DNA of 64,000 nt from Ilumatobacter coccineus YM16-304 (GTDB lineage Bacteria; Actinomycetota; Acidimicrobiia; Acidimicrobiales; Ilumatobacteraceae): the NCBI RefSeq assembly GCF_000348785.1, contig NC_020520.1:1674001-1738000 (forward strand). The letters are read 5' to 3'. Made by a program: the position numbers and the translations under genes. Under the pieces are notes generated by a model. It was not told the origin of the DNA, did no database searches, and saw nothing but the letters and a program-made list of their open reading frames with translations. This document shows positions 1 through 64,000 of the stretch, piece by piece. Within the stretch, counting starts at the first letter, position 1, and each line of letters starts with the position of its first letter.

Positions 1-152
1 ACAAGGGGTATCCCTGCCCGGTCCACAAGGCCGCCATCCTCGGCTACGGACCGTCGTCGATCCATCGCCGGAGCTGGGTGTTCATGGAGAACTACAACCC
101 CTGGACGGCCATCCGCCGCACGCCGCCGGCCGGCCAGACCTCGCTGTTCTGA
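1..152 (+). CDS. C-terminal fragment of an unidentified protein
   Basis: This is the last 49 codons of a gene that enters from the left; the reading frame begins at base 3 and ends at TGA 150-152. The visible tail starts KGYPCPVHKAAILGYG, contains FMENYNPWTAIRR and ends GQTSLF. I do not recognise the family and assign no function. It converges on otsB, with a hairpin between the two stop codons. Confidence 0.55.
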   Translation, partial: KGYPCPVHKAAILGYGPSSIHRRSWVFMENYNPWTAIRRTPPAGQTSLF

Positions 153-155
153 ACG

Positions 156-178
156 CGCCCGCACGCCCGGAGCGGGCG
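156..178. terminator. Hairpin between convergent genes
   Basis: Arms CGCCCGC (156-162) and GCGGGCG (172-178) pair perfectly around a 9-nt loop, between the stop of the left-edge gene and the stop of otsB. There is no U-tract, so it is a candidate bidirectional terminator by position only. Confidence 0.5.
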
Positions 179-979
179 TCAGCGGTCGGCGGGAGGTGTG
201 CGGTGCAGATCGGCGAGCGCCGCGAGCAGTTCGCGGACGGCTTCGGGATCGGCGAGACGACGGAACGCCCGCGACGCCCCTGGGCCGACCTTGATGCTCA
301 GGTCGTCGGGCCCGAGCACGGCGAACGCGTCTTCGTCGGGGACGTCGTCGCCGATGTAGATCACCGTGGCCGCGTCTTCGTCACGGCGGAGGTTCTGCAG
401 TGCCGTGCCCTTGTCGGTGGGGCGGGCCATGAGTTCGAGCACGTTCGATCCGTGGTGCGCGGTCGACCCCGTGATGGCCGGCTGTGCCTCGGCGAGTGAG
501 TCGAGTGCGCGTTGGCCCGATTCGGGGTCGGCGGTGCGGACGTGCAGGACGACGCTGGCCGGCTTGTGTTCGACCCACGCACCCTCGCCGGCGAGTTCAC
601 ACGCCGCTTCGGCAGCAGCCACCAGGTCGTCGAGGCGCTGCGACTCGGCGGCCGTGAGCGGTTCGGGGTCGCGGCTGCGCCGCTCGCCGCCGTAGCTGCC
701 CACCACGATCACGTCGGTGGCGAAGTCGAACTGCGCCAGGCCGGCGAGGGATCGGCCCGAGAGTACGGCCACGTTCAGGTCGTCGGCGACGCCGTTCCAC
801 GGGGTGGAGGTGGCGAGTTGATGGAGCAGGTCGCCGACGCCGTCGAGCAGTCGCGAGTCGTCGGCATGGTCGACGAGCGGTGCGAGCACGCCGTCGCAGT
901 CGCAGACGAGCAGCCGTGGCGGCTCGAGTGCGTCGATGGCCGCGGCCACCTCACGGGGATCGTCGAAGTGGTCGGTCAC
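179..979 (-). CDS. otsB: Trehalose-6-phosphate phosphatase
   Basis: A HAD-superfamily phosphatase that removes phosphate from trehalose 6-phosphate, the second step of OtsA/OtsB trehalose synthesis in the cytoplasm. HAD motif I is DCDGVLAPL, with the catalytic aspartate pair at residues 27 and 29. The C-terminal metal-binding motif appears as YIGDDVPDEDAF. At 266 aa it is normal for the family. The GTG start at 979 overlaps the otsA stop as GTGA, so the pair is probably translationally coupled and transcribed as otsA-otsB. Confidence 0.93.
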   Translation of the reverse strand: MTDHFDDPREVAAAIDALEPPRLLVCDCDGVLAPLVDHADDSRLLDGVGDLLHQLATSTPWNGVADDLNVAVLSGRSLAGLAQFDFATDVIVVGSYGGERRSRDPEPLTAAESQRLDDLVAAAEAACELAGEGAWVEHKPASVVLHVRTADPESGQRALDSLAEAQPAITGSTAHHGSNVLELMARPTDKGTALQNLRRDEDAATVIYIGDDVPDEDAFAVLGPDDLSIKVGPGASRAFRRLADPEAVRELLAALADLHRTPPADR

Positions 980-2427
980 GGCGCTTCGCCGGCGTGCAGG
1001 AGTGCGGTGAGGAACCGGTCGGCCCAGCCCTGCACGTCGCTCTTGCGGATCTGGTCGCGGAGTCCGGCCATGCGGTGGCGACGTTCGTGGCGGTGCATCG
1101 CGACCGCCTGCAGGATCGCGTCTTGAAGGGCTTCGTTGTCGTGCGGGTTGACCAGGACCGCGTCGGTGAGTTCGTCGGCCGCGCCGGCGAACTCCGACAG
1201 CACGAGCACACCGTCGCCGTCGATGTGCGCCGCGGCGTACTCCTTGGCGACGAGGTTCATGCCGTCGCGGAACGGGGTGACCAGCATGACGTCACCAGCT
1301 CGATACAGCGCGATCAGTTCGTCGTAGGGGAGCGTCTGGTACAGGTAGTGGACCACGGGCAGTCCGATGCGGCTGAAGCGCCCGTTGATCTCACCGACCA
1401 GCCGCTCGATCTGGGCTCGCTCGTCCTTGTAGTGCTCGACCGCCTCGCGAGTCGGCGTGGCCACTTGGACGAGCACGTGGCGCTCGGGGTCGAGCCGCCC
1501 GTCTTCGAGGAGTTGTGCGAACGCCTGGAGCCGCAGTCCGATGCCCTTGGTGTAGTCGAGGCGATCGACGCCGAGCATGATCACTTCGGGATCGCCGAGG
1601 CGGGCGCGGATCTGGCTGGTTCGTTTGCGCGTGGCACGGCCCGCCGCCATCTCCTCGACCTCACCGAAGTCGATGGAGATCGGGAAGCTGTCGACGCGCG
1701 TCTGGTACTCGGCGTTCTCGATGATGCCGTCGTGCGCGTCGACGCCCAGGAGTTGTTGCGCACAGGCGATGAAGTTCGTCGCACCCTTCGGTCGCTGGAA
1801 GCCGACGAGGTCGCAACCGAGCAGGCCGGTGATGATCTCTTCACGCCAGGGGAGCCGGGAGAAGAGCTCGTAGGGCGGGAACGGGATGTGCAGGAAGAAC
1901 CCGATCGTCACGTCGGGACGCTGCTCGCGCAGCATCCCCGGGACGAGTTGGAGCTGATAGTCGTGGATCCACACCGTGGCGTCGGTCGGTGCGATGTTGG
2001 CCAGCGTGACCGCGAAGCGTTCGTTGACCGATCGGTAGGCCTCCCACTGCGCCGCGTCGTAGGTCGAGTCGCGGAGCGCATCGTGATACAGCGGCCACAG
2101 CGCGTCGTTGGAGAAGCCCTCGTAGTAGAGCTCGATCTCTTCTTCGCTGATGGGGACCGGGTGCAGGTCGACGCCGTCGACATGGAACGGCTCGACGTGA
2201 TCGTCGGAGTTGCCGGTCCACCCGACCCAGGTGCCACCCGATTCGCGGAGCATCGGGAGCAGAGCTCGCACGAGACCGCCGGGCGAGGGCGCCCAGCCGT
2301 CGTCGGTGCGCATCACCGGAAGACGGTTCGCGGCGATGACGATGGGGTTGCGTGACGACGCATCGTTCGAGGTGCTGTCGCCACCGGGAGGGTTGCTGGT
2401 CGACGTGCCTGGCATGTCACGAAGCAT
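976..2427 (-). CDS. otsA: Trehalose-6-phosphate synthase (GT20)
   Basis: A glycosyltransferase family 20 enzyme that joins a nucleotide-activated glucose to glucose 6-phosphate, giving trehalose 6-phosphate, a compatible-solute and stress-protection pathway. Visible family motifs are the N-terminal ANRLPV after about 30 residues, [35 protein letters not shown] and the C-terminal [14 protein letters not shown]. It is 483 aa long. The first 25-30 residues are Ser/Asn/Gly-rich and outside the catalytic fold, so the start could be the internal ATG at residue 5. It is the first gene of the otsA-otsB unit. Confidence 0.95.
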
Positions 2428-2480
2428 GGCACGACTCGACCGATTCGCGCACCACCAGGTTGGACGTCACCCGGTGTTCA

Positions 2481-2499
2481 CGTCACGCTCGACGTGACG
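2481..2499. terminator. Hairpin downstream of metB
   Basis: CGTCACG (2481-2487) and CGTGACG (2493-2499) form a perfect 7-bp stem with a 5-nt loop in the 88-nt gap between the metB stop and the otsA start, both on the minus strand. It is a candidate terminator separating the two units. Confidence 0.4.
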
Positions 2500-2515
2500 C
2501 CACCTGACGTGGGTG

Positions 2516-3694
2516 TCAGATCGTGTCGAGCGCCGTGGCGAGGTCGTCGACGAGGTCGGCGGCGTCTTCGATGCCGACCGAGAGGCGGATGAGGTTGTCG
2601 GGCACCTCGAGCGGCGAGCCGGCGGCCGACATGTGGGTCATCGCCCCGGGGTGCTCGATGAGGCTCTCGACGGCGCCGAGCGATTCGGCGAGGGTGAACA
2701 CCGAGGTCGCGTCGGCCACGCGCAGCGCCGCGTCCTTGCCGGCCTTGAGCGTGAACGACACCATGCCGCCGAAGTCCTTCATCTGCTTCGCCGCTGCTTC
2801 GTGGCCCGGATGATCGGGCAGCTGCGGGTAGAGCACACGGTCGACCGCGTCGTGGTGCACGAGCAGATCGACGATCGCCCGCGCGTTCTCGCAATGGCGA
2901 TCCATGCGCACGGCGAGCGTCTTCACACCGCGCAGCACGAGGTAGCAGTCGAACGGTGCGGGCACCGCGCCGGCAGCGTTCTGGGTGAACGTGAGCTTCT
3001 CGGCCAGTTCGTCGTTCGACGTGGCCACGAACCCGCCGACGACGTCGCTGTGGCCGCCGAGGTACTTCGTGGCCGAGTGCACCACGACGTCGGCGCCGAG
3101 GGTGATCGGTTGCTGCAGGTACGGCGTGGCGAACGTGTTGTCGACCACCACGATCGCGCCGCGCTCGTGAGCGATCGACGCGATCGCCTCGATGTCGAAG
3201 CAGGTGAGCAGCGGGTTGGTCGGCGTTTCGAGCCAGATCATCCCGGTGTCGTCGGGCCAGTTGGCACGCAGCGCGTCGAGATCGGTGAGGTCGACGGCCG
3301 ACCACGGGAAGCCCATCGGCGACCAGACCTTGGCGATGAGGCGGAACGTGCCGCCGTAGGCGTCGTTGCCGAGCAGGATGCGCTTGCCCTTGCTCGGGTC
3401 CTGCACCGTGAGCAGGCGCAGGATGTTGTCTTCGGCGGCGAGACCCGAAGCGAAGGCGAGGCCGTGGCGGGCCTGTTCGAGCGACGCGATCTGGGTCTCC
3501 ATGGCGGTGCGGGTCGGGTTGCCCGAACGCGAGTACTCGAAGCCCTTGTGGTTGCCCACGCCGTCCTGGGCGAACGTGGTCGACAGCGAGATCGGGGTCA
3601 CGACTGCGCCGGTGGTCGGCTCGGGGTCCTGCCCGGCGTGGATGGCGCGGGTCGAGAATCCCTGCAGTTCGGTTTCCTGGTCGACGTCGCCCAT
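2516..3694 (-). CDS. metB: Cystathionine gamma-synthase/lyase family protein
   Basis: A PLP-dependent Cys/Met-metabolism enzyme of 392 aa. The PLP-binding lysine lies in HSATKYLGGHSD (Lys210), and SRSGNPTR near residue 56 and the DNTFATPYLQQP segment are typical. Family knowledge allows cystathionine gamma-synthase (methionine direction) or gamma-lyase (cysteine direction); sequence reading alone does not separate these. The ATG at 3694 overlaps the cbs stop by one base (TGATG), which fixes this start and shows a coupled cbs-metB unit. The frame stays open a long way upstream, but that is shadow of cbs and not a fusion. Confidence 0.92.
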   Translation of the reverse strand: MGDVDQETELQGFSTRAIHAGQDPEPTTGAVVTPISLSTTFAQDGVGNHKGFEYSRSGNPTRTAMETQIASLEQARHGLAFASGLAAEDNILRLLTVQDPSKGKRILLGNDAYGGTFRLIAKVWSPMGFPWSAVDLTDLDALRANWPDDTGMIWLETPTNPLLTCFDIEAIASIAHERGAIVVVDNTFATPYLQQPITLGADVVVHSATKYLGGHSDVVGGFVATSNDELAEKLTFTQNAAGAVPAPFDCYLVLRGVKTLAVRMDRHCENARAIVDLLVHHDAVDRVLYPQLPDHPGHEAAAKQMKDFGGMVSFTLKAGKDAALRVADATSVFTLAESLGAVESLIEHPGAMTHMSAAGSPLEVPDNLIRLSVGIEDAADLVDDLATALDTI

Positions 3695-5118
3695 CAGTCG
3701 GCTCCTTCGTTCTCGCTGTTGGCGGATTCGGCCACGGCCGTGAAGTACGACAGCAGGTCGGATCGGGTGAGCACGCTGAGCGGCTGCCCGCCCGACAACA
3801 CGAGCAGCGCCGGTGCGCTCTCGAGCATCTGCACCGCCAGCTCGACCTTCTGGCCGACGCCGATGGTGGGCAGCTTCGCCGACATCACCTTCTCGACCTC
3901 GGTGCGCATGGCGGCCGGGTCGCGGTGGATGACCTCCATCAGTTCGAGTTCGTCGACCGAACCCGACACCTCGGCGTTGGCGAACGGTGGCGTGTTCTTG
4001 CACACCGGGAGCTGGCTGACGCCGTTGGCCCGCATGATCTCGATCGCATCGCTCACCGGCTGGTGCGGGTTGACGTAGAGCAGGTTCTCGATCGAGGCGT
4101 TGCGCGTCTCGAGCACGGCGCCGACGCACTGATCGCATTCCTTGAGGAACCCGAAGTTGGTCATCCAGTGGTCGTTGAACACCGTCGACAGGTAGCCGCG
4201 ACCGGAGTCGGGGTTGAAGACGACGACCATCGCGTCGGGGCCTTCGCGCTTGGCCACCTTGATGGCGGCCGCGGCGGCGGTGCCACCCGACCCTCCGATG
4301 AGGATGCCCTCGGTCTCGCTCACGTAGCGAGCGGTGAGGAAGCTCTCCTCGTCGCTGATCGGGATGACCTCGTCCCACAGGTCGGCGTCGTAGGCGGCCG
4401 GGAAGAAGTCTTCGCCGACACCTTCGACGAGGTACGGGCGACCCGACCCGCCGGAGAACACCGACTTCTCGGGGTCGGCGGCGATGATCTTGATGTCGGG
4501 GTTCATCTGCTTGAGGTAGCGGCCGGTGCCCGTGAGCGACCCGCAGGTGCCGGCGCCGGCGATGAAGTGCGTGATCTTGCCGCCGGTCTGGCGCCAGATC
4601 TCGGGGCCGGTGGTCTTGGTGTGCGCTTCGGGGTTGTGCGGGTTGGCGTACTGGTTGGGGCGGAACGCGTCGAGTTCGGTCGTGAGCCGCTCGGCAACCG
4701 AGTAGTAGCTGTTCGGGTCTTCCGGAGCGACGGCGACGTCGCAGACGACGACCTCGGCGCCGTACGCCCGGAGGAGGTCGACCTTCTCCTTGCCGACCTT
4801 CGTGGTCATGACGAACACGCACTTGTAGCCCCGTTGCGCAGCGACGATGGCGAGGCCGACGCCGGTGTTGCCCGACGTGGGTTCGACGATGGTGCCGCCG
4901 GGCTTCAGTTCGCCGCTCGCCTCGGCGGCGAGGATCATCTCGAGCGCCGGGCGGTCCTTCGACGAGCCGCCCGGGTTGGTCACCTCGTGTTTCATCACGA
5001 GCGAGCACTCGATGCCCTGATCTTCGCTGACCCGCTTGAGGCGGACCATGGGCGTGTTACCGATGAGGTCGAGCACCGAATCGACGATCTCGGTGCCCTC
5101 CAGTTGCGGATGCGTCAT
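3694..5118 (-). CDS. cbs: Cystathionine beta-synthase with C-terminal CBS-domain pair
   Basis: A PLP fold-type II enzyme that condenses serine with homocysteine to cystathionine, the entry to transsulfuration. The Schiff-base lysine is in NPGGSSKDRPAL (Lys54). The phosphate-cradle region reads EPTSGNTGVGLA, and GAGTCGSLTGTG follows. After the catalytic core (to about residue 325), a tandem regulatory CBS-domain region ends near residue 460. Length is 474 aa. It lies one base upstream of metB. A TANNNT hexamer ends 6 nt before the ATG, suggesting a leaderless transcript. Confidence 0.94.
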   Translation of the reverse strand: MTHPQLEGTEIVDSVLDLIGNTPMVRLKRVSEDQGIECSLVMKHEVTNPGGSSKDRPALEMILAAEASGELKPGGTIVEPTSGNTGVGLAIVAAQRGYKCVFVMTTKVGKEKVDLLRAYGAEVVVCDVAVAPEDPNSYYSVAERLTTELDAFRPNQYANPHNPEAHTKTTGPEIWRQTGGKITHFIAGAGTCGSLTGTGRYLKQMNPDIKIIAADPEKSVFSGGSGRPYLVEGVGEDFFPAAYDADLWDEVIPISDEESFLTARYVSETEGILIGGSGGTAAAAAIKVAKREGPDAMVVVFNPDSGRGYLSTVFNDHWMTNFGFLKECDQCVGAVLETRNASIENLLYVNPHQPVSDAIEIMRANGVSQLPVCKNTPPFANAEVSGSVDELELMEVIHRDPAAMRTEVEKVMSAKLPTIGVGQKVELAVQMLESAPALLVLSGGQPLSVLTRSDLLSYFTAVAESANSENEGAD

Positions 5119-5124
5119 GCGATG

Positions 5125-5130
5125 AGAGTA
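5125..5130 (-). promoter_or_regulatory. -10 element of cbs-metB (leaderless)
   Basis: Minus-strand TACTCT lies 6 nt upstream of the cbs ATG, so transcription should begin at or next to the start codon. Confidence 0.5.
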
Positions 5131-5151
5131 CCGCTGAGTCAGGGGATGGGC

Positions 5152-5484
5152 TCAGCGGAAGATCTTGCCGAGCGCCCGCCCGACCGCACCGGGCTGCGGC
5201 GCCTCGACACCATCGGGCAGCAGGTGCGGAGCGTGCTGCGCGAGGTGCGCCACGAGTTCGGCGGCCGACGGGTTGACCATGCCCACGTCGCCCACCACGA
5301 CGGTCGGCACCGTCTCGTTGCCGTCGGCGTGCTGGCGAACGACCGCCGCGTGGCTCGGGTCGTCCCAGATGTCGTGTTCGACTCGCTCGATGCTGAGCTT
5401 GTCGAGTTGGCGGCGCAGCGACGAGCAGAAGCCGCAGCCGGGGCGCCAGTAGAGATCGACCTGTGTCGGAGTTCCCTGAGTCAT
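5152..5484 (-). CDS. Mycoredoxin-like glutaredoxin
   Basis: A small thioredoxin-fold oxidoreductase of 110 aa. The active site is CGFC (Cys17, Cys20), followed by the cis-proline motif TVPTVVV and NPSAAEL, which matches the layout of mycoredoxin-1. Mycoredoxins reduce mixed disulfides between proteins and mycothiol, and a mycothiol-conjugate amidase gene elsewhere in this window supports mycothiol use. The last 30 residues (Pro/Gly-rich, ending GRALGKIFR) extend beyond the core fold. The start is ATG 5484, 6 nt after a TAGCGT hexamer. Confidence 0.85.
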   Translation of the reverse strand: MTQGTPTQVDLYWRPGCGFCSSLRRQLDKLSIERVEHDIWDDPSHAAVVRQHADGNETVPTVVVGDVGMVNPSAAELVAHLAQHAPHLLPDGVEAPQPGAVGRALGKIFR

Positions 5485-5490
5485 GGGCTC

Positions 5491-5496
5491 ACGCTA
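5491..5496 (-). promoter_or_regulatory. -10 element of the mycoredoxin gene
   Basis: Minus-strand TAGCGT is followed by 6 nt and the ATG; no ribosome-binding site fits between. Confidence 0.5.
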
Positions 5497-5549
5497 CAAA
5501 CACCACGGCTCACCCGATGGCGGTGGGCGACCGAGTTTCGGCGACGTTG

Positions 5550-8500
5550 TCAGATCTCGGTGCGCAGGCGCAGCGTCTCGTCGTCGGGGCGCAGTCCGTC
5601 GGCGGCGAGCACCTCGACCACTCGGTCGTGAGCGCGCACCGCCGCGGCGCGGTCGTCGGCGGCGATCAGCGCTCGGATCAGCGCTCGGTGTGCGCGTTCG
5701 GAGAGTTCTTCTGCGTCGACCGCGCGGCGAGCGAAGGTGAGCGCATCGTCGACGGCGCCTCGCCCGAGCGAGAGCTCGCTCGCCCGCGTGGCCGCCTCGA
5801 CCATGTCGAGGTGGAACACCGTGCGTTCGTTGATCGCCCAGTCGGGGTCGAGCGCATCGGCGAGATACGGCCCGCGGTACAGCTCCAGGGCGGTGCGGTA
5901 GTGGGCGAGCGCATCACCGGCGTTGCGATCGCGCTCGGCTCGTCGTGCCGCAGCCATCGCTGCACGGAATCGGCCGACGTCGAGGTCGAGGCGATCGCTG
6001 GCGAAGAGGGTGATCGAGTCGCCGTCGGATCGCACCTGCCACGGAGGCGCCGATTCGTCGCTCGCCACCTCGAGCAGTTGGCGAAGATGATTGAGCGTGG
6101 CCCGCAGGTTGTTGCGTGCGCTCGTCTCGTCCTTGTCGGGCCAGAGCGCCGCGCCGATCTCGTCGCGGCGCATCGTGCGGCGGTCGACGAGCAGGAGGAG
6201 CAGCTCACGAACCATCGTGCGCTTGATCGGAATGGCCTGGTCGAGACGCTCGTCGCCGAAGGTGACCGCGGTGGGGCCGAGCACCGACACGCGAACCGGC
6301 TCCGACGGGCGGTGCGGCGTGTCGGCCAGCTCGGAGGTGGCGATCGATCCGACCGGGTCGCCGTGGCGTTCGGCGACGGCGCGCAGCGCGGCTCGTGGAT
6401 CGTGGACCAGCGAGGCGAGCGCCACCCGGGCGCGCACCGATCCGCTGCTGATGGCGGCGATCGCGAGTTCGGCGAGGTGCGGCTCGTAGGCCCAGGTGCG
6501 GAGACGAGCGAGGTCGTCCCACGGCAGACGTCGTGCGGGCTCGGTGCTGTTGCGCTCGCGGAGCGCCACCAGCGCTCGCCCGACCTCGGTCGCGAGCGAC
6601 AGGTCGGGGCCGGTGACCTCGTCGTCGAAGAACGGGCGCGACCTGGGCACCAGCGCGTAGATGAGCGCGCCGGCGTTGCCGAACACGTGGCGGCCGAACC
6701 CGCTGAACGGACCGGTGTCGGGGACCAGACCGTCGAGGCGCGCCGCGGCGCGGTCTTCGTGACCGTCCATCAGATCGAGCACCGCCGTGGCGATCTCGAC
6801 GGTGATGACACCCCATCCCATGGCCGGAATCCGGTCGCGGTGGGCGACGGCTCTACCGAGGAGGGAGCGGGCGGTCGGCACATCGCCGGCCGACGCGCTG
6901 AAAAGTGCCGCCGTGGCCATCGCCTCGACGTACAGGTGGACCTGGCGGTCGGCGCCGATCTGCTCGGTGAGTTCGAGGGCGGCTCGTCGGTCGTCGGCGT
7001 CGAGGGCCCCCGACCACCAGGTCATCAGCGCCGCGAAGCCGCCCATGCGCCGCGCGATGCGGGCGTTGGGGATCCGCGAGAGGTCGGCGAGCACTTCGAG
7101 CGAGGCGTTGCATCGTCCGGCCTGGCCGAGTTGTACCGCCCGGTAGTAGTCGACCATGTCGGCGACCGGCTGGTACGACTGCAGGACCGGCGAACGCATC
7201 ATCTCGATGGCGACGTCGGCGGAGTTGTCGAGCAGCAGCAGCCACGACTCGGCCAGAACGACGCCCGCCTCGGCGCCGGTCCCGCCGAGTGCGGCGAGTC
7301 GGGTGAGGCGCTCGTGCGTCTCGACGAGACCGTCGCGTTGCCCCGACCGGTACGCGAGGTCGCCGAGGCGCAACAGCGCGAGCACGGTGACCTCTGGTCG
7401 GTTCTGCTGGGTGGCGACGTCGATGGAGCGCTGCAACGGCTCGGCGGCGAGCGTCGGTTCGGACGCGAACACGATGTCGGCGCGCAGCATCTCGGCTTCG
7501 GCGCTCGACGCCAGCGAGTCGGGGAGCATCGCGACGATCGCCCGTCGGTCGTCGATCGAATGGCGCAGCGGAAGGTCGCGAGCGAACGCGACGAGCACGT
7601 CGAGGGCGACGTCGTCGGCGTCGGCATCGACCGCCGCGATCAAGGCGTCGCGAAGTCGGCCACGTCGCTGGAGTTCGATCGCGACCTGCGTGAGTGCCGC
7701 CCGGCGCTCGGCGGTGCTGAGACCGTCGACGAGCACCTTGCGCCACAGGTCGTGCAAGGTCCAGGTGCCGTCGCCGTTCGACGAGACGAGGGGGAGCCCG
7801 GCGAGCAGGTCGTCGGTGCTGCCGTCGAAGTCTGTGACGGCCGCGACGAGACCGTCGTCGACGAACTCGTACACGGCGACGCAGCGCAGGGCCTGCACCC
7901 GCGCCGGGTCGAGCTGTGCGATGACCTCCTCGGCGACGAACTCGTGCGCTCCGGCCACGCCCGCACGCGCTTCGAGTTCGACGAGCGCGGGCCATCCGTG
8001 GTCGTCGAGCGTGTCGCGGTCGACGCTGCGCAGCGCCGCGAACTCGTCGAGTTCGTCGGGGGTGAACGCGAGCATCTCCTCGGTGATGTCGACGGCCTCG
8101 CCCCGAGCGATCAACCGGGCGAGCTTGAGCTCGTGGCCGCCGCGGCCGCTCAGCACGATGTTGGCGTTGTCGGGGAGATCGCCGATCAGTTCGTCGAGCA
8201 CGGCCCAACCGGGCGCCCCCGGCGCGAGGTGGTGGTAGTCGTCGACCACGACGGTGATCGGCAACGGGCTGAGGTGCCAGAGTTGGTCGGCGACCGAGAT
8301 CTCGGGACGCGACTCGATGGCCTGCGACGCATCGTGCGCCGATGCCAGCAGTGCGATCTGGGCCGACAGTGACGCCGTCAGTTCACCGGCGTCGTCGTCA
8401 CGGGCACCCATCCGGTGGAAGATCGTGTGAGACCGTGCGGTGGTGAGCGGGTCGTGGATCGTCTGGGCGAGCAGGGTGCTCTTGCCGAAGCCGGCTCCGG

Positions 8501-8633
8501 CGGAGATGATCGTGGCCACACGCTGGTGTCGCGACGACATGAGGTCGAGCAGTCGCGGGCGGCGGACCATCTCTCGTTGCAGTTCGGGCAGCCGGACCGG
8601 TGCGATTCGATCGTCGTTGCTGCCGTTGCCCAC
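5550..8633 (-). CDS. MalT-like ATPase transcription regulator with C-terminal BTAD module
   Basis: A large STAND-type regulator, 1,027 aa from GTG 8633. An N-terminal NTPase has Walker A SAGAGFGKSTLL near residue 48 and Walker B ITVVVDDYHHL near 129. A long TPR-like helical middle follows. From about residue 780 there is an OmpR-like winged helix (GPTAVTFGDERL ... LWPDKDETSARNNLRATLNHLRQLLE), then a bacterial transcriptional activation domain to the C-terminus. Classical SARP regulators put the winged helix and BTAD first, so the order here is reversed. ATG 8693 (20 residues longer) is in frame but would overlap the divergent gene's start, and neither start has a clear ribosome-binding site. 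The signal it senses is unknown. Confidence 0.8.
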   Translation of the reverse strand: MGNGSNDDRIAPVRLPELQREMVRRPRLLDLMSSRHQRVATIISAGAGFGKSTLLAQTIHDPLTTARSHTIFHRMGARDDDAGELTASLSAQIALLASAHDASQAIESRPEISVADQLWHLSPLPITVVVDDYHHLAPGAPGWAVLDELIGDLPDNANIVLSGRGGHELKLARLIARGEAVDITEEMLAFTPDELDEFAALRSVDRDTLDDHGWPALVELEARAGVAGAHEFVAEEVIAQLDPARVQALRCVAVYEFVDDGLVAAVTDFDGSTDDLLAGLPLVSSNGDGTWTLHDLWRKVLVDGLSTAERRAALTQVAIELQRRGRLRDALIAAVDADADDVALDVLVAFARDLPLRHSIDDRRAIVAMLPDSLASSAEAEMLRADIVFASEPTLAAEPLQRSIDVATQQNRPEVTVLALLRLGDLAYRSGQRDGLVETHERLTRLAALGGTGAEAGVVLAESWLLLLDNSADVAIEMMRSPVLQSYQPVADMVDYYRAVQLGQAGRCNASLEVLADLSRIPNARIARRMGGFAALMTWWSGALDADDRRAALELTEQIGADRQVHLYVEAMATAALFSASAGDVPTARSLLGRAVAHRDRIPAMGWGVITVEIATAVLDLMDGHEDRAAARLDGLVPDTGPFSGFGRHVFGNAGALIYALVPRSRPFFDDEVTGPDLSLATEVGRALVALRERNSTEPARRLPWDDLARLRTWAYEPHLAELAIAAISSGSVRARVALASLVHDPRAALRAVAERHGDPVGSIATSELADTPHRPSEPVRVSVLGPTAVTFGDERLDQAIPIKRTMVRELLLLLVDRRTMRRDEIGAALWPDKDETSARNNLRATLNHLRQLLEVASDESAPPWQVRSDGDSITLFASDRLDLDVGRFRAAMAAARRAERDRNAGDALAHYRTALELYRGPYLADALDPDWAINERTVFHLDMVEAATRASELSLGRGAVDDALTFARRAVDAEELSERAHRALIRALIAADDRAAAVRAHDRVVEVLAADGLRPDDETLRLRTEI

Positions 8634-8674
8634 GACGTCACTGTAGATCGCCGCGTCGGCGCAGCCCAGAGTGC

Positions 8675-8680
8675 GATACT
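8675..8680 (+). promoter_or_regulatory. -10 element of the VOC gene
   Basis: GATACT lies exactly 6 nt before the GTG at 8687, supporting that GTG as a leaderless start over the longer upstream frame. Confidence 0.4.
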
Positions 8681-8686
8681 TCGGTC

Positions 8687-9082
8687 GTGGCATCGCTTGG
8701 ACTGATCTCGTTGGTGGTCGACGACTACGACCGCGGCATTCGACACTTCGTCGACGATCTCGGGTTCGAGTTGGTCTGCGACCTCGACCAGGGCGACAAG
8801 CGGTGGGTCGTGGTGGCTCCCGCGGGCACCGCCGACGACCCGAACGCCACCCACCTCCTGCTCGCGCAAGCGAGCGACGACGACCAGCGTGCTCGCATCG
8901 GCGACCAGACCGGCGGTCGTGTCTTCCTGTTTCTGCACACCGACGATTTCGAGCGCGACCATCAGCGCATGCTCGGACGAGGTGTGCAGTTCCTCGAAGC
9001 GCCTCGGCACGAGGAGTACGGCACGGTTGCCGTGTTCGTCGACGCGTTCGGCAACAAGTGGGACCTGTTGGAGCCGGCGTGA
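8687..9082 (+). CDS. VOC (glyoxalase/bleomycin-resistance fold) protein
   Basis: A single-module vicinal-oxygen-chelate protein of 131 aa: LGLISLVVDDYDRGIRHFVDDLGF at the N-terminus and AVFVDAFGNKWDLLEP at the C-terminus. These are the usual beta-alpha-beta-beta-beta repeats of small VOC enzymes, which bind a metal and act as dimers. The substrate cannot be read from sequence. The GTG start at 8687 begins right at the conserved first strand. The stop overlaps the GTG of the next gene (GTGA), so the two are coupled. Confidence 0.82.
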   Translation: MASLGLISLVVDDYDRGIRHFVDDLGFELVCDLDQGDKRWVVVAPAGTADDPNATHLLLAQASDDDQRARIGDQTGGRVFLFLHTDDFERDHQRMLGRGVQFLEAPRHEEYGTVAVFVDAFGNKWDLLEPA

Positions 9083-9939
9083 CGGCACCGCTCGACCTGA
9101 CCGTGCGGGTCGCCGACGCGCTCGGCGCCGCGGTGCTGGCCGCGGCACGGCTCGGTGGCGGCGATGTCGCCGAGGCGTATCGCATGGTCCTCGACGATGG
9201 CCGCACCGTGTTCGCGAAGACCCACCGCGACCCACCGCCGCACTTCTTCGAGACCGAAGCATCCGGTCTCGACTGGCTGCGCGACGCGGATGCGATCGCC
9301 GTTCCACAGGTGCTGGCGGTCGACTCGGCGATGCTGGTGCTGGAGTGGATCGACGAGGGCCGTGCCGCGAGCGCGACCGAGACGAGTTTCGGTCGCGGAC
9401 TCGCAGCGCTGCACCGAGCCGGGGCTCCGTGCTTCGGACGCGACGACCGCATGACCACCGGGAGCCGCCGCCTGCCGAACGAACCGTGCGACACCTGGGC
9501 CGAGTTCTACGCCACCAACCGGCTGCTCCCGCTGGTGCGGCTGGCGACCGATCACGCGGCGCTGTCGCCGACGTGTCTCGAGCGGCTCGAGCGCACCGCA
9601 TCTCGGCTCCCCGAGTTCGGCGCTGCCGACGAACCCCCGGCACGACTGCACGGTGACCTGTGGGCGGGCAATCGCCTGGTCGACACCGGGGGGTCGAGCT
9701 GGCTGATCGACCCGGCGGCGCACGGTGGCCACCGCGAGTTCGACCTGGCGATGATGCAGTTGTTCGGCGGCTACGGGCCGGAGTGCTTCGACGCGTACGA
9801 CGACGAGTTCCCCCTCGCCGACGAGTGGGAGCAGCGCGTGCCGCTCCATCAGTTGGCGCCACTGGTGGTTCACGCCGTCAAGTTCGGTGGCGGCTACGCC
9901 GCAGCGACCGAACGCGCCCTCGACGCGCTCGGCATCTGA
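9079..9939 (+). CDS. Fructosamine kinase family protein
   Basis: A 286-aa protein-kinase-fold enzyme of the fructosamine/ketosamine-3-kinase family, which phosphorylates sugar adducts on amines as a glycation repair step. Seen are FAKTHRD (ATP-binding lysine), VLEWIDEG (hinge), the catalytic-loop HGDLWAGN and WLIDPAAHGGHREFDLA (DPA in place of DFG). The GTG start is inside the stop region of the VOC gene. Pairing with a VOC/glyoxalase-like gene suggests a shared role in carbonyl or glycation damage; that is inference. Confidence 0.87.
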   Translation: MTAPLDLTVRVADALGAAVLAAARLGGGDVAEAYRMVLDDGRTVFAKTHRDPPPHFFETEASGLDWLRDADAIAVPQVLAVDSAMLVLEWIDEGRAASATETSFGRGLAALHRAGAPCFGRDDRMTTGSRRLPNEPCDTWAEFYATNRLLPLVRLATDHAALSPTCLERLERTASRLPEFGAADEPPARLHGDLWAGNRLVDTGGSSWLIDPAAHGGHREFDLAMMQLFGGYGPECFDAYDDEFPLADEWEQRVPLHQLAPLVVHAVKFGGGYAAATERALDALGI

Positions 9940-9951
9940 TCAGGCAGCGGG

Positions 9952-9957
9952 CAGACT
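9952..9957 (+). promoter_or_regulatory. -10 element of the M24 peptidase gene
   Basis: CAGACT is followed by GGGGAG and the ATG at 9964. The 6-nt spacing fits a leaderless start, although GGGGAG could also serve as a ribosome-binding site. Confidence 0.35.
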
Positions 9958-9963
9958 GGGGAG

Positions 9964-11082
9964 ATGAGCGCACCCGCTGCCGACACGTCCGTCTATCTCG
10001 ACCGGCTCGACCGGGTTCGCGCGGCGATGACCGAGCACGACATCGACACCCTGTTGCTGTCGGTCGGCCACGACCTGCCGTACCTCACCGGCTACACGGC
10101 GATGCCGCTCGAACGGCTCACGATGCTGGTCGTGCCGCGTGACGGCGACGCCAGCATGATCATCCCCGGACTCGAAGCGGCGCGCGTCGTCGAACAGCCC
10201 GGCGTGTTCACCCTCGTCCCGTGGGGTGAGACGCAGGATCCGACGGCGATCGTCGGTCGCCTCGCCGCGGGCTCCGGCCGCGTCGCCATCGGCGATCAGA
10301 TGTGGGCCCGGTTCCTCGTCGAACTGTTGCCCCACATCCCGGGCGCCGAGTACACCCGGGCCGTCGACGTGGTCGGCGAGTTGCGGATGAAGAAGGATCA
10401 GGCCGAGATCGATGCGCTCGCCGCAGCCGGCGCCGCGGTCGACAAGATCGCCGGGGAGTTGCAGCGCGGCGAGATCCCGTTGGTCGGACGCACCGAAGCC
10501 GAGGTGTCGGCGCACCTGAGTCGACGCATCATCGAAGAGGGGCACCAGCGGGTGAACTTCGCGATCGTCGCCGCCGGCGAGAACGCGTCGAGCCCACACC
10601 ACCATGCCGGTGAGCGGGTGATCCGCGAGAACGAGATCGTGCTCTGTGACTTCGGCGGCACGATGAACGGCTACTGCTCCGACACGACCCGGTGCGTGTT
10701 CACCGGCGAGATCGCCGGCGACGTGGCCGAGGCGTACGCCGTGCTGCACGCCGCGCACGCGGCCGGGGTGGCGGCGGCCACCGTCGGCACACCGTGCGAA
10801 GACGTCGACCGGGCGGCACGAGCGGTCATCGCCGACGCCGGGTACGGCGACTACTTCATTCACCGCACCGGTCACGGCATCGGCCTCGAGGAGCACGAGG
10901 ATCCCTACATCGTCGAGGGCAACGACCTCCCGCTCGCCGCCGGCCATGCGTTCAGCATCGAGCCGGGCATCTACGTGCCGGGCGAGTGGGGCATGCGGCT
11001 CGAAGACATCGTCGTCGCCACCGACGGCGGGCCGGCGCCGGTCAACCACTCGAACCACGACCTCGTCTCCGTCGACGCCTGA
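9964..11082 (+). CDS. M24B family Xaa-Pro aminopeptidase
   Basis: A dinuclear-metal aminopeptidase that cleaves N-terminal residues preceding proline. It is 372 aa, with an N-terminal creatinase-like domain (about 1-140) and a pita-bread catalytic domain. All five metal ligands are visible: two Asp in LCDFGGTMNGYCSDTTR, His in HRTGHGIGLEEHE, Glu in SIEPGIYVPG and Glu in MRLEDIVVAT. It starts 24 nt after the fructosamine kinase gene and converges with a lipoprotein gene. Confidence 0.92.
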   Translation: MSAPAADTSVYLDRLDRVRAAMTEHDIDTLLLSVGHDLPYLTGYTAMPLERLTMLVVPRDGDASMIIPGLEAARVVEQPGVFTLVPWGETQDPTAIVGRLAAGSGRVAIGDQMWARFLVELLPHIPGAEYTRAVDVVGELRMKKDQAEIDALAAAGAAVDKIAGELQRGEIPLVGRTEAEVSAHLSRRIIEEGHQRVNFAIVAAGENASSPHHHAGERVIRENEIVLCDFGGTMNGYCSDTTRCVFTGEIAGDVAEAYAVLHAAHAAGVAAATVGTPCEDVDRAARAVIADAGYGDYFIHRTGHGIGLEEHEDPYIVEGNDLPLAAGHAFSIEPGIYVPGEWGMRLEDIVVATDGGPAPVNHSNHDLVSVDA

Positions 11083-11094
11083 CCCGCCGAAGCA

Positions 11095-11107
11095 ACGGCG
11101 TCGCCGT
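11095..11107. terminator. Short hairpin between convergent genes
   Basis: ACGGCG, a one-base spacer and CGCCGT form a 6-bp palindrome in the 28-nt gap between the peptidase stop and the lipoprotein stop. Weak candidate terminator. Confidence 0.3.
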
Positions 11108-11110
11108 CGT

Positions 11111-11761
11111 TCAGAGTCGGGTGGGGTCGACCTCGGGGCTGTAGTCGGTGAGGTCGATGCTCATGTCGGCACCGACGAACTGGGCCAACACGCCGGAGTC
11201 GAGCGCACAGAACGTCTCGGTTCCTCCGGAGACGACCACGTCGACGCAGCGAGCGTCTTCGCCCGCGATCGGCTTGGTGTACGACGCGGAGTCACCGATT
11301 CTGCGACTGGCACTGCTCCGGAGGCGGTCGGCGAAGGCCTGGCCGAAGAAGTCGTGGCGGAGGGCGACGTCGGAGATGCGCGCCTCGTTGAGCTCGGCTT
11401 CGCATTCGTTGGTGAGCACGTTGCACGTCTCGTCGCCGTCGGCGCTGCTCGTGAACTGCGTGGTCGCCGTGGGCGTCGCAACGGTCACCACGAGCAGATC
11501 GTCGTCGGTCTGGACGACCGACGCAGTGGCCGACACCCCGCCGTAGTGGAGTTCGGTCTCGTAGTCGGCGGTGAAGGTGGCGCCGTCGGTCGATTCGAGG
11601 CGGTCGAGCACCAGGTCGATGTCGTCGCTCCCGGTGCTGACGAGCGCTGCACTGCCCTCTTCGTCTTCGAAGCTCGGCCGTTCGCCGGTGAAACACCCTG
11701 CGAGCACGATGGCGGCGGCTCCGAGCACTGCGGCGGTTCGTCCCGATCGATGCGTGACCAT
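11111..11761 (-). CDS. Secreted lipoprotein of unknown function
   Basis: A 216-aa protein with a lipoprotein signal: basic MVTHRSGR, hydrophobic AAVLGAAAIVLAG and lipobox LAGC with the lipidated Cys at about residue 23. The mature part is acidic and Thr/Ser-rich with four further cysteines that could pair. The size and the YETELHYGG/TATTQFTSS strands resemble actinobacterial LppX/LprG-like lipoproteins only loosely, so I do not assign a family. TAGCCT lies 9 nt before the ATG. Confidence 0.75.
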   Translation of the reverse strand: MVTHRSGRTAAVLGAAAIVLAGCFTGERPSFEDEEGSAALVSTGSDDIDLVLDRLESTDGATFTADYETELHYGGVSATASVVQTDDDLLVVTVATPTATTQFTSSADGDETCNVLTNECEAELNEARISDVALRHDFFGQAFADRLRSSASRRIGDSASYTKPIAGEDARCVDVVVSGGTETFCALDSGVLAQFVGADMSIDLTDYSPEVDPTRL

Positions 11762-11853
11762 GATGACGCCAGGCTAGGTCCGGCGGCCGAGAATCCGGCG
11801 TCGCACGTGACGTGTCGACACCGATCTCGGGAGCGGGTCGGGAAGACCACAGT

Positions 11854-11859
11854 TACCCT
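11854..11859 (+). promoter_or_regulatory. -10 element of the membrane-protein gene
   Basis: TACCCT followed by 8 nt and the GTG at 11868; supports this GTG as the start. Confidence 0.4.
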
Positions 11860-11867
11860 CAGCGACC

Positions 11868-12773
11868 GTGATTCGACTCGATGCCGCGACGGTGCTCCTG
11901 CAATGGGCGACGGGCGGCATGCTGTTCTGCTGGTACACCACCCGGCACCGCGTCGTCGGCATCGGATACGGCTGGCTGCTGCGCGCCACGTACTTCTGCT
12001 TCGCGGCGGGTGCGCTCGCAGTCGGGCTCGCATTCGACACCAACTGGATTCGCGAAGCGTCGTCGCTCGGTGTGGCCCTCGCCTGCGTCGTCGGCCTCGT
12101 CGTGTCGGTCCAACGCAAAGACGCCGGCGTCAGCGGACAGAACGCCGAGTTCGACCGGCGATCCGAACGGGTCGCCGCCATGACCGGAATCGAACGAACC
12201 GGGCGTGCCGACGAAGGGGCTGACGACGCCGGGGGAGCCACCGATGCTGCGTCGCAGTCGTCATCGGTCGCCGCCGAGTTCCCACCGATCCTCGACCTCG
12301 TACCGGTGCTCATCGGCGTGATGGGGCTGGTCGCCGCCTCGCTCGACGCCGGCGGCAACGCTGCGGTCGCCCTGCTGCGAACGCTCGTCGGTGCAGCCTT
12401 CATCGGGGCCATCAGCGACGGCATGTTGCTCGGGCACTGGTACCTGGTGCAGCCGGGTCTACCGCGCCGACTCCTCAACGAGATGGTGACCGCGCTCGGC
12501 TGGTTGTGGCCGCTCGAAGTCGGTGCGCTGCTGCTTCCCACCGGCATGATCAGTGTGTGGACCGGTGCCGTCGACGACGGATGGGGCGGACTGCTCGGGT
12601 GGATGTGGGGCGCATGCGCCATCACCACGATCATCCTGGTGTTCGTCACCCGGGCGGCACTCAAGGAGCGCTACTACTCGGCGGTCATGGCAGCGACCGG
12701 CCTGCTCTACCTGGCGATCCTCACCGGGTTCGGCACCGACATCGTCGCCCGGGCCGTGCTCGATCAGACCTGA
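11868..12773 (+). CDS. Multi-pass membrane protein of unknown function
   Basis: A 301-aa integral membrane protein. Two or three hydrophobic segments lie within the first 100 residues (VLLQWATGGMLFCW, YFCFAAGALAVGLAF, GVALACVVGLVVSV). A hydrophilic Asp/Ala/Ser-rich loop covers about 105-140, then five or six more segments run to the C-terminus. A conserved-looking charged spot, SDGMLLGHWYLVQPGL, sits between helices and could hold functional His and Asp residues. No family recognised. Start is GTG 11868; it is divergent from the lipoprotein. Confidence 0.78.
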   Translation: MIRLDAATVLLQWATGGMLFCWYTTRHRVVGIGYGWLLRATYFCFAAGALAVGLAFDTNWIREASSLGVALACVVGLVVSVQRKDAGVSGQNAEFDRRSERVAAMTGIERTGRADEGADDAGGATDAASQSSSVAAEFPPILDLVPVLIGVMGLVAASLDAGGNAAVALLRTLVGAAFIGAISDGMLLGHWYLVQPGLPRRLLNEMVTALGWLWPLEVGALLLPTGMISVWTGAVDDGWGGLLGWMWGACAITTIILVFVTRAALKERYYSAVMAATGLLYLAILTGFGTDIVARAVLDQT

Positions 12774-12835
12774 TCCGACCGCACCGCGCGTCGGTGTGGG
12801 CGAGACGGCGCCGGTTCGCGAGGCGCAGCGGCAAG

Positions 12836-12841
12836 TAGGGT
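12836..12841 (+). promoter_or_regulatory. -10 element of ku-polymerase operon
   Basis: TAGGGT, then 6 nt, then the ku ATG; a textbook actinobacterial -10 at leaderless spacing. Confidence 0.55.
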
Positions 12842-12847
12842 GAGCCA

Positions 12848-13894
12848 ATGGCACGACCGGTGTGGAACGGAACCATCTCCTTCGGTCTCATCGCGATTCC
12901 GGTGAAGCTGTACCACGCCGTGCGCAAGAAGTCGGTGTCGTTCAACCAGCTCGACGAGCGGAACATGGCTCGTATCCGGTACCGCAAGGTCAACGCCGAC
13001 ACGGGCGACGAGGTGAGCGACGCGCACATCGTCAAGGGGTACGAGATCTCGAAGGGGCGCTACGTCATCATCGACCCCGACGAACTCGAACCCTTCATGC
13101 CGGCGGTGTCGAAGACCGTCGACCTCGAGGAGTTCGTCGACCTCGAAGACATCGATCCGGTCTACTTCGACACGGCGTATCACCTCGCCCCCGACGTCGA
13201 CAATCCGAAGCCGTACGTCCTGCTGGCCCGAGCGATGGAGGCCAGCGGCAAGGTCGCGATCGGTCGTTTCGTGATGCGCAACAAGCAGTACACCGCGGCC
13301 ATTCGTGCCGAGGAGGGCCGGCTCGTCATGTCGTCGTTGGCGTATGCCGACGAGGTGGTCGATTGGACGACGATCGAAGAACTCCGAGGCCTCGACGACG
13401 TCGAGGTCAACGACAAAGAGGTCCTGATGGCGGAGTCGCTCGTCGAGTCGCTCAGCGGTGAGTTCGAGCCCGAGCGCTACCACGACGAGTACCGCGAGCA
13501 GGTCATGGCGCTCATCCAGATGAAGGCCGATGGTGAGGAGATCACCGCGCCCGAGGTCGAAGCAGAACGGCCCAAGGTCATCGACATCATGGCCGCGCTC
13601 GAAGCCAGCGTTGCCGCGGCCAAGGAGTCCCGAGCCCGGCATCCGGCGGCCAAGGCGTCGGGCGGCGGCACGGTGAGTTCGTTGGCGAGCAAGAAGCAGA
13701 CCGCCGCCAAGAAGACCGCGGCGAAGAAGAGCGCCGCCAAGAAGTCAGCAGCCAAGAAGAGTGCGGCCAAGAAGACCGCCGCGAAGAAGACCGCGGCCAA
13801 GAAGACGGCAACGAAGAAGCGAGCGGCCAAGAAGAGCGCGACGAAGCGTTCGAGCGCCAAGGCGAAGAAGACGGACACCAAGAAGTCGGCGTGA
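12848..13894 (+). CDS. ku: Ku DNA-end-binding protein
   Basis: The homodimeric ring protein of bacterial non-homologous end joining, which threads onto double-strand ends and recruits the repair polymerase/ligase. It begins MARPVWNGTISFGLIAIPVKLY and contains RYRKVN and KGYEISKGRYVIIDPDEL, typical of the Ku core to about residue 255. The C-terminal ~70 residues are a lysine/alanine repeat tail (AAKKTAAKK units), as in several mycobacterial Ku proteins where such tails bind DNA. Length is 348 aa. The polymerase gene follows after 4 nt. Confidence 0.96.
   Translation: MARPVWNGTISFGLIAIPVKLYHAVRKKSVSFNQLDERNMARIRYRKVNADTGDEVSDAHIVKGYEISKGRYVIIDPDELEPFMPAVSKTVDLEEFVDLEDIDPVYFDTAYHLAPDVDNPKPYVLLARAMEASGKVAIGRFVMRNKQYTAAIRAEEGRLVMSSLAYADEVVDWTTIEELRGLDDVEVNDKEVLMAESLVESLSGEFEPERYHDEYREQVMALIQMKADGEEITAPEVEAERPKVIDIMAALEASVAAAKESRARHPAAKASGGGTVSSLASKKQTAAKKTAAKKSAAKKSAAKKSAAKKTAAKKTAAKKTATKKRAAKKSATKRSSAKAKKTDTKKSA
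13690..13881 (+). repeat. Low-complexity (A/S)AKK repeat coding the Ku tail
   Basis: A degenerate run of GCCAAGAAG-type codons encodes AAKKTAAKKSAAKK-like repeats at the Ku C-terminus. Units vary in codons, so this is a protein-level repeat prone to slippage and not a mobile or CRISPR repeat. Confidence 0.7.
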
Positions 13895-13898
13895 ACAC

Positions 13899-14795
13899 AT
13901 GACGGTCGTCTCGATCGACGGGCGCGAGGTCACGCTCACGAACCTCGACAAGGTGCTGTACCCGTCGGGGTTCACCAAGGCCGAGGTCGTCGACTATCAC
14001 GCCCGCATCGCGCCGTGGGCGATCCCGCACCTCGCCGATCGCTGCCTGACGTTCCGTCGGTTCCCCGACGGCACCGATCGCGACGGGTTCTTCGAGAAGC
14101 GGTGCAACAAGCATCGTCCCGAGTGGGTGCCGGTGTCGCTGGGTCCGGGCGATCGGCGTGGCGGCATCGAGTACTGCCGCATCGAAGAACCGGCCGCGAT
14201 GGTGTGGGCCGCCAACCTGGCAGCGATCGAACTCCACGCACCGATGGCGCATGCGGTCGACATCGACACGCCGAGCACGCTGGTGTTCGACTTCGATCCG
14301 GGGCCGAAGACCTCGGTCGTCGAGTGTTGCCAGATCGCGTTGGCGACCACGGCGGTGCTCGAATCGGTCGGGCTCCAAGGATGGTGCAAGACCTCGGGGT
14401 CGAAGGGGCTCCAGATGTACGTGCCGCTCAACACCCCCGGGGCCACGCATCAGGGTGCAGCCGACTTCGCCCTCGCCGTCGGACAGGTGCTCGAGCGGCA
14501 ACTGCCCGGCAAGGTCACCACGATCATGGCCAAAGACGTGCGCCCCGGGAAGATCTTCGTCGACTGGAGCCAGAACGCGCTCCACAAGACCACGATCGCC
14601 CCGTACTCGCTGCGCGCCCGGCCTCGTCCGACCGTGTCGACGCCGGTCACCTGGGACGAGGTCGAGTCGTGCGCGAGCGGCGACCTCGACCTCGTGTTCG
14701 AAGCCGGCGACGTGCTCGAACGCGTCGACGAGTTCGGCGACCTGTTCGAACCGGTGCTGACACTGCAGCAAGAACTCCCGACACCGCAGTCCTGA
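13899..14795 (+). CDS. Stand-alone LigD-type polymerase/primase (NHEJ PolDom)
   Basis: A 298-aa archaeo-eukaryotic-primase-fold polymerase equal to the polymerase domain of LigD, without ligase or nuclease modules. It adds ribo- or deoxyribonucleotides at broken ends held by Ku. Seen are TNLDKVLYPSGFTKAEVVDYH at the N-terminus, ELHAPMAHAVD with a likely catalytic His, the metal-binding pair in VFDFDPGP, KTSGSKGLQMYVPL and the third acidic residue in FVDWSQN. It starts 4 nt after ku, so one operon. The ligase must be encoded elsewhere. Confidence 0.92.
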   Translation: MTVVSIDGREVTLTNLDKVLYPSGFTKAEVVDYHARIAPWAIPHLADRCLTFRRFPDGTDRDGFFEKRCNKHRPEWVPVSLGPGDRRGGIEYCRIEEPAAMVWAANLAAIELHAPMAHAVDIDTPSTLVFDFDPGPKTSVVECCQIALATTAVLESVGLQGWCKTSGSKGLQMYVPLNTPGATHQGAADFALAVGQVLERQLPGKVTTIMAKDVRPGKIFVDWSQNALHKTTIAPYSLRARPRPTVSTPVTWDEVESCASGDLDLVFEAGDVLERVDEFGDLFEPVLTLQQELPTPQS

Positions 14796-14816
14796 CGGCG
14801 GCGCGCTGAGCGCCAT

Positions 14817-14840
14817 GTCACGTCGGTGATGACACGTGAC
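14817..14840. terminator. Hairpin downstream of the polymerase gene
   Basis: GTCACGT (14817-14823) pairs with ACGTGAC (14834-14840) around a 10-nt loop, 21 nt after the polymerase stop. An alternative GTG start of the next gene at 14836 falls inside this hairpin, which argues against that start. Confidence 0.45.
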
Positions 14841-14856
14841 GCGGTCCTCGCTGCGT

Positions 14857-14862
14857 CACACT
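14857..14862 (+). promoter_or_regulatory. -10 element of the serine hydrolase gene
   Basis: CACACT, then 6 nt, then GTG 14869; the spacing matches the leaderless pattern of the window. Confidence 0.35.
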
Positions 14863-14868
14863 GGGGCG

Positions 14869-16338
14869 GTGAGGCGTGGCATCGGAATCGGCGGAGTGTG
14901 TGCGCTCGTGGTCGCCGGATGCGCCTCCGAACCGGCCGTGGAGTCGGCGGTCGACACCATGCCCCCTGCGGCATCGGCACCGGCCAGCACCAGTACCTCC
15001 ACCACCATCACCGTCCCGAGCGTCACCACCATTCCGACGGTCTCCACGACGACCGGCCCGCTTCCGTCGCCGACGGTGTCACCGTCGAGCCTGCCCCCGT
15101 CGTCCGCGGTTCCGCCGACGACGAGCGTGCTGCCCGTGTCCGGACCGGTCGACGAAGCCGACGCGGATGGACTCGACGAGACCGTCGACCCGCTCGGCGA
15201 GGTCGTGTACGACGATCCGACGTTCGACATCGGACCGCAGGTCGACATCGACATCGATCTCGCACGGTTCCCGGTCGACGACGCCGGCATCGGCGGTGGC
15301 GCTCCCGAACCGGGAGCTCCCGACGAGCCCGACGACACGCCGCTCACGGGGTGGGCTGCGGTCGACCGGTATCTCGAATCGGTCCTCGTCGTCCCCGGCA
15401 ACACCGCAGCGGCGCTCGCCGTGTCGATCGGCGGCGACGTCGTCCACACCGCAGCCTTCGGGGAGCGCGACCCCTCCACCGGTGACCCGGCCGAACCGCA
15501 CGACCGCTTCCGCATCGCGAGCATCTCGAAGCCGATCACGGCGATCGTCGCCATGACGCTGGTCGAGGACGGCGTCGTCGGTCTCGACGACCCGATCGGC
15601 GGAGTGCTCGCCGAACACGTCGGTCTGTCGTCGGTGTCGTCCGGCGCCCAGCAACTGACCTTGCGCCGGCTGCTGTCACACCGCAGCGGCTTCGGCAAGT
15701 ACGAGTCGACCTTCTTCCGCAGCGGGGCCGACGACTGCACCGACGCGGCACGCCAGGGCCTGGCTCGCGGTGTCGGTGGCGGGGGCTACATCTACAGCAA
15801 CATGAACTACTGCCTCGCCGGGCTGCTCATCGAAGCGCTCACCGGCCTCACCTACGAACAGGCTGCATATCAGCAGCTTCTCACCCCGCTCGGTATCTCG
15901 GGGATGCGTCTCGCTCCGACGTTCGACCCCGGTCCCGACGAGATCCAACACCAGACGACCGACGGGCGCAACTACATGGAGACCCTCGGGGGAGCGGGGT
16001 CGTGGATCGCCTCGCCGACCGACCTCGTCACGATCCTCGACTCGCTCGACCTCTCCACGTCGGGTTTCAAGCCGCTCGACCAGTCGACCGTGTTCCAGAT
16101 GGCGATCCCGGTCGGTGGGCAGTACGGCCAGCGCGGCTATGGCCTCGGCCTGATTTCGTACGGTGACGGCAGATTCGGCCACACCGGCACCATCGAGTCG
16201 ACGCACGCGATGCTGCTCAATCGTGGCGACGGCGTCACCTGGGCGCTCACGGTCGCCGGGCAGTCACCGAGCGAATCGACGGCGCTCGAACAGATCATGA
16301 ACCGAGCGTTCGAAGCCGGCGGTTTCGTCACCGGCTGA
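14869..16338 (+). CDS. Serine beta-lactamase-fold (S12) lipoprotein
   Basis: A secreted class C beta-lactamase/DD-peptidase-like hydrolase of 489 aa. A short lipoprotein signal VRRGIGIGGVCALVVAGC ends in a lipobox. It is followed by a long Ser/Thr/Pro-rich linker (about 20-160) with many acidic residues, then the catalytic domain. Active-site motifs are SISK (Ser218, Lys221), YSN (near 309) and HTG (near 438). Whether it acts on peptidoglycan, D-amino-acid peptides or esters cannot be read. GTG 14869 was chosen because the signal peptide begins there and a -10 lies 6 nt upstream. Confidence 0.85.
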   Translation: MRRGIGIGGVCALVVAGCASEPAVESAVDTMPPAASAPASTSTSTTITVPSVTTIPTVSTTTGPLPSPTVSPSSLPPSSAVPPTTSVLPVSGPVDEADADGLDETVDPLGEVVYDDPTFDIGPQVDIDIDLARFPVDDAGIGGGAPEPGAPDEPDDTPLTGWAAVDRYLESVLVVPGNTAAALAVSIGGDVVHTAAFGERDPSTGDPAEPHDRFRIASISKPITAIVAMTLVEDGVVGLDDPIGGVLAEHVGLSSVSSGAQQLTLRRLLSHRSGFGKYESTFFRSGADDCTDAARQGLARGVGGGGYIYSNMNYCLAGLLIEALTGLTYEQAAYQQLLTPLGISGMRLAPTFDPGPDEIQHQTTDGRNYMETLGGAGSWIASPTDLVTILDSLDLSTSGFKPLDQSTVFQMAIPVGGQYGQRGYGLGLISYGDGRFGHTGTIESTHAMLLNRGDGVTWALTVAGQSPSESTALEQIMNRAFEAGGFVTG

Positions 16339-16351
16339 CCCGAGCGACGCG

Positions 16352-17527
16352 TCAGGCGATGGCGCCGGCAGCGCGCAGCGCGTCGGCGTCGAAACCCAGT
16401 TCGGCGATGATCTCGAGCGTGTGCTCGCCGTGACCGGGAGCATCGCGACTCACCCGCTGTGGTGTGCCGTGCAAGCGGGCCGCAGGGCGCGGCTCGCGAA
16501 CTCGTCCGGCGATCGGATGGTCACGTTCGACGAACACCTCGTTGTTGATCACCTGCGGATCGCTCGGCAGGTCGTCGAGCGTGTTGATGCGCGACGACGG
16601 AACATCGAACTGGGCCGACCGCTCGATGAAGTCGTGCAGCGAGCAGTTGGCGGCGGCGTCGGCCAACTCGGTCACCATCTCGCCGAAGTTCGCCATCCGC
16701 GACAGCGTGTCGGCGAAGCGTGGGTCCTCGGCGAGTTCGGGGCGACCGAACGCCGCGGTGAGTCCCTGGAACTCGCTGTCGGTCACTGCGCTCGCACTCG
16801 CGAAGCCGTCGGCGAGCCGCGTGACGCCGTAGTTCGCCGCCAACGTCGGCTGGCGGTTGGCGTCGTCGTCGAGGATCACGGCGTCCATCCCCGAATCGGG
16901 CCACATGAACGCGATGGCCGCGTCGAGCATCGCCAACTCGATGTGTTGGCCGCGCGCTTTGCCGGTCGCCCGGGCGAACAGTGCCGCGGTGATCGATTGG
17001 CACGCGGTGTAGGCGGCGGCCTTGTCGCACAGCAGCGTGCGGAACATCGCGGGCTCGCCGTTGGCCGGGTCGGACTGCACGCTCGCCAAGCCCGACGCGG
17101 CCTGGATCACGTTGTCGTACACGCGACGGTTGCTGTACGGCCCGTCGGGGCCGTAGCCGGAGATCGACATGTAGATCAGGTCGGGGTTGATCTCGGCGAG
17201 TTCGTCGTAGCCGAGCCCGAGACGGGCCATCGCTCCGGGGCGGAAGTTCTGGATGAGGACGTCGGTGTCGGCGACGAGCCGTCGGACGACCTCCTTGGCC
17301 TCGTCGGTCTTGAGGTCGACGACCAACGAGCGCTTCCCGCGGTTGTTGTTGGCGAAGATGCCGGTCATCCCGTTCTTCGACGTGCCGAGAATCCGCATGA
17401 TGTCGCCGAAGCCAGGCGTCTCGACCTTGACGACCTCGGCCCCTTGGTCGGCGAGCATCATCGCGGACAACGGCCCCGAGATCATCACCGAGAAGTCCAA
17501 CACTTTCACACCGTCGAGTGGCCCCAT
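16352..17527 (-). CDS. CaiB/BaiF family (class III) CoA-transferase
   Basis: A family III CoA-transferase that moves CoA between carboxylic acids through a covalent aspartyl intermediate; an alpha-methylacyl-CoA racemase activity is the other possibility. Typical features are LDGVKVLDFS at the start, LADQGAEVVKVETP, NNNRGKRSLVVDLK, DVLIQNFRPG, ISGYGPDGPYS and IELAMLDAAIAFMW with the expected catalytic Asp. The C-terminal region (ARLHGTPQRVS ... LGFDADAL) is complete. Length is 391 aa. It converges on the S12 gene with 13 nt between stops. Confidence 0.9.
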   Translation of the reverse strand: MGPLDGVKVLDFSVMISGPLSAMMLADQGAEVVKVETPGFGDIMRILGTSKNGMTGIFANNNRGKRSLVVDLKTDEAKEVVRRLVADTDVLIQNFRPGAMARLGLGYDELAEINPDLIYMSISGYGPDGPYSNRRVYDNVIQAASGLASVQSDPANGEPAMFRTLLCDKAAAYTACQSITAALFARATGKARGQHIELAMLDAAIAFMWPDSGMDAVILDDDANRQPTLAANYGVTRLADGFASASAVTDSEFQGLTAAFGRPELAEDPRFADTLSRMANFGEMVTELADAAANCSLHDFIERSAQFDVPSSRINTLDDLPSDPQVINNEVFVERDHPIAGRVREPRPAARLHGTPQRVSRDAPGHGEHTLEIIAELGFDADALRAAGAIA

Positions 17528-17586
17528 GGCGTGATGATTGCACGGCGACGGAGTCCTCTGACGAAGCGGGCTACCGTCGCGTCGAG

Positions 17587-18603
17587 ATGGAGTCCGACGA
17601 CGAGCACCGATCGGCGACGCCCGAACCGTCGATGCACCTTCCGATCACGGTGATCGGCGGCTACCTCGGAGCGGGCAAGACCACGTTGCTCGACTCGATC
17701 CTGCGACGCTCGCACGGCGTGCGATTCGGGGTGATCGTGAACGACTTCGGTGCATTGGGTCTCGACGCCGGTCTGCTCGACGATGCCGCACCGGACGGCG
17801 TCGTCAACCTCCCCAACGGTTGCGTCTGCTGCACGCTCGGTGGCGACCTCTACGAAGCACTGACCACGCTCGCGTCACTCGACCCGCCGCTCGACCAGAT
17901 CGTGATCGAGGCGAGCGGCGTCGCCGATCCGGCCGCCACCGCAGCGTGGGGCACCGTCGCCCCGTTCAGCCCAGGCGGCACCATCGTGCTCGCTGCCGCC
18001 GACACGATCCGCAGGCAGTCGCGCGATCGCTATGTCGGCACCGAGGTGATGCACCAGCTCGAGGGCGCAGACATCGTGGTGATGACGAAGATCGATCGGT
18101 GCACCGACGACGAGCTCGACGCCGTCGCCCGGTGGCTCGCCGGCACGACCGCCGCACCGGTCGTGCGCGCTGCGCACGGCGACATCCCGATCGAGATCAT
18201 CCGACCGCACCGCCCGCCTGCGTCATCGGGTGTCAGACACCCGATGACGCAGGCGCACGGCGACATCCTCATCGAGGAGCATGGAGCGGTCGTCGGTGCG
18301 GCGTACACGACGTGGTCGTTCGAGTCGACGACGGGCGTGTCGAGCTCTGGGCTGCAGTCGTTTCTCGACGAGCTTCCCGATGGGCTGCTCCGGCTCAAAG
18401 GGGTCGTGGCCGATGGCGATCGGCCAGGACATGGCTTCCACGTCGACGTCGTCGGGCGCCGTGTCGACCACCGCCCGATCGCTTGCGACGCGCCGGTCGT
18501 ACGGCTCGAAGCGATCGGGGTGCGCGGCCTGCTCGACGACCGCGACATGGACGTGCTCGCGGCAACGCACCTCGACCGACCACGACCACCCCGCGCCGAC
18601 TGA
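17587..18603 (+). CDS. CobW/COG0523 family GTPase with an in-frame palindrome
   Basis: A metallochaperone-type GTPase of 338 aa. Walker A is GGYLGAGKTT (near residue 24), the metal-binding CxCC is NGCVCC (near 80), and the guanine-specificity motif is TKID. The CobW C-terminal domain follows from about residue 235. Relatives insert or hand over zinc, cobalt or iron; the metal cannot be read here. A 41-nt perfect palindrome lies between the GTPase and C-terminal domains and adds about 13 residues (PASSGVRHPMTQA) without breaking the frame. TACCGT lies 9 nt before the ATG. Confidence 0.88.
   Translation: MESDDEHRSATPEPSMHLPITVIGGYLGAGKTTLLDSILRRSHGVRFGVIVNDFGALGLDAGLLDDAAPDGVVNLPNGCVCCTLGGDLYEALTTLASLDPPLDQIVIEASGVADPAATAAWGTVAPFSPGGTIVLAAADTIRRQSRDRYVGTEVMHQLEGADIVVMTKIDRCTDDELDAVARWLAGTTAAPVVRAAHGDIPIEIIRPHRPPASSGVRHPMTQAHGDILIEEHGAVVGAAYTTWSFESTTGVSSSGLQSFLDELPDGLLRLKGVVADGDRPGHGFHVDVVGRRVDHRPIACDAPVVRLEAIGVRGLLDDRDMDVLAATHLDRPRPPRAD
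18215..18255. repeat. Perfect 41-nt palindrome, GGTGTCAGACACC family
   Basis: Twenty bases on each side of a central A (18235) pair perfectly; the core is GGGTGTCAGACACCC and the outer arm reads GCGTCATC. The element lies inside the CobW-family gene, in frame. Related copies are at 54266-54302 and 39127-39141. Confidence 0.85.
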
Positions 18604-18612
18604 CCGAGCCGT

Positions 18613-20280
18613 TCAGGTGGCCGGGAACTTCTCACCGGCAACGACGGTGCCCCACACGTCGATGTCTCTGATCGTCATCGGATCGACGGTGAGCGGGTCG
18701 TCGCCGAGCACGGTGAAGTCGGCGGCCTTGCCGCACTCGATCGAACCGAACTCGGCGTCGAGGTGGAGCTGATAGGCCGCACCGAGGGTGACCGCACGCA
18801 GGGCCGATTCGGCCGAGATGCGCTCGTCGGGGCCGAGCACCCGGCCCGACGGCGTGACGCGATTGACCGCGCACCACATCGTGTGCAGGTGCCCGAGCGG
18901 CGTCACGTTCGCGTCGCTGTGGATCGAGAACGACACACCCTCGCGCTCGGCGGTTCGACAGGCCTCCATCCGGCGCGCCCGCTCAGGACCCACGGTGATG
19001 TCGTGGTGCTGGTCGCCCCAGTACCAGATGTGATTGGTGAAGATGTTGGCGCACATCCCGAGCTTCGCCATGCGTCGGAACTGCGCCGGTGAGGTGAGCT
19101 GACAGTGCTGCACCGTGTGCCGGTGATCGAGCCACGCATGCTCGATGAGGAGCTGTTCGACCGTGTCGATCCAGAGGTCGATGGTCATCGTGCCGTTGCA
19201 GTGCGTGTGGATGTTGATGCCGCGCTCGTGGAACGGACGACAGATGTCGAGCAGCTGTTCGGGTGCGGTCATCCAGACACCGTGGTCGGTACCGGTGTAG
19301 TAGCCGGGCCAGTCCATCTTCGCCGTGAAGCCCTGGATCGACCCGTCCAGGATGATCTTGATGCCGGCGGTGCGGAGCTTGTCGGAGTCGTCGTCGCGGA
19401 GCCGCAGGATCGCGTCGGCAGCTTCGGCCCAGTCGGTCGACCCCGGCGGGAGCGCGGCGACGTGCCGTTGGAGGATGCGGGCCGGGAAGCCGTCGCGCTC
19501 GACCGTGGCGTGCCAGAGATCTTGTGACGCCGGACGCTGCAGACCTGCCGATGCGAGGTCGACGAGCGTGGTGATGCCCTGATTGGCGCAGATCTGTCCG
19601 AGGGCCTCGATCGCGGCCGGCTCGTTCATCGCTCGCAGAATGCGCTGCAGCGCGGAGCTCGCGGCCGCCATCATCGCCGGGATCTCCTGCAGCTCACCGT
19701 TCGGTTCGCCGTCGTCGTCGGTGGCGATGCCGACCGTCGTCGAGTGTCGGCTCACGTCGTGAGCCCTGAGCATGGCCGAGTTGACCGTGGCGAGGTGAGC
19801 GCTGGCATGGAACACGAACACCGGTCGTTCCATCGCGGCGTGGTCGAGGTGTTCACGGGTGAGGCGTGCTTCGTCGGTGAAGTAGATCGGATCGAACCCG
19901 CCGACCACGATCGGTTCGAGCGGATCGGCACCCGCTCGGGTCATCTCGTCGTCGAGATCGCGTAAACGGTGGATCAGCTCGTCGTACGTTCGAACGCCCG
20001 GTGCGGTGCCGTCGAGGCGGTGCCGGTCGAACCATCCGACGTAGGGGAGCAGCGCGAACGCTCCTTCGAGGCTGTGTGCGTGCGCTTCGATCATGCCAGG
20101 GACGAGCACGTGCTCGTCGAAGGTCCGGTCGATCGTGTGTGGGCCCCACGAGGTGCACTCGTCGAGTGACCCGGCGGCGAGGATGCGACCCTCGCGCACG
20201 GCCACCGCGTCGACCACGGGCTGCGACGGATCCATCGTCACGATCTTGCGGGCGGTGTAGACGACGTTCTCGGTGTCCAT
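18613..20280 (-). CDS. YtcJ-like metal-dependent amidohydrolase
   Basis: A 555-aa amidohydrolase of the Amidohydro_3 group. Metal-binding and catalytic landmarks are VLVPGMIEAHAH (first HxH), the carbamylated-lysine region GIKIILDGS, INIHTHCNGT, VQHCQLTSP and SIHSDANVTPLG (late Asp). The C-terminal beta-sandwich ends with GKAADFTVLGDDPLTVDP. Substrates of this group are mostly unknown amides or imides. ATG 20280 was chosen because a TACGGT hexamer lies 7 nt upstream. It converges on the CobW gene. Confidence 0.87.
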   Translation of the reverse strand: MDTENVVYTARKIVTMDPSQPVVDAVAVREGRILAAGSLDECTSWGPHTIDRTFDEHVLVPGMIEAHAHSLEGAFALLPYVGWFDRHRLDGTAPGVRTYDELIHRLRDLDDEMTRAGADPLEPIVVGGFDPIYFTDEARLTREHLDHAAMERPVFVFHASAHLATVNSAMLRAHDVSRHSTTVGIATDDDGEPNGELQEIPAMMAAASSALQRILRAMNEPAAIEALGQICANQGITTLVDLASAGLQRPASQDLWHATVERDGFPARILQRHVAALPPGSTDWAEAADAILRLRDDDSDKLRTAGIKIILDGSIQGFTAKMDWPGYYTGTDHGVWMTAPEQLLDICRPFHERGINIHTHCNGTMTIDLWIDTVEQLLIEHAWLDHRHTVQHCQLTSPAQFRRMAKLGMCANIFTNHIWYWGDQHHDITVGPERARRMEACRTAEREGVSFSIHSDANVTPLGHLHTMWCAVNRVTPSGRVLGPDERISAESALRAVTLGAAYQLHLDAEFGSIECGKAADFTVLGDDPLTVDPMTIRDIDVWGTVVAGEKFPAT

Positions 20281-20287
20281 CGCTGCG

Positions 20288-20293
20288 ACCGTA
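20288..20293 (-). promoter_or_regulatory. -10 element of the amidohydrolase gene
   Basis: Minus-strand TACGGT, 7 nt before ATG 20280. Confidence 0.45.
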
Positions 20294-20315
20294 GTTGGCG
20301 GTCGGGCGGCGCGGG

Positions 20316-21431
20316 TCAGCTCGGCCAGGCCGAGGTGGGGCCGCCGTCGTAGCCGACGTGCACCGTCTCGCCGGGCTCGAGCAGCAGCCCGGGATGCGTG
20401 CGGGCGGCGAGGCGAGCGCCGTTGGCCAGCTCGAGTTCGTAGCGAACGTCGTGGCCGTAGTACTCGATCTCGGTCACCGTTGCGGCGTGGAGGCCGTCGA
20501 GCGGGAGCCGCTCGATCGAGACCTGCTCGGGACGGACGAGGATCTGCATCGCGCCGCCGCCCTTGAACCCGCGGTGATCGGAGATCGGAATCTCGCCGAG
20601 CATGGTGGTGGCGTGGACCCCGTCGCCGACGGGGGAGCCGTCGACGAAGTTGGCTTCGCCGACGAAGTTGGCGACCCACGGTGTGGTGGGCGTTCGGTAC
20701 AGCTGGTCGGGCGTGCCGTACTGTTCGATGTTGCCGTTGCGCATCACGGCGACACGGTCGCCGAGGACGAACGCTTCGTCTTGGTCGTGGGTGACGAAGA
20801 TCGAGGTGACGCCGACATCGCGCAGGATGCGGGCGACCTTCGAGCGCACCTGGACCCGGAGCCCGGCGTCGAGCGCCGAGAACGGCTCGTCGAGGAGCAG
20901 TACCGACGGGTTGGGCGCGAGGGATCGGGCCAGCGCCACGCGTTGCTGCTGCCCACCCGAGAGCGTCTCGGGTAGGCGGTCGCCCAGGCCGTCGAGTTCG
21001 ACCAGGCGGAGCAGTTCGTCGACTCGCGACGATCGATCGGCACGCGACAGTTTCGTGCCGGGCGAGCGCAGGCCGAACGCGATGTTGTCGGCGACGCTCA
21101 GATGCGGGAAGAGCGCACCGTCTTGGAACACCATGCCGATGTTGCGGCGCTCCGGCTTCACCCAGTCGGACGGACCCGACACGACCTGATCGCCGACCGA
21201 GATGGTTCCGGTGTCGGGTCGCTCGAGTCCGGCGATGGCTCGAAGCAACGAGGTCTTGCCGCAACCGGAGGGACCGAGGAGGGCGACGACCGAACCGGCC
21301 TCGATGTCGAGCGACACGTGATCGACCGCCCGAGCGGTGCCGTCGTAGCTGACCGAGACGCCGTCGACCGTGACACCGCGGCGCGGCAACGTGATCGTTG
21401 CGGGAGCAGCGGCGGCAGGCAGGCGTTGCAC
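20316..21431 (-). CDS. fbpC: Fe(III) ABC transporter ATP-binding subunit
   Basis: The ATPase of a ferric-ion importer, 371 aa. Walker A is LLGPSGCGKTSLL, the signature is LSGGQQQRVALAR, Walker B is VLLLDEPFSALD and the switch is FVTHDQDEAF. The C-terminal TOBE-like domain (ILVRPEQVSIER) marks the FbpC/PotA group. The family member is inferred from the fbpA and fbpB genes 2.7 kb away. The frame is open far upstream; GTG 21431 was chosen because TACCCT lies 8 nt upstream and the ABC fold starts about 20 residues in. Confidence 0.87.
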   Translation of the reverse strand: MQRLPAAAAPATITLPRRGVTVDGVSVSYDGTARAVDHVSLDIEAGSVVALLGPSGCGKTSLLRAIAGLERPDTGTISVGDQVVSGPSDWVKPERRNIGMVFQDGALFPHLSVADNIAFGLRSPGTKLSRADRSSRVDELLRLVELDGLGDRLPETLSGGQQQRVALARSLAPNPSVLLLDEPFSALDAGLRVQVRSKVARILRDVGVTSIFVTHDQDEAFVLGDRVAVMRNGNIEQYGTPDQLYRTPTTPWVANFVGEANFVDGSPVGDGVHATTMLGEIPISDHRGFKGGGAMQILVRPEQVSIERLPLDGLHAATVTEIEYYGHDVRYELELANGARLAARTHPGLLLEPGETVHVGYDGGPTSAWPS

Positions 21432-21432
21432 T

Positions 21433-21451
21433 CCTTGTGAGGGTAACCGAA
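21433..21451. promoter_or_regulatory. IdeR/DtxR-like iron box over the fbpC promoter
   Basis: By hand alignment 12 of 19 bases match TTAGGTTAGGCTAACCTAA, with 10 of 12 in the right half (AGGGTAACCGAA). It covers the predicted fbpC -10, where a repressor would block transcription. Confidence 0.4.
21440..21445 (-). promoter_or_regulatory. -10 element of fbpC
   Basis: Minus-strand TACCCT, 8 nt before GTG 21431. Confidence 0.4.
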
Positions 21452-21520
21452 CAATTCGCCAGTCGTGCTGTCGGCGCCGCAGGGTCGGTCGGCCTCGGCG
21501 ATCGATCAGCGACCTGATCG

Positions 21521-21539
21521 TTAGGGTTGCTTCACCTAC
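21521..21539. promoter_or_regulatory. IdeR/DtxR-like iron box upstream of the fusion gene
   Basis: TTAGG and CCTA arms sit at the correct 19-bp spacing; 13 of 19 bases match the mycobacterial iron-box consensus by hand count. It ends 24 nt before the ATG at 21564, in the -35 region of that gene. Confidence 0.5.
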
Positions 21540-21550
21540 GGCCACGTGGG

Positions 21551-21556
21551 TACCTT
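21551..21556 (+). promoter_or_regulatory. -10 element of the adenylation-carrier-acyltransferase gene
   Basis: TACCTT, then 7 nt, then ATG 21564. Two upstream in-frame GTG codons (21546, 21561) lie in or before this element and are disfavoured. Confidence 0.45.
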
Positions 21557-21563
21557 CCATGTG

Positions 21564-24248
21564 ATGTCCGAGCTGGTGATCGATCGCCCCCACGTGGGGG
21601 ATGGCGACGAGCGCCACGGTCGCGAACTCGTCGACGTACTCGGCAACGCGGCGCTCCGGCGACATGGCCGTCGCACGGCGGTGCACGTCGGCGATCGTTC
21701 GGTGTCGTACGCCGAACTGGCGAGGCTCGCCGCCGAGCGGTGCACCGAGTTCGGCGTCGGACGGCGTCTCGTGGTCATCGGCGGCGGCAACGACCTCGAC
21801 GTCGTCGTCACGCTGCTCGCCTGCATCGAGGGGCGTCATCCGTTCGTGCTCGTCGAACCATCGGCGGCTGCGCTGGCCGGCATCGAGTCGTATCGGCCCG
21901 ACGTGGTGGTCACCTGCGAACCCGACCGGGTTGGCATCGACCACCGCACCGACCCGACCGTGCCGTCGCCGCATCGCTTCCATGCCGAACTCGCCGGTCT
22001 GGCGAGCACCTCGGGCTCGACCGGTGCGGCCAAGCTGGTCCGCTGGTCGGCGCGCGGACTCGCATCGAACGCCGTCGCCATCGCCTCGTCGCTCGATCTC
22101 CGTGACGACGACTGCGCGATCACCTCGCTGCCGATGCACTACTGCTACGGCCTGTCGGTGCTCACCTCACACCTCGTCGTGGGAGCGCGGATCGTCCTCA
22201 CCGACAACTCGGTCGTCGACCCGTGTTTCCGCCACGCCGTCGTCCGGCACGGAGTGACCACGCTGGCCGGCGTGCCGTACACCTTCGACCTGCTCGAACG
22301 CGGTGGCGGTGACCTGCTCGACAGCCCGACGTTGCGCCTCGTCACGCAGGCCGGGGGTCGCCTCGCGCCCGCTGTCGTGTCGAGGTTGGCGCAGCGAGGT
22401 CGGCGATCGGGCTGGGACTTCGTGGTGATGTACGGGCAGACCGAGGCGACTGCACGCATGGCATACCTGCCGCCCGACGAGGTCGAGGCGCACCCCGAGT
22501 GCGTGGGCGTCGCGATTCCGGGCGGCGAGCTGTCGATCGATCGGAGTGGGTGCGACGACGCCACAGCGACCGACGCCGACGTCGGCGAGATCGTCTATCG
22601 CGGGCCCAACGTGATGATGGGGTACGCGACGAGCGCGTCGGATCTGGCGACCGGCCGAGAGTTCGACGAACTCCGCACCGGCGATCTCGGTCGCATCAAC
22701 GACGCGGGGTTGCTCGAGATCGTCGGTCGGGCCAATCGCTTCCTCAAGATCCACGGAAAGCGGATCGACCTCGACCATCTCGAAGCGACGCTGCAGGCGA
22801 CGGTCGGCGACGTCCGGTGCGCCGGGGACGACGAACTGCTCGTCGTCGCGGCCCTTCGACCCGACCCCACCGGTGAGCCCCCGGCGACCGCCGCCGACCT
22901 CGCTCACGCTGCGGCACAGCACGTCGCGATCCCCGCCGGGCGCATCGCTTCGATCGTCGTCGACGAATTTCCTCGTACGTCGTCGGGCAAGATCGATCGC
23001 CCGGCGCTCGTCGCGGCCGGTCGCAGCATCGACGGAGGACCGGCGCAGCCGAGCACCGACGCGTCGGTCGCTGAGGCGTTCCGGCTCGTGCTCGGCGTCG
23101 ACACCGTCGCTCCCGACGACACGTTCGCCGGGCTCGGGGGCGATTCGTTCTCGTACGTCGAGATGTCGATCAGGTTGGAAGAGATCATCGGCACCGTCCC
23201 GTCCGACTGGCACGTGCTCTCGGTCGGCGAACTCGATCGCCTGGTCGGAAGCAAGCAGCGCCGACGGTTCGTCACGCAACTCGAGACGAGCGTCGTGATC
23301 CGAGCGATCGGCATCTCGCTGATCGTCTGCACCCACATGCGCGTCTTCCGTCTCGCCGGGGGAGCGCACACGCTGCTCGCTGTACTCGGCTACAACTTCG
23401 CTCGTTTCCAGCTCACCGCCGTCGACGTCGGTGCGCGCCTCCGGTCACTCGGCTCGACCATCGCTCGCGTCGCCGTGCCCACGAGCGTGTGGATCGGGCT
23501 GAATGCGCTCCTGTTCGGCGGCTACAGCCTCGGCGCCGTGCTGCTCGTCAACAACTACACCGGGGGAGCCGCGCGGCGCGACGGTCGATGGGAGTACTGG
23601 TACTTCGAGACGTTCGTCCAGGTGATGATCGTGCTCGGGCTCCTGTTCTCGTTCGCCCGGGTGCGACACGCCGAACGGCGCGCGCCGTTCGCATTCGCGC
23701 TCGGCGTCCTGGCGATCACCTGGCTGTTCCGGTTCGACGTGATCGCGCTGGGCGGGAGCTACAACTACCTGTTCCGCACCCACACGGTCGCGTCGTTCGT
23801 CGCTCTCGGCTGGTTGGCCTACCGGTCGACGACGAACGTGCAGCGCCTCGTCGCCACCGCCGCCACGGTGGCGACCAGCGTCGGCTACTTCGGGCAGACC
23901 GACCGTGAATGGCGCATCATCGTCATGGTCACGGCATTGATCTGGATCCCGCGCATCTCGCTGCCCACGCCGGTCGCTCGCGTCGTCGGCGTCATGGCCG
24001 CGGCCTCGATGTGGACCTTCCTGGTCCACTGGCAGGTGTGGCCGCTGTTCACCCCGTGGCTCGACGATCGCGTCGCCTACCTGCTCACGATGGCCACCGG
24101 TGTCGTGGTGTGGCGGGTCGCGGTGCTGATCGGCCGATGGTGGAACGATCAGCGGCGACGTCGCACGGTCGGGCGCAGCACCAGCAACCAGGTGAGCACG
24201 CCCGACACCGCGATGAGCGTGAGTGACGCGAGCCCGGTGAGCGCGTAG
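21564..24248 (+). CDS. Adenylation-carrier-membrane acyltransferase fusion protein
   Basis: An 894-aa three-part protein. Residues 1-490 are an AMP-forming adenylation domain: STSGSTGAAK near 149, YGQTEATAR near 288, ELRTGDLGRI, FLKIHGKRIDL and the final SSGKIDR lysine near 476. Residues about 500-570 are a phosphopantetheine carrier domain (GLGGDSFSYVEM, Ser near 526). From about 577 to 870 there are roughly ten membrane helices resembling acyltransferase_3/OafA proteins, with THM near 589 as a possible catalytic His. The chain could activate an acid, hold it as a thioester and pass it to a membrane-associated acceptor, as DltA, DltC and DltB do as separate proteins. Substrate unknown. It sits inside an iron-import cluster behind an iron box, and its 3' end overlaps fbpB by 100 nt, convergently. 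Confidence 0.85.
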   Translation: MSELVIDRPHVGDGDERHGRELVDVLGNAALRRHGRRTAVHVGDRSVSYAELARLAAERCTEFGVGRRLVVIGGGNDLDVVVTLLACIEGRHPFVLVEPSAAALAGIESYRPDVVVTCEPDRVGIDHRTDPTVPSPHRFHAELAGLASTSGSTGAAKLVRWSARGLASNAVAIASSLDLRDDDCAITSLPMHYCYGLSVLTSHLVVGARIVLTDNSVVDPCFRHAVVRHGVTTLAGVPYTFDLLERGGGDLLDSPTLRLVTQAGGRLAPAVVSRLAQRGRRSGWDFVVMYGQTEATARMAYLPPDEVEAHPECVGVAIPGGELSIDRSGCDDATATDADVGEIVYRGPNVMMGYATSASDLATGREFDELRTGDLGRINDAGLLEIVGRANRFLKIHGKRIDLDHLEATLQATVGDVRCAGDDELLVVAALRPDPTGEPPATAADLAHAAAQHVAIPAGRIASIVVDEFPRTSSGKIDRPALVAAGRSIDGGPAQPSTDASVAEAFRLVLGVDTVAPDDTFAGLGGDSFSYVEMSIRLEEIIGTVPSDWHVLSVGELDRLVGSKQRRRFVTQLETSVVIRAIGISLIVCTHMRVFRLAGGAHTLLAVLGYNFARFQLTAVDVGARLRSLGSTIARVAVPTSVWIGLNALLFGGYSLGAVLLVNNYTGGAARRDGRWEYWYFETFVQVMIVLGLLFSFARVRHAERRAPFAFALGVLAITWLFRFDVIALGGSYNYLFRTHTVASFVALGWLAYRSTTNVQRLVATAATVATSVGYFGQTDREWRIIVMVTALIWIPRISLPTPVARVVGVMAAASMWTFLVHWQVWPLFTPWLDDRVAYLLTMATGVVVWRVAVLIGRWWNDQRRRRTVGRSTSNQVSTPDTAMSVSDASPVSA

Positions 24249-25747
24249 AGCCCTTCGTTGAACCCGCCCCAGATCTCGGTGGCGAGCGTCGGGAAGTCGA
24301 GGGGTGCGAGCAGCAGTGTGGCGGGCAACTCCTTGACCGTGGCGAGGAACACGAGGCCGCCGCCGGCCAGCAGCCCCGGACGCATCATCGGCAGGTCGAC
24401 GCGGAGCACCCGCCGAGCGGTGCGCGGTTCGAGCAGCCGACTCTGCTCGCGGACATGGTCGGGGACGGCTCGGACCGCCTGTTCGGCACTCGCCAGCGCC
24501 TGCGAGCCGAAGTGGATCACGTAGCCGATGATGAGCAGCGAGAACGACTGATACAGCCACCCGATCCCCGGAGCATTGAGTGCGATCACGGCCAGCGCGA
24601 GTGCGATGACCAGACCCGGGATGGCGAAACCGCCGAGCACGGCCCCTGCTGCCACGCTCGTCGCGGTGCTGGGTCGTCGCGTCGTGGCCAGTGCGATGGG
24701 CAGCACGACGAGCACGGTGACGATGGCCGCGATCACGGCAACGGTGGCGGTGTTGATCGCCGGGTCGGTGAGGTCGCCGACGTCGAGGCGACCGTCGGAG
24801 AAGCCCCGACGGGTCCACACCAGGAGGCTGAGCACCGGGACCACGAGGCCAACGGCGAGCGTCGCCGCACACGCGAGCGTCGCCGGAATCCGCTTCCAGC
24901 CGAGCGTGGCCGGGCGATGGTCGATCGCCGCCGATCGCTGGTCGACGCTCGTGCGACCCCGCAGACGGCGTTCGAGCGTGACGACGACGACGGCGAGGAC
25001 GAGCAGGGTGGTGGCTGCGGCGAACGACGTGGCCCGGTCGGCCTGCCGCGTCACGAAGATCACACGGGTCAGCGTGTCGTAGCCGAGCAACTGCACGGCC
25101 CCGAACTCCGACAGCGTGTAGAGGAAGACCAGGAGCCCTCCGCCCAGCACGGCCGGTCGGATCTCGGGAGCGATGATCCGGAAGAACACTCGGCGAGGGC
25201 TCAGGCCGAGCAGGGTGGCACTCTCGGCCAGGCTCGTGCGGAGCGAGTCGAGTCGGGCCGAGACGGGCAGGAGCACGTACGGGTACGTGAACGCAGTGAG
25301 CACCAGCCAGCTGGCACCCAGCCCGCGGAATCGTCGTGGGGCGTCGACCCCGATGAGGTCGAGTGCATCGTGGATGACGCCGCCCGGCGCGATGCCGGCG
25401 ATGAACGCGCCGGCGCCGACGAACGAGGGCAGGACGAGCGGGAGGACGAGGGCGATGCGCCACACGCGTCGAAACGGCAGGTCGGTGCGAACGGTCAGCC
25501 ACGCCAGCCCGGTTCCGAGCAACGTGGCCGAGAACGACACCAGCGTGGCGAGTTGCACGGTCCGCCAGAGCGGACCTCGGATGTCGTCGAGGGTGTCGGA
25601 GAACGACGCGTCGAGGGTGACGGTTCGGGCGACGACGAACAGCGCGGGCGCCGCGAAGATCGCGCCGATGGCGATCGCTGCAACGGTGATGCCCGACCAG
25701 CGCCGCGGTCGACGGGGTGCGGCCGTGTTCGTCGCGTCTGCGGGCAT
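24149..25747 (-). CDS. fbpB: Fe(III) ABC transporter permease
   Basis: A fused double permease of 532 aa with about twelve membrane helices in two similar halves. Each half carries an ABC-docking (EAA-type) loop: ESATLLGLSPRRVFFRIIAPEIRPA in the first and EQSRLLEPRTARRVLRVDLPMMRPG in the second. This is the FbpB/HitB layout, partner of FbpA and FbpC. It starts 38 nt after fbpA and should be co-transcribed. Its last 33 codons overlap the 3' end of the convergent fusion gene. Confidence 0.9.
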   Translation of the reverse strand: MPADATNTAAPRRPRRWSGITVAAIAIGAIFAAPALFVVARTVTLDASFSDTLDDIRGPLWRTVQLATLVSFSATLLGTGLAWLTVRTDLPFRRVWRIALVLPLVLPSFVGAGAFIAGIAPGGVIHDALDLIGVDAPRRFRGLGASWLVLTAFTYPYVLLPVSARLDSLRTSLAESATLLGLSPRRVFFRIIAPEIRPAVLGGGLLVFLYTLSEFGAVQLLGYDTLTRVIFVTRQADRATSFAAATTLLVLAVVVVTLERRLRGRTSVDQRSAAIDHRPATLGWKRIPATLACAATLAVGLVVPVLSLLVWTRRGFSDGRLDVGDLTDPAINTATVAVIAAIVTVLVVLPIALATTRRPSTATSVAAGAVLGGFAIPGLVIALALAVIALNAPGIGWLYQSFSLLIIGYVIHFGSQALASAEQAVRAVPDHVREQSRLLEPRTARRVLRVDLPMMRPGLLAGGGLVFLATVKELPATLLLAPLDFPTLATEIWGGFNEGLYALTGLASLTLIAVSGVLTWLLVLRPTVRRRR

Positions 25748-25785
25748 CGAGCGAAGTCTGGCAGCTTCGCTCGATGTTGCGACGT

Positions 25786-26805
25786 TCAGCTCTCGAGCCC
25801 GGCGGCTTCGATCATCGCTCGGGTCTGACCGAGTCCGCCTTCGAGTTCGTCGAGGTCGATCGATCCGACGTCACCGAACTCGATCGGCGGCACGTTGCCG
25901 GCGGTCGGCTGACCCGGCACGAGCGGGTACTCGAACGTCTCGTTGGCGAAGTACTGCTGGCCTTCGTCGGAGAGCAGGAACTGGAGGAACTGGTCGGCCA
26001 GATCGGCCTTGTCGCTCCCGGCGACGATGGCGGCGCCGGTGACGATGAGCGTGGCCCCGGGGTCGCCGTCGGCGAAGACGTGGTTGGCGCTCGGCTGATC
26101 GGGGTTCTCGGCCAGCTGGCGGAAGTTGTAGTAGTGGTTGACGAGGCCGACCTGCACATCGCCGCGCCCGACGGCGGTGACGATGGCGTTGTTGTTGGCG
26201 TAGGCGACCGGGTCGAGCGCGGCGAGGTCGCTGAGCCATGCGGCGGCGACGTCTTCGCCTTCGGTGAAGCGCATCGCGGTCACGAAGTCCTGGAACGAGC
26301 CGTTGCCCCCGGCCACGCCGATCTCGCCGGCCCAGCGGTCATCGGCGACCAGGTCGAAGATCGAGTCGGGAAGCTCGGCCGGATCGACGTCGTCGGTGTT
26401 GTAGACGAGCACACGCTGACGGCCCGAGATGCCGACCCAGCGCCCGTCGTCGTCGCGAGTGTTCGGGTCGACGAGATCGAGCGTCGCCTGTGGGATCTGC
26501 GCGAGGTTGGCGTCGACGAACCCGATCGACCCGGGGCTCTGCGACAGGTACACGTCGGCTTCGGCCCGACCGGCGTCGGCTTCTTCGTTGATGAGGAGCG
26601 CGAGGTCGGCCGAATCGCCGTACTTGACCTTGACGTCGATGCCGCTCTCCTCCTCGAACCGATCGATGATCGGCTGGATGAGGCTGTTGCCGCGACCCGA
26701 GTAGACCGTGATGCTGTTGCCGTCGTCGCCGCCGCACGCGCTGGCGACGAGCGCAGCGACCGCGACTCCGATGAGGGCGAATGAGCGATGAGTCCGGAGC
26801 TTCAT
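25786..26805 (-). CDS. fbpA: Fe(III) ABC transporter substrate-binding lipoprotein
   Basis: The ferric-ion binding protein, 339 aa, exported by a lipoprotein signal (MKLRTHRSFALIG ... LVASACGGDDG, lipobox Cys near 24). It opens with ITVYSGRGNSLIQPIIDRFEEESGI, typical of FbpA. The tandem-tyrosine iron-binding site is visible in VNHYYNFRQL. ATG 26805 was chosen over a longer frame because the signal peptide begins there and TACGCT lies exactly 6 nt upstream. An IdeR-like box covers about -20 to -38, predicting repression when iron is plentiful. Confidence 0.9.
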   Translation of the reverse strand: MKLRTHRSFALIGVAVAALVASACGGDDGNSITVYSGRGNSLIQPIIDRFEEESGIDVKVKYGDSADLALLINEEADAGRAEADVYLSQSPGSIGFVDANLAQIPQATLDLVDPNTRDDDGRWVGISGRQRVLVYNTDDVDPAELPDSIFDLVADDRWAGEIGVAGGNGSFQDFVTAMRFTEGEDVAAAWLSDLAALDPVAYANNNAIVTAVGRGDVQVGLVNHYYNFRQLAENPDQPSANHVFADGDPGATLIVTGAAIVAGSDKADLADQFLQFLLSDEGQQYFANETFEYPLVPGQPTAGNVPPIEFGDVGSIDLDELEGGLGQTRAMIEAAGLES

Positions 26806-26811
26806 GCGATG

Positions 26812-26817
26812 AGCGTA
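26812..26817 (-). promoter_or_regulatory. -10 element of fbpA-fbpB
   Basis: Minus-strand TACGCT, 6 nt before ATG 26805. Confidence 0.5.
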
Positions 26818-26824
26818 TGCCGTG

Positions 26825-26843
26825 TGAAGTTTGCCTAACAACC
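26825..26843. promoter_or_regulatory. IdeR/DtxR-like iron box upstream of fbpA
   Basis: Minus strand GGTTGTTAGGCAAACTTCA matches 12 of 19 bases of the iron-box consensus, including the central GTTAGGC. It is also about 35-50 nt upstream of the divergent PLP-enzyme start and might act on both genes. Confidence 0.45.
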
Positions 26844-26863
26844 TGACCGGACGCCGGTTCTGA

Positions 26864-26869
26864 GAGAAT
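26864..26869 (+). promoter_or_regulatory. -10 element of the PLP lyase gene
   Basis: GAGAAT, then 6 nt, then ATG 26876. Confidence 0.35.
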
Positions 26870-26875
26870 CACGGC

Positions 26876-28135
26876 ATGGACGAATTGTCGAAGCAAGGAC
26901 GCCCCGTCGACGAGGTCATCGCGGAGCTGACCGAGAAGCGAGCGAACGACGTCAAGTGGGCCGATGGCAAGACCTTCGGCATGGTGTACGACGGTGGCCC
27001 GTCGGTGCACGAGGTGGCCGAGCAGGCAGCCCGCCTCTATCTCCACGAGAACGCGCTGAACACCCAGGCGTTCCCGTCGTTGGCCGCGATCCAGCGTGAA
27101 GTGGTCGGGTGGACCTCGGCGCTCCTGAACGGCGACGACGACGTGGCCGGCTTCCTCACCAGCGGCGGCACCGAGTCGATCCTGTGCGCGGTGCTCGCAG
27201 CGCGCAAGCGCGCCGCTGCCGAACGCGGTGTGATCGCCCCCGAGATCGTGCTGCCCGAGACCGCACACGCGGCGTTCCACAAGGCGGCCGACAACTTCGG
27301 GCTCATCGTGCGCAAGGTCGCCGTGAAGGCCGACTACACCGCCGACGTCGACGCGATGGCGCTGGCGGTCAACGAGAACACGGCCCTGGTCGTCGGATCT
27401 GCGCCGCAGTACCCGCAGGGCGTGCAAGACGACATTCCGGCGATCGCCGCGCTCGCCCAGTCGGTGGGAGCGAGCTGCCACGTCGACGCCTGCATGGGCG
27501 GCTTCGTGCTGCCGTTCGCCGAACGTCTCGGACGCGAGGTGTCGCCCTGGGACTTCCGCGTCGACGGGGTCACGACGATCTCCGCCGACATTCACAAGCT
27601 CGGCTACGCACCCAAGGGCGTGTCGGTCATCCTGCACCGCACGAAGGAGTTGCGGAAGTACCAGACCTTCGTGTTCGGCGACTGGCTCGGTGGCTTCTAC
27701 GCCTCACCGAACATGCAGGGCACCCGTTCGGGCCTGCCGATGGCGTGTGCGTGGGCGGTCATGCAGCATCTGGGCATCGACGGGTACGTCGACCTCACCC
27801 GCCAGACGTTGATCAACGCCGACAAGATGCGCGCCGGCATCATGGCGATCGACGGCATCAAGGTGCTCGGCGACGGGCAGTTCCACCTCGTGGCCATGGC
27901 GTCCGATCCCGATGCGAGTGGCACGCCGGTCGATGCGTTCGCACTGGGCGACGCGCTGCTCGAGCGGGGCTGGTACCACGATCGCCAGACGCCGCCCGAC
28001 AACCTGCATTCGACGGTCAGCAACACCAACTCCGGTGTGATCGACGACTACCTCACCGATCTCGAGGCGTGCGTCGCCGCTGTTCGTGGCGACACCACCG
28101 ACGATCGCAGCACCACCTACGCCACCCTCGAGTGA
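26876..28135 (+). CDS. Sphingosine-1-phosphate-lyase-like PLP enzyme
   Basis: A group II PLP decarboxylase/lyase of 419 aa. It shows LTSGGTESILCAVLAARK, HAAFHKAADNFG, CHVDACMGGFVLPF and the Schiff-base lysine in SADIHKLGYAPKGVSV; THKYGYAPKG is the hallmark of sphingosine-1-phosphate lyases. These cleave phosphorylated long-chain bases to an aldehyde and phosphoethanolamine. A related decarboxylase activity (such as tyrosine or glutamate decarboxylase) cannot be excluded. No membrane anchor is visible, unlike the eukaryotic enzymes. It is divergent from fbpA; a functional tie to iron import is not evident. Confidence 0.85.
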   Translation: MDELSKQGRPVDEVIAELTEKRANDVKWADGKTFGMVYDGGPSVHEVAEQAARLYLHENALNTQAFPSLAAIQREVVGWTSALLNGDDDVAGFLTSGGTESILCAVLAARKRAAAERGVIAPEIVLPETAHAAFHKAADNFGLIVRKVAVKADYTADVDAMALAVNENTALVVGSAPQYPQGVQDDIPAIAALAQSVGASCHVDACMGGFVLPFAERLGREVSPWDFRVDGVTTISADIHKLGYAPKGVSVILHRTKELRKYQTFVFGDWLGGFYASPNMQGTRSGLPMACAWAVMQHLGIDGYVDLTRQTLINADKMRAGIMAIDGIKVLGDGQFHLVAMASDPDASGTPVDAFALGDALLERGWYHDRQTPPDNLHSTVSNTNSGVIDDYLTDLEACVAAVRGDTTDDRSTTYATLE

Positions 28136-28180
28136 CCGGGTAGCGGCACGTCGTGGCCGTCGGAGTTCAGGAACGGTTGC

Positions 28181-29725
28181 TCAGTTGACCTGTCGGTTCA
28201 CGCCGTCCCAGAACGGTTCGCGGAGCTTGAACTTCTGGAGCTTGCCGGTGGCGGTGCGTGCGAGCTCGTCGCGGAACTCGATGCGCTTCGGGCACTTGTA
28301 GCCGGCGAGCAGCGTGCGGGTGTGTGCGATGACCGCGTCCTGGTCGAGGTCGCTGCCCGGGGTGGTGACGACGAGGGCCGTCACGAGTTCGCCCCACTTC
28401 TCGTCGGGGATGCCGATGACGGCGACCTCGGTGATCTCCGGGTGCTGGAAGATCGCGTCCTCGACCTCGATCGACGACACGTTCTCGCCGCCGGTGATGA
28501 TGACGTCCTTCTTCCGGTCGGAGATCACCACGTAGTGGTCGTCGTCGATCGTGCCGCCGTCGCCCGTGTGGAAGAAGCCGTCCTTGATCGCGGCATCGGT
28601 CTGGTCGGGCTGCTCCCAGTAGCCCTTCATGATCGTGTTGCTGCGAGCCATGATCTCGCCGTCGGGGCTGACCGCCATCGTCGTGCCGATGCTCGGTGCG
28701 CCGGCCCGGCCGAGCTTCTGCGCACGCTCCGTCGGTGACAGTTCGTCGAACTCCGCCCGGCCGCGGTTCATCGTGATCAGCGGCGCGGTCTCGGTGAGGC
28801 CGTAGATCTGGACGAACTCCCAGCCGAGCACCTCCTCGGTCTTCTGGATCGTGCTCGTGGGCGGGGGAGCGCCGGCGACGACGATGCGCACGCGGTCACG
28901 ACCCGGCACCGGCTTGCCCTCGGCGATGAGTTCTTCGGCCGCGTCGATCACCATGTTGAGCACGGCGGGTGCGCCACACATCAGCGTGACGCCGTGTTCG
29001 TCGACCCGCTGCAGGATCTCGTGCCCGTCGATCTTGCGGATGATGACGTGTTTGCCGCCCATGCCGCTGACCGCGTAGAGCATGCCCCAGCCGTTGCAGT
29101 GGAACTGCGGAAGCGTGTGGAGGTACACGTCGCGGTCGCTCACCCCCATGTGCCAGCCGAAGGTGGTGGCGTTGATCCACACGTTTCGGTGCGTGAGCTC
29201 TACGCCCTTCGGACGAGCGGTCGTCCCCGACGTGTAGTTGATGGTCGCCGTGGCGTCTTCGTCGGCTTCCCACGGGGCGGGCTCGGTGTCGAACTTCATC
29301 AGCACGGCATCGGAATCGGCACCGATGATCAGCTTGCGCTCACACTGCACGTCGGCGAGCGCTTCTTCGAGTTCGGGGTCGACGAGGAGCAGTCGCGCTC
29401 CGGAGTGTTCGATGATGTACTCCACCTCTGCCGCGACGAGCCGGAAGTTGATCGGCACGAGCACGCGACCCGAACCGGAGACCCCGAAGAGCGCGGTGAG
29501 GAGCCGAGCGGAGTTGTGGCTGACCATCGCCACGCGCTCGCCCACGCCGATGCCGAGTTCGTCGAGCCCCGCAGCCATCGCCTTGGCCCGTCGGGCCATC
29601 TCTCGATAGTCGATCGATCCCCAACTCTCGGCGGGCTGATCTGGTTCGTCGACCAGCGCCTCGCGATCGGGGTAGACGAGCTCGGCTCGCTTCAGGAAGT
29701 CATTGACGGTGAGTGCGACCTTCAT
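28181..29725 (-). CDS. Long-chain acyl-CoA synthetase (AMP-forming)
   Basis: A 514-aa ATP-dependent acyl-CoA ligase of the FadD group. Motifs are TINYTSGTTARPKGVELTH (P-loop), QIYGLTETAPL, FHTGDGGTIDDD, ISDRKKDVIITGGENVSSIEVED and the C-terminal RTATGKLQKFKL lysine. It activates fatty or related carboxylic acids for beta-oxidation or lipid synthesis. The complete length and motifs suggest an active enzyme. Two large hairpin repeats lie upstream, between it and the amidase gene. TAAGTT lies 8 nt before the ATG. Confidence 0.92.
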   Translation of the reverse strand: MKVALTVNDFLKRAELVYPDREALVDEPDQPAESWGSIDYREMARRAKAMAAGLDELGIGVGERVAMVSHNSARLLTALFGVSGSGRVLVPINFRLVAAEVEYIIEHSGARLLLVDPELEEALADVQCERKLIIGADSDAVLMKFDTEPAPWEADEDATATINYTSGTTARPKGVELTHRNVWINATTFGWHMGVSDRDVYLHTLPQFHCNGWGMLYAVSGMGGKHVIIRKIDGHEILQRVDEHGVTLMCGAPAVLNMVIDAAEELIAEGKPVPGRDRVRIVVAGAPPPTSTIQKTEEVLGWEFVQIYGLTETAPLITMNRGRAEFDELSPTERAQKLGRAGAPSIGTTMAVSPDGEIMARSNTIMKGYWEQPDQTDAAIKDGFFHTGDGGTIDDDHYVVISDRKKDVIITGGENVSSIEVEDAIFQHPEITEVAVIGIPDEKWGELVTALVVTTPGSDLDQDAVIAHTRTLLAGYKCPKRIEFRDELARTATGKLQKFKLREPFWDGVNRQVN

Positions 29726-29773
29726 CGACGCACAACTTACGCGCTCCGCTCACTCGCCCCGTCAGCCGCCAGC

Positions 29774-29819
29774 TTTTGCCCCTCAGATCCGTCATCTCTG
29801 ACCGATCCCCGGGGCAAAA
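29774..29819. repeat. TTTTGCCCC hairpin repeat, unit 1
   Basis: The left arm TTTTGCCCCTCAGATCCGTC faces TGACCGATCCCCGGGGCAAAA across TCTC; the stem is imperfect near the middle and perfect over the outer 9 bp. It begins exactly 60 nt before unit 2. It lies just past the amidase stop and may end that transcript. Confidence 0.75.
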
Positions 29820-29832
29820 CCGGGCCTGTCTG

Positions 29833-29880
29833 GTTTTGCCCCTCAGATCCGTCACCGATGACGGATTGCAGGGGCAAAAC
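29833..29880. repeat. TTTTGCCCC hairpin repeat, unit 2
   Basis: GTTTTGCCCCTCAGATCCGT and its near-complement (TGACGGATT ... GGGGCAAAAC) pair over about 22 bp with two mismatches, 4-nt loop. The left arm is identical to unit 1 over 21 nt while the right arms differ. Confidence 0.78.
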
Positions 29881-29911
29881 GGGAGTGGTGAGGGCGGGAC
29901 GGGCGGGATGA

Positions 29912-31330
29912 TCAGTTGGGGGCGGTGAGGGGCCAGGGGTGTGTGCGTTCCATGGTGAGGGCGGCGTCGAGGAGGAGGGGCTCGCTGAAGTGGCGACCGA
30001 TGATCTGGAGGCCGATCGGCAGGCGGCTCGATCCGTCGTCGACGAAGCCGGCGGGGACCGAGATCGCCGGGTTTCCGTGCAGGTTGGCGGGGAACGTGAG
30101 CAGCCCGTTGTTGCCGCGACCCGATGGCGCTTCGACGCCACCGAACACCTTGGGCAGCGGGCCGTCGGCGTCGAAGGCGACGTCGGGGTTCGATGCGGTG
30201 ATGACGAAGTCGACACCATCGGACGGATCGAAGATGCGCGCCATCGCCTGGTTGACCTCCATGCGGCGCCGCTCGATCTTGGCTCGTTCCTCCGGCCCGT
30301 AGCGACCTTCGACCGCCCGCAGCCCGTTGCGCATCTCCCACGTGAGATCGTCGGCGCACTCGGGCCAGTGATCTTTGAGCGCCTCGGCGATCTCGAGCAT
30401 GCCCGAGATCGACCAGGCGGCTCCCATGCGAGGCAGGCCGAGGTCGAGGCCGTCGATCCGTTGCCATCCGAGTTCGTCGATGAGTCCGATCGCGCGTTCT
30501 TCGAGGAGCTCCCACATGACCGGGGAGACGGTCGCTCCACCCCAGTCGGGTGCCACGGCGACGCGGGCGCCGCGCAGTTCGTCGAGGTGCGTGCCGAGCG
30601 CCGGTTCCCATGGGTCGGTCTTCGGCAGGCTGAGCGGATCGTTGGCGTCGTGCCCACTGCTCACGTCGAACCAGCGTGCGGTGTCGCGCACCGAGCGGGC
30701 CATACAGCCCGTCGACACGGTGAGGTTGCCGTATCTCGCGTTCGGGCCGAGCGGGATCCGACCGAAAGTGCCTTTGAGCCCGACGAGGCCGGTGAACCCG
30801 GCCGGGATGCGAATCGAACCGCCACCATCGCCTCCCGTGGCGATCGGCACGATGCCGCCGGCGACCGCGGCGGCCGAACCGCCCGACGATCCGCCCGGCG
30901 TTCGCCCGTGCTGCCACGGGTTGTGGGTGGTGCCGTGCAACACGGTGCGGGTGATGTTGACGCCACCGAACTCGCTCGACGTCATCTGCGCAGCGAGGAC
31001 CGCACCGCCGACGTCGCGAACTCGCTGCACCATCGTGGCGGTGTCGGGAGCGATCTGGTCTTTCAACGGGACCGAGGCATCGTCGTCGGGCCAGCCTTCG
31101 ACCTGTGTGAGGGACTTCACACCGATCGGAACGCCACCGAACGGCTTGCGCACGTCGGCACCGGCTGCGGCGTCGTGAGCAGCGTCGCGATCGGTGAAGC
31201 ACACGGCGTTCAGGTCGCTGGCATCGATCGCCGCATAGACCGCGTCGAGTTCTTCGGTCGGGTTGCGTTCACCGGCGCGAAACGCCTCGACGAGTCCGAC
31301 CGCATCGCCTTGCCAGGTGTCGTTGCTCAT
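29912..31330 (-). CDS. Amidase-signature family hydrolase
   Basis: A 472-aa amidase-signature enzyme with the full Ser-cisSer-Lys triad region: Lys in PIGVKSLTQVEG, the Gly/Ser-rich TPGGSSGGSAAAVAGG and GGDGGGSIRIPAG with the nucleophile. C-terminal PIGLQIIGRHFSEPLLL is also typical. It hydrolyses carboxamides (or serves as a GatA-like protein). No gatB or gatC gene is nearby and the sequence is closer to stand-alone amidases, so substrate unknown. It is divergent from the LLM gene. Confidence 0.9.
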   Translation of the reverse strand: MSNDTWQGDAVGLVEAFRAGERNPTEELDAVYAAIDASDLNAVCFTDRDAAHDAAAGADVRKPFGGVPIGVKSLTQVEGWPDDDASVPLKDQIAPDTATMVQRVRDVGGAVLAAQMTSSEFGGVNITRTVLHGTTHNPWQHGRTPGGSSGGSAAAVAGGIVPIATGGDGGGSIRIPAGFTGLVGLKGTFGRIPLGPNARYGNLTVSTGCMARSVRDTARWFDVSSGHDANDPLSLPKTDPWEPALGTHLDELRGARVAVAPDWGGATVSPVMWELLEERAIGLIDELGWQRIDGLDLGLPRMGAAWSISGMLEIAEALKDHWPECADDLTWEMRNGLRAVEGRYGPEERAKIERRRMEVNQAMARIFDPSDGVDFVITASNPDVAFDADGPLPKVFGGVEAPSGRGNNGLLTFPANLHGNPAISVPAGFVDDGSSRLPIGLQIIGRHFSEPLLLDAALTMERTHPWPLTAPN

Positions 31331-31412
31331 GCCGAACGGTACCGCGTCGGTGCGGGCGGCTGACCCTCGCAGTTCGGCGACGGCGGATGCACACCGCTCG
31401 GGAGCGGTCTTC

Positions 31413-31418
31413 TAGGTT
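31413..31418 (+). promoter_or_regulatory. -10 element of the LLM oxidoreductase gene
   Basis: TAGGTT, then 6 nt, then ATG 31425. Confidence 0.5.
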
Positions 31419-31424
31419 TGCGGC

Positions 31425-32408
31425 ATGGCACTTCCGATCCGTCCCGGCATGACCGTTCCGCTTCCCGGCCCGCTGCACTCGCACCAGGCGAAACTCGCCG
31501 AACTGGCCGACATGGGCTACACCGACATCTGGTCGGCCGAGTCCGACGGAGCCGATGCCTTCACGCCGCTGGCGATGGCGGCGGCGTGGGAGCCCCGGCT
31601 GCGGCTCGGTACGGCGATCGTGCCCGCCTACACGCGGTCGCCGGCGCTGATGGCGCAGAGCGTCGCTTCGATGGCCGACGCCGCCCCCGGCCGGTTCGCC
31701 ATCGGTATCGGCTCGTCGAGCAACGTCATCGTCGAGCGCTGGAACGGCATTCCGTTCGAGGAGCCGTACAAGAAGGTGCGCGACGTCGTGCGTTTCCTGA
31801 AGGACGCGCTCGAGGGGGAGAAGATCAAGAAGTCGTACGACACCTTCGAGATCAACGGGTTCCGCCTCGGTGTGCGGCCCGAACAGCAACCCAAGATCCT
31901 CGTCGCCGCGCTGCGCGAGGGGATGTTGCGACTCGCCGGACGCGAGAGCGACGGCGTGATCATCAACTGGCTGAGCGCGTCCGACGTGCCCATGGTCAAC
32001 AAGGTCGTGCAGGACGCCGGCGGCGGTGACGAGAAGGAAGTCGTGTGCCGGATCTTCTGCTGCCCGAGCGAGAACGCCGAGACGGTGCGTGCGGCGGCGA
32101 AGTTCGCGATCGCTGCCTACCTCAACGTGCCGGTGTACGCAGCGTTCCACGAGTGGCTCGGCCGCGGCGAACAACTGCAGGGCATGTGGGACGCGTGGAA
32201 GGCCGGCGATCGCAAGGCCGCACTCGCAGAGATTCCCGACTCGGTGGTCGACGATCTGGTCGTGCACGGTTCGCCGGCCCAGTGCCGGGCCAAGATCCAG
32301 TCGTACTTCGACAACGGTGTCACCACCAGTTCGCTCGCGATCCTGCCGCTCGACCCGGAACTGAATCACTGGCAGGCCGTGAAAGACCTCGCCCCGACCG
32401 CGACGTGA
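31425..32408 (+). CDS. LLM-class F420/flavin-dependent oxidoreductase
   Basis: A luciferase-like TIM-barrel oxidoreductase of 327 aa. The N-terminal AELADMGYTDIWSAES and RLRLGTAIVPAYTRSPALMAQ strands and FAIGIGSSSNVIVERWNG are typical of actinobacterial F420-dependent enzymes, although flavin mononucleotide use is possible. The C-terminal part (VVHGSPAQCRAKIQSYFDNGV) closes the fold. Substrate unknown. The glycosyltransferase gene begins 54 nt downstream on the same strand with no obvious promoter of its own, so they may share a transcript. Confidence 0.87.
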   Translation: MALPIRPGMTVPLPGPLHSHQAKLAELADMGYTDIWSAESDGADAFTPLAMAAAWEPRLRLGTAIVPAYTRSPALMAQSVASMADAAPGRFAIGIGSSSNVIVERWNGIPFEEPYKKVRDVVRFLKDALEGEKIKKSYDTFEINGFRLGVRPEQQPKILVAALREGMLRLAGRESDGVIINWLSASDVPMVNKVVQDAGGGDEKEVVCRIFCCPSENAETVRAAAKFAIAAYLNVPVYAAFHEWLGRGEQLQGMWDAWKAGDRKAALAEIPDSVVDDLVVHGSPAQCRAKIQSYFDNGVTTSSLAILPLDPELNHWQAVKDLAPTAT

Positions 32409-32462
32409 TCGACCTCGATCGGCGCTCGTGGGCTCGACCTCGCCGCTCGCCTTGAGCCGCTG

Positions 32463-33731
32463 ATGCTCTATCGAGTCGATCGAACGTGGCGGCGAGCGGG
32501 CGACACGGTGCTCGCCGGGTCGCCGCTGACGATGTTCCGACTCTCGACGTCCGGCGGAGCGGTCGTCGACCGTCTCGTCGCCGGCGACCACATCGAGACG
32601 TCGACACTGGTCGACCGGATGCTCGAGGCCGGAGCGATCCATCCGCGGCCGGAGCGATCGACCGTGTTCGAGGTCGCCGACGTCACCATCGTGACGCCCC
32701 AACTCGGCGGAACCGTGCGTTTCAGCGAGCGGGTGGTCGTCGACGACGGCAGTGTGCCGCCGCTCGCAGGTGCGTCGGTCCGCCTGGCGACCAACCGGGG
32801 GCCAGCGGCGGCTCGCAACGCAGGCCGCCGGGAGGTGGACACGGCGCTGATCGCGTTCGTCGACGCCGACGTCGACCTGCCCAGCCAGGTGACCGGTGGG
32901 CCGACCGCGTCCGATGAGGGCATCGCTCGAGCGTGGTGGGAGCCGCTGCTTGCCCACTTCGACGACCCGAGAGTCGGGGCGGTGGCACCCCGAGTGACCG
33001 GCGACCCCGGGTCGTCGCTCGACCTCGGACCCGACCCCGCTCGGGTGCGGCAGGGAACCCGGGTGAGCTACGTGCCTGCAGCGGCGCTGATCGTGCGCTC
33101 CGAGGCGTTCGACGAGATCGGTGGCTTCGACGAGCAGATGCGCTTCGGTGAGGATGTCGACTTCGTGTGGCGACTCGACCAGGCCGGGTGGGGTTGCCGC
33201 TACGAGCCGGCAGCGACCGTCGAACACCGCCGTCGGGCGACCGTGCGGGAGCGCCTACGTCAGCAGTACGGATACGGGTCGTCGTCGGCGCCGCTCGCAT
33301 TGCGCCATCCCCGGGCGCTGGCCCCGTTCCGGTCCGACGGCTGGACCGCGAGCTCGTTGCTGCTCGCGCTGACCGGCCATCCACTCGTCGGGCTCGGACT
33401 GGCGGGCAGTCGCACGTGGTCGATCCGTCGAAAGCTGCCCGACGTCGCTCCGGCCACGCTGCTCCGCCTGTCGGTGACGAACCACGTGGCCGCCGCACGT
33501 CAGCTGACGACGGCGGTTCGTCGGGCGTGGTGGCCGTTGGTGGCCGTGGCTGCACTGGTGTCGCGCCGTGCCCGCAGGTTGGCGGTGGTGGCCGTGGTGG
33601 CCGCTCCACATCGCCTGATGCTCGACGTGGCGTTCGGCGCCGGGATCTGGTCGAGCATGCTCCGGCTGAAGGACTGGAAGGCGATCACCCCGAGCATCAC
33701 CCTCGGCCCCGGTCGTCAGCGCCGTCGCTGA
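32463..33731 (+). CDS. mftF: MftF-like (mycofactocin) glycosyltransferase
   Basis: A 422-aa protein whose N-terminus (YRVDRTWRRAGDTVLAGSP ... GGAVVDRLVAGD, DRMLEAGAIHP) matches the PqqD-like leader region of mycofactocin glycosyltransferases, which add glucose units to premycofactocin. A GT2 domain follows with VVVDDGS, RGPAAARNAGRR, the DxD motif FVDADVDL and EIGGFDEQMRFGEDVDFVWRL. Only about 15 residues separate the first strand TIVTPQL from VVVDDGS, where GT2 enzymes normally have a longer nucleotide-binding loop, so this part looks shortened. The C-terminal third is hydrophobic. No mftA-E genes are in the window. Confidence 0.75.
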   Translation: MLYRVDRTWRRAGDTVLAGSPLTMFRLSTSGGAVVDRLVAGDHIETSTLVDRMLEAGAIHPRPERSTVFEVADVTIVTPQLGGTVRFSERVVVDDGSVPPLAGASVRLATNRGPAAARNAGRREVDTALIAFVDADVDLPSQVTGGPTASDEGIARAWWEPLLAHFDDPRVGAVAPRVTGDPGSSLDLGPDPARVRQGTRVSYVPAAALIVRSEAFDEIGGFDEQMRFGEDVDFVWRLDQAGWGCRYEPAATVEHRRRATVRERLRQQYGYGSSSAPLALRHPRALAPFRSDGWTASSLLLALTGHPLVGLGLAGSRTWSIRRKLPDVAPATLLRLSVTNHVAAARQLTTAVRRAWWPLVAVAALVSRRARRLAVVAVVAAPHRLMLDVAFGAGIWSSMLRLKDWKAITPSITLGPGRQRRR

Positions 33732-33742
33732 CCGGAACAGAG

Positions 33743-33763
33743 GGCGGACCCGACGTGTCCGCC
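33743..33763. terminator. Hairpin between convergent genes
   Basis: GGCGGAC (33743-33749) pairs with GTCCGCC (33757-33763), 7-nt loop, in the 39-nt gap after the glycosyltransferase stop. Confidence 0.5.
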
Positions 33764-33770
33764 AGGCCAC

Positions 33771-34067
33771 TCAGGCGGCCGTGGCCGGGTTGCGTGACGG
33801 CAGACGCCGCACGTTGCTCGCTTCGCGAGCGGCCTTGGCCTCGTCGAGCTGACGGCGGATCTCGGCGACGTGCTGGAGCCCACGCTCGCGGGTGGCCTTG
33901 TTGAGACGGAACCGGGCGTGCACCGAACGGGTCGGGGCGCCGGTGGTGGGCAGCTGATGTGCCCGGGTGTCGACCGGGACGCTCAGCAGCGTGAGCTGCT
34001 CTGCGGCGGCGTTGACGGCGGTGGGAGCGGAATCGATGTGGCGGATGTCGGCGGCGCTGTTCTTCAT
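33771..34067 (-). CDS. Small hypothetical protein
   Basis: A 98-aa protein, basic and probably helical in its second half (RFRLNKATRERGLQHVAEIRRQLDEAKAAREA), with no cysteine and no membrane segment. GGAG lies just before the ATG at a usable distance, one of few visible ribosome-binding sites here. No family recognised. Confidence 0.55.
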   Translation of the reverse strand: MKNSAADIRHIDSAPTAVNAAAEQLTLLSVPVDTRAHQLPTTGAPTRSVHARFRLNKATRERGLQHVAEIRRQLDEAKAAREASNVRRLPSRNPATAA

Positions 34068-34123
34068 GTCTCCATGATGCGCAGGACCCTGTAACAGAGT
34101 TGCGAGCGCGCCGTGACCTGGTG

Positions 34124-34145
34124 TTTTGCCTCAGATCGGTCCGTC
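34124..34145. repeat. Possible remnant of the TTTTGCCCC repeat
   Basis: TTTTGCC-TCAGATC followed by CGTC matches the left arm of the 29.8-kb units with a 2-nt deletion and a small insertion. It overlaps the stop codon of the large ATPase gene (TGA on the minus strand within GATCTGAGG). No matching second arm is visible. Confidence 0.3.
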
Positions 34146-37100
34146 GTGCTCGGGATCGTGCAGCACGGCGCCGGTCAGCCGATCGAGCGCTCCGACGACG
34201 CGCCCGACGCCATCGGCCGCCTCCGCACGGGCCCGAGCCCGTTCGAGGATCTCGTCCCAGCGTTCGGTCTCCGAGTCGGTCATCCTGCCGGTGAGCGCCT
34301 TGTAGGCGAGTGTGTTCTGCTCGGCTCGATCGGTGAGCGTCTGAGCTTCGGAGTTGTAGTGGTCGTCGACGACCGCATCGAGTTCGTCGGGGGTCATGAC
34401 CGGCACGATGCGCCCGGCGATCCGGGCCATGTTGCGGTACGAACCCTGCAAGAGGAACGGGGGAGCGGTGCGGTCGTCGTCGGAGGTCGCCGCCGAGGCG
34501 ATGTACGCCGCGTTGACCTTCAGCAACACGTTCTGAGCCCGTTGGAGCATGGCGACCGATCGCACCGTCGCGTCGAGTTCGGCGCCGTCCCACGCGTGTT
34601 GCAGGCCGGTCGAGTCGACCGGCCTGCGGCCCGAGGCCATGTCGAGCACCGGGGCGAGATCGTCGAGCAGCTTCGAGGCGTGCGGCGCGATGGTCGGACA
34701 CGCGGTGAGCGAGTTCTCGATGTACGACCGGGCGAACGCCTCGCCGTGCTCTCCCGAGACATCACCCAGGTTGAACACGTCGGACCGGTTGACGAGCATG
34801 TCGGGCATCTCGAAGCGGCCCCCACCGGTGGTGTAGGGGTTGCCGGCCATGACGACGCAGAAGCGCTTGCCGCGCAGGTCGAACGTGGTCGCCTCGCCGT
34901 CGGCGACACCCTCGATCCGGCGCGTGGCGTCGGCGAGCGGGATGAATCGTGAGAGCAGCACCGGTGACGTGTGCTGGATGTCGTCGAGATACAGCATCAC
35001 GTTGCGTCCCATCCGGAACGCGAGGTTGATCTTCTCGACTTCGGCCTTCGCCGCGGCGTTGGGCGCGTCGGCGGGGTCGAGGCTCGTCGTGTCGTGCCCG
35101 AGCGCTGGTCCGTTGACCTTCACGATGAGCAGTCCGAGTCGATCGGCGATCCACTCCATGAGCGTGGTCTTGCCGTAGCCGGGAGGCGAGACGACGACGA
35201 GGAGGCCTTGTCGAGCGACGTCGGTCGGATCGACCGTGCCGAGCTGACGACCGAGGTTCGGGCCGAACAGTGGCAACAGCGCGGTGTCGATCAGCGTGTT
35301 GCGAACGAAGCCCGCCATGACGCGCGGCCGGTGCTCGGCCAGCTTGACCCGTTCGCTCTGCACGTCGACGACACGCTTGCGGGCCGCCGAGTACGCAGGC
35401 CAGCGGGTCTGCATCTCGGCGAACAGCGCACCGGCGCCTTCGGCGAGTTCGTCGGTGCGGGTGACGAGTTGCCCGTCGACGATGCGCGGGTGGTCGGCGA
35501 CGAGGCCGCTGACGGTGAGCGCGCCGCCGTGGGTGACGCGTCGCACTGCGAGATCGGGCGTGGAGAGCATCGCCGCGCCTTCAGCGATGTCGAAGGCCTT
35601 GTCGGCTCGGGACTCGTCGGCGGCGACGTAGGCCGAGAGCCAGTCGCTGGCCAGCACGAATCGTTCGATCGGGTCGGGCTCGGCGGCGAGTGCCACGTCG
35701 AGTTCGGCCACGCCTTCGGCTCCGAGGTCGTTGCGCAGTTCGTCGACGAGCGCCGTGGCCGTCGACGACGCGATGACCGTGCCACCCGATGCGAGTTCGG
35801 CGACGAGATAATCGGCGGCTCGCTCGATCTGCACCTCGCCGAAGCCGGCGGTGGGGTCGGCAGGTGCGTCTGCCGGCGACGCGGGCGACGATTCGGCGAC
35901 GAACCGGGCGAGTTCGAGGCCCGCGTCGTCGACGAGTCGTTCGGTCGGCCCCGAGGCACGGAGCCGACGAGCGGCGGTGGCAGCGGCGGTCGACTTCGCC
36001 ACCCAGGACTCGACGGTGTCGGAGTCGAGCGTGGCCAGCCAGAGCCGTGCGAGTCCTCGCACGTGACCGGTGAATCGCAGGAGTGGCTCGGCTTCGAGCG
36101 ACGGGAGGATGGCCGTGAGGATGCGGGCCGCGTCGTGGTCGTGCACGCCGCGCTGATAGCCGTCGCCGTGGCGTCGCTCGGCTTCGGCCTGACACAGCTC
36201 GCTCATCTTCGCCGGGCTCGCGGTGGCGGTGAGCAACTCCTGCAGTCCGCCGGGCCGCTGGGTCATCGATTCGAGCACCGCCCAAGCGAGATACTCGCTG
36301 CGCGAGACCTCTGCGGTCTCGGACGGGAACGCACGTCCGAGGAGATCGGCGAACTCGGACAGTTGCTCGGTGACGTCGGCAGCGAAGTCGGTGGCGGTGA
36401 TGGTCGCGGCGATCGAGTCGTTGCCGCGTTCGTCGGTCCGCGCCGACAGGACCATCTCGAAGGGCTGGGTGTTCTGCGCGAGCCGGACCCCGCCGAGCAC
36501 GACGGCGCCGTCGTCGGACACGAGGGCGGCCTTGTCGCGGATGCGCCGACGGGCCTCCTCCATCGCGTCGCGCAGTCCGCTGCGCACCTCGGCGGCTCGT
36601 CCGGCGTCGTCGAGCGATTCGAGTTCGTCGGCGAGCTCGCGAACTCGCGAGGTGAGCTGATCGGTGGCGAAGAACGCAGCGACCTCCTTGTCGTCGTCGA
36701 ACTCGCTGGCGCGGCGAGTGACGGTGGCGAGGAGGCGGGTGGCGGCGTCGACGATGCGAGTGGCACGACGGTTGCGCTCGTCGAGCAGGGCGGTGCGGCG
36801 TTCGCCGACGACCTCGTGGGCCGACGCACGGAGCTCGGCGATCGACGCGCTGCGCTCGGGTTCGTCGCCGTAACGCGATTCGAGTCGCTCGATGGTGACG
36901 AGGAGGCGGGCGAGAACGCTGTCGCAGTCTTCTGGCGTCGCCGCGCCGGCGACCGAGCCGTTGAGGGTCTGTTCGACCAGTGCGAGTTCGGCGTCGAACG
37001 CCGCGGTCGCTTCGGTGGCGCCGAGATTCCGTCGCTTCGAGTCGAGCTGCGCCTGTACCCGGTTGGCGGTGCCCGTGACGTCGGCGACGCTGCGCACGAT

Positions 37101-39095
37101 CGCCGTGCGGACCGTCGGATCGCCACCTTCGAGCGCCGACACCGTGTCGACGACGGCATCGAGATCGTCTTGCAGCCCGGCGAGTGTGGTGGCGATGTCG
37201 TCGAGTTGCGCCGACGTCGTTGCGTCGGCGACCGCTGCTTCGCTCGACGCGATCTTCGATTCGAGGGTGGAGAAGGCGGCGGGACGCGACAGCACGTCGA
37301 CCGCCCGCTCGGACAGCTCGGCCACTCCGGCGTCGAGTTCGCCGACGAGCAGTTCGACCCGCTCGGTGTCGATGCCGTCGGTGTCGGCCACGACCGACAT
37401 CTCGCCGCGCGCTCGTCGCAGTTGTCCGAGGGCCGAGACCACCTGGTCGGGGTTGGACGCGGTGGCGATTCCGTTGAGCACGTGTCGCACGTCGGTCTCG
37501 GCGGCGGCCAGCGTGGCGCGGGCAGCCGAACGCTTGCGCTCGACGAGCTTGTGTTCGTCGAGCAGTTGACCAGCGGTGATCAGCACTTCGTGTGCCGCTG
37601 CGCCGATCCCGTGGGCCTCGTCGTCGACGAACCAGAGGTGTTGGTCCATCGCCCGTCGGGTGGCCGCGGCGAGCGCTTCCCACGATCGGGCGTTGGGTCG
37701 CTCGTCTCGGCTGAGTCGGACGATGTCGTACACGTCGCCGAGACCGGCGACGAGCGCTGCGTTGCCGACCCGCAACGACCAGGCGTCGCCATCGGCGGCG
37801 ACGGGGACGTAGGTCGTGTCGGCGAACGGTGTGGTCCACCACTGGATCGGATGGATCTTGGCCGCGTCGGAGTCCTGCGGCTGATCGCGGAAGAGGATCA
37901 TCGACCCGTCGGCGAACGTGGCGAATCCGTGGCAGGCGATGACCTGGGCGATCTCACGGCGCACCAGGTTGTACGGCATGAGGAGGTACTCGCCGCTCTC
38001 GCGGCGGTGGAACACGTAGAGCACGTCCTCGCCGTTCGGTGCGGCGACGAGTTCTTCGAACTGCAGCCCGTCGACGTCGACGTCGAACGTGCGCGTGCCC
38101 GTCGACGTGAGGTGGTAGCCACCGGGGAAGACGATGCCCTCGCCGCCAGGGAGCAGGCGTGACGCGACGCCCGCGGCATCGACTCGCGTGCCGGCCCGCG
38201 ACCGACGCGAGAACACGTACGTACGCGGGTCCTCCTCGTACAGACGCACTCGGATGAGCAGGATGTCGCCGATGGTGAGGTAGTCGACGCCGAGGTCGGC
38301 GAGCGACTGGCCGGAGTTCGCGATGGCTTCGTCGATCTCCGCGTGCGAACCGCCTTCGCCGGTCTCGACGCGGAGTTGGAGGCGACCGCCGCGGAACCCG
38401 ATGAAGACCTCGTCGAGCACCGACACGACCGGGTGGGCGCCGGCCCGTTGGTCTTCACGCGTCGACGTCGACCACTCCTGATCGTGTGCGGAGGGCCAGG
38501 TGTAGTCACGTTCGCCGCGCCCGTCGGTGAACGTGGCGCGCCGTTCGGCGCCTTCGCCGGTCAGCGCCCACCGGAAGACGCGTACGTCGTCGACGCGGTC
38601 ACCGACCTGGAACACGGCGAGCAACTGGTTCTGCGTGGTGCGCAGATCGCTGAAGCGCGTCTTGCCGTAGAAGCGGACGAGTTTGTCGAACTCCTCACGA
38701 AACGCCGGCTCTGCCAGGAAGTTGCGATCGTCGTCGGCAGCGACGGGGGAGAGCGTCGGTTCGTCGCTCTCGATGTCGGACACGGAGTAGAGCGCGAACA
38801 CCTGCTCGGGCTGCTGCACGCTGAGCTCGACGTCGATGTTGAAGCCCAGCAGGAGCAGGTCGCCGATGCGGGCGATGTCGCGCGGGAGGCACGCGAGGTC
38901 GGTCGCCAGACGGTCGGCCCCGCTGAGCGAGAGTCCGACCGAACCGAACGACGCCACCCGGGCGTCGTCGATCTGTCGTGCGATGCGTTCGAGTTCGGTG
39001 ACCTGCGTGGCCACGCGCCGACGCAACAGGTCGTACGACCCGCCGCGCAGCGCCTCGGATCCGTGCTCCTCGCTCGGTGCAGCTTCGTCAGTCAT
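34131..39095 (-). CDS. Large AAA+ ATPase ('DNA repair ATPase' family) linked to flotillin
   Basis: A 1,654-aa cytoplasmic ATPase. The N-terminal ~480 residues are a beta-rich region of the type annotated DUF3686 (from memory of the family). A helical, coiled-coil-like middle covers roughly 500-900. A classical AAA+ module is near the C-terminus: Walker A VSPPGYGKTTLMEW near 1300, Walker B VMLYLDDIQHTSP and sensor VMAGNPYTTGG. The family name is historical; its neighbourhood with SPFH/flotillin and OB-fold membrane proteins points to membrane maintenance or stress. ATG 39095 was preferred because the upstream in-frame ATG 39125 falls in a palindromic repeat. It lies downstream of the flotillin gene on the same strand. 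Confidence 0.85.
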   Translation of the reverse strand: MTDEAAPSEEHGSEALRGGSYDLLRRRVATQVTELERIARQIDDARVASFGSVGLSLSGADRLATDLACLPRDIARIGDLLLLGFNIDVELSVQQPEQVFALYSVSDIESDEPTLSPVAADDDRNFLAEPAFREEFDKLVRFYGKTRFSDLRTTQNQLLAVFQVGDRVDDVRVFRWALTGEGAERRATFTDGRGERDYTWPSAHDQEWSTSTREDQRAGAHPVVSVLDEVFIGFRGGRLQLRVETGEGGSHAEIDEAIANSGQSLADLGVDYLTIGDILLIRVRLYEEDPRTYVFSRRSRAGTRVDAAGVASRLLPGGEGIVFPGGYHLTSTGTRTFDVDVDGLQFEELVAAPNGEDVLYVFHRRESGEYLLMPYNLVRREIAQVIACHGFATFADGSMILFRDQPQDSDAAKIHPIQWWTTPFADTTYVPVAADGDAWSLRVGNAALVAGLGDVYDIVRLSRDERPNARSWEALAAATRRAMDQHLWFVDDEAHGIGAAAHEVLITAGQLLDEHKLVERKRSAARATLAAAETDVRHVLNGIATASNPDQVVSALGQLRRARGEMSVVADTDGIDTERVELLVGELDAGVAELSERAVDVLSRPAAFSTLESKIASSEAAVADATTSAQLDDIATTLAGLQDDLDAVVDTVSALEGGDPTVRTAIVRSVADVTGTANRVQAQLDSKRRNLGATEATAAFDAELALVEQTLNGSVAGAATPEDCDSVLARLLVTIERLESRYGDEPERSASIAELRASAHEVVGERRTALLDERNRRATRIVDAATRLLATVTRRASEFDDDKEVAAFFATDQLTSRVRELADELESLDDAGRAAEVRSGLRDAMEEARRRIRDKAALVSDDGAVVLGGVRLAQNTQPFEMVLSARTDERGNDSIAATITATDFAADVTEQLSEFADLLGRAFPSETAEVSRSEYLAWAVLESMTQRPGGLQELLTATASPAKMSELCQAEAERRHGDGYQRGVHDHDAARILTAILPSLEAEPLLRFTGHVRGLARLWLATLDSDTVESWVAKSTAAATAARRLRASGPTERLVDDAGLELARFVAESSPASPADAPADPTAGFGEVQIERAADYLVAELASGGTVIASSTATALVDELRNDLGAEGVAELDVALAAEPDPIERFVLASDWLSAYVAADESRADKAFDIAEGAAMLSTPDLAVRRVTHGGALTVSGLVADHPRIVDGQLVTRTDELAEGAGALFAEMQTRWPAYSAARKRVVDVQSERVKLAEHRPRVMAGFVRNTLIDTALLPLFGPNLGRQLGTVDPTDVARQGLLVVVSPPGYGKTTLMEWIADRLGLLIVKVNGPALGHDTTSLDPADAPNAAAKAEVEKINLAFRMGRNVMLYLDDIQHTSPVLLSRFIPLADATRRIEGVADGEATTFDLRGKRFCVVMAGNPYTTGGGRFEMPDMLVNRSDVFNLGDVSGEHGEAFARSYIENSLTACPTIAPHASKLLDDLAPVLDMASGRRPVDSTGLQHAWDGAELDATVRSVAMLQRAQNVLLKVNAAYIASAATSDDDRTAPPFLLQGSYRNMARIAGRIVPVMTPDELDAVVDDHYNSEAQTLTDRAEQNTLAYKALTGRMTDSETERWDEILERARARAEAADGVGRVVGALDRLTGAVLHDPEHDGPI

Positions 39096-39126
39096 CGCAA
39101 CCGAACGCGCGGGAACGGGCGTCATC

Positions 39127-39141
39127 CGGTGTCAGACACCG
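39127..39141. repeat. GGTGTCAGACACC palindrome, degenerate flanks
   Basis: The 15-nt core CGGTGTC-A-GACACCG is perfect. Outer arms GCGTCATC and GATGCG are present but out of register by about two bases. It lies between the flotillin stop and the ATPase start. Confidence 0.65.
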
Positions 39142-39161
39142 TTTGATGCGGGAGCCGCGGG

Positions 39162-41192
39162 TCATTTGGGGTCGGTGTCGATGACGTTGCTGACCGACTG
39201 GTCGGCCAAGCCGCTCGATTCGACGGCCGACTTGAGTTGATCGATCAGCGCCGACGCTCCGTCGCTGTCGCCGATGCGTCCGCCGAGTCGAGCGACGAAC
39301 TCCGCGAGCGTGAGGTCGCGGATGCCGGCGGCACCGATGCCACCGACGCCAGCGGCGACGTCTTGGACGATGTTGGCCTCGCCGTCGAGGTATGGCGCCA
39401 GCATCTTCGAAGCGCCGCTGCTCGAGTTGACGAATCCGTCGATCGCCTGGCCGTGCCCGGCGGCCGAGAGGATGCGTTCGACGATGCCCTCGTCGGACAC
39501 GATGGTCATGTCGGCGTGCGACAGCGACTCGCCGAGTGCCGCAGCCGCCGACTTGGCGACGTCGGCCTTCGCCTGGACGCTGGCCAACGCGACGTCGCGG
39601 TCGGTCTCGAGCTGCAGGCGGAACTCCTCGTGGTCTTGGCCGGCGGCGGTCATCGCGCCGACACCTTCGGCCTTGGCCTGCAGACCCTGGCCTTCGCCTT
39701 CGAGGCGGGCCTTGGTGGCGGCACCCTCTGCGGCGCCGAGTGCTTCGACGGCGCTGGCGTCGGCCTGCTTGACCTCGACCTCGGCCAGGCCGGTCGCCCG
39801 GATCGCCTCGGCACGCTCGCGCTCGACCTGCACGGTCGCCAAACCGTCGGCGGCCTGCTCGGCCTGCTTGCCTTCGGCGCGACGCTGGGAGGCGAGCGAG
39901 TCCTGTTGGGCGGCGTCGGCGTTGGCTCGGGCGAGAATCGTGGCCCGCTCGGCTTCCGACGTGGCGGCCTGGCGGGCGGCCTCTGCCTCCTTGACCGTGC
40001 CGACGAACAGTGCCTGCGCGGTCCCTTCGGCGGTGCGGATCTCGGCGTCGGCTCGGCGCTGAGCGTCTTCGACGACGCGCAGTGTGGCGATGGCTTCTTC
40101 CTTCTCGGCGACGCCGAGATCGGCTTCGACGCGACCCCGTGCGACGTCGGCGAGCTCGCGGGCTCGCTCCTCCTTCTCCTTGTTGGCTTCGGCGACGGCG
40201 GTCTCACGGCCGGTCACGGCGAGCAAGCGGTCGCGCTCGATGTTCTCCGACTCGACCTTCACCACGCGTTCGCGGTTCAACCCGGCGATCGCGACCTCGC
40301 GGTCCTTGTTCTCGTTGGCCACGCCGATGCCCTGCTCGGCCTGGAGGCGAGCCTCTTCGGCACGCTTGCGCTCGGTCTCCTCGACCAGTTTCGCTTCGGA
40401 GTCGGCCTGGGCCTGGACGGTGCGGATCTCCTGCTGCTGGCGGGCCTCGGCCTCGGCACGATCGCGCTCCATCTCGAACACGGCCTTGTCGGCATCGACC
40501 GTGCGGCGCGTGGTCTCTTCACGCTCGAGCTGCTCGGCCTTGTTGGTCTCGATGTGCTGGATGGCGGTTCGCTCGGTGATCTTGCGGATGCCGTCGGCGT
40601 CGAGGATGTTGTCGGGATCGAAGTCGGCGAGCGGCGTCTGCTCGAGGTAGTCGATCGCGACGTCTTCGAGGACGTAGCCGTTGAGGTCCTTGCCGATGAT
40701 CTCGACGATCTCGTCGCGGAAGCTGTCGCGGTCGGTGTAGAGCGATTCGAAGTCGAACTTCTTGCCGACGGTCTTGAGCGCTTCGGAGAACTTGGCGGCG
40801 AACAGCGTGTTGAGCGTGGCGATGTCGGACGCTCGGTCGCACCCGATGGCCTGGGCGACCTTCTTGACGGCCTGCTCGGTCGGATCGACCTTGACGAAGA
40901 ACTCGACCGAGATGTCGGCGCGGATGTTGTCTTTGCAGATCAGACCGTTGCCTTTGCCGCGGCGCTCGATCTGGATGTTCTTGACCGAGATGTCCATGAT
41001 CTCGGCTTTATGGATGACCGGAATGACGATCTGGCCGGTGAAGGTGACCACGACGGAGCGCCACTTCGACACGACGAGCGCCTGGCCCTGTGGGACCTTG
41101 CGGAACAATCGTGACACCAACAGCGCGACGACGAAGATGACGATGACGACCACGATCACGACGATCGCTGCGGCGGCGAGGACGCTACCCAT
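39162..41192 (-). CDS. Flotillin-like SPFH/Band-7 membrane protein (YqiK-like)
   Basis: A 676-aa scaffold protein. One N-terminal membrane helix (about residues 5-30) is followed by an SPFH domain (VPQGQALVVSKWRSVVVTFTGQIVIPVIHKAE ... about 50-210). Then comes a very long Glu/Ala-rich coiled coil (about 220-560), as in flotillins, and a Gly-rich C-terminal tail. Such proteins oligomerise in membrane microdomains. ATG 41192 was chosen because the helix starts there; GAGAG lies at ribosome-binding distance and the transcript seems to have a leader of about 110 nt. It lies between the OB-fold membrane gene and the AAA+ ATPase gene. Confidence 0.9.
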   Translation of the reverse strand: MGSVLAAAAIVVIVVVIVIFVVALLVSRLFRKVPQGQALVVSKWRSVVVTFTGQIVIPVIHKAEIMDISVKNIQIERRGKGNGLICKDNIRADISVEFFVKVDPTEQAVKKVAQAIGCDRASDIATLNTLFAAKFSEALKTVGKKFDFESLYTDRDSFRDEIVEIIGKDLNGYVLEDVAIDYLEQTPLADFDPDNILDADGIRKITERTAIQHIETNKAEQLEREETTRRTVDADKAVFEMERDRAEAEARQQQEIRTVQAQADSEAKLVEETERKRAEEARLQAEQGIGVANENKDREVAIAGLNRERVVKVESENIERDRLLAVTGRETAVAEANKEKEERARELADVARGRVEADLGVAEKEEAIATLRVVEDAQRRADAEIRTAEGTAQALFVGTVKEAEAARQAATSEAERATILARANADAAQQDSLASQRRAEGKQAEQAADGLATVQVERERAEAIRATGLAEVEVKQADASAVEALGAAEGAATKARLEGEGQGLQAKAEGVGAMTAAGQDHEEFRLQLETDRDVALASVQAKADVAKSAAAALGESLSHADMTIVSDEGIVERILSAAGHGQAIDGFVNSSSGASKMLAPYLDGEANIVQDVAAGVGGIGAAGIRDLTLAEFVARLGGRIGDSDGASALIDQLKSAVESSGLADQSVSNVIDTDPK

Positions 41193-41214
41193 TGAGGCAC
41201 TCTCTTTTCTGGTT

Positions 41215-41243
41215 GTCTCGGCCTCGGAGCGGAACGCCGAGAC
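41215..41243. other. Hairpin in the flotillin gene leader
   Basis: GTCTCGGC (41215-41222) and GCCGAGAC (41236-41243) pair over 8 bp, 23 nt or more upstream of the flotillin ATG, in a 248-nt gap with no gene. It could be a leader structure or a terminator of the upstream gene. The rest of the gap shows a minus-strand TAGCGT near 41309 and nothing else I can name. Confidence 0.3.
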
Positions 41244-41440
41244 GGTGGTGAGGATGTGTCGAGGCAGCGGGCCGTGTGGACCGTGCGCTGTTCGGCCACC
41301 CGGCGGCAACGCTAGGTGAGGTGCGCATCGCTGTGCTCCGGATTCGGTGATCTTCGTCGATCGTGCCAGAGCGGGGTGAACGCGGCGTGAACCGGCGGGA
41401 TGAGGTCACGACGGAGCACGCCGTCGAGAACGGATGCTCG

Positions 41441-42067
41441 TCACGATTCGGCGAGTTCGGCCGGCACTCGGTCGACGATGAAGTCGTCGGTCGCTTCGAC
41501 CCAGTCGACGAGGAGCGCTCGATCGCCTCGCTTGAGTTCGCCGGCTGCGAGGCCGGCACCGGTGGTGGTGCGGATGTCGACCGTCGAGACCGTGCCGTCG
41601 GGCCAGGTGGCTTCGCCTCGTCCGCTCGACTCGGTGACGGTCGCCGAGCGGACCTCGGCGATGCGGCCCAGCAGATCTCGCTTCGACGGTGCGGTCTGGG
41701 TGACGAAGATGCGGCCGAGCTTCGGGGCGATCCAGATCGTCACCCCCAGCGCGAACACCGCGGCGCCGATGCCGACCACGACGGAGAGGATCGCGAGCGC
41801 GGTGCCCGAACGCGAGTCGAGGAGGAACACGCTGGCCAGGACCGACGCGAACCACCCGGCGAGCCCGACGCTGGTGAGCAGGATCGTGGTGGGAACCTCG
41901 GAGAGGTGCAGCGGTTCGAGCGCGTCGTCGAGCAGGCCGTCGGCGGCGTCGGCCTCGATGTCGAGCACGCCGACGAGTGAGAGCAGCCACATCGCCGCGC
42001 AGATCGCCAGCAGCGCGGTGAAGACGATCGTGGGGAGTTCGACTGATGCACGGAGTACGTCGGCCAT
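41441..42067 (-). CDS. OB-fold membrane protein (YqiJ/NfeD-like)
   Basis: A 208-aa protein with three membrane helices (about residues 12-35, 60-82, 90-112), then a C-terminal OB-fold-like domain starting at LGRIAEVRSATVTESSGRGEATW. In this, small beta strands end with RGDRALLVDWVEATDDFIVDRVP. This is the layout of YqiJ and NfeD partners of flotillin-like proteins. It is the first gene of a minus-strand series: this gene, the flotillin gene (after 248 nt) and the AAA+ ATPase. Confidence 0.8.
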   Translation of the reverse strand: MADVLRASVELPTIVFTALLAICAAMWLLSLVGVLDIEADAADGLLDDALEPLHLSEVPTTILLTSVGLAGWFASVLASVFLLDSRSGTALAILSVVVGIGAAVFALGVTIWIAPKLGRIFVTQTAPSKRDLLGRIAEVRSATVTESSGRGEATWPDGTVSTVDIRTTTGAGLAAGELKRGDRALLVDWVEATDDFIVDRVPAELAES

Positions 42068-42095
42068 GTCATCATCATGCCGGAACCCGCGGTGT

Positions 42096-42113
42096 CGCTC
42101 GACACGTCGAGCG
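42096..42113. promoter_or_regulatory. Inverted repeat upstream of the YqiJ-like gene
   Basis: CGCTCGAC-AC-GTCGAGCG is a perfect 8+8 palindrome about 29-46 nt upstream of the ATG at 42067, a position suited to an operator. The factor is unknown. Confidence 0.35.
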
Positions 42114-42152
42114 CCGAAAACATCGAACCGTCACAATGCTGCGTCATGGTGA

Positions 42153-42202
42153 CTCAACATCTGAGTCGCGGGTCTCAGCTCGTGAGCAGGTCAGATGTTG
42201 AG
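42153..42202 (-). terminator. Terminator hairpin at the end of the first GGDEF-EAL gene
   Basis: CTCAACATCTGA (42153-42164) pairs perfectly with TCAGATGTTGAG (42191-42202), a 12-bp stem with a 26-nt loop that itself can pair (CTCA/TGAG). The stop codon of the gene is inside the stem. Confidence 0.55.
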
Positions 42203-45157
42203 CAGCTGTTCGAGCGGGTCGTGCTGGCCGTGGGGCCACATGAGCGCTTCGGCGTCGGCGATCGGGGCCGGTCGAGCCAAGTGGTAACCCTGCGCTCGGT
42301 CGCAGCCCTTCGAGGCGAGGTAGGCGAGCTGTTCGGCGCACTCGATGCCTTCGGCTACCACCGACAGGCCGAGTGCGTGCCCGATCGTCAACAGCGCGTC
42401 GATCACCGTCGAGTCGAAGCCGTCCTCGGTCACGTTCGACACGAAACTGCGGTCGATCTTCAGCGTGTCGATCGGGAGTTGACGCAGATATGCCATCGAC
42501 GAGTAGCCGGTTCCGAAGTCGTCGATCGCCACGGTGACACCGCGGCTCCGCACACGCTCGAGTACGTCTCGTGCCCGCTCGACGTCGTGCATCAGTTGGG
42601 TCTCGGTCAGTTCGAACTCGAGGCGGGTCGGATCGGCTCCGGTGAGCAGCAGCGCTGCATCGAGGTCGGCGGCGAGGTTGCCGTCGATGAGGTGCGAGCC
42701 GGCGATGTTGACCGCGATCTTCTGCGTCCGCGACGGGTCCTCGTCGGCCCAGCGCTTCAAGGTCTTGCACGACTCGAGGATGACCCATCGGCCGATCTCG
42801 AAGATCAGCGACGATCGCTCGGCGATGGGGATGAAGTCGCCGGGCGGGACCATGCCGTGTCCCGGACGGTTCCATCGCACCAGCGCTTCGGCGCTGCTGA
42901 ACGTGTTGCGCTCGATGTCGAGGACTGGCTGCAGGTGCAGTTCGAGCTCGTCGTTGCGCACCGCCTGCCGGAGCGCGATCTCGACTTCGGCGCTCTGCAC
43001 GATGCTCTCACGCAAGCGCGCATCGAAGAGTTCGACGCGACCCCGTCCTCGGCGCTTCGCCTCGTACACGGCATTGTCGGCGCAACGTATGGCGTCGAGC
43101 GGTGTCAGGTCGGCGTCGGCCAGGCCGTTGTCGAACGCGGCCACGCCGACGCTCGCCGAGAGCGCGAACACGTTGTCGCCGTCACCGAAGGGTTGTTCGA
43201 CCTCTTGGATCAGGCGGTAGCCGAACGAGACCACGTGCGCGACGCTGGCGTAGTCGTTGATGATCACGACGAACTCGTCGCCGCCCAGACGTGCCACGAA
43301 GTCTCCGGGACGCACATGGGAGGTGAGGCGTTTGCCGACCTCGGTCAGCAACTGGTCGCCCGCCAGGTGGCCTTGGGTGTCGTTGACCGACTTGAATCCG
43401 TCGAGATCGATGAACATCACAGCGACCGCGGCGCCGGCGGGTCGCGCGCTGAGCCGTTCGAGCAGGGCGAAACGGTTGGGGAGCCCGGTCAGCGCGTCGT
43501 GGTGGGCCTGGTATGCCAGGCGTTCCTCGTAGCGCGTCCGTTCGGAGATGTCGCGAGCGATCACGGTCGTCAACGGCTCGTGGCCGGCGTCGATGTCGCT
43601 GCTCGCGACCAGCAACCGCGCCGACTCGCCGGTGGGGCCTTCGACGGTGACTTCGCCGTCGTAGCGAGGCAGGAAGCGGTGCAGCGGTTGGCCGACCTGG
43701 TCGTCGGCGTGCAGGCCGACGAGGGCGACGCTCGCGTCGTTGGCCGTCGTGATGAGCCCGTCGGCGTCGATGGTCCAGATCGCGTCGGCCGCCTGCTCGA
43801 CGATCGCCGAGGCGAGTTGCTGGCTCGCCTGCAGCTTGCTGTTGGTGTCTTCGAGCCGTTCGAACGACTGGCGCAGCGACACACCGATGGGTCCCGGGAG
43901 GTCGTCGTGCAGGCTGTTGGTCGCCCCTCCGGCGAGCTCGGAGATGCCGTGGTCGACATGGTGGAGGGTCACCATCATGTCGTTCATCGACTTGGTGAGC
44001 GTGCGAACGTCGTTCGGCCCGTGCAGGGGGAGTGGCGCCACGTCGAATCCACCGTCGCTGATGGTGGCCGCCCGTCGGGTGAGCCGTCGGAGGGGCCGCA
44101 GCGTCGAGAGCGTGAGGAAGAGCAGCATGGCGAGGCTGACGGCGAGCGTCGCAGCGAGGAGCAGCGTGGTGCGAAACGCTGCGGATTCGGCGGCGACCGC
44201 CTGGTCGTCGAGGGCTCGGACCACGCCGTCGTGGAAGTCGTTGGAGTAGACCTCGAGCGCGTCGAGAAAATCGATCTGGTCGAGCACGGCACCGGCCGAG
44301 GTCTGGATGTAGTTCGCATCGATCTGCTCCGACAGCGGAACGCCGGCGAGAGCGTCGGTCAACGCTGCGGGCGGTTCTTTCAGCAACGACGTGACGTCTG
44401 TGAGTCGCGCCACCTCGGCATCGTCGAGGAGCGATTCGAAGTTCTCGATCGACAGATCGAGTCGAGCGTTCGCCTCGAGGATCCCGCGGGCGGAAGCCGG
44501 GCCGCGGTCGAGGAGGGCCTCGAGCAGGGCGGTGCCGCGTTCACCGACGTTCTCGAGTACCTGGCTGAGCGCGAGGAGCTTGGCTCGGTCGGCCGTGGTG
44601 CCCGAGGTGGTCGCTGACACGACGTCGCTCAGCGCAACGGTGCCACCTCGGTCGGCGAGGATGTCGTCGAGCTTGGTGAAGACGTGGCGGATCTCGTCGG
44701 GCATGGCACGGAACGACTCCGATTGCGTGCGTTGCGCGTTGAGTTCGCCGCGAACGAAACTGAGCTGGTCGGCGAGGTTGCTCGATGCTCGAATGCGCGG
44801 CGACTCCGAGACCGCCAGCGCGTCGAGCGCGGCGTCGAGCTTGACGCGGTTGGCGTTGTAGAGGGTCTCGAAGTCGACGCCGGCGATGGCGACGACGAGA
44901 TCGCGGGGGACCTCCATCTCGTCGATGGCGGCGAGCCCCTGCAAGGCGATCTGTTCGATCTGGGCCGGTCCGTAGACCTCGGCGGTCGCTCGCTGGACTC
45001 TGGCGTCCTCGGCGAGTTCGAGCGCATCGGCGGCGAGGTCGTTCTCCGCTCGGATCCGTTGGTAGGCGAGGACACTGACCCCGATCATGGGCACGGCGAT
45101 GAGCAACAGCAGGCGCATCGCGAACGATCCACCGGTGCGCCGTGATGTTGAAGCCAC
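42191..45157 (-). CDS. Membrane sensor with PAS, GGDEF and EAL domains
   Basis: A 988-aa cyclic-di-GMP enzyme. A membrane helix near residues 15-32 leads to an extracytoplasmic helical sensor region of about 290 residues, a second helix near 325-348, a HAMP-like linker and a PAS domain (about 445-545). Then comes GGDEF with an intact RLGGDEFVVI near 624 and EAL with EALVRW near 757, ELTE, DDFGTGYSS near 877, KIDRSF and EGIE. Both synthesis and breakdown sites look intact, so the direction may be switched by ligand. GTG 45157 was used; ATG 45118 directly before the first helix is a good alternative. Confidence 0.9.
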   Translation of the reverse strand: MASTSRRTGGSFAMRLLLLIAVPMIGVSVLAYQRIRAENDLAADALELAEDARVQRATAEVYGPAQIEQIALQGLAAIDEMEVPRDLVVAIAGVDFETLYNANRVKLDAALDALAVSESPRIRASSNLADQLSFVRGELNAQRTQSESFRAMPDEIRHVFTKLDDILADRGGTVALSDVVSATTSGTTADRAKLLALSQVLENVGERGTALLEALLDRGPASARGILEANARLDLSIENFESLLDDAEVARLTDVTSLLKEPPAALTDALAGVPLSEQIDANYIQTSAGAVLDQIDFLDALEVYSNDFHDGVVRALDDQAVAAESAAFRTTLLLAATLAVSLAMLLFLTLSTLRPLRRLTRRAATISDGGFDVAPLPLHGPNDVRTLTKSMNDMMVTLHHVDHGISELAGGATNSLHDDLPGPIGVSLRQSFERLEDTNSKLQASQQLASAIVEQAADAIWTIDADGLITTANDASVALVGLHADDQVGQPLHRFLPRYDGEVTVEGPTGESARLLVASSDIDAGHEPLTTVIARDISERTRYEERLAYQAHHDALTGLPNRFALLERLSARPAGAAVAVMFIDLDGFKSVNDTQGHLAGDQLLTEVGKRLTSHVRPGDFVARLGGDEFVVIINDYASVAHVVSFGYRLIQEVEQPFGDGDNVFALSASVGVAAFDNGLADADLTPLDAIRCADNAVYEAKRRGRGRVELFDARLRESIVQSAEVEIALRQAVRNDELELHLQPVLDIERNTFSSAEALVRWNRPGHGMVPPGDFIPIAERSSLIFEIGRWVILESCKTLKRWADEDPSRTQKIAVNIAGSHLIDGNLAADLDAALLLTGADPTRLEFELTETQLMHDVERARDVLERVRSRGVTVAIDDFGTGYSSMAYLRQLPIDTLKIDRSFVSNVTEDGFDSTVIDALLTIGHALGLSVVAEGIECAEQLAYLASKGCDRAQGYHLARPAPIADAEALMWPHGQHDPLEQLLNI

Positions 45158-45231
45158 CTACGGACATCGTCTCTGACAAAGGTGCGCTTGACTCAAGAAA
45201 GTGTCTGCTCGCGCCGGATGGCAGGTGCGGT

Positions 45232-46011
45232 TCAGGCGTCGGGGTGGATGCCGGCGCGGACGAGCCGGTTCGCCGGGTCCTGGCCGTAGAACGACCGCAA
45301 CTCCTCGTAGAGATCGCGTTCGTGAGTGAACACGTCGAAGGGTCGATTGAAGAAGAGCTCGGTCGCGACCGCGAAGAACTCGGCCGGATTGGTGCCGGCG
45401 TAGTTGCGCAGGATCGACTCGCCGTCGTGGACCCGGGCGAACGCTTCGGTGAACACCTGCTGCCACCGTGCCTGGGCGGCTTCGTCGCCGAGCGGCGGCG
45501 TCCCGTCGGTCACCCCGTCCATCATGTCGAGCCGGTGCGCGAACTCGTGGTACACGACGTTCATCCCTCGTTCGGGCACACGAGCGCCGCGCTGAGCCGC
45601 CGACCACGAGAGCATCACCGGGCCGCGGTGATGCGCCTGGCCGGAGATGTGTTGGGTGCCGCCCGACCACACGCCACCGCCGGTGGGCCGCTGTTTCTTC
45701 ACCCGCATGGTCGACTTGTGCACGATGACCGAGCTGACGTCGAGGTATTCGTCGAGTTCGAGACCGAGCAGGAGCATCGAGGCCTGAGCGGAGATGAGCA
45801 CCTTGACCTCGTCGGTGAGGTCCATCCCCTGCGCCGCTTCCCAGCGGCGACCGTGGAAGAAGCGCGCCACGAGCATGCGCATGCGTTCGAGTTCGGCGTC
45901 GTCGAGCAGGTTCCAGTGGTCGAACCCGGATCGGAGCACCGCCTCCCAGGTGGGATCGAAGCTCGGCGGGGTGCGTCGGAACCAGCCGCGAACTCGAGAC
46001 AGCATCGACAT
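45232..46011 (-). CDS. mtfA: MtfA-like zinc metallopeptidase
   Basis: A 259-aa M90-family peptidase. The zinc motif is VVYHEFAHRLDMMDG near residue 153, with the third ligand expected in NPAEFFAVATELFF (Glu). In E. coli MtfA also binds the glucose regulator Mlc; no mlc gene is seen here, so only the peptidase role is carried over. It begins 20 nt after glpD on the same strand and is probably co-transcribed with it, suggesting a link to carbon metabolism. Confidence 0.87.
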   Translation of the reverse strand: MSMLSRVRGWFRRTPPSFDPTWEAVLRSGFDHWNLLDDAELERMRMLVARFFHGRRWEAAQGMDLTDEVKVLISAQASMLLLGLELDEYLDVSSVIVHKSTMRVKKQRPTGGGVWSGGTQHISGQAHHRGPVMLSWSAAQRGARVPERGMNVVYHEFAHRLDMMDGVTDGTPPLGDEAAQARWQQVFTEAFARVHDGESILRNYAGTNPAEFFAVATELFFNRPFDVFTHERDLYEELRSFYGQDPANRLVRAGIHPDA

Positions 46012-46031
46012 CGTCGTCGGGTCGTCGCCGG

Positions 46032-47726
46032 TCAGACGAGGACGTCGCCGGCCGACTTGGTCGACTCGCTCGGTGGCGGACCGGCCTTGACCGCGTCGGG
46101 GATGTTGTCGTCACCGCCGAAGTACTCGGCGAGTCGAGCGTCGGCCTGGTCGGCGCCGAACAGGATCTCGGCGACTTCGCGCAAACCCGGCGAGTGATCG
46201 ATGTCGTGATCGGACACGACGAGTTCGATCTTCGAGCGGCGCCGCATGAAGTCCTCGAGCTTCGTGACCATCTCGGAACGTGCCGCCTCGTGGAGTTCGA
46301 CGCGGATGTAGTCGGCCGACCCCATGATGTCTTCGGCCATCGCCGGTTCTTCGCGGATGGCGTCGAGCATGGCGAACGCTCGGCGTCCGTAGCGCCGCCA
46401 CAGGCGATCGGACAGCGGTTCGACCTCGGGCTTGTCGCGGATGCGGTCGAGCTTCATCAAGCGGGCCTGCCGGAAGAACTCCTTGCGCGTGGCGCGGGCG
46501 GGCTCCCCGTACCAGTTGTGCAGATCCTTCTCGAGGGGGATGCCGAGCTGCTCGACCGCCTCGGCGACCTCTTCGCCGACGTTGAGACAGTCGGTGAGCT
46601 TGCCGCCGAAGATCGTGACGACTCGCTGGCGGTGATCGGTCTCGACCGCGTGCTTGCGTGACAGTTTGGTCCAGTCGACCTCGGTGTGGTCGGCGCCGTC
46701 GGTCGAGACGACCAGCGGTCGCACGCCACAGCGTTTGGCGATGATGTCGGGCTTGCGGAGCGGGCGGTCGAGGTCCATCCGAGCGTTGATCTGTTCGAGC
46801 AGGAACTCGATGTCGTCGTCGTCGGCTTCGGTGTAGGGCGTGTCGACCCGGGTGTCGGTCGTGCCGATCACCGAGCGGCGACCCATCGGGATCACGTAGA
46901 AGAGGCGTTCGGTGTCGTCGTAGAACGCGAGGACCTTGTCGTGGTGCTTCGTGGTGAGCCGAGGCACGACGAGGTGGATGCCCTTGGAGTAGACGATGCG
47001 GTGGTCGGTGGTGAGGCCCCACGACTGGTTCGTCTCGTCGACGAACGGGCCGGCGGCGTTGACGATCGTGCGTGCGGTGGTCTGGAACTCTTCGCCGGTG
47101 TCGACGTCACGGAGCTGCGCGGTCCAGCGGTCGCCGTCTCGTGTGGCGCTCACCATCTCGACGTAGTTCGCGGCGGCGGCTCCGGCTTCGATCGCGGAGC
47201 GGACGAAGCTGAACACGAAGCGAGCGTCGTTGTCGATCAGGATGCCGTCTCGGTACTCGATGCCCCCGGCGACGTCGGTCGTGTTGATCGCCGGTTCTTC
47301 GCGTTCGATCTTCTCGCGTGACAGCAGCCGAGGCCAGCGGGTTCCGAACTGGCCGATGATCCAGTAGCCGAGCGCGCCGAGTGCCGCGAACCACGGTGGG
47401 TACGGGCCCTTCTTGTCGAGCGCTGCGTAGAAACCGATCTCCTTGATGTTGTCTCGGTAGGCCCGCATGAGGCGGTTGCGCGACTGGCACAGCTTGAACA
47501 CGAGCCACAGCTCGTAGTTCTCGAGGTACTTGAAGCCGCCCCAGACGAGGTTGGATGACGCCTGACTCGTGAAGTGCGCGAAATCGCCGCGGTCGATCAG
47601 CGCGACGCTGGCACCACGCCCGGCCAGCGATGCGGCGGTGACGGCACCGTTGATGCCGCCACCGATGACGAGCGTGTCGAACGAGCCGTCACGCATCCGG
47701 TCGATGTGCGTCTCACGAAGAGCCAT
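46032..47726 (-). CDS. glpD: Glycerol-3-phosphate dehydrogenase (FAD)
   Basis: A 564-aa flavoprotein that oxidises glycerol 3-phosphate to dihydroxyacetone phosphate and passes electrons to the quinone pool at the membrane. The dinucleotide-binding motif is VIGGGINGAVTAASLAGRGASV at the N-terminus. Also present are NLVWGGFKYLENYE, NAAGPFVDE, PMGRRSVIGTTDTR and the C-terminal helical domain. ATG 47726 follows a TAGCCT hexamer by 7 nt. The MtfA gene lies directly downstream. Confidence 0.94.
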   Translation of the reverse strand: MALRETHIDRMRDGSFDTLVIGGGINGAVTAASLAGRGASVALIDRGDFAHFTSQASSNLVWGGFKYLENYELWLVFKLCQSRNRLMRAYRDNIKEIGFYAALDKKGPYPPWFAALGALGYWIIGQFGTRWPRLLSREKIEREEPAINTTDVAGGIEYRDGILIDNDARFVFSFVRSAIEAGAAAANYVEMVSATRDGDRWTAQLRDVDTGEEFQTTARTIVNAAGPFVDETNQSWGLTTDHRIVYSKGIHLVVPRLTTKHHDKVLAFYDDTERLFYVIPMGRRSVIGTTDTRVDTPYTEADDDDIEFLLEQINARMDLDRPLRKPDIIAKRCGVRPLVVSTDGADHTEVDWTKLSRKHAVETDHRQRVVTIFGGKLTDCLNVGEEVAEAVEQLGIPLEKDLHNWYGEPARATRKEFFRQARLMKLDRIRDKPEVEPLSDRLWRRYGRRAFAMLDAIREEPAMAEDIMGSADYIRVELHEAARSEMVTKLEDFMRRRSKIELVVSDHDIDHSPGLREVAEILFGADQADARLAEYFGGDDNIPDAVKAGPPPSESTKSAGDVLV

Positions 47727-47733
47727 GTGAACG

Positions 47734-47739
47734 AGGCTA
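47734..47739 (-). promoter_or_regulatory. -10 element of glpD-mtfA
   Basis: Minus-strand TAGCCT, 7 nt before ATG 47726. Confidence 0.5.
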
Positions 47740-47750
47740 CGGCCCGAAGA

Positions 47751-48758
47751 TCAGCCGGAGGCGACGACGACCGAGATGGCGATCGATGCCACGGCAACGG
47801 CGATCGGCACGGCGTACTTCGACCAGGGCGGCACGCCCTTGTAGCCGGGCGCCAGCATGATGAACCCGCAGATGCCACCGGCGACCAGACCGCCGATGTG
47901 CCCGCCGATCGAGATGTTGCGCACGAAGAACGTGAGGAACAGGTTGATCATCAGCAGCGAGCCGATCTGCGTGTTGAACACGTTGATCCCGTGGCGCCAG
48001 ATGCCCACGGCGTACGCCCCGAGGAGCCCGAACACGGCGCCCGACGCCCCGGCGGAGAAGGCGTTCTGCCCGTCGATGAGCAGCACGCCGGCGGAGCCTC
48101 CGAGCAGCGAGGCGACGTAGAGCAGCGCGAACTTCGTGCGGCCGATCATCGGTTCCATCTCGTTGCCGAGCAGGTAGAGGAAGAACATGTTGAACCCGAG
48201 GTGCAGCAGGCCGTAGTGCAGGAAGCCGGAGCTGACGAGGCGGTACCACTGGGCACCCTCGGTGCCGAACGGGGAGAACTCGGCGGGCACGTTCGAGTCG
48301 AGGAACGCTTCGTTGAGGGCGTAGTAGAAGTGCGCCTCGGTGATACGGCCCGACAACATGCCGCCGAAGTCGTAGTAGAGGCCGAGTCCGACGAACACGG
48401 CGACGTTGATGGCGATGAGGGTGTACGCCACCAGCGCGGGCTGTCCGGCCGACCAGAATCGCGCTCGCGTCTTGAGGTCGGGGCGGGCGGCCTTGGCGCA
48501 GTCGAGGCAATGGCTGCCGACGGCTGCCTGGGTCAGGCAGTCGGGGCAGGCGTGTTTGCCGCAGCGGGTGCACTGGCGACCGCCGACGCGGTCGGGGTGC
48601 CGGTAGCAGGCGGCCGGAGCCGGCGCGGGGGTCCCCGGGGACGTCGGCGGACCTGCGGGCGCCCCCTGCGGCGGCTGGAAGCCACCACCGGGTGGTTGCG
48701 GCAGCGCAGACTTTCCGGAGGTGCCGCTCGAGTCGGATGATGGCAACGGCAGTGGCAC
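47751..48758 (-). CDS. Rhomboid intramembrane protease with N-terminal zinc finger
   Basis: A 335-aa rhomboid-family serine protease. After a Pro/Gly-rich start, a B-box-like zinc finger (CYRHPDRVGGRQCTRCGKHACPDC ... HCLDC, about 50-95) precedes six or seven membrane helices. The catalytic serine is in GASGAVFGLLGA and the partner histidine in SIGGHIGGLVAG; HLGFNMFFLYLLG carries the conserved HxxxN-type motif. GTG 48758 was chosen because TACGCT lies 7 nt upstream; a longer frame exists. Substrates unknown. Confidence 0.88.
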   Translation of the reverse strand: MPLPLPSSDSSGTSGKSALPQPPGGGFQPPQGAPAGPPTSPGTPAPAPAACYRHPDRVGGRQCTRCGKHACPDCLTQAAVGSHCLDCAKAARPDLKTRARFWSAGQPALVAYTLIAINVAVFVGLGLYYDFGGMLSGRITEAHFYYALNEAFLDSNVPAEFSPFGTEGAQWYRLVSSGFLHYGLLHLGFNMFFLYLLGNEMEPMIGRTKFALLYVASLLGGSAGVLLIDGQNAFSAGASGAVFGLLGAYAVGIWRHGINVFNTQIGSLLMINLFLTFFVRNISIGGHIGGLVAGGICGFIMLAPGYKGVPPWSKYAVPIAVAVASIAISVVVASG

Positions 48759-48765
48759 GACGATC

Positions 48766-48771
48766 AGCGTA
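48766..48771 (-). promoter_or_regulatory. -10 element of the rhomboid gene
   Basis: Minus-strand TACGCT, 7 nt before GTG 48758; it lies inside the longer open frame and so decides the start. Confidence 0.5.
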
Positions 48772-48828
48772 TCGACGCCGACCGTGGCGAATCCTGACAA
48801 CCTTCGAAACAGCGGCGCCGCGCGGCGG

Positions 48829-50787
48829 CTACCACTCGATGTTGCTGGCCGTGCCGAACGCCGATGCCGGCCGTGGCGCGCCGAGCAGATTCCCCTGCAC
48901 CAGGTCGCACCCGGCGGCTTGGAGGCGTCGGAGTTGTTCGTAGCCGCTCACCCGTTCGGCGACCACCGACATGTCGAGTGCGTGCGCGAGGAGGACGATG
49001 GCCCTGACGAGGCGTGTCTCGGCGTCGGACGAACCGGTCGGGAGGGCGAGCGAGCCGTCGAGCTTGAGCACATCGGCGCCGACGTCGGTCATGACGGCGA
49101 GCGCTTTCGGCCCGGTGCCGAAGTTGTCGACGGCGACCTGCACCCCGGCGCGGCGCAGCGCCCGGATCGACCGGTCGACGTCGGCGATGCGGCCGAGCAG
49201 CGAGGTGTCGCGAGCCTCGAGGACCAGTTGTGTCGGGTCGAGGGCGTGCTCGCGGAGCTTGGCGATGACCAGGTTGACGAACGATGCCGAGCCGAGCTGC
49301 ACCCTTGACACGTTGACGTGCACCGAGAAGTCGGACGGGACGGTGTGGTTCTCGATCCACCCGCGTAGGTCGCCCATGGCCTGGTCGAGGACGAGTTCGC
49401 CCAGTCGGCTGATGATGCCGGACTCTTCGGCGACGGCGATGAACGTGGCGGGGTCCATGCGGCCGCGGGTCGGATGCGTCCAGCGCACGAGGGCCTCGGC
49501 GGCGACTGCGGTCTTGGTGACCGTGGAGAACACGGGTTGGTAGTCGACGGTCAGGTCGTGGTCGTTGACGGCGCGGGCGAGCGTCGCCGCGATCTCGGTG
49601 CGCTCGCGAGCGGCCGATCGCATGTCGGAGGTGAACAGGATGCAGCGGCCACGTCCGTGCTGTTTCGCTTCGTACATGGCGGTGTCGGCGTTGCCGACGA
49701 GCAGTCCGGCGGCACCGATGTCGTCGAGATCCATCACGTCGGGATCGGTGAGCGCCACGCCGATGCTGACCGAGAACGCGAGGTCGAGTTCGCCGATCTT
49801 GAGATGGCCGGTGAGCGCGCGACGTGCTCGTTCGGCGAGGTCGAGCGCGGAGATCGCATCGACGATGCCGGTGCTCACCACGATGAACTCGTCGCCGCCG
49901 ATGCGGGCGACGCGGTCGGTGGGGCGGATCGCTTGGGCGAGGCGTTGTGCGGTCGACGTGATGAGTTGGTCGCCGACGCGGTGGCCGAATGCGTCGTTGA
50001 CGTACTTGAGGTGGTCGAGGTCGACGAAGATCGCGGCCACGTGCCCCGGTCGTCCACGCTGCTCACCGATCGCCTGTGCGAGGTCGACCATGATCCGGTG
50101 GCGGTTGGCGAGCCCGGTGAGCGGGTCGTGCGACGCCTGGTGGTGCAGGCGGGCGACGCGGCGTCGGGCGCTGGTGACGTCGTGCAGCAGCAACGAGATC
50201 GTGCCGCCCGGCCGTTCGTCGCAGGGGGTGTCGACGCGTGCCGTGGCACGGAGGAGTCGGGTGTCGCCGGCCGGGCCGCGATGGTCGACGTCGCCTCGCC
50301 ACTCGCCGCGCTGCCGATGGAGGAGTTCTTGTGGGAGGTGGTCGAGGAACGAGCGGAGCACGCCCGACGCCGGTGAGCCCTCCGCCAGGTCGTCCATCGA
50401 CTCGGCGCCGAGGATGCTGAGCATCGGTGCGTTGACCATTTCGATCGTGCCGTCGAGTCGGAGCACGACCAGTGCGGTGCCGTCGCTGTCGAGCACGCCA
50501 CGCACCGACGCCGGGAGATCGACCTGGTGAGGGTGCTGCCACGAGGTCTGGTGACCCGTCGGCGTCGACTCGGTGATCAGCGCATCGTGGGTCGGGACGA
50601 CCGCCACGGGGTCGTCGGCGGCGAAGACGCTCCACGGGTCACCGGAGGCGCCGCCATCATCGTGGGAGGGGGGCGGTGCCGGTGCCGGCATCGGCGGGGC
50701 GCCTGCCGGCGGCGGGGGCGGGGGGAGCGGCGGCGCAGGCGCGGACCACGACGCCGTCGAGTTCGTGGTGTGGTTGATGTCCGCCAT
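48829..50787 (-). CDS. PAS-GGDEF-degenerate EAL protein
   Basis: A soluble 652-aa protein. A proline-rich N-terminus (about 15-45) is followed by a PAS-like domain (VLRLDGTIEMVNAPMLSILG near 100-210), a GGDEF domain with intact RIGGDEFIVV near 297 and an EAL-type domain. EALVRW near 430, NVS and the KLDGS lysine remain. But ELTE has become EARD, DDFGTG has become DNFGTG near 554, and the late EG(V/I)E reads ERVSG, so several metal ligands are lost. It likely makes cyclic di-GMP and uses the EAL-like part for binding or regulation. ATG 50787 starts just before the Pro-rich stretch. Confidence 0.87.
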   Translation of the reverse strand: MADINHTTNSTASWSAPAPPLPPPPPPAGAPPMPAPAPPPSHDDGGASGDPWSVFAADDPVAVVPTHDALITESTPTGHQTSWQHPHQVDLPASVRGVLDSDGTALVVLRLDGTIEMVNAPMLSILGAESMDDLAEGSPASGVLRSFLDHLPQELLHRQRGEWRGDVDHRGPAGDTRLLRATARVDTPCDERPGGTISLLLHDVTSARRRVARLHHQASHDPLTGLANRHRIMVDLAQAIGEQRGRPGHVAAIFVDLDHLKYVNDAFGHRVGDQLITSTAQRLAQAIRPTDRVARIGGDEFIVVSTGIVDAISALDLAERARRALTGHLKIGELDLAFSVSIGVALTDPDVMDLDDIGAAGLLVGNADTAMYEAKQHGRGRCILFTSDMRSAARERTEIAATLARAVNDHDLTVDYQPVFSTVTKTAVAAEALVRWTHPTRGRMDPATFIAVAEESGIISRLGELVLDQAMGDLRGWIENHTVPSDFSVHVNVSRVQLGSASFVNLVIAKLREHALDPTQLVLEARDTSLLGRIADVDRSIRALRRAGVQVAVDNFGTGPKALAVMTDVGADVLKLDGSLALPTGSSDAETRLVRAIVLLAHALDMSVVAERVSGYEQLRRLQAAGCDLVQGNLLGAPRPASAFGTASNIEW

Positions 50788-50817
50788 GATGCTGTGCCGT
50801 ACCGAAACCGGCGATGA

Positions 50818-50833
50818 CGACGTGTGAACGTCG
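50818..50833. terminator. Hairpin between PEBP lipoprotein and GGDEF genes
   Basis: CGACGT-GTGA-ACGTCG, a 6-bp stem with a tetraloop, lies between the PEBP stop and the start of the next minus-strand gene. Confidence 0.35.
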
Positions 50834-50846
50834 CCGGGTGCCGGTG

Positions 50847-51515
50847 TCAGCGAGTGTGGGTGCCGGTGACACTCGTCGAGTCGAGTGACACCGTATTGAT
50901 GAGATCCAGAAGTTCCGTTGCAGGAGTTCCATCGGCAACTTCGAGTTGCTGGTTGAGGGCGAACACGGTGAGTCGGTAGGTGTTCGTCTCGCCCGGGTTC
51001 GGGCAGGGACCGGCGAATGCGATGTCTCCGAAGAAGTTCAGTGCCTGGGCAGCGCCGATCGGCACCTGGCCTTCGGCGACCGACGTGGTGTTCTCGCTGG
51101 CGTCGATGCCGGTCATGATCCAGTGGATGAACGGTTGCCCGTTCGAGAGGTTGGTTACGTCGACGAACGCCACCGCGAGTTCGGCGGTTCCTTCGGGTAC
51201 GTCGGCCCAGCTGAACGAGGGTGACACGTTGCTTCCGTCGCAGCTGTAGCGAGTGTCGATCGGGCCTCCGTCGGCCCAGGGTGCGAACAGTCGGAACGAT
51301 CCGGTCGATTCCACCGCAGGGGCATCGACGGGATCGGGTGCCGGAAGCTGGGGTGCGGCGGTGACCGCCGGGTCGACGGCGACCGACGCGAGCGGCGTCG
51401 TGTCGATGGGCGCGACCGTCGTCGGAACCGCCGGGTCCTTGAGCGTCGTCCCGTCGCCGGTGTCGCACGCGGCGAGCGCGAGCAGGGCGACGCAGGCGAT
51501 CATCGTCTTCTTCAC
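50847..51515 (-). CDS. PEBP (YbhB/YbcL) family lipoprotein
   Basis: A 222-aa exported phosphatidylethanolamine-binding-protein-like lipoprotein. The signal is VKKTMIACVALLALAAC with the lipidated Cys at 17, then a Pro/Thr-rich spacer (to about 70). The PEBP fold has DTRYSCDGSNVSPSFSWADVP, AFVDVTN, FIHWIMTGI and the closing FAGPCPNPGETNTYRLTVFAL, where the ligand pocket is formed. Function of bacterial members is poorly known. GTG 51515 is 7 nt after TACGCT, which fixes the start. It is divergent from mca. Confidence 0.9.
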   Translation of the reverse strand: MKKTMIACVALLALAACDTGDGTTLKDPAVPTTVAPIDTTPLASVAVDPAVTAAPQLPAPDPVDAPAVESTGSFRLFAPWADGGPIDTRYSCDGSNVSPSFSWADVPEGTAELAVAFVDVTNLSNGQPFIHWIMTGIDASENTTSVAEGQVPIGAAQALNFFGDIAFAGPCPNPGETNTYRLTVFALNQQLEVADGTPATELLDLINTVSLDSTSVTGTHTR

Positions 51516-51522
51516 GGGCGCG

Positions 51523-51528
51523 AGCGTA
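51523..51528 (-). promoter_or_regulatory. -10 element of the PEBP lipoprotein gene
   Basis: Minus-strand TACGCT, 7 nt before GTG 51515. Confidence 0.5.
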
Positions 51529-51603
51529 GGACATCGAACGCCGAGATCCTGAGCGACCCGCGGACGCTCTGGCGCAGGTGGCGACGGGAGCTGACGTCGT
51601 GGA

Positions 51604-51609
51604 TAACCT
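51604..51609 (+). promoter_or_regulatory. -10 element of mca
   Basis: TAACCT, 7 nt before GTG 51617; favours that start over the longer upstream frame. Confidence 0.5.
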
Positions 51610-51616
51610 CGGCACG

Positions 51617-52570
51617 GTGTCCGAACGTTCCACGAACACCGCGACCACGGTTCCGTTGTCGACATCGGGTGATCCGCTGTCGATTCTGACCGTGCACGCC
51701 CACCCCGACGACGAAGCCTCCAAGGGCGCTCCCACGTTGGCGAAGTACCACCGTGAAGGAGTGCGCACCACGCTGGTGTGTTGCACCGGTGGCGAAGAGG
51801 GCGACCTGCAGAATCCGTCGTTGCGCGAGGAAGGCCAGCCGTTCCACGGGCTCGCTCCCGAACAGGAGAAGGAACTCGTCGCGTCGATGCGCGCCGCCGA
51901 ATTGGCCGCATCGGCCGAGGTCATCGGGTTCGACGAGGTCGTCATGCTCGGCTACCGCGACTCGGGCATGGCCGACACCGATCCGAACAACCACCCCGAG
52001 TGCTTCCACCAGGCCGACATCGACGAGGCCGTCGGTCGGCTGGTGAAGGTCATCCGCGCCGCGAAACCCCAGGTCATCATCACCTACGGTGACGATCAGA
52101 AGGGGTATCCGCACCCCGACCACCTGCGCGTCCACGACATCTCGGTGTTGGCGTTCGACCGTGCCGGCGACGCCGACTGGTATCCCGACCTCGGCGAACC
52201 CTTCGAGCCGTCGAAGCTGTACTACTCGGTCTGGTCGAAGGCGCGCATCCTCGCCGTCCACACGGGGATGCTCGAGCACACCGGCGAATCGCCGTTCTCC
52301 GACGAGTGGCTCGAGCGTGAGGGCCAAGACCACCGGATCACCACGAAGATCGACTGCACCGGCTTCCAGTGGGCTCGGTCGGGGGCGCTGCGTGCCCATG
52401 CGACGCAGGTCGACCCCAACGCGGGCTGGTGGTTCGGCCTGACCGACGAACAACTCGATCAGACGTACCCGTGGGAGGACTGGATCCTCGCTCGATCACG
52501 CGTCGGGCCGATCCCGGAGGGCGACGGCGAACGCGACCTGCTCGACGGTGTGCGCGAGAGTGTGTCGTGA
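51617..52570 (+). CDS. mca: Mycothiol S-conjugate amidase
   Basis: A zinc LmbE-fold deacetylase of 317 aa that cleaves mycothiol conjugates so that the mercapturic acid can be exported. The metal motif is HAHPDDEASKG near residue 28, and the partner histidine is in YPHPDHLRVHD. Length and the C-terminal region favour Mca over MshB, although the MshB activity (mycothiol synthesis) cannot be fully excluded. The stop overlaps the GTG of a small downstream gene. Confidence 0.88.
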   Translation: MSERSTNTATTVPLSTSGDPLSILTVHAHPDDEASKGAPTLAKYHREGVRTTLVCCTGGEEGDLQNPSLREEGQPFHGLAPEQEKELVASMRAAELAASAEVIGFDEVVMLGYRDSGMADTDPNNHPECFHQADIDEAVGRLVKVIRAAKPQVIITYGDDQKGYPHPDHLRVHDISVLAFDRAGDADWYPDLGEPFEPSKLYYSVWSKARILAVHTGMLEHTGESPFSDEWLEREGQDHRITTKIDCTGFQWARSGALRAHATQVDPNAGWWFGLTDEQLDQTYPWEDWILARSRVGPIPEGDGERDLLDGVRESVS

Positions 52571-52806
52571 GCTCGATTCAGTACCGCGTGGTCGTCGCGA
52601 AGAAAGACGAACGGACCGCTGGCCCCGACGACGCGGAGATCACCATCACCGTGCCGCTCGTCGATGCGGCAGCCGACGGCTTCGATCCCACGGTGGCGTT
52701 CATGCGGGGCAAGCTCAAGGCGGCGGGCCACACCGGCCGGATTCTCGATGCGTTGAAGTCGGGTGAGGCGAAGGCCGCCATCGCCGACATCGTCGCGGCG
52801 ATCTAG
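52567..52806 (+). CDS. Small protein coupled to mca
   Basis: A 79-aa soluble protein (SSIQYRVVVAKKDERTAGPDDAEITITVPL ... AIADIVAAI) with two or three beta strands and a C-terminal helix pair. Its GTG overlaps the mca stop as GTGA, which supports translation and a joint role. No family recognised. Confidence 0.7.
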   Translation: MSSIQYRVVVAKKDERTAGPDDAEITITVPLVDAAADGFDPTVAFMRGKLKAAGHTGRILDALKSGEAKAAIADIVAAI

Positions 52807-52810
52807 CGGC

Positions 52811-53662
52811 TCAGCTGCCCGAGCGCATCAGGTCGCGTAGCTGGCGGAAGCCGATGAGGGTGGCGCCGGCTCGATCGAGTGCGTCGGTCAGATCAGCACT
52901 GGTCGCGAGTTCGAGGTCGGCGATCCAGCCGTCGGCCGACTCCCCGGCGAAGGCCCTGACCTCGGGCGTGTCGATCGCGGGCTGGATGTGGATCTCGGTC
53001 ACGCCGGGCTGGAGTGTCTCGATGGCGCCGAGCACGCGCTCGCGTGATCCGGCTCGCCAGTCGTGGTCGAAGTGGTCGGGGAACACGACGCCTTCGTCGA
53101 GCGCGAGTTGGCGGAACGGGAAGCCGGCCTGCTCGGCACTGACCGTCGACGGCAGCCGGATCGGCAGCTTGTACTCGTAGGCGAGCTCGAGGTACACGTC
53201 GAAGAACTCGGGTCGCAGCGTGATGGCCGACAGGTGCGGTGCGAGGTGGGTGACGTCGACGCCCCACACCTGGGCTCGTTCGACCTGGGCTCGCAGCTCG
53301 CGCAGCACTTCGTCGTGGTCGGCGTGTTCCCACAGGTCTTCGAGGGTGCGCGGGAAGCCGCCTTCGCCGGACTGCAGCGACGGCGCATGGGTGATCGGAC
53401 CCCAGCGGTAGCAGCCGTGTTCGGAGTTGAGTGTGAGGTGGACGCCGATGTCGTCGTCGGGCGCCGCGTTGTTGGCCGCGTGGCACGCCCAGGCTGCGGG
53501 CACCATCAGCGACGCGCAGGTGGCGGCGCCGTCGTGCATGGCAGCGAACACGCCTTCGTTCGACGCATGGCTGGCGCCGAGGTCGTCACACGACAAGATC
53601 ACCAACTTGGCGTCGGGGGAGTACCCGAGTCGTTCGACGAGCGAGCCTGCTGTCTGAGCCAC
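52811..53662 (-). CDS. YdjC/ChbG-like carbohydrate deacetylase
   Basis: A 283-aa metal-dependent deacetylase. The N-terminal motif LVILSCDDLGASHASNEG carries the catalytic Asp and a metal Asp. IGVHLTLNSEHG and THLAPHLSAI supply His ligands, and EIHIQPAID closes the barrel. Relatives remove acetyl groups from chito-oligosaccharides or similar sugars. The frame is open for another 160 codons upstream (shadow of the nuclease gene); GTG 53662 was chosen because TAGCGT lies 7 nt upstream and the fold begins about 20 residues later. Confidence 0.87.
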   Translation of the reverse strand: MAQTAGSLVERLGYSPDAKLVILSCDDLGASHASNEGVFAAMHDGAATCASLMVPAAWACHAANNAAPDDDIGVHLTLNSEHGCYRWGPITHAPSLQSGEGGFPRTLEDLWEHADHDEVLRELRAQVERAQVWGVDVTHLAPHLSAITLRPEFFDVYLELAYEYKLPIRLPSTVSAEQAGFPFRQLALDEGVVFPDHFDHDWRAGSRERVLGAIETLQPGVTEIHIQPAIDTPEVRAFAGESADGWIADLELATSADLTDALDRAGATLIGFRQLRDLMRSGS

Positions 53663-53669
53663 GAACGGA

Positions 53670-53675
53670 ACGCTA
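53670..53675 (-). promoter_or_regulatory. -10 element of the YdjC-like gene
   Basis: Minus-strand TAGCGT, 7 nt before GTG 53662; overlaps the stop codon of the upstream nuclease gene. Confidence 0.5.
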
Positions 53676-54230
53676 TCTCTCAGCACCGGAGCACGCGGCC
53701 CACAATCCGACGTCGTCGGTCTCGGCCGCTCGCGCCGCCTCGACGAAGAGCTGCTCGAACGTGGTGTTCGGCCCGATCGACAGCGGGGTGCCGAAGCCCT
53801 GGCGGAGCACCTCGTAGTTGACGAAGACCCCGTCGTCGGCCCGGTAGACGTAGCCGAGCAGTCGTCCGTAGTCGTCACGGCCGACGGTGTCGCGCTCGAT
53901 GCGGATCGGGGTGCCGACCGGGAGGAGTTGTTCGGTGAACGCGGTGGCCTCCGGCCCGAAGCACTCGATCGGCGTGTCGGGCTTCTTGGTCTCGGGTGTG
54001 TCGATACCGATGAGCCGCACCCGTTCTTCGGTGCCGTCGATGATCGCGTCGATCGTGTCACCGTCGACCACGTGGTCGACGACGGCGTTCGCCTCGACGG
54101 CGACGGGAGCGATCGTGGTCGAGACGGCGTCGTCGCCCGGCGGCGTGTCACCGGTCCGGCCCACGAGCAGGAACACGAGCACGGCGCCGACGATCACCGT
54201 CACCGCTGCGATCGTCGTCGGCCGAGGCAC
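53673..54230 (-). CDS. Thermonuclease (SNase)-family exported or anchored nuclease
   Basis: A staphylococcal-nuclease-fold protein, 185 aa from GTG 54230. One N-terminal hydrophobic helix (TIAAVTVIVGAVLVFLLVG) acts as signal or anchor. The SNase domain shows VDGDTIDAIIDGTEERVRLIGIDTPE, FTEQLLPVGTPIRIERD (partner residues) and DDYGRLLGYVY, so the catalytic Arg/Glu/Arg set and calcium Asp residues look present. ATG codons at 54272 and 54275 are in frame but lie in a palindromic repeat, so the GTG is preferred. It probably degrades extracellular nucleic acid. Confidence 0.82.
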   Translation of the reverse strand: MPRPTTIAAVTVIVGAVLVFLLVGRTGDTPPGDDAVSTTIAPVAVEANAVVDHVVDGDTIDAIIDGTEERVRLIGIDTPETKKPDTPIECFGPEATAFTEQLLPVGTPIRIERDTVGRDDYGRLLGYVYRADDGVFVNYEVLRQGFGTPLSIGPNTTFEQLFVEAARAAETDDVGLWAACSGAER

Positions 54231-54265
54231 GACCGTGTGTCTACTCGGAGTCCCCGGAAACCGAC

Positions 54266-54302
54266 CGCGCATCATCGGGTGTCAGACACCGGATGATGCG
54301 CG
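54266..54302. repeat. GGTGTCAGACACC palindrome, 37 nt
   Basis: Eighteen bases on each side of A54284 pair with a single mismatch (G54277/G54291); the outer arm is GCGCATCATC. It starts 1 nt beyond the adenosine deaminase stop, where it could end that transcript. Confidence 0.8.
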
Positions 54303-54303
54303 A

Positions 54304-55320
54304 TCAGGCGGTGGGGTCTGACTCGAACTGCGCGAGCTCGGCGGCGATCGCCGCTCTGACGTCGACGGGAGCGAACGAGGCGTCGAGCGCGTCGCGCTGC
54401 AGGCGCAGATGGTCGGCGTCGGTCAGCCCGAGCACCTCGGAGCCGATGCGCAGTTCGGTGAGGAGATCGGTGTCGAACCAGCCGGGATCGTCGGTGTTGA
54501 GGCTCACGCGCAGTCCGGCCTCGATCATGCGGGGGAGCGGATGATCGGTCAGCGAGTCGACCACGCCGAGCAGCGAGTTCGACGTCGGGCACACCTCGCA
54601 GAACACGCCGGTGTCGGCCAACTGTTTCGTCAGTTCGGCATCTTCGAGCACACGGACGCCGTGTCCGATGCGTTCGGCACCGAGGTCGTCGACCGCCTGA
54701 CGAACGCTGTCGGCACCCTCGGTCTCGCCGGCGTGCGGGAGCGAATGCAGGCCGAGCGCCGTGGCCCGGGCGAAGTGGTCGGCGTACGGGGCGGCGGGGA
54801 AACCGACCTCGTAGCCGCCGAGCCCGATGCCCACCAGGCCGTCGGGAGTCCGGCCGGATTCGAGATATTCGATGGTCACGGTCTCGTCGGGCATTTCGAG
54901 GTCGCGTGGGATGTCGACGACCCAGCCGATGGTGACGCCGCGCTCGGCGGCTCGCCGCCGCCCTTCGTTCAAACCGTCGCGGTACACCTCGGGGGCCATG
55001 CCGCCGACGCGGAGGTGGCTGTAGGCGGTGGTCGTCAGTTCGGCGTAGCGAACGTTCTGTGCTGCGAGGATCGCCGCATGGTCGTCGGTCGCCCGAGCGA
55101 GGTCTTCCTCGTCGCGGAGCAACCCGAGTCCGAACAGGTACTGGCGGCCGAAGTCGGGGAAGTCGGCGAACGAGAAGTGGTCGGGGATCTCGCCGTCCCA
55201 CACCGCCGAGTGGTCGGCAGCGTGACGGGCCGCCAGCGCTCTGACGGTGGCCGACGACATCGAACCTTCGAGATGGCAGTGCAGCTCGATCTTCGGCAGG
55301 TGACGTAGGAACTCGGTCAT
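54304..55320 (-). CDS. add: Adenosine deaminase
   Basis: A 338-aa zinc-dependent purine deaminase converting adenosine to inosine. Zinc ligands are in LPKIELHCHLEG near residue 10; LPHAGETEG supplies a His and the proton-shuttling Glu; ERIGHGVRVL gives a His; SLNTDDPGWF gives the last Asp pair. Adenine deaminase (same fold) is an alternative. A palindromic repeat follows the stop directly. Confidence 0.92.
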   Translation of the reverse strand: MTEFLRHLPKIELHCHLEGSMSSATVRALAARHAADHSAVWDGEIPDHFSFADFPDFGRQYLFGLGLLRDEEDLARATDDHAAILAAQNVRYAELTTTAYSHLRVGGMAPEVYRDGLNEGRRRAAERGVTIGWVVDIPRDLEMPDETVTIEYLESGRTPDGLVGIGLGGYEVGFPAAPYADHFARATALGLHSLPHAGETEGADSVRQAVDDLGAERIGHGVRVLEDAELTKQLADTGVFCEVCPTSNSLLGVVDSLTDHPLPRMIEAGLRVSLNTDDPGWFDTDLLTELRIGSEVLGLTDADHLRLQRDALDASFAPVDVRAAIAAELAQFESDPTA

Positions 55321-55379
55321 ACCGCAGTCTGCCCCGACGCGACCGGTTGGCGGGACCGGTCGGAGTCGCCGGTGAGATG

Positions 55380-55418
55380 CGCTCGGCGGTCGGCCACAGG
55401 AGCACCGACCGCCGAGCG
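55380..55418 (-). terminator. Strong hairpin downstream of the thiolase gene
   Basis: A perfect 14-bp stem, CGCTCGGCGGTCGG (55380-55393) with CCGACCGCCGAGCG (55405-55418), 11-nt loop, begins 6 nt after the thiolase stop. It also separates it from the adenosine deaminase gene. Confidence 0.65.
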
Positions 55419-55423
55419 ACGAC

Positions 55424-56602
55424 TCAGAGCTTCTCGATGAGGGTGCCGGTGCCGAGACCGCCGCCGCAGCACATCGAGATGAGGCCGTACTTGCCGTCGA
55501 TCCGGTCGAGCTCGTAGACCGCCTTGGTCATCAGGAACGCACCGGTGCCGCCGAGCGGGTGGCCGAGCGCGATGGCCCCGCCGTTGGGGTTCGTCTTCTC
55601 GAGGTCGGCGCCGACCTCCTTGGCCCAGGCGAGCACGACCGAGGCGAACGCCTCGTTGATCTCGAACACGTCGATGTCGTCGATCGAGAGTCCGCTGCGC
55701 TCGAGGAGCTTCTGCGTCGCGTCGATGGGGCCGGTCAGCATCAGCTCGGGGTCGACGCCGACGAGGCACGTGTCGACGATGCGAGCCTTGGGGGTGAGAC
55801 CGAGTTCGGCGGCCTTCTCCTCGGTCATCACGAGCACCGCAGCGGCTCCGTCGGAGATCTGCGACGCGTTGCCAGCGGTGTGGACGCCGTCTTCGCGGCC
55901 GACCGGCTTCAGCGTGGCGAGCTTCTCGAGCGTGGTCTCACGCAGTCCTTCGTCACGGTCGACGGTGTGGGTGGTGCCGGTGGGCTTGCCCTCTTCGTCG
56001 ACGTCGGGTGCGTCGACGGTGATGTACTGGCCGGCGAAGCGGTCTTCTTCCCACGCACGCTGTGCCCGCTGCTGGGAGGCGAGACCGAACGCGTCGGTGT
56101 CTTCGCGGGTGATGCCCCACTTGTCGGCGATGCGCTCGGCACCTTCGAACTGCGAGGTCATCTCGTACTGCTCGTAGTACGACTTCGGGATCGGGACGCC
56201 GAGACCGAGCTTCTTCGAACCGCCGACGCCGATCGGGATGCGGCTCATCACCTCGACGCCGCACGCGAGGGCGACGTCGACGACACCGGCGCCGACCAGC
56301 GACGTGGCGAGGTTGGTCGCCTGCTGGCTCGATCCACACTGGGTGTCGATGGTGGTCGCCGGGGTCTCCATCGGGAGGCCCGCTGCGAGCCAGGCGGTGC
56401 GCGTGATGTTGAACGCCTGCTCGCCGACCTGGCTCACACAGCCGCCGACGACCTGACCGATCTCGTTCGGATCGATGCCGGTCCGTTCGATGATGGCCTT
56501 CTGGACCTCGGCGAGCACATCGGCGGGGTGCATGGTCGACAGACCACCACCGCGCTTGCCAATGGGGGTTCGGACTGCATCAATGATCACGACGTTTGAC
56601 AT
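55424..56602 (-). CDS. Acetyl-CoA acetyltransferase (thiolase)
   Basis: A 392-aa thiolase-fold enzyme that joins or cleaves acyl-CoA units. The acylated cysteine is in DTQCGSSQQA (Cys89), the catalytic His in GHPLGGTGA and the second Cys in MCCGGGLGTG. Whether it acts in beta-oxidation, steroid side-chain breakdown or acetoacetyl-CoA synthesis is open. ATG 56602 lies 7 nt after TACGAT and fits the family start (SNVVIIDAVRTPIGKRGG); a longer frame is not supported. Confidence 0.93.
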   Translation of the reverse strand: MSNVVIIDAVRTPIGKRGGGLSTMHPADVLAEVQKAIIERTGIDPNEIGQVVGGCVSQVGEQAFNITRTAWLAAGLPMETPATTIDTQCGSSQQATNLATSLVGAGVVDVALACGVEVMSRIPIGVGGSKKLGLGVPIPKSYYEQYEMTSQFEGAERIADKWGITREDTDAFGLASQQRAQRAWEEDRFAGQYITVDAPDVDEEGKPTGTTHTVDRDEGLRETTLEKLATLKPVGREDGVHTAGNASQISDGAAAVLVMTEEKAAELGLTPKARIVDTCLVGVDPELMLTGPIDATQKLLERSGLSIDDIDVFEINEAFASVVLAWAKEVGADLEKTNPNGGAIALGHPLGGTGAFLMTKAVYELDRIDGKYGLISMCCGGGLGTGTLIEKL

Positions 56603-56609
56603 GCCATCG

Positions 56610-56615
56610 ATCGTA
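56610..56615 (-). promoter_or_regulatory. -10 element of the thiolase gene
   Basis: Minus-strand TACGAT, 7 nt before ATG 56602. Confidence 0.5.
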
Positions 56616-56716
56616 GAACTCACGGGGTGTCCGGGTTCAGTCCGGTGAGCGCCGCGTGACATGTGCGACGAGTCGGACGGCCGGCGTCGCCGGGTCGTGC
56701 AGGCGGTGTTCGAGTG

Positions 56717-57211
56717 TCAGGCGGTGCGGGTGAGCGTGGCCGACAGGTGGTGTTGCAGCGGCTGGCCCACCGCGGCCATGCGCATCGTGTAGCGCATGGT
56801 GTCGCCGGTGATCTCGAACGTGCGCTCCGATGCGACGACCTCCTTGGCCGAGGCCGACCGCGAGATCGAACTCGACCGCACGTCGACGATCAGCGTGTCG
56901 CCGCCCGGCATGTTCGGCGCAGCGAACCCTTCGAGCACCTCGGTGAGGCCGGTCGGGTGCGCGAGGATCAGTTCGGCCAGGCTCGGCTGAGGTATCCGCC
57001 AATACCCGGTCTCGGCGTGGAGCGGGCGGCCGTCGTCGGTCGACGAGGTCCGCTGCGCATACGCGAGGAACGGTTTGCCGACGTGAGCGAACGTGACCGT
57101 CTCGTCGTACCCGAAGGTGTCGATCGTCGGATACTCACCGGTGCCGGTGCCCGACCAGGTGCCGAGCAACGGCTCGAGGACGGCGATGTCGGGGTGCAGT
57201 TCCGCGGTCAT
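56717..57211 (-). CDS. Nitrobindin-like heme-binding beta-barrel protein
   Basis: A 164-aa FABP-like beta barrel. The family signature LLGTWSGTGTGEYPT is near residue 15, followed by YDETVTFAHVGKPFLAYAQRT, HAETGYWRI and the C-terminal QHHLSATLTR, where the proximal heme histidine is expected. Nitrobindins bind ferric heme and react with peroxynitrite or NO. The start is 6 nt after TACGCT. It is divergent from nudC. Confidence 0.87.
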   Translation of the reverse strand: MTAELHPDIAVLEPLLGTWSGTGTGEYPTIDTFGYDETVTFAHVGKPFLAYAQRTSSTDDGRPLHAETGYWRIPQPSLAELILAHPTGLTEVLEGFAAPNMPGGDTLIVDVRSSSISRSASAKEVVASERTFEITGDTMRYTMRMAAVGQPLQHHLSATLTRTA

Positions 57212-57217
57212 GGCACG

Positions 57218-57223
57218 AGCGTA
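57218..57223 (-). promoter_or_regulatory. -10 element of the nitrobindin-like gene
   Basis: Minus-strand TACGCT, 6 nt before ATG 57211. Confidence 0.5.
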
Positions 57224-57238
57224 GGTGGCGTGCTACGC

Positions 57239-58060
57239 ATGACGGCGATGAGCGCAGAACTGGTCTCCTTGAACACGGCATCGCTGTACGACGCGTTGAA
57301 CGACGTGCCCGAGGGTTTCGAGGGGCCGAACCGCTACGTCCACGTGATCGGCACGTCGGTGTTCGTCGACGACCGCCTGGAAGACGATGCGTGGCCGACG
57401 CTGTTCATCGGCATGCTCGACGGTGAAGGCTGGTGGGCGGTCGACGTGCCCCGCGGTGACGATCCGTCGTACGGCGCGGCGGCCGACCTGTTCACCCACT
57501 TCGCGGGGGTGTCGGAGGCCGAGTGGCTGCTGGCGGGCCGGGCCGTCCAGACCGTCGAGTGGTTGCGAACCCACAGGTACTGCGGTCGCTGTGGTGCCGA
57601 GACCGTTCCGTCCGACGGCGAGCGTGGGCTGAAGTGCCCGACGTGTGAACTGGTGGTGTACCCGCGCGTCGCCCCGGCCATGATCACGCTGATCACTCGC
57701 GGCGAGCCCGGACCCGATCAAGAGGCGCTGCTCGCCCGCGGTGTGCGCTTTCCACGTCCGATGTACTCGTGCCTGGCCGGCTTCGTCGAGCCGGGCGAAG
57801 ACCTCGAAGGCGCGGTGGTCCGCGAGGTGAAGGAAGAGGTCGGGGTCGACGTCGACCAGGTCCGCTACGTCGGCAGTCAGCCGTGGCCGTTTCCGCACAG
57901 CCTGATGGTCGGGTTTCGGGTCAACTACGTCGGCGGCGACATCGTCTGTGAGGAAGCGGAGATCATGGACGCGCAATGGTTCCGCAAAGACGATCTGCCG
58001 ATGATCCCGCCCGAGATCTCGATCGCCGGCAAGATCATCCAACAGTGGCTGGCCGAATGA
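57239..58060 (+). CDS. nudC: NADH pyrophosphatase / NAD-cap hydrolase
   Basis: A 273-aa Nudix enzyme that cleaves NAD(H), and in some bacteria removes NAD caps from RNA 5' ends. The zinc finger is CGRCG...CPTC (about 119-140). The Nudix box is GFVEPGEDLEGAVVREVKEEVGV, and the NudC-specific SQPWPFPHS follows. ATG 57248, three codons in, is an alternative start. The stop overlaps the next gene's ATG as ATGA, so they are coupled. Confidence 0.93.
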   Translation: MTAMSAELVSLNTASLYDALNDVPEGFEGPNRYVHVIGTSVFVDDRLEDDAWPTLFIGMLDGEGWWAVDVPRGDDPSYGAAADLFTHFAGVSEAEWLLAGRAVQTVEWLRTHRYCGRCGAETVPSDGERGLKCPTCELVVYPRVAPAMITLITRGEPGPDQEALLARGVRFPRPMYSCLAGFVEPGEDLEGAVVREVKEEVGVDVDQVRYVGSQPWPFPHSLMVGFRVNYVGGDIVCEEAEIMDAQWFRKDDLPMIPPEISIAGKIIQQWLAE

Positions 58061-58803
58061 ACCCGGTGATGCTCGTGACCGGCGGGTCGCGAGGCATCGG
58101 CGCGGCGACGTGCGTCATGGCGGCTGAGGCCGGATACGACGTGGCGGTCAACTTCGCCAGCAACGCATCGGCGGCCGACGACGTGGTCGCCTCGTGCGTG
58201 GCTCACGGCGTGCGGTCGATCGCCGTGCAGGCCGACGTGTCGGACGAGGCAGCGGTGATCGCGATGTTCGAGCGCGTCACCGACGAGCTCGGCCCGGTCG
58301 GCGTGCTCGTCAACAACGCCGGCATCCTGCATCAGCAGATGCGCTTCGACGAGATGACGGTCGACCGCTGGCGCGACGTGCTCGACGTCAACGTGATCGG
58401 CGCGTTCATCTGCGCTCGGGAAGCGGCACGGCGCATGTCGACGCGTCACGGCGGTGCCGGCGGTGCGATCGTCAACGTGTCGTCGGCCGCGTCGTATCTC
58501 GGGAGCCCGGGGGAGTACGTCGACTACGCAGCGTCGAAGGCCGCGGTCGACACGATGACGATCGGGCTCGGCAAGGAATTGGCCGACGAAGGCGTCCGCG
58601 TCAACGCGGTGCGTCCCGGCGTGGTCCACACCGACATCCACGCGTCGGGCGGTGAGCCGAATCGTGTCGAACGGGTGGCCCCGGGTGTGCCGATGCAGCG
58701 AGGCGGCCAACCCGACGAGGTCGCAGCGACGATCCTCTGGTTGGCGAGCGACGCAGCGAGCTACGTCACCGCCACCACGATCAACTGCTCCGGCGGCCGC
58801 TGA
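58057..58803 (+). CDS. Short-chain dehydrogenase/reductase
   Basis: A 248-aa NAD(P)-dependent SDR. The cofactor motif is TGGSRGIGAA at the N-terminus, NNAG near 90, and the catalytic Ser-Tyr-Lys appear in VNVSSAAS and YVDYAASKAAV. The arginine after the glycine motif (SRGIG) is common in NADPH-using members. Substrate unknown. It is translationally coupled to nudC. Confidence 0.9.
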   Translation: MNPVMLVTGGSRGIGAATCVMAAEAGYDVAVNFASNASAADDVVASCVAHGVRSIAVQADVSDEAAVIAMFERVTDELGPVGVLVNNAGILHQQMRFDEMTVDRWRDVLDVNVIGAFICAREAARRMSTRHGGAGGAIVNVSSAASYLGSPGEYVDYAASKAAVDTMTIGLGKELADEGVRVNAVRPGVVHTDIHASGGEPNRVERVAPGVPMQRGGQPDEVAATILWLASDAASYVTATTINCSGGR

Positions 58804-58834
58804 CCCCATCCCCACGCGCGCTCATCCCCGGTCT

Positions 58835-58875
58835 GTGTGACCGATTCCGCGAGCCACGGCCACATTCGGTCACAC
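58835..58875. terminator. Bidirectional terminator-like hairpin
   Basis: GTGTGACCGA (58835-58844) and TCGGTCACAC (58866-58875) pair perfectly over 10 bp, 21-nt loop, between convergent gene ends (58803 and 58895). Confidence 0.55.
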
Positions 58876-58894
58876 GAATCGACGGCTGCGCGGG

Positions 58895-59239
58895 TCAGTC
58901 GAAGAGGGTGGGGTGGTCGCGTTCGATCTTCACGCGACGACGGGGGATCTCTTCGGGCTCGGGGGCCTTCTCGAAGAGTTCGAGTTGCTCCCACGTGATC
59001 GCCACGTCGCTCATCACCTGCCAGCACAGCCGCCCGCGGGATCCGGGGCGACGGATCTCGACCCGCTCGGGTTTGAGCGATCGGGCCGAACCGTCGGGGT
59101 CGCGCAGCGTGATGCTGCCGTCGATCTCGATGCCTTCGACCTTGCCGACGACGTAGCGACCCTTGTTGTTGCGACGAAATCGGATCGGCTCCGCAGGCCG
59201 AAGCCCGAAACGCTGGAGGGCCGCCGCCGATCGGTACAT
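58895..59239 (-). CDS. Hypothetical small protein
   Basis: A 114-aa basic protein (MYRSAAALQRFGLRPAEPIRFRRNNKGRYVVGKVEGIE ... RDHPTLFD). The strand-rich middle (GKVEGIEIDGSITLRDPDGSARSLKPERVEIRR) suggests a small beta barrel that could bind nucleic acid; this is a guess from composition. It starts 12 nt after the SDR gene on the same strand and probably shares its transcript. No family recognised. Confidence 0.7.
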   Translation of the reverse strand: MYRSAAALQRFGLRPAEPIRFRRNNKGRYVVGKVEGIEIDGSITLRDPDGSARSLKPERVEIRRPGSRGRLCWQVMSDVAITWEQLELFEKAPEPEEIPRRRVKIERDHPTLFD

Positions 59240-59251
59240 CGGATCGGTGGG

Positions 59252-60046
59252 TCAGCGTCCCATGACCATGCGCTGCAACTTGCGCATGCCGCCGAGCCAT
59301 CGCTCGGGATCGTTGGCCTTGGCTTGCATGTAGCCGGCCACCTCGGGGTGGGGGAGCACGAAGAAGCCCTCTCGCTCGATGACCTCGACCACGGCGTCGG
59401 CGACGTCGTCGGGTTCGAGCACGGCGCCGGCGGCCTTGACGACGTCGCCGCCCGAGAATCCTTCGTCGTCGCTTCCGGCGCTGAGCATGGCGGTGTTGAC
59501 GCCCTGCGGGCACAGGCACGTGACCTTGATGCCGCGATCGCCGTACGTGATCGAGACCCATTCGGCGAAGGCGACCGCTGTGTGCTTGGTCATGCTGTAC
59601 GGCGCCGAGCCGATCTGGGCGAGCACGCCGGCGGCCGACGCGGTGGAGCAGAAATACCCCTCGCCACGCTCGAGCCACTCGGGGAGCAGGTGCTTCGCTG
59701 CCCAGCGGTGAGCGTGCACGTTGACGGCGAACGCCGTGTCCCAGACGCGCTCGTCGGTCTCGGCGAGGTCGGTACCCATGCCGACACCGGCATTGGCGAA
59801 GAAGAGGTCGATCGGGCCGAAGGCGGAGCGCGCCGCCTCGATCAGGGCGACGTTGCCGGCCTCGGTCGACACGTCGGCGTCGATGCCGACGACGCGATCG
59901 CCGCCGATGGCTGCTGCGGCGTCGGGAGCCCCGGCCAGATCGGCGAGCACGACGTTGGCGCCCTTGGCGTGGAACGCCCGCGCCAGGGCCTCACCGATGC
60001 CTCGGCCTGCGCCCGTGATCACCGTGTTCTTGCCGCTCAGGTCCAT
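59252..60046 (-). CDS. Short-chain dehydrogenase/reductase
   Basis: A 264-aa classical SDR: cofactor motif TGAGRGIGEAL, DADVS (Asp contacting adenine), ANAGVG, catalytic Ser in STASAAG and YSMTKHTAVAFAEW with Tyr and Lys. The C-terminal region is long and ends RKLQRMVMGR. ATG 60046 is 6 nt after TACGAT and matches the family start (MDLSGKNTVITG); an upstream in-frame ATG would place the promoter inside the gene. Confidence 0.9.
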   Translation of the reverse strand: MDLSGKNTVITGAGRGIGEALARAFHAKGANVVLADLAGAPDAAAAIGGDRVVGIDADVSTEAGNVALIEAARSAFGPIDLFFANAGVGMGTDLAETDERVWDTAFAVNVHAHRWAAKHLLPEWLERGEGYFCSTASAAGVLAQIGSAPYSMTKHTAVAFAEWVSITYGDRGIKVTCLCPQGVNTAMLSAGSDDEGFSGGDVVKAAGAVLEPDDVADAVVEVIEREGFFVLPHPEVAGYMQAKANDPERWLGGMRKLQRMVMGR

Positions 60047-60052
60047 TCGCGC

Positions 60053-60058
60053 ATCGTA
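60053..60058 (-). promoter_or_regulatory. -10 element of the SDR gene
   Basis: Minus-strand TACGAT, 6 nt before ATG 60046. Confidence 0.5.
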
Positions 60059-60213
60059 GAGCGCCAGGTGCGTCGTCACCGTGATCTGTGGGCTCGATCA
60101 CATGCTGGAGCAGGCGCGGCGAGGGTGCGGCCCGCCATGTCAGGGTCGTGTGACGAAGTGTGAACTTCCTGTGGCATCGATCGCACGTGCGCGCACCGGC
60201 GGTTCGGGCCAGG

Positions 60214-60219
60214 TACGGT
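60214..60219 (+). promoter_or_regulatory. -10 element of the 77-aa protein gene
   Basis: TACGGT, 8 nt before ATG 60228. Confidence 0.4.
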
Positions 60220-60227
60220 TGGTTCCA

Positions 60228-60461
60228 ATGACAGACCAGCTTCCCAACGTCAGCGACTCCAGCAGCAACGAGGCCGTCATCAACGAGGCCCTCGGTGTGA
60301 TCGATGGAGCGCTCGCGAAGATGATGCAGCGCGAGCTCGTGTCGTCTGGTGAAGTCGCCGACCTTCTCCTCGACGTCCGCACGCTGCTGACCGACGTGGA
60401 GATCTCGAAGACGGACGATGTCGACATCGCCGTCGTCGAGCCCATCGTCGACCTCGCCTGA
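60228..60461 (+). CDS. Small acidic helical protein
   Basis: A 77-aa acidic protein (TDQLPNVSDSSSNEAVINEALGVIDGALAKMMQRELVSSGEVADLLLDVRTLL ... VEPIVDLA) predicted to form two or three helices, no cysteines. A longer frame exists, but a -10-like TACGGT stands 8 nt before this ATG and the composition changes there. No family recognised. Confidence 0.65.
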   Translation: MTDQLPNVSDSSSNEAVINEALGVIDGALAKMMQRELVSSGEVADLLLDVRTLLTDVEISKTDDVDIAVVEPIVDLA

Positions 60462-60478
60462 CCTCACCGTCGTGTGCG

Positions 60479-60494
60479 ACCCGCCTCGGCGGGT
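60479..60494. terminator. Hairpin between convergent genes
   Basis: ACCCGC-CTCG-GCGGGT, 6-bp stem with tetraloop, in the 45-nt gap between the small protein and the WS/DGAT gene. Confidence 0.5.
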
Positions 60495-60506
60495 GGATTC
60501 ACGGCG

Positions 60507-61901
60507 TCATGTCGCGAGTGAAGTGAACCGATCGACCGCTTCGACGATGAAGCGTCGGAGCATGTCGGGTTCTTTCACGGCGGCCGCATCGGTGTTGAGC
60601 CCCATGTCGAGCCGTCCCAGGTACGACAGCAGCGTCAGGTTGAACGCCACGCCGCTGAGCGGTCCGATCGGGTAGTTGCTCAGCAGCTGCGCGCCAGCCA
60701 GGTACATCGGCACGGGCGAGCCCTTGACGTTCGAGGTCGCGAAGTCGATCGTGTGCGCCTGCTGGCGAGCGAGGCGCGTGATCATCGACGTGGGCAGGGC
60801 CGACGCGAACGTCGCCATCTTGTCGAGCGATGCCGACGACGATGCGCGCACCGCGCTGTCGGTTGCTGCCTGGATGGCGCGGAACCGCTCGTCGATGTCG
60901 ATGTCGTCGGTCGGGACGAGCATGCGTACCAGCGAGAACGCGTTGGCACCGCTGCCCTCGGTCCGCGTGCTGATCGCCATCGACGCCCGCAGTTCGCCGA
61001 CCGGCGCGCCGAGCTCGGCGTGGTATCGGCTCGCCGCTTCGGTGGCGATGGTCATGAACGCCGTGTTGAGCGTGCCGCCCAGCGCGTGTGCCGCAGCGCG
61101 GGTCTCGGTGAACGGGGCGCTCGCCGTTTCGAGATGGCGTCGCGTCGAGCGCTCGGTCCAGAGCGGTGAGCGGGCGCCGTCGACGTCGCTCAACTGAGTC
61201 ACGAGCCCGCGCACGGTGTCGGCGGCCGATGACGTGGCGTCGGGGATCTGCGTCGGGTCGGCGAGGAGCTCTCTGACCTGGTCGAGCACGCCGAGCGGCA
61301 ACCGAAAGGCGCCCGCCAGGACGTTGCGGACCATGTCGGCGGCGTCGTTGTCGGCATCGGCGGCTTCGCGAGCTTCGTCGATCTCGTCGGGATCGGGCAT
61401 CGACGGTGGGATCGCGTCACGCTCGAAGTCGAGGTACTCGAGGCTGAGCTGCACGCCGCTCTCGCCGTCGGCGATCGTGTGGTGCAGCTTCTGCACCAAC
61501 GCCGCGCGGTTGCCCTTGAGGCCTTCGACGACGGTGAACTGCCACAGCGGGCGAGTCCGGTCGAACGGTTCGGCCGTGATGAGCGAGGCCAGGTCGAAGA
61601 GTGCCCGCTCGTCGCCGGGTTTGGGCAGGGCGATGCGACGGACGTGGTGATCGATGTCGAAGTTGCTGTCGGTGACCCACGTCGGCGGAGCGATGTTGGC
61701 CGGAGCCACACGTACGCACTGGCGGAGCCGAGGCATGCGCAACGAGGCGCCCAGCAGACGCTGTCGGAACAGATCGAAGTCGGGGGCGCGGTCGAGGATG
61801 GTGACGGTGCCGATGTTTGACGACAGGTGCGGATCTTTCTCCAAGCGCCACATCAGGCCCTCGGCGTCGCTCATCTTGTTGTCGTAGGCGATTCCGCTCA
61901 T
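60507..61901 (-). CDS. Wax ester synthase/diacylglycerol acyltransferase (WS/DGAT)
   Basis: A 464-aa acyltransferase that makes wax esters or triacylglycerol from acyl-CoA. The catalytic HHxxxDG motif is HHTIADG near residue 133, preceded by PLWQFTVVEGL. The later SNVKGS and YPIGPLSGVAFN motifs are also typical. The enzyme supports neutral-lipid storage. It lies 22 nt downstream of a PAP2 gene on the same strand, whose product could supply diacylglycerol. Confidence 0.93.
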   Translation of the reverse strand: MSGIAYDNKMSDAEGLMWRLEKDPHLSSNIGTVTILDRAPDFDLFRQRLLGASLRMPRLRQCVRVAPANIAPPTWVTDSNFDIDHHVRRIALPKPGDERALFDLASLITAEPFDRTRPLWQFTVVEGLKGNRAALVQKLHHTIADGESGVQLSLEYLDFERDAIPPSMPDPDEIDEAREAADADNDAADMVRNVLAGAFRLPLGVLDQVRELLADPTQIPDATSSAADTVRGLVTQLSDVDGARSPLWTERSTRRHLETASAPFTETRAAAHALGGTLNTAFMTIATEAASRYHAELGAPVGELRASMAISTRTEGSGANAFSLVRMLVPTDDIDIDERFRAIQAATDSAVRASSSASLDKMATFASALPTSMITRLARQQAHTIDFATSNVKGSPVPMYLAGAQLLSNYPIGPLSGVAFNLTLLSYLGRLDMGLNTDAAAVKEPDMLRRFIVEAVDRFTSLAT

Positions 61902-61923
61902 CAGACGATCAGAGTAGGCGGGG

Positions 61924-62508
61924 TCAGGTGAATCGACGTAGAACGCGCCGGCCGACGAGGCCGAGCACGCGGCCGACGACGAGTCCGCCCACCACGTCGG
62001 ACGCGTGGTGGATGCGCACGTAGGCCCGACTGAGTGCCACGATCGACCCGGCGCCGTACCAGGCGGTGCTGAGCAGGGGGCCGTCGCGGTCGCTCATGAC
62101 CGTGGAGGCGAAGGCGGCTGCGCTCGCATGGCCCGACGGGAACGACGAGGTGACGGGCGCGCGAACCTGGAGGCGCTCGTCGCCCGACGTGGTCGGCCGT
62201 GTGCGTTTGAACAGGCGTTTGAGGCCCTGATTGACGATGAGGCTCTCGAGCCCGATGCCGATCGCGAGCGCCACCACACGGCGCGGTTCACGCCGGATCG
62301 TCCCGCGCGTGAGGCTGATCGCGTGCCAGACGAGGCTGAACTCGGCGACGTGGCTCGCCGTGGTGAACACCTTGTCGGCGACCGGGTTGCCGCGGACGCG
62401 TTCGAGGAGTTCGTCGGCAGCCTGGTCGAAGCGCTCGACGGCCGGGCCCAACGCATTGCGGCCTGGCGGATGCTCGGGAAGTGGACTGGTGTCGTCGATG
62501 GTCGTCAT
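61924..62508 (-). CDS. PAP2-family membrane phosphatase
   Basis: A 194-aa type 2 phosphatidic-acid-phosphatase-like protein with the three active-site motifs KRLFKRTRP, PSGHASA and SRAYVRIHHASD (catalytic His), and four or five hydrophobic segments. Possible substrates are phosphatidic acid or polyprenyl pyrophosphate. It lies in a row with a Cas4/RecB-like nuclease gene (4-nt gap upstream) and the WS/DGAT gene, so diacylglycerol production for triacylglycerol synthesis is a reasonable inference. Confidence 0.9.
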   Translation of the reverse strand: MTTIDDTSPLPEHPPGRNALGPAVERFDQAADELLERVRGNPVADKVFTTASHVAEFSLVWHAISLTRGTIRREPRRVVALAIGIGLESLIVNQGLKRLFKRTRPTTSGDERLQVRAPVTSSFPSGHASAAAFASTVMSDRDGPLLSTAWYGAGSIVALSRAYVRIHHASDVVGGLVVGRVLGLVGRRVLRRFT

Positions 62509-62512
62509 GGAG

Positions 62513-63403
62513 TCAGCTCGCCGTCGACGCGCCGAGTTCGACGGGCACCGGGGTCATCAGCGCTTCGTAGCGCTCGACCGCTTCGGTGGCGGCGAGGTCG
62601 GGGTCGCCGTCGAACGCCGGGCACCACTGCTGGAACCGACACCAGTCGCACAGGCGGCTCTTGTTCGGCCGGAAGTCGCCGGTGGTGCACGCACGCTCGA
62701 CGGCCTTCCACACGGCAGCGGTGCGCGTGTCGATGAACTTGACCGACTGCGCGGTCGGGGTGGTCTCGATCGTTTCGCCGCTCGACAGGTACATGAGGCG
62801 GATCTTCGACGGCCGTTTGCCGAGCACGGCTTCACACAGGAACGAGTAGAAGTGCACGCCCGACAGGCTCTTCTGCTCGAAGTTGCCGGAGGGAGCGCGG
62901 CCCGTCTTGTAGTCGGTGACCACCAATTCGCCGTCGTCGTCGAGTTCGAGCCGGTCGATGATGCCGCGCAGCTCCAGCGAGCCGACCTTGGCGGCCAGGC
63001 GGATCTCGAGCCCGATCGCGTCGATCTGGCGCGGGTCTTCCATGTCGAAATACCGCTCGATCAGCTTGTTGCAGTCGTGCTCGAACTTGGTGGCGCCTGC
63101 CTCGTCGAGTTGCAGCCCGACGTAGTCGGGGTCGGTGGCGTAGTCGGCCAACGCTTCGCTCAGCTTGGTGGCCAACATGTCGGGCGTGCGCTGCTCGTTG
63201 GGGAGTTCGAACAGCTTCTCGAGCGCGAGGTGCACCACCGAACCCTTGGTGGTGGCCACGCCGGGCGGCTCGGGAAGGCGTTGCACCGACGAGAAGCGGA
63301 ACTGCATCGGACACGACGTGAACGACGACACCCGCGACGGCGACAGGGAACTCGGCACCGGCCACACGGGCTCGACAACCGTTTGATCCACCGTGTCAGT
63401 CAT
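62513..63403 (-). CDS. RecB/Cas4-type PD-(D/E)XK nuclease with Fe-S cluster
   Basis: A 296-aa stand-alone nuclease. The N-terminal SRVSSFTSCPMQFRF gives one cluster Cys, VVHLALEKLF the conserved His, and GIIDRLE and VVTDYKTG the catalytic Asp and Asp-x-Lys. The C-terminal CDWCRFQQWC gives the other three cysteines of a 4Fe-4S staple, as in Cas4 and AddB. No CRISPR array or helicase is nearby, so a repair role is more likely. ATG 63403 is 7 nt after TACAGT and was preferred to a GTG three codons earlier. Confidence 0.88.
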   Translation of the reverse strand: MTDTVDQTVVEPVWPVPSSLSPSRVSSFTSCPMQFRFSSVQRLPEPPGVATTKGSVVHLALEKLFELPNEQRTPDMLATKLSEALADYATDPDYVGLQLDEAGATKFEHDCNKLIERYFDMEDPRQIDAIGLEIRLAAKVGSLELRGIIDRLELDDDGELVVTDYKTGRAPSGNFEQKSLSGVHFYSFLCEAVLGKRPSKIRLMYLSSGETIETTPTAQSVKFIDTRTAAVWKAVERACTTGDFRPNKSRLCDWCRFQQWCPAFDGDPDLAATEAVERYEALMTPVPVELGASTAS

Positions 63404-63410
63404 GCCCGAC

Positions 63411-63416
63411 ACTGTA
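63411..63416 (-). promoter_or_regulatory. -10 element of the nuclease-PAP2-WS/DGAT operon
   Basis: Minus-strand TACAGT, 7 nt before ATG 63403. Confidence 0.5.
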
Positions 63417-63453
63417 CGGACACCGTGTCACAACGTTCACGATCTCGGCAGCG

Positions 63454-64000
63454 TCAGAGCGTCGACGACAGGTCGGCGATGAGATCGGCCGCGCCCTGCG
63501 GATCGACGAACGGGCCGAAGTGCGTGGAGTCGGGCTGATGGATGAACAAGCTGTTGGGCAACCGCTCGGCGATGGGGCCGGCGACCGCAGCGGGGCCCTG
63601 GCCATCGCCGCCACCGACCACCACGACCCGCGTCTCGATCTGGGGGAGTGCATCCCACGTGCGATGCGATGCGCCGTTCTCGAAGGTCGTCGCCTCGTGC
63701 TCGGGGTCGCACTTGAGTCGCACCCCTTCCGGTGCCGGGCGAAACCCGTGGGCGACGTAGAGGCGCAGCATGTCGGGGTCGACGAAGCTGAACGGCGGCT
63801 TCGACGCGTAGTTGTCGACCGCGTCTTCGAAGGAGTCGAACGACGGACGGCGACGGCGCGCTCCGTCGATGAGCGACGGTGCGTCGCTGGGCCGATCGGC
63901 CGGCTCGGGTTCCGGGAACACGATCGGCTCGAAGCCGATGATCAGGTCGAACAGGTCGGGTTCGCGCAGCGCAGCCATCAGCAGGCCGGTCGCACCCATC
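63454..64000 (-). CDS. Alpha/beta hydrolase, N-terminus beyond the window
   Basis: The last 181 or so residues of an alpha/beta-hydrolase-fold protein. The frame is open to the window edge, and MGATGLL looks like the end of a nucleophile elbow (GxSMG), so the true start is outside. The late acidic residue and final His are seen in VVVVGGGDGQGP and DSTHFGPFVDP. Substrate unknown. Confidence 0.75.
   Translation of the reverse strand, partial: MGATGLLMAALREPDLFDLIIGFEPIVFPEPEPADRPSDAPSLIDGARRRRPSFDSFEDAVDNYASKPPFSFVDPDMLRLYVAHGFRPAPEGVRLKCDPEHEATTFENGASHRTWDALPQIETRVVVVGGGDGQGPAAVAGPIAERLPNSLFIHQPDSTHFGPFVDPQGAADLIADLSSTL

Follow-up and report, generated by a model that had tools for sequence, protein, structure and literature searches.

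What role might an enzyme that both activates and transfers acyl groups play in the middle of a ferric iron import cluster? Such a gene lies in the window, the 64,000-nucleotide stretch of Ilumatobacter coccineus YM16-304 analyzed here (contig NC_020520.1, positions 1,674,001 to 1,738,000), and it bears on how soil and marine actinobacteria keep their FbpABC importers supplied with soluble ferric iron. The features of the locus are given below in window coordinates. Genes around the surveyed loci are our own codon-usage calls, not annotation, and all boxes were scored against TWAGGTWAGSCTWACCTWA, which we take to be the 19-bp DtxR/IdeR box consensus.

20316..21374, minus strand: fbpC, ABC ATPase, start codon uncertain
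21521..21539, no strand assigned: weak site resembling a DtxR/IdeR box (14/19 to TWAGGTWAGSCTWACCTWA), its end lying about 25 bp upstream of the ATG (pattern match)
21564..24248, plus strand: single-chain adenylation-carrier-AT3 protein of 894 aa, P0001 (ORF, Pfam, conserved architecture)
21654..23018, plus strand: adenylation domain, about residues 31-485, catalytic Lys476 (Pfam, alignment)
23061..23243, plus strand: carrier (PP-binding), residues about 500-560, phosphopantetheine Ser528 (Pfam, alignment)
23256..24167, plus strand: AT3/TmAT membrane domain, residues 565-868, Arg580-X10-His591 (family PF01757 matches, alignment, model)
24149..25747, minus strand: fbpB, ferric-iron-type ABC permease
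25786..26805, minus strand: fbpA, ferric-binding-type lipoprotein with HYY motif (profile and motif)

The P0001 open reading frame runs on the plus strand from an ATG at 21564 to a stop at 24248, exactly where it was originally placed, and the frame stays open 5' of the ATG up to a GTG at 21546. The gene sits between fbpC and fbpBA, on the strand opposite to the fbp genes, and its final 100 bases overlap the 3' end of fbpB; the coordinates (20316-21374 against 24149-26805) agree with the claim that it splits fbpC from fbpAB. Pfam detects AMP-binding at residues 31-354 (E 2.7e-35) and PP-binding at residues 502-543 (E 2.1e-5). Because it gives no third family at E <= 0.1, no condensation, reductase or thioesterase domain is detected in P0001, as the original prediction had it. 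The expected domain search thus succeeded for the first two parts but not for Acyl_transf_3, which was not called in the window protein itself (E 0.1) and was found instead through its relatives. The reading frame, Pfam, the family-wide PF01757 matches and a structural model together agree with the proposal of adenylation, carrier and membrane acyltransferase parts in one chain. The core residues of NRPS-type adenylation domains (A3/A5/A7/A8/A10) and Ser528 of the carrier, whose loss in orthologues had been raised as a concern, are kept in 73/73 alignment rows.

The predicted resemblance of the membrane part to acyltransferase_3 was upheld by the family and by the model. PF01757 matches 66 of the 72 family membrane domains (E <= 0.01; best 5.4e-15), the window's own not being among the 66, and the model of the window domain (pLDDT 94.6, pTM 0.92) has the TmAT fold. 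VIA-align gave Z 13.8 against human HGSNAT (267 residues aligned, rmsd 4.9), 9.7 against GWT1 and 5.4 against the next unrelated structure; because, by the aligner's own caution, unrelated helical bundles can reach about 13, which 13.8 barely exceeds, the assignment of a ten-helix TmAT fold rests on the PF01757 matches too. Foldseek alone returned no match to the model at E <= 0.001, with HGSNAT second at E 0.36. Arg580 and His591 are kept in 73/73 rows, and the R-X10-H motif of TMH1 is present in 72/72 membrane rows and in 9/9 further copies. By our own reading of the membrane alignment (72 rows), a TMH2 Gly and a TMH6 Gly are invariant, the TMH9 Tyr is present in 67 rows and is Phe in the window protein, and the TMH1 Asp of DxxR and the TMH2 Phe are absent from the aligned positions. 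L093 was dropped from the alignments for its short membrane part, and alignment A5 holds 60 of 66 membrane rows, without L058, L065, L078, L080, L086 and L097.

The RxxR motif of TMH3 is highly conserved in AT3 proteins, though not universal. At its normal place, with its last residue 3 or 4 positions ahead of the conserved Pro, it occurs in 0/72 membrane rows (26/72 have some RxxR within 16 residues before that Pro) and in 4/4 ordinary AT3 proteins read in the correct frame. That comparison set, which includes one protein from L068, is limited to four because L122, L125 and L126, half of the six own-genome AT3 loci, were read in the wrong frame. Since RxxR is absent at its normal place, we call the membrane part of P0001 a divergent carrier-fused TmAT branch rather than a classical AT3 protein. 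In OafB, RxxR and the TMH1 Arg have been modeled on the 3'-phosphate of CoA (PMC9833829). Against a carrier as donor, a review gives acyl-CoA, not ACP, as the donor for the AT3 proteins studied so far (PMC9558356). The fused carrier suggests a donor other than acyl-CoA, and the apparent loss of RxxR is as would be expected if that carrier were the acyl donor.

Adenylation domains for amino acids bind the amino group through an Asp at GrsA position 235. In P0001 this position is Cys194, and it is Cys (53) or Ser (20) in 73/73 rows; of the proposed self-contained machine activating an amino or hydroxy acid, activation, carrier and AT3 parts in one protein are supported, but an amino acid as substrate is not. 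Arg298, at GrsA/VinN position 331, is Arg in 73/73 rows, and the best matches of the adenylation core among solved sequences are VinN and dicarboxylate-type ligases (oxalate-CoA ligase, MenE and malonyl-CoA synthetase). The VinN residue was placed at 331 from chain position 347 with an offset of 16, anchored by Ser299, and VinN Arg331 has been proposed to recognize the alpha-carboxylate (PMC7756342). Since the pocket has no amino-binding Asp and carries an Arg equivalent to that of VinN, we favor as candidate substrate a small acid that has another acidic group but no alpha-amino group. The same Arg occurs in 27/27 further loci, mostly free-standing adenylation domains, and those inspected lie near surface-sugar- or flagellin-sugar-like genes, so the residue is the mark of a lineage and is no proof of a dicarboxylate or of iron. 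Surface aminoacylation with lysine or D-Ala was set aside because the amino-binding Asp is lacking, and a membrane NRPS resembling poly-lysine synthetase because no condensation domain was detected.

The survey of Acidimicrobiia that had been proposed found the three-part protein in 13 further genomes of the class, and in the sample it occurs in 41 other actinobacterial and 17 alphaproteobacterial loci as well (short in its membrane part in L093); because the architecture recurs in this way, P0001 is not a chance reading frame. The 80 loci of the contig search are the best-scoring of at least 569 and not a random sample, and the counts exclude 27 loci whose ORF showed no detectable membrane domain. 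About 19 of these 27 are free-standing adenylation domains; a carrier or longer frame is also present in L083, L089, L090, L096, L103 and L108, L089 and L108 match over nearly their full length by tblastn, and contig ends apparently truncate L091 and L087, the latter adjoining fbpABC. Viral contigs gave two pattern matches and no relative by tblastn.

The iron link in Actinomycetota is real. Taking linkage as at least two fbp subunits within 4.5 kb of the enzyme gene, fbp genes lie beside 36 of the 56 Actinomycetota loci of the sample, in five arrangements, and linked units occur in Streptomyces, Lentzea, Mycolicibacterium, Rhodococcus, Nocardioides, Arthrobacter and Acidimicrobiia, among others; in a less selected set the figure is 3/9. 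The arrangement around the enzyme gene has changed repeatedly across the tree (FastTree; two long-branch joins carry warnings). L042 has flanks of less than 1.6 kb on each side, so its lack of fbp genes carries little weight, and in L048 and L075 fbpA and fbpB are the only fbp genes visible. An unlinked fbpA is found elsewhere in 20 of 22 genomes without a linked one. Across 396 genomes of the phylum, searched with an FbpA profile built from the linked copies and with at most five candidates scored per genome, FbpA is present in 13/14 genomes with the enzyme gene versus 116/382 without it (Fisher 3e-6, kinship ignored). Among the matches listed in an all-against-all clustering of neighbors, FbpA- and FbpB-like families recur, FbpB in at least 36 loci, the remaining clusters being apparent antisense shadow frames, a few scattered families and near-relative synteny. 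Paired Tyr residues of FbpA have a ferric-binding role; the HYY motif is present in 36/36 FbpA proteins linked to the enzyme gene, and the best PDB matches of the linked-FbpA profile are ferric iron-binding protein, YfuA, SfuA, HitA and FbpA. The window fbpA matches only itself across its own genome (E <= 0.001), which thus has one FbpA.

An iron box of its own had also been ascribed to the window gene. The best upstream match to TWAGGTWAGSCTWACCTWA reaches only 14/19, but the same-genus orthologue L023 has a predicted box of 16/19 at the equivalent place. The whole genome holds a single site of at least 16/19, and a reversed control pattern gives no fewer. Predicted boxes of at least 15/19 occur in only 3/15 acidimicrobial loci, and they precede the enzyme gene or fbpA in 39/41 non-acidimicrobial Actinomycetota loci, including 12/12 of those without an adjoining fbpA; at the enzyme gene itself the count is 28/41, versus 0.04 expected from dinucleotide shuffling. 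The less selected set gives 5/8. The alphaproteobacterial loci have neither box (0/17) nor fbp genes (0/17), so that the expected co-occurrence with iron genes holds in Actinomycetota and fails in Alphaproteobacteria, and the iron role goes with the actinobacterial branch and not with the three-part architecture in itself. Overall, neither a membrane mismatch nor loss of the carrier serine nor a general lack of iron co-occurrence was encountered.

We propose, with a probability of about 0.5, that P0001 is a carrier-fed transmembrane acyltransferase serving iron uptake, and that a carboxylate-bearing Fe(III) ligand feeds FbpABC. Judging by its invariant catalytic residues, the adenylation domain would activate a carboxylic acid with ATP, and the invariant Ser528 suggests that the acyl group would move to the phosphopantetheine arm of that chain's own carrier. 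From the cytosolic side the loaded arm may then reach into the AT3 pore where acyl-CoA would otherwise bind, as the fold, R-X10-H and the lost RxxR suggest, and the acyl group would be handed to a hydroxyl or amine at the outer face. Judged by the pocket, the probable substrate is a small acid bearing another acidic group and no alpha-amino group; the acid, the extracytoplasmic acceptor and the product are all putative. In low iron, DtxR/IdeR-type control would allow expression of the enzyme with or alongside FbpABC in actinobacteria, and the carboxylate-bearing product would bind Fe(III) weakly and give the ion up to FbpA. In this proposal the linkage and predicted operators come from relatives, and the function is what we infer. 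A ligand fixed to the envelope is slightly more likely than a diffusing one.

A diffusible product would make P0001 a one-enzyme siderophore synthase independent of the NRPS and NIS routes. It would join an acid to a hydroxy or amino compound, two small primary metabolites, and the resulting Fe(III) chelator would be secreted, with FbpABC importing its iron. The recurrence of enzyme and importer as a unit in five arrangements would suit this, as would the own genome, in which a domain search found no IucA/IucC domain (NIS siderophore synthetases) and no condensation domain over the cut-off (one partial match lies below it); iron-boxed copies without fbp, which by eye sit among genes seemingly unrelated to siderophore synthesis, also count in its favor. 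FbpABC-type importers, however, carry bare Fe3+ and are not known to take intact siderophores, and no exporter, esterase or reductase family recurs among the neighbor matches listed. The acylation sites of characterized AT3 systems are described as extracytoplasmic and mostly on sugars (PMC9558356). On balance we consider a secreted chelator unlikely.

Less probable still is that P0001 remodels the envelope in iron stress, acylating a cell-wall glycan or lipid to give a product that does not bind iron, with FbpABC co-regulated only. Some alphaproteobacterial and free-standing adenylation relatives do adjoin polysaccharide genes, with Pfam-confirmed AT3 (L068, L090), GT2/GtrA (L068), exosortase (L088), polysaccharide flippase (L083) and NeuB (L098), and the alphaproteobacterial branch has no iron link; yet the recurrent Actinomycetota neighbors are Fbp genes, in arrangements repeatedly changed on the tree, and the enzyme co-occurs with FbpA genome-wide. 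That an ordinary acyl ligase/acyltransferase with no iron role was inserted by chance into an fbp cluster would accord with the opposite strand and weak box (14/19) of the window gene, but it is contradicted by the linkage (36/56) and predicted boxes (39/41 non-acidimicrobial, 12/12 unlinked) of relatives and is very improbable.

In actinobacteria, the gene, the importer and the iron-control boxes point to an undescribed route to iron. We tentatively suggest, at somewhat less than even odds, a new class of iron acquisition, in which one self-fueled membrane enzyme makes an extracytoplasmic Fe(III) ligand, anchored or diffusible, needing neither condensation by an NRPS nor NIS chemistry, and the iron is collected by FbpABC. 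A thin search of open-licence PubMed Central papers returned no description of the architecture or its iron link. We know of no earlier TmAT-type transmembrane acyltransferase that draws on a covalent carrier instead of CoA; if our reading is true, P0001 would be the first, and its tethered donor would offer a natural way to probe donor uptake by TmAT enzymes. The unit of enzyme and importer makes the question of FbpABC iron supply testable by a single knock-out.

Several known systems share parts of this design. P0001 differs from NRPS in having no condensation domain. Its adenylation lineage is shared with the flagellin-glycan sets of free adenylation domain, ACP, reductase, LuxE and LuxC, which are reported from islands of Aeromonas and Enterobacteriaceae (PMC7874193, PMC4875605). 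The lineage shows in residues found in 27/27 further loci: Arg 331, Tyr 234, Gly 237, Ser 239, Ala 301, Gly 302 and Met 322. Position 235 varies there (Ser 21, Thr 3, Cys 2, Val 1), and the flagellin-glycan sets, unlike P0001, have a separate carrier, no fused AT3 and no iron link seen. Among VinN/dicarboxylate-type ligases, VinN Arg331 aligns with Arg298, whereas Cys/Ser replaces VinN Asp230 and the P0001 family is fused to carrier and AT3. The Dlt system (DltA, DltC, DltB, DltD), with ATP activation, a carrier and outward membrane transfer, follows the same outline, but P0001 is one chain, the Asp that would bind the amino group of D-Ala is missing from its adenylation domain, no DltD is seen beside it, and its membrane part is of AT3 type, not MBOAT (the DltB type), which is absent among the families matching the 72 membrane domains (E <= 0.01). 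A further comparison is with AT3/TmAT enzymes (PF01757; OafB, OatA, human HGSNAT), for which passages of three papers name fusions with SGNH and alanine racemase as well as eukaryotic fusions (PMC9558356, PMC9833829, PMC12423673). The TmAT fold, R-X10-H in TMH1 and the Gly residues of TMH2 and TMH6 are shared, and the TMH9 Tyr mostly so; the P0001 family departs from these enzymes in lacking RxxR at the normal TMH3 place and, at the aligned positions, the TMH1 Asp and the TMH2 Phe, and in carrying built-in adenylation and carrier domains as its acyl source.

In agreement with the original prediction, the window ORF at 21564-24248 encodes an 894-residue protein that carries an adenylation (A) domain, a carrier domain and a membrane domain in a single chain, and the gene separates fbpC, on one side, from fbpB and fbpA (24149-26805), on the other.

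21564-24248 (+), the three-part gene
residues 31-354 of its product, AMP-binding domain (Pfam E 2.7e-35)
residues 502-543 of its product, PP-binding carrier domain (Pfam E 2.1e-5)
20316-21374 (-), fbpC
24149-25747 (-), fbpB
25786-26805 (-), fbpA

The C-terminal third of the protein has no Pfam match, and the genome, a single contig of 4,830,181 bp, holds no second copy of the membrane domain at E <= 1. Across the class, 14 of 395 genomes (our own counted) have a homologue, and the three-part protein is present in all 13 others, the copy in genome G075 being short (764 aa). A CobW/ZigA-like GTPase (17518-18603; below NCBIfam cut-offs) lies about 3 kb from the gene, has a homologue in the same-genus orthologue locus, L023, and may be part of a wider metal-stress set. 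An MfnA-like PLP decarboxylase (26876-28135; also below its NCBIfam cut-off) starts 35 bp from the fbpA ORF end on the opposite strand, and L023 keeps the same gene order.

The membrane region had been likened to acyltransferase_3 (AT3) proteins, and structural comparison supports this. AlphaFold modelled the whole protein with pLDDT 88.1 and pTM 0.64, and the membrane domain alone with pLDDT 94.6 and pTM 0.92. In VIA-align, the membrane-domain model matched human HGSNAT at Z 13.8 (267 aligned, rmsd 4.9), on a scale where helical bundles may reach Z ~13 through common arrangement alone; GWT1 reached 9.7 and the best unrelated chain 5.4. Foldseek alone placed HGSNAT at E 0.36. PF01757 matches 66 of the 72 family membrane domains, the window's own not among them. 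Because of the Z gap to unrelated chains and these matches within the family, a TmAT fold for the modelled domain is well supported. With the N-terminal half of the model, Foldseek matched A domains and A-carrier pairs, including MenE, DhbF, PltF, EntE-EntB, DltA and MatB.

The catalytic residues are invariant across the family. All 73 aligned rows keep the A-domain residues (A3 TSG, A5 E294, A7 D374, A8 R389 and A10 K476), membrane R580 and H591, and the carrier serine, S528, whose loss in orthologues had been named as evidence against the predicted function. R580-X10-H591 corresponds to the R-X10-H signature described, in the available text of PMC9833829, as absolutely conserved in AT3 proteins. 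The family nevertheless differs from ordinary AT3 proteins in other respects. The TMH3 RxxR, reported in the accessible sections as important in OafB and other AT3 proteins (PMC12423673) and modelled on the CoA 3'-phosphate (PMC9833829), is present in 4/4 ordinary AT3 proteins whose frame was read correctly. None of the 72 family membrane domains has it in the usual position ahead of the conserved Pro, and 26/72 have some RxxR in the 16-residue stretch leading up to this Pro; the TMH1 Asp and TMH2 Phe of AT3 were likewise not found at aligned positions. Since a carrier-borne arm has neither 3'-phosphate nor adenosine, the loss of RxxR is consistent with the donor being supplied by the fused carrier, which would then feed acyl transfer. 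According to a review, acyl-CoA and not ACP is the donor in the AT3 proteins so far studied (PMC9558356, in the part available).

Among solved structures, the A core has its best sequence matches in oxalate-CoA ligase, VinN (3wvn), MenE and malonyl-CoA synthetase. The original prediction had allowed an amino acid substrate, and the pocket argues against this: the amino-binding Asp site (GrsA 235) holds Cys in 53 rows and Ser in 20. Position 331 is Arg in 73/73 rows. Arg331 and Ser299 of VinN are proposed to recognize the methylaspartate alpha-carboxylate (PMC7756342, in part; loop residues are treated in PMC11253843), and docking suggests likewise for AfcQ (PMC12186527, in part). The substrate would probably be a small acid that lacks an alpha-amino group and bears a second acidic group. 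Arg331 also occurs in 27/27 further loci outside the counted family, ~19 of them free-standing A domains. In ten of these (L098, L099, L102, L111, L115, L116, L118, L119, L120 and L121), an ACP-like ORF, a reductase and LuxE-/LuxC-like genes were recognized by eye, some loci lacking one or another of them. Pfam searches bore out LuxE and LuxC in L102, NeuB in L098 and, in L116, the reductase; the ACP-like ORF of L116 has no Pfam match. Similar gene sets are named in flagellin-glycan islands, the acyl product there being unproven (PMC7874193 and PMC4875605, in part). Because free-standing A domains in such sets share this Arg with the fused family, Arg331 marks a lineage and not iron. In sphingomonad loci L068 and L090, the A-carrier gene is followed immediately downstream by an ordinary AT3 gene, as if one glycan received two AT3 steps.

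The gene is linked to a ferric importer, in an arrangement that has changed repeatedly. With linkage defined as two or more fbp subunits within 4.5 kb, and genome-contig loci being the best 80 by score of at least 569, fbp genes flank the gene in 36/56 Actinomycetota loci (Acidimicrobiia, 7/15; others, 29/41) and in 0/17 alphaproteobacterial loci, so that the predicted co-occurrence with iron genes holds in Actinomycetota. The HYY motif is present in 36/36 linked FbpA, and a profile of 15 of them has ferric-binding proteins as its best PDB matches. The gene stands last after fbpABC, first before it, divergent, convergent or inserted, the last in the window and in its relative of the same genus. 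Mapped onto a tree built with FastTree, seven labels (these five and two groups without linkage) need 18 changes (minimum 6), and the arrangements taken singly 6, 4, 3, 3 and 1. The pairing occurs on annotated plasmids of Mycolicibacterium chubuense, Rhodococcus fascians and R. opacus, and was not seen in the Pseudarthrobacter or two Rhizobium plasmid records examined. On three plasmids (L036, L037 and L040), the gene has metal-resistance genes in its neighbourhood (P-type ATPase or cation transporter, ArsR-type/winged-helix regulator, signal peptidase II), with a cadmium transporter too in L037.

We also took a less selected set of 396 genomes spanning the phylum. The membrane domain is found at E <= 1e-20 in 14 of them, of which nine are new to the main counts. 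The pocket Arg motif, carrier Ser and R-X10-H are kept in 9/9 new copies (L152 is cut at a contig start and hence lacks the A3 stretch), fbpABC adjoins 3/9, and of the eight copies whose 5' end is complete, five are boxed, either at the gene itself or before fbpA. FbpA (E <= 1e-60) was found in 13/14 genomes with the gene versus 116/382 without, apparently from the same draw (Fisher 3e-6, kinship ignored; the profile was built on linked copies, and no more than five candidates were scored per genome). Where the gene is unlinked, FbpA occurs elsewhere in 20/22 genomes and was not found in G075 and G191. The G075 orthologue has an in-frame TAG inside its membrane-domain match and is possibly a decaying copy whose importer is gone. 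Our own genome has one FbpA, no IucA/IucC and no condensation domain above cut-off.

Boxes were scored from -250 to +60 as matches, of 19, to TWAGGTWAGSCTWACCTWA, which we take to be the DtxR/IdeR-box consensus. Predicted iron-type operators are frequent in relatives: among non-acidimicrobial Actinomycetota, boxes of >=15/19 stand at the gene itself in 28/41 loci (dinucleotide-shuffle expectation, 0.04), at the gene or fbpA in 39/41, and in 12/12 loci without fbpA beside. Acidimicrobiia have such boxes in 3/15 loci and boxes of >=14/19 in 6/15 (expected, 0.14); alphaproteobacteria, in 0/17. The iron-box-like element originally proposed for the gene fares well in non-acidimicrobial Actinomycetota and poorly in the window, where the best site scores 14/19. 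The whole genome holds one site of >=16/19, the same number as for a reversed control pattern, so that in this organism the site is no more than a candidate operator.

We suggest that a dicarboxylate-like acid may be activated, passed from the carrier through the membrane domain to an extracytoplasmic acceptor, and yield a product serving as an iron ligand. The protein would work like a one-chain version of the Dlt system, yet it is not a Dlt system. AT3 fusions named in the available literature are SGNH, alanine racemase and eukaryotic ones (PMC9558356, PMC9833829, PMC12423673), and the accessible portions of PMC9558356 and PMC12423673 make no mention of AMP-binding or adenylation. We place the family within the TmAT superfamily, as a divergent branch with a fused carrier.
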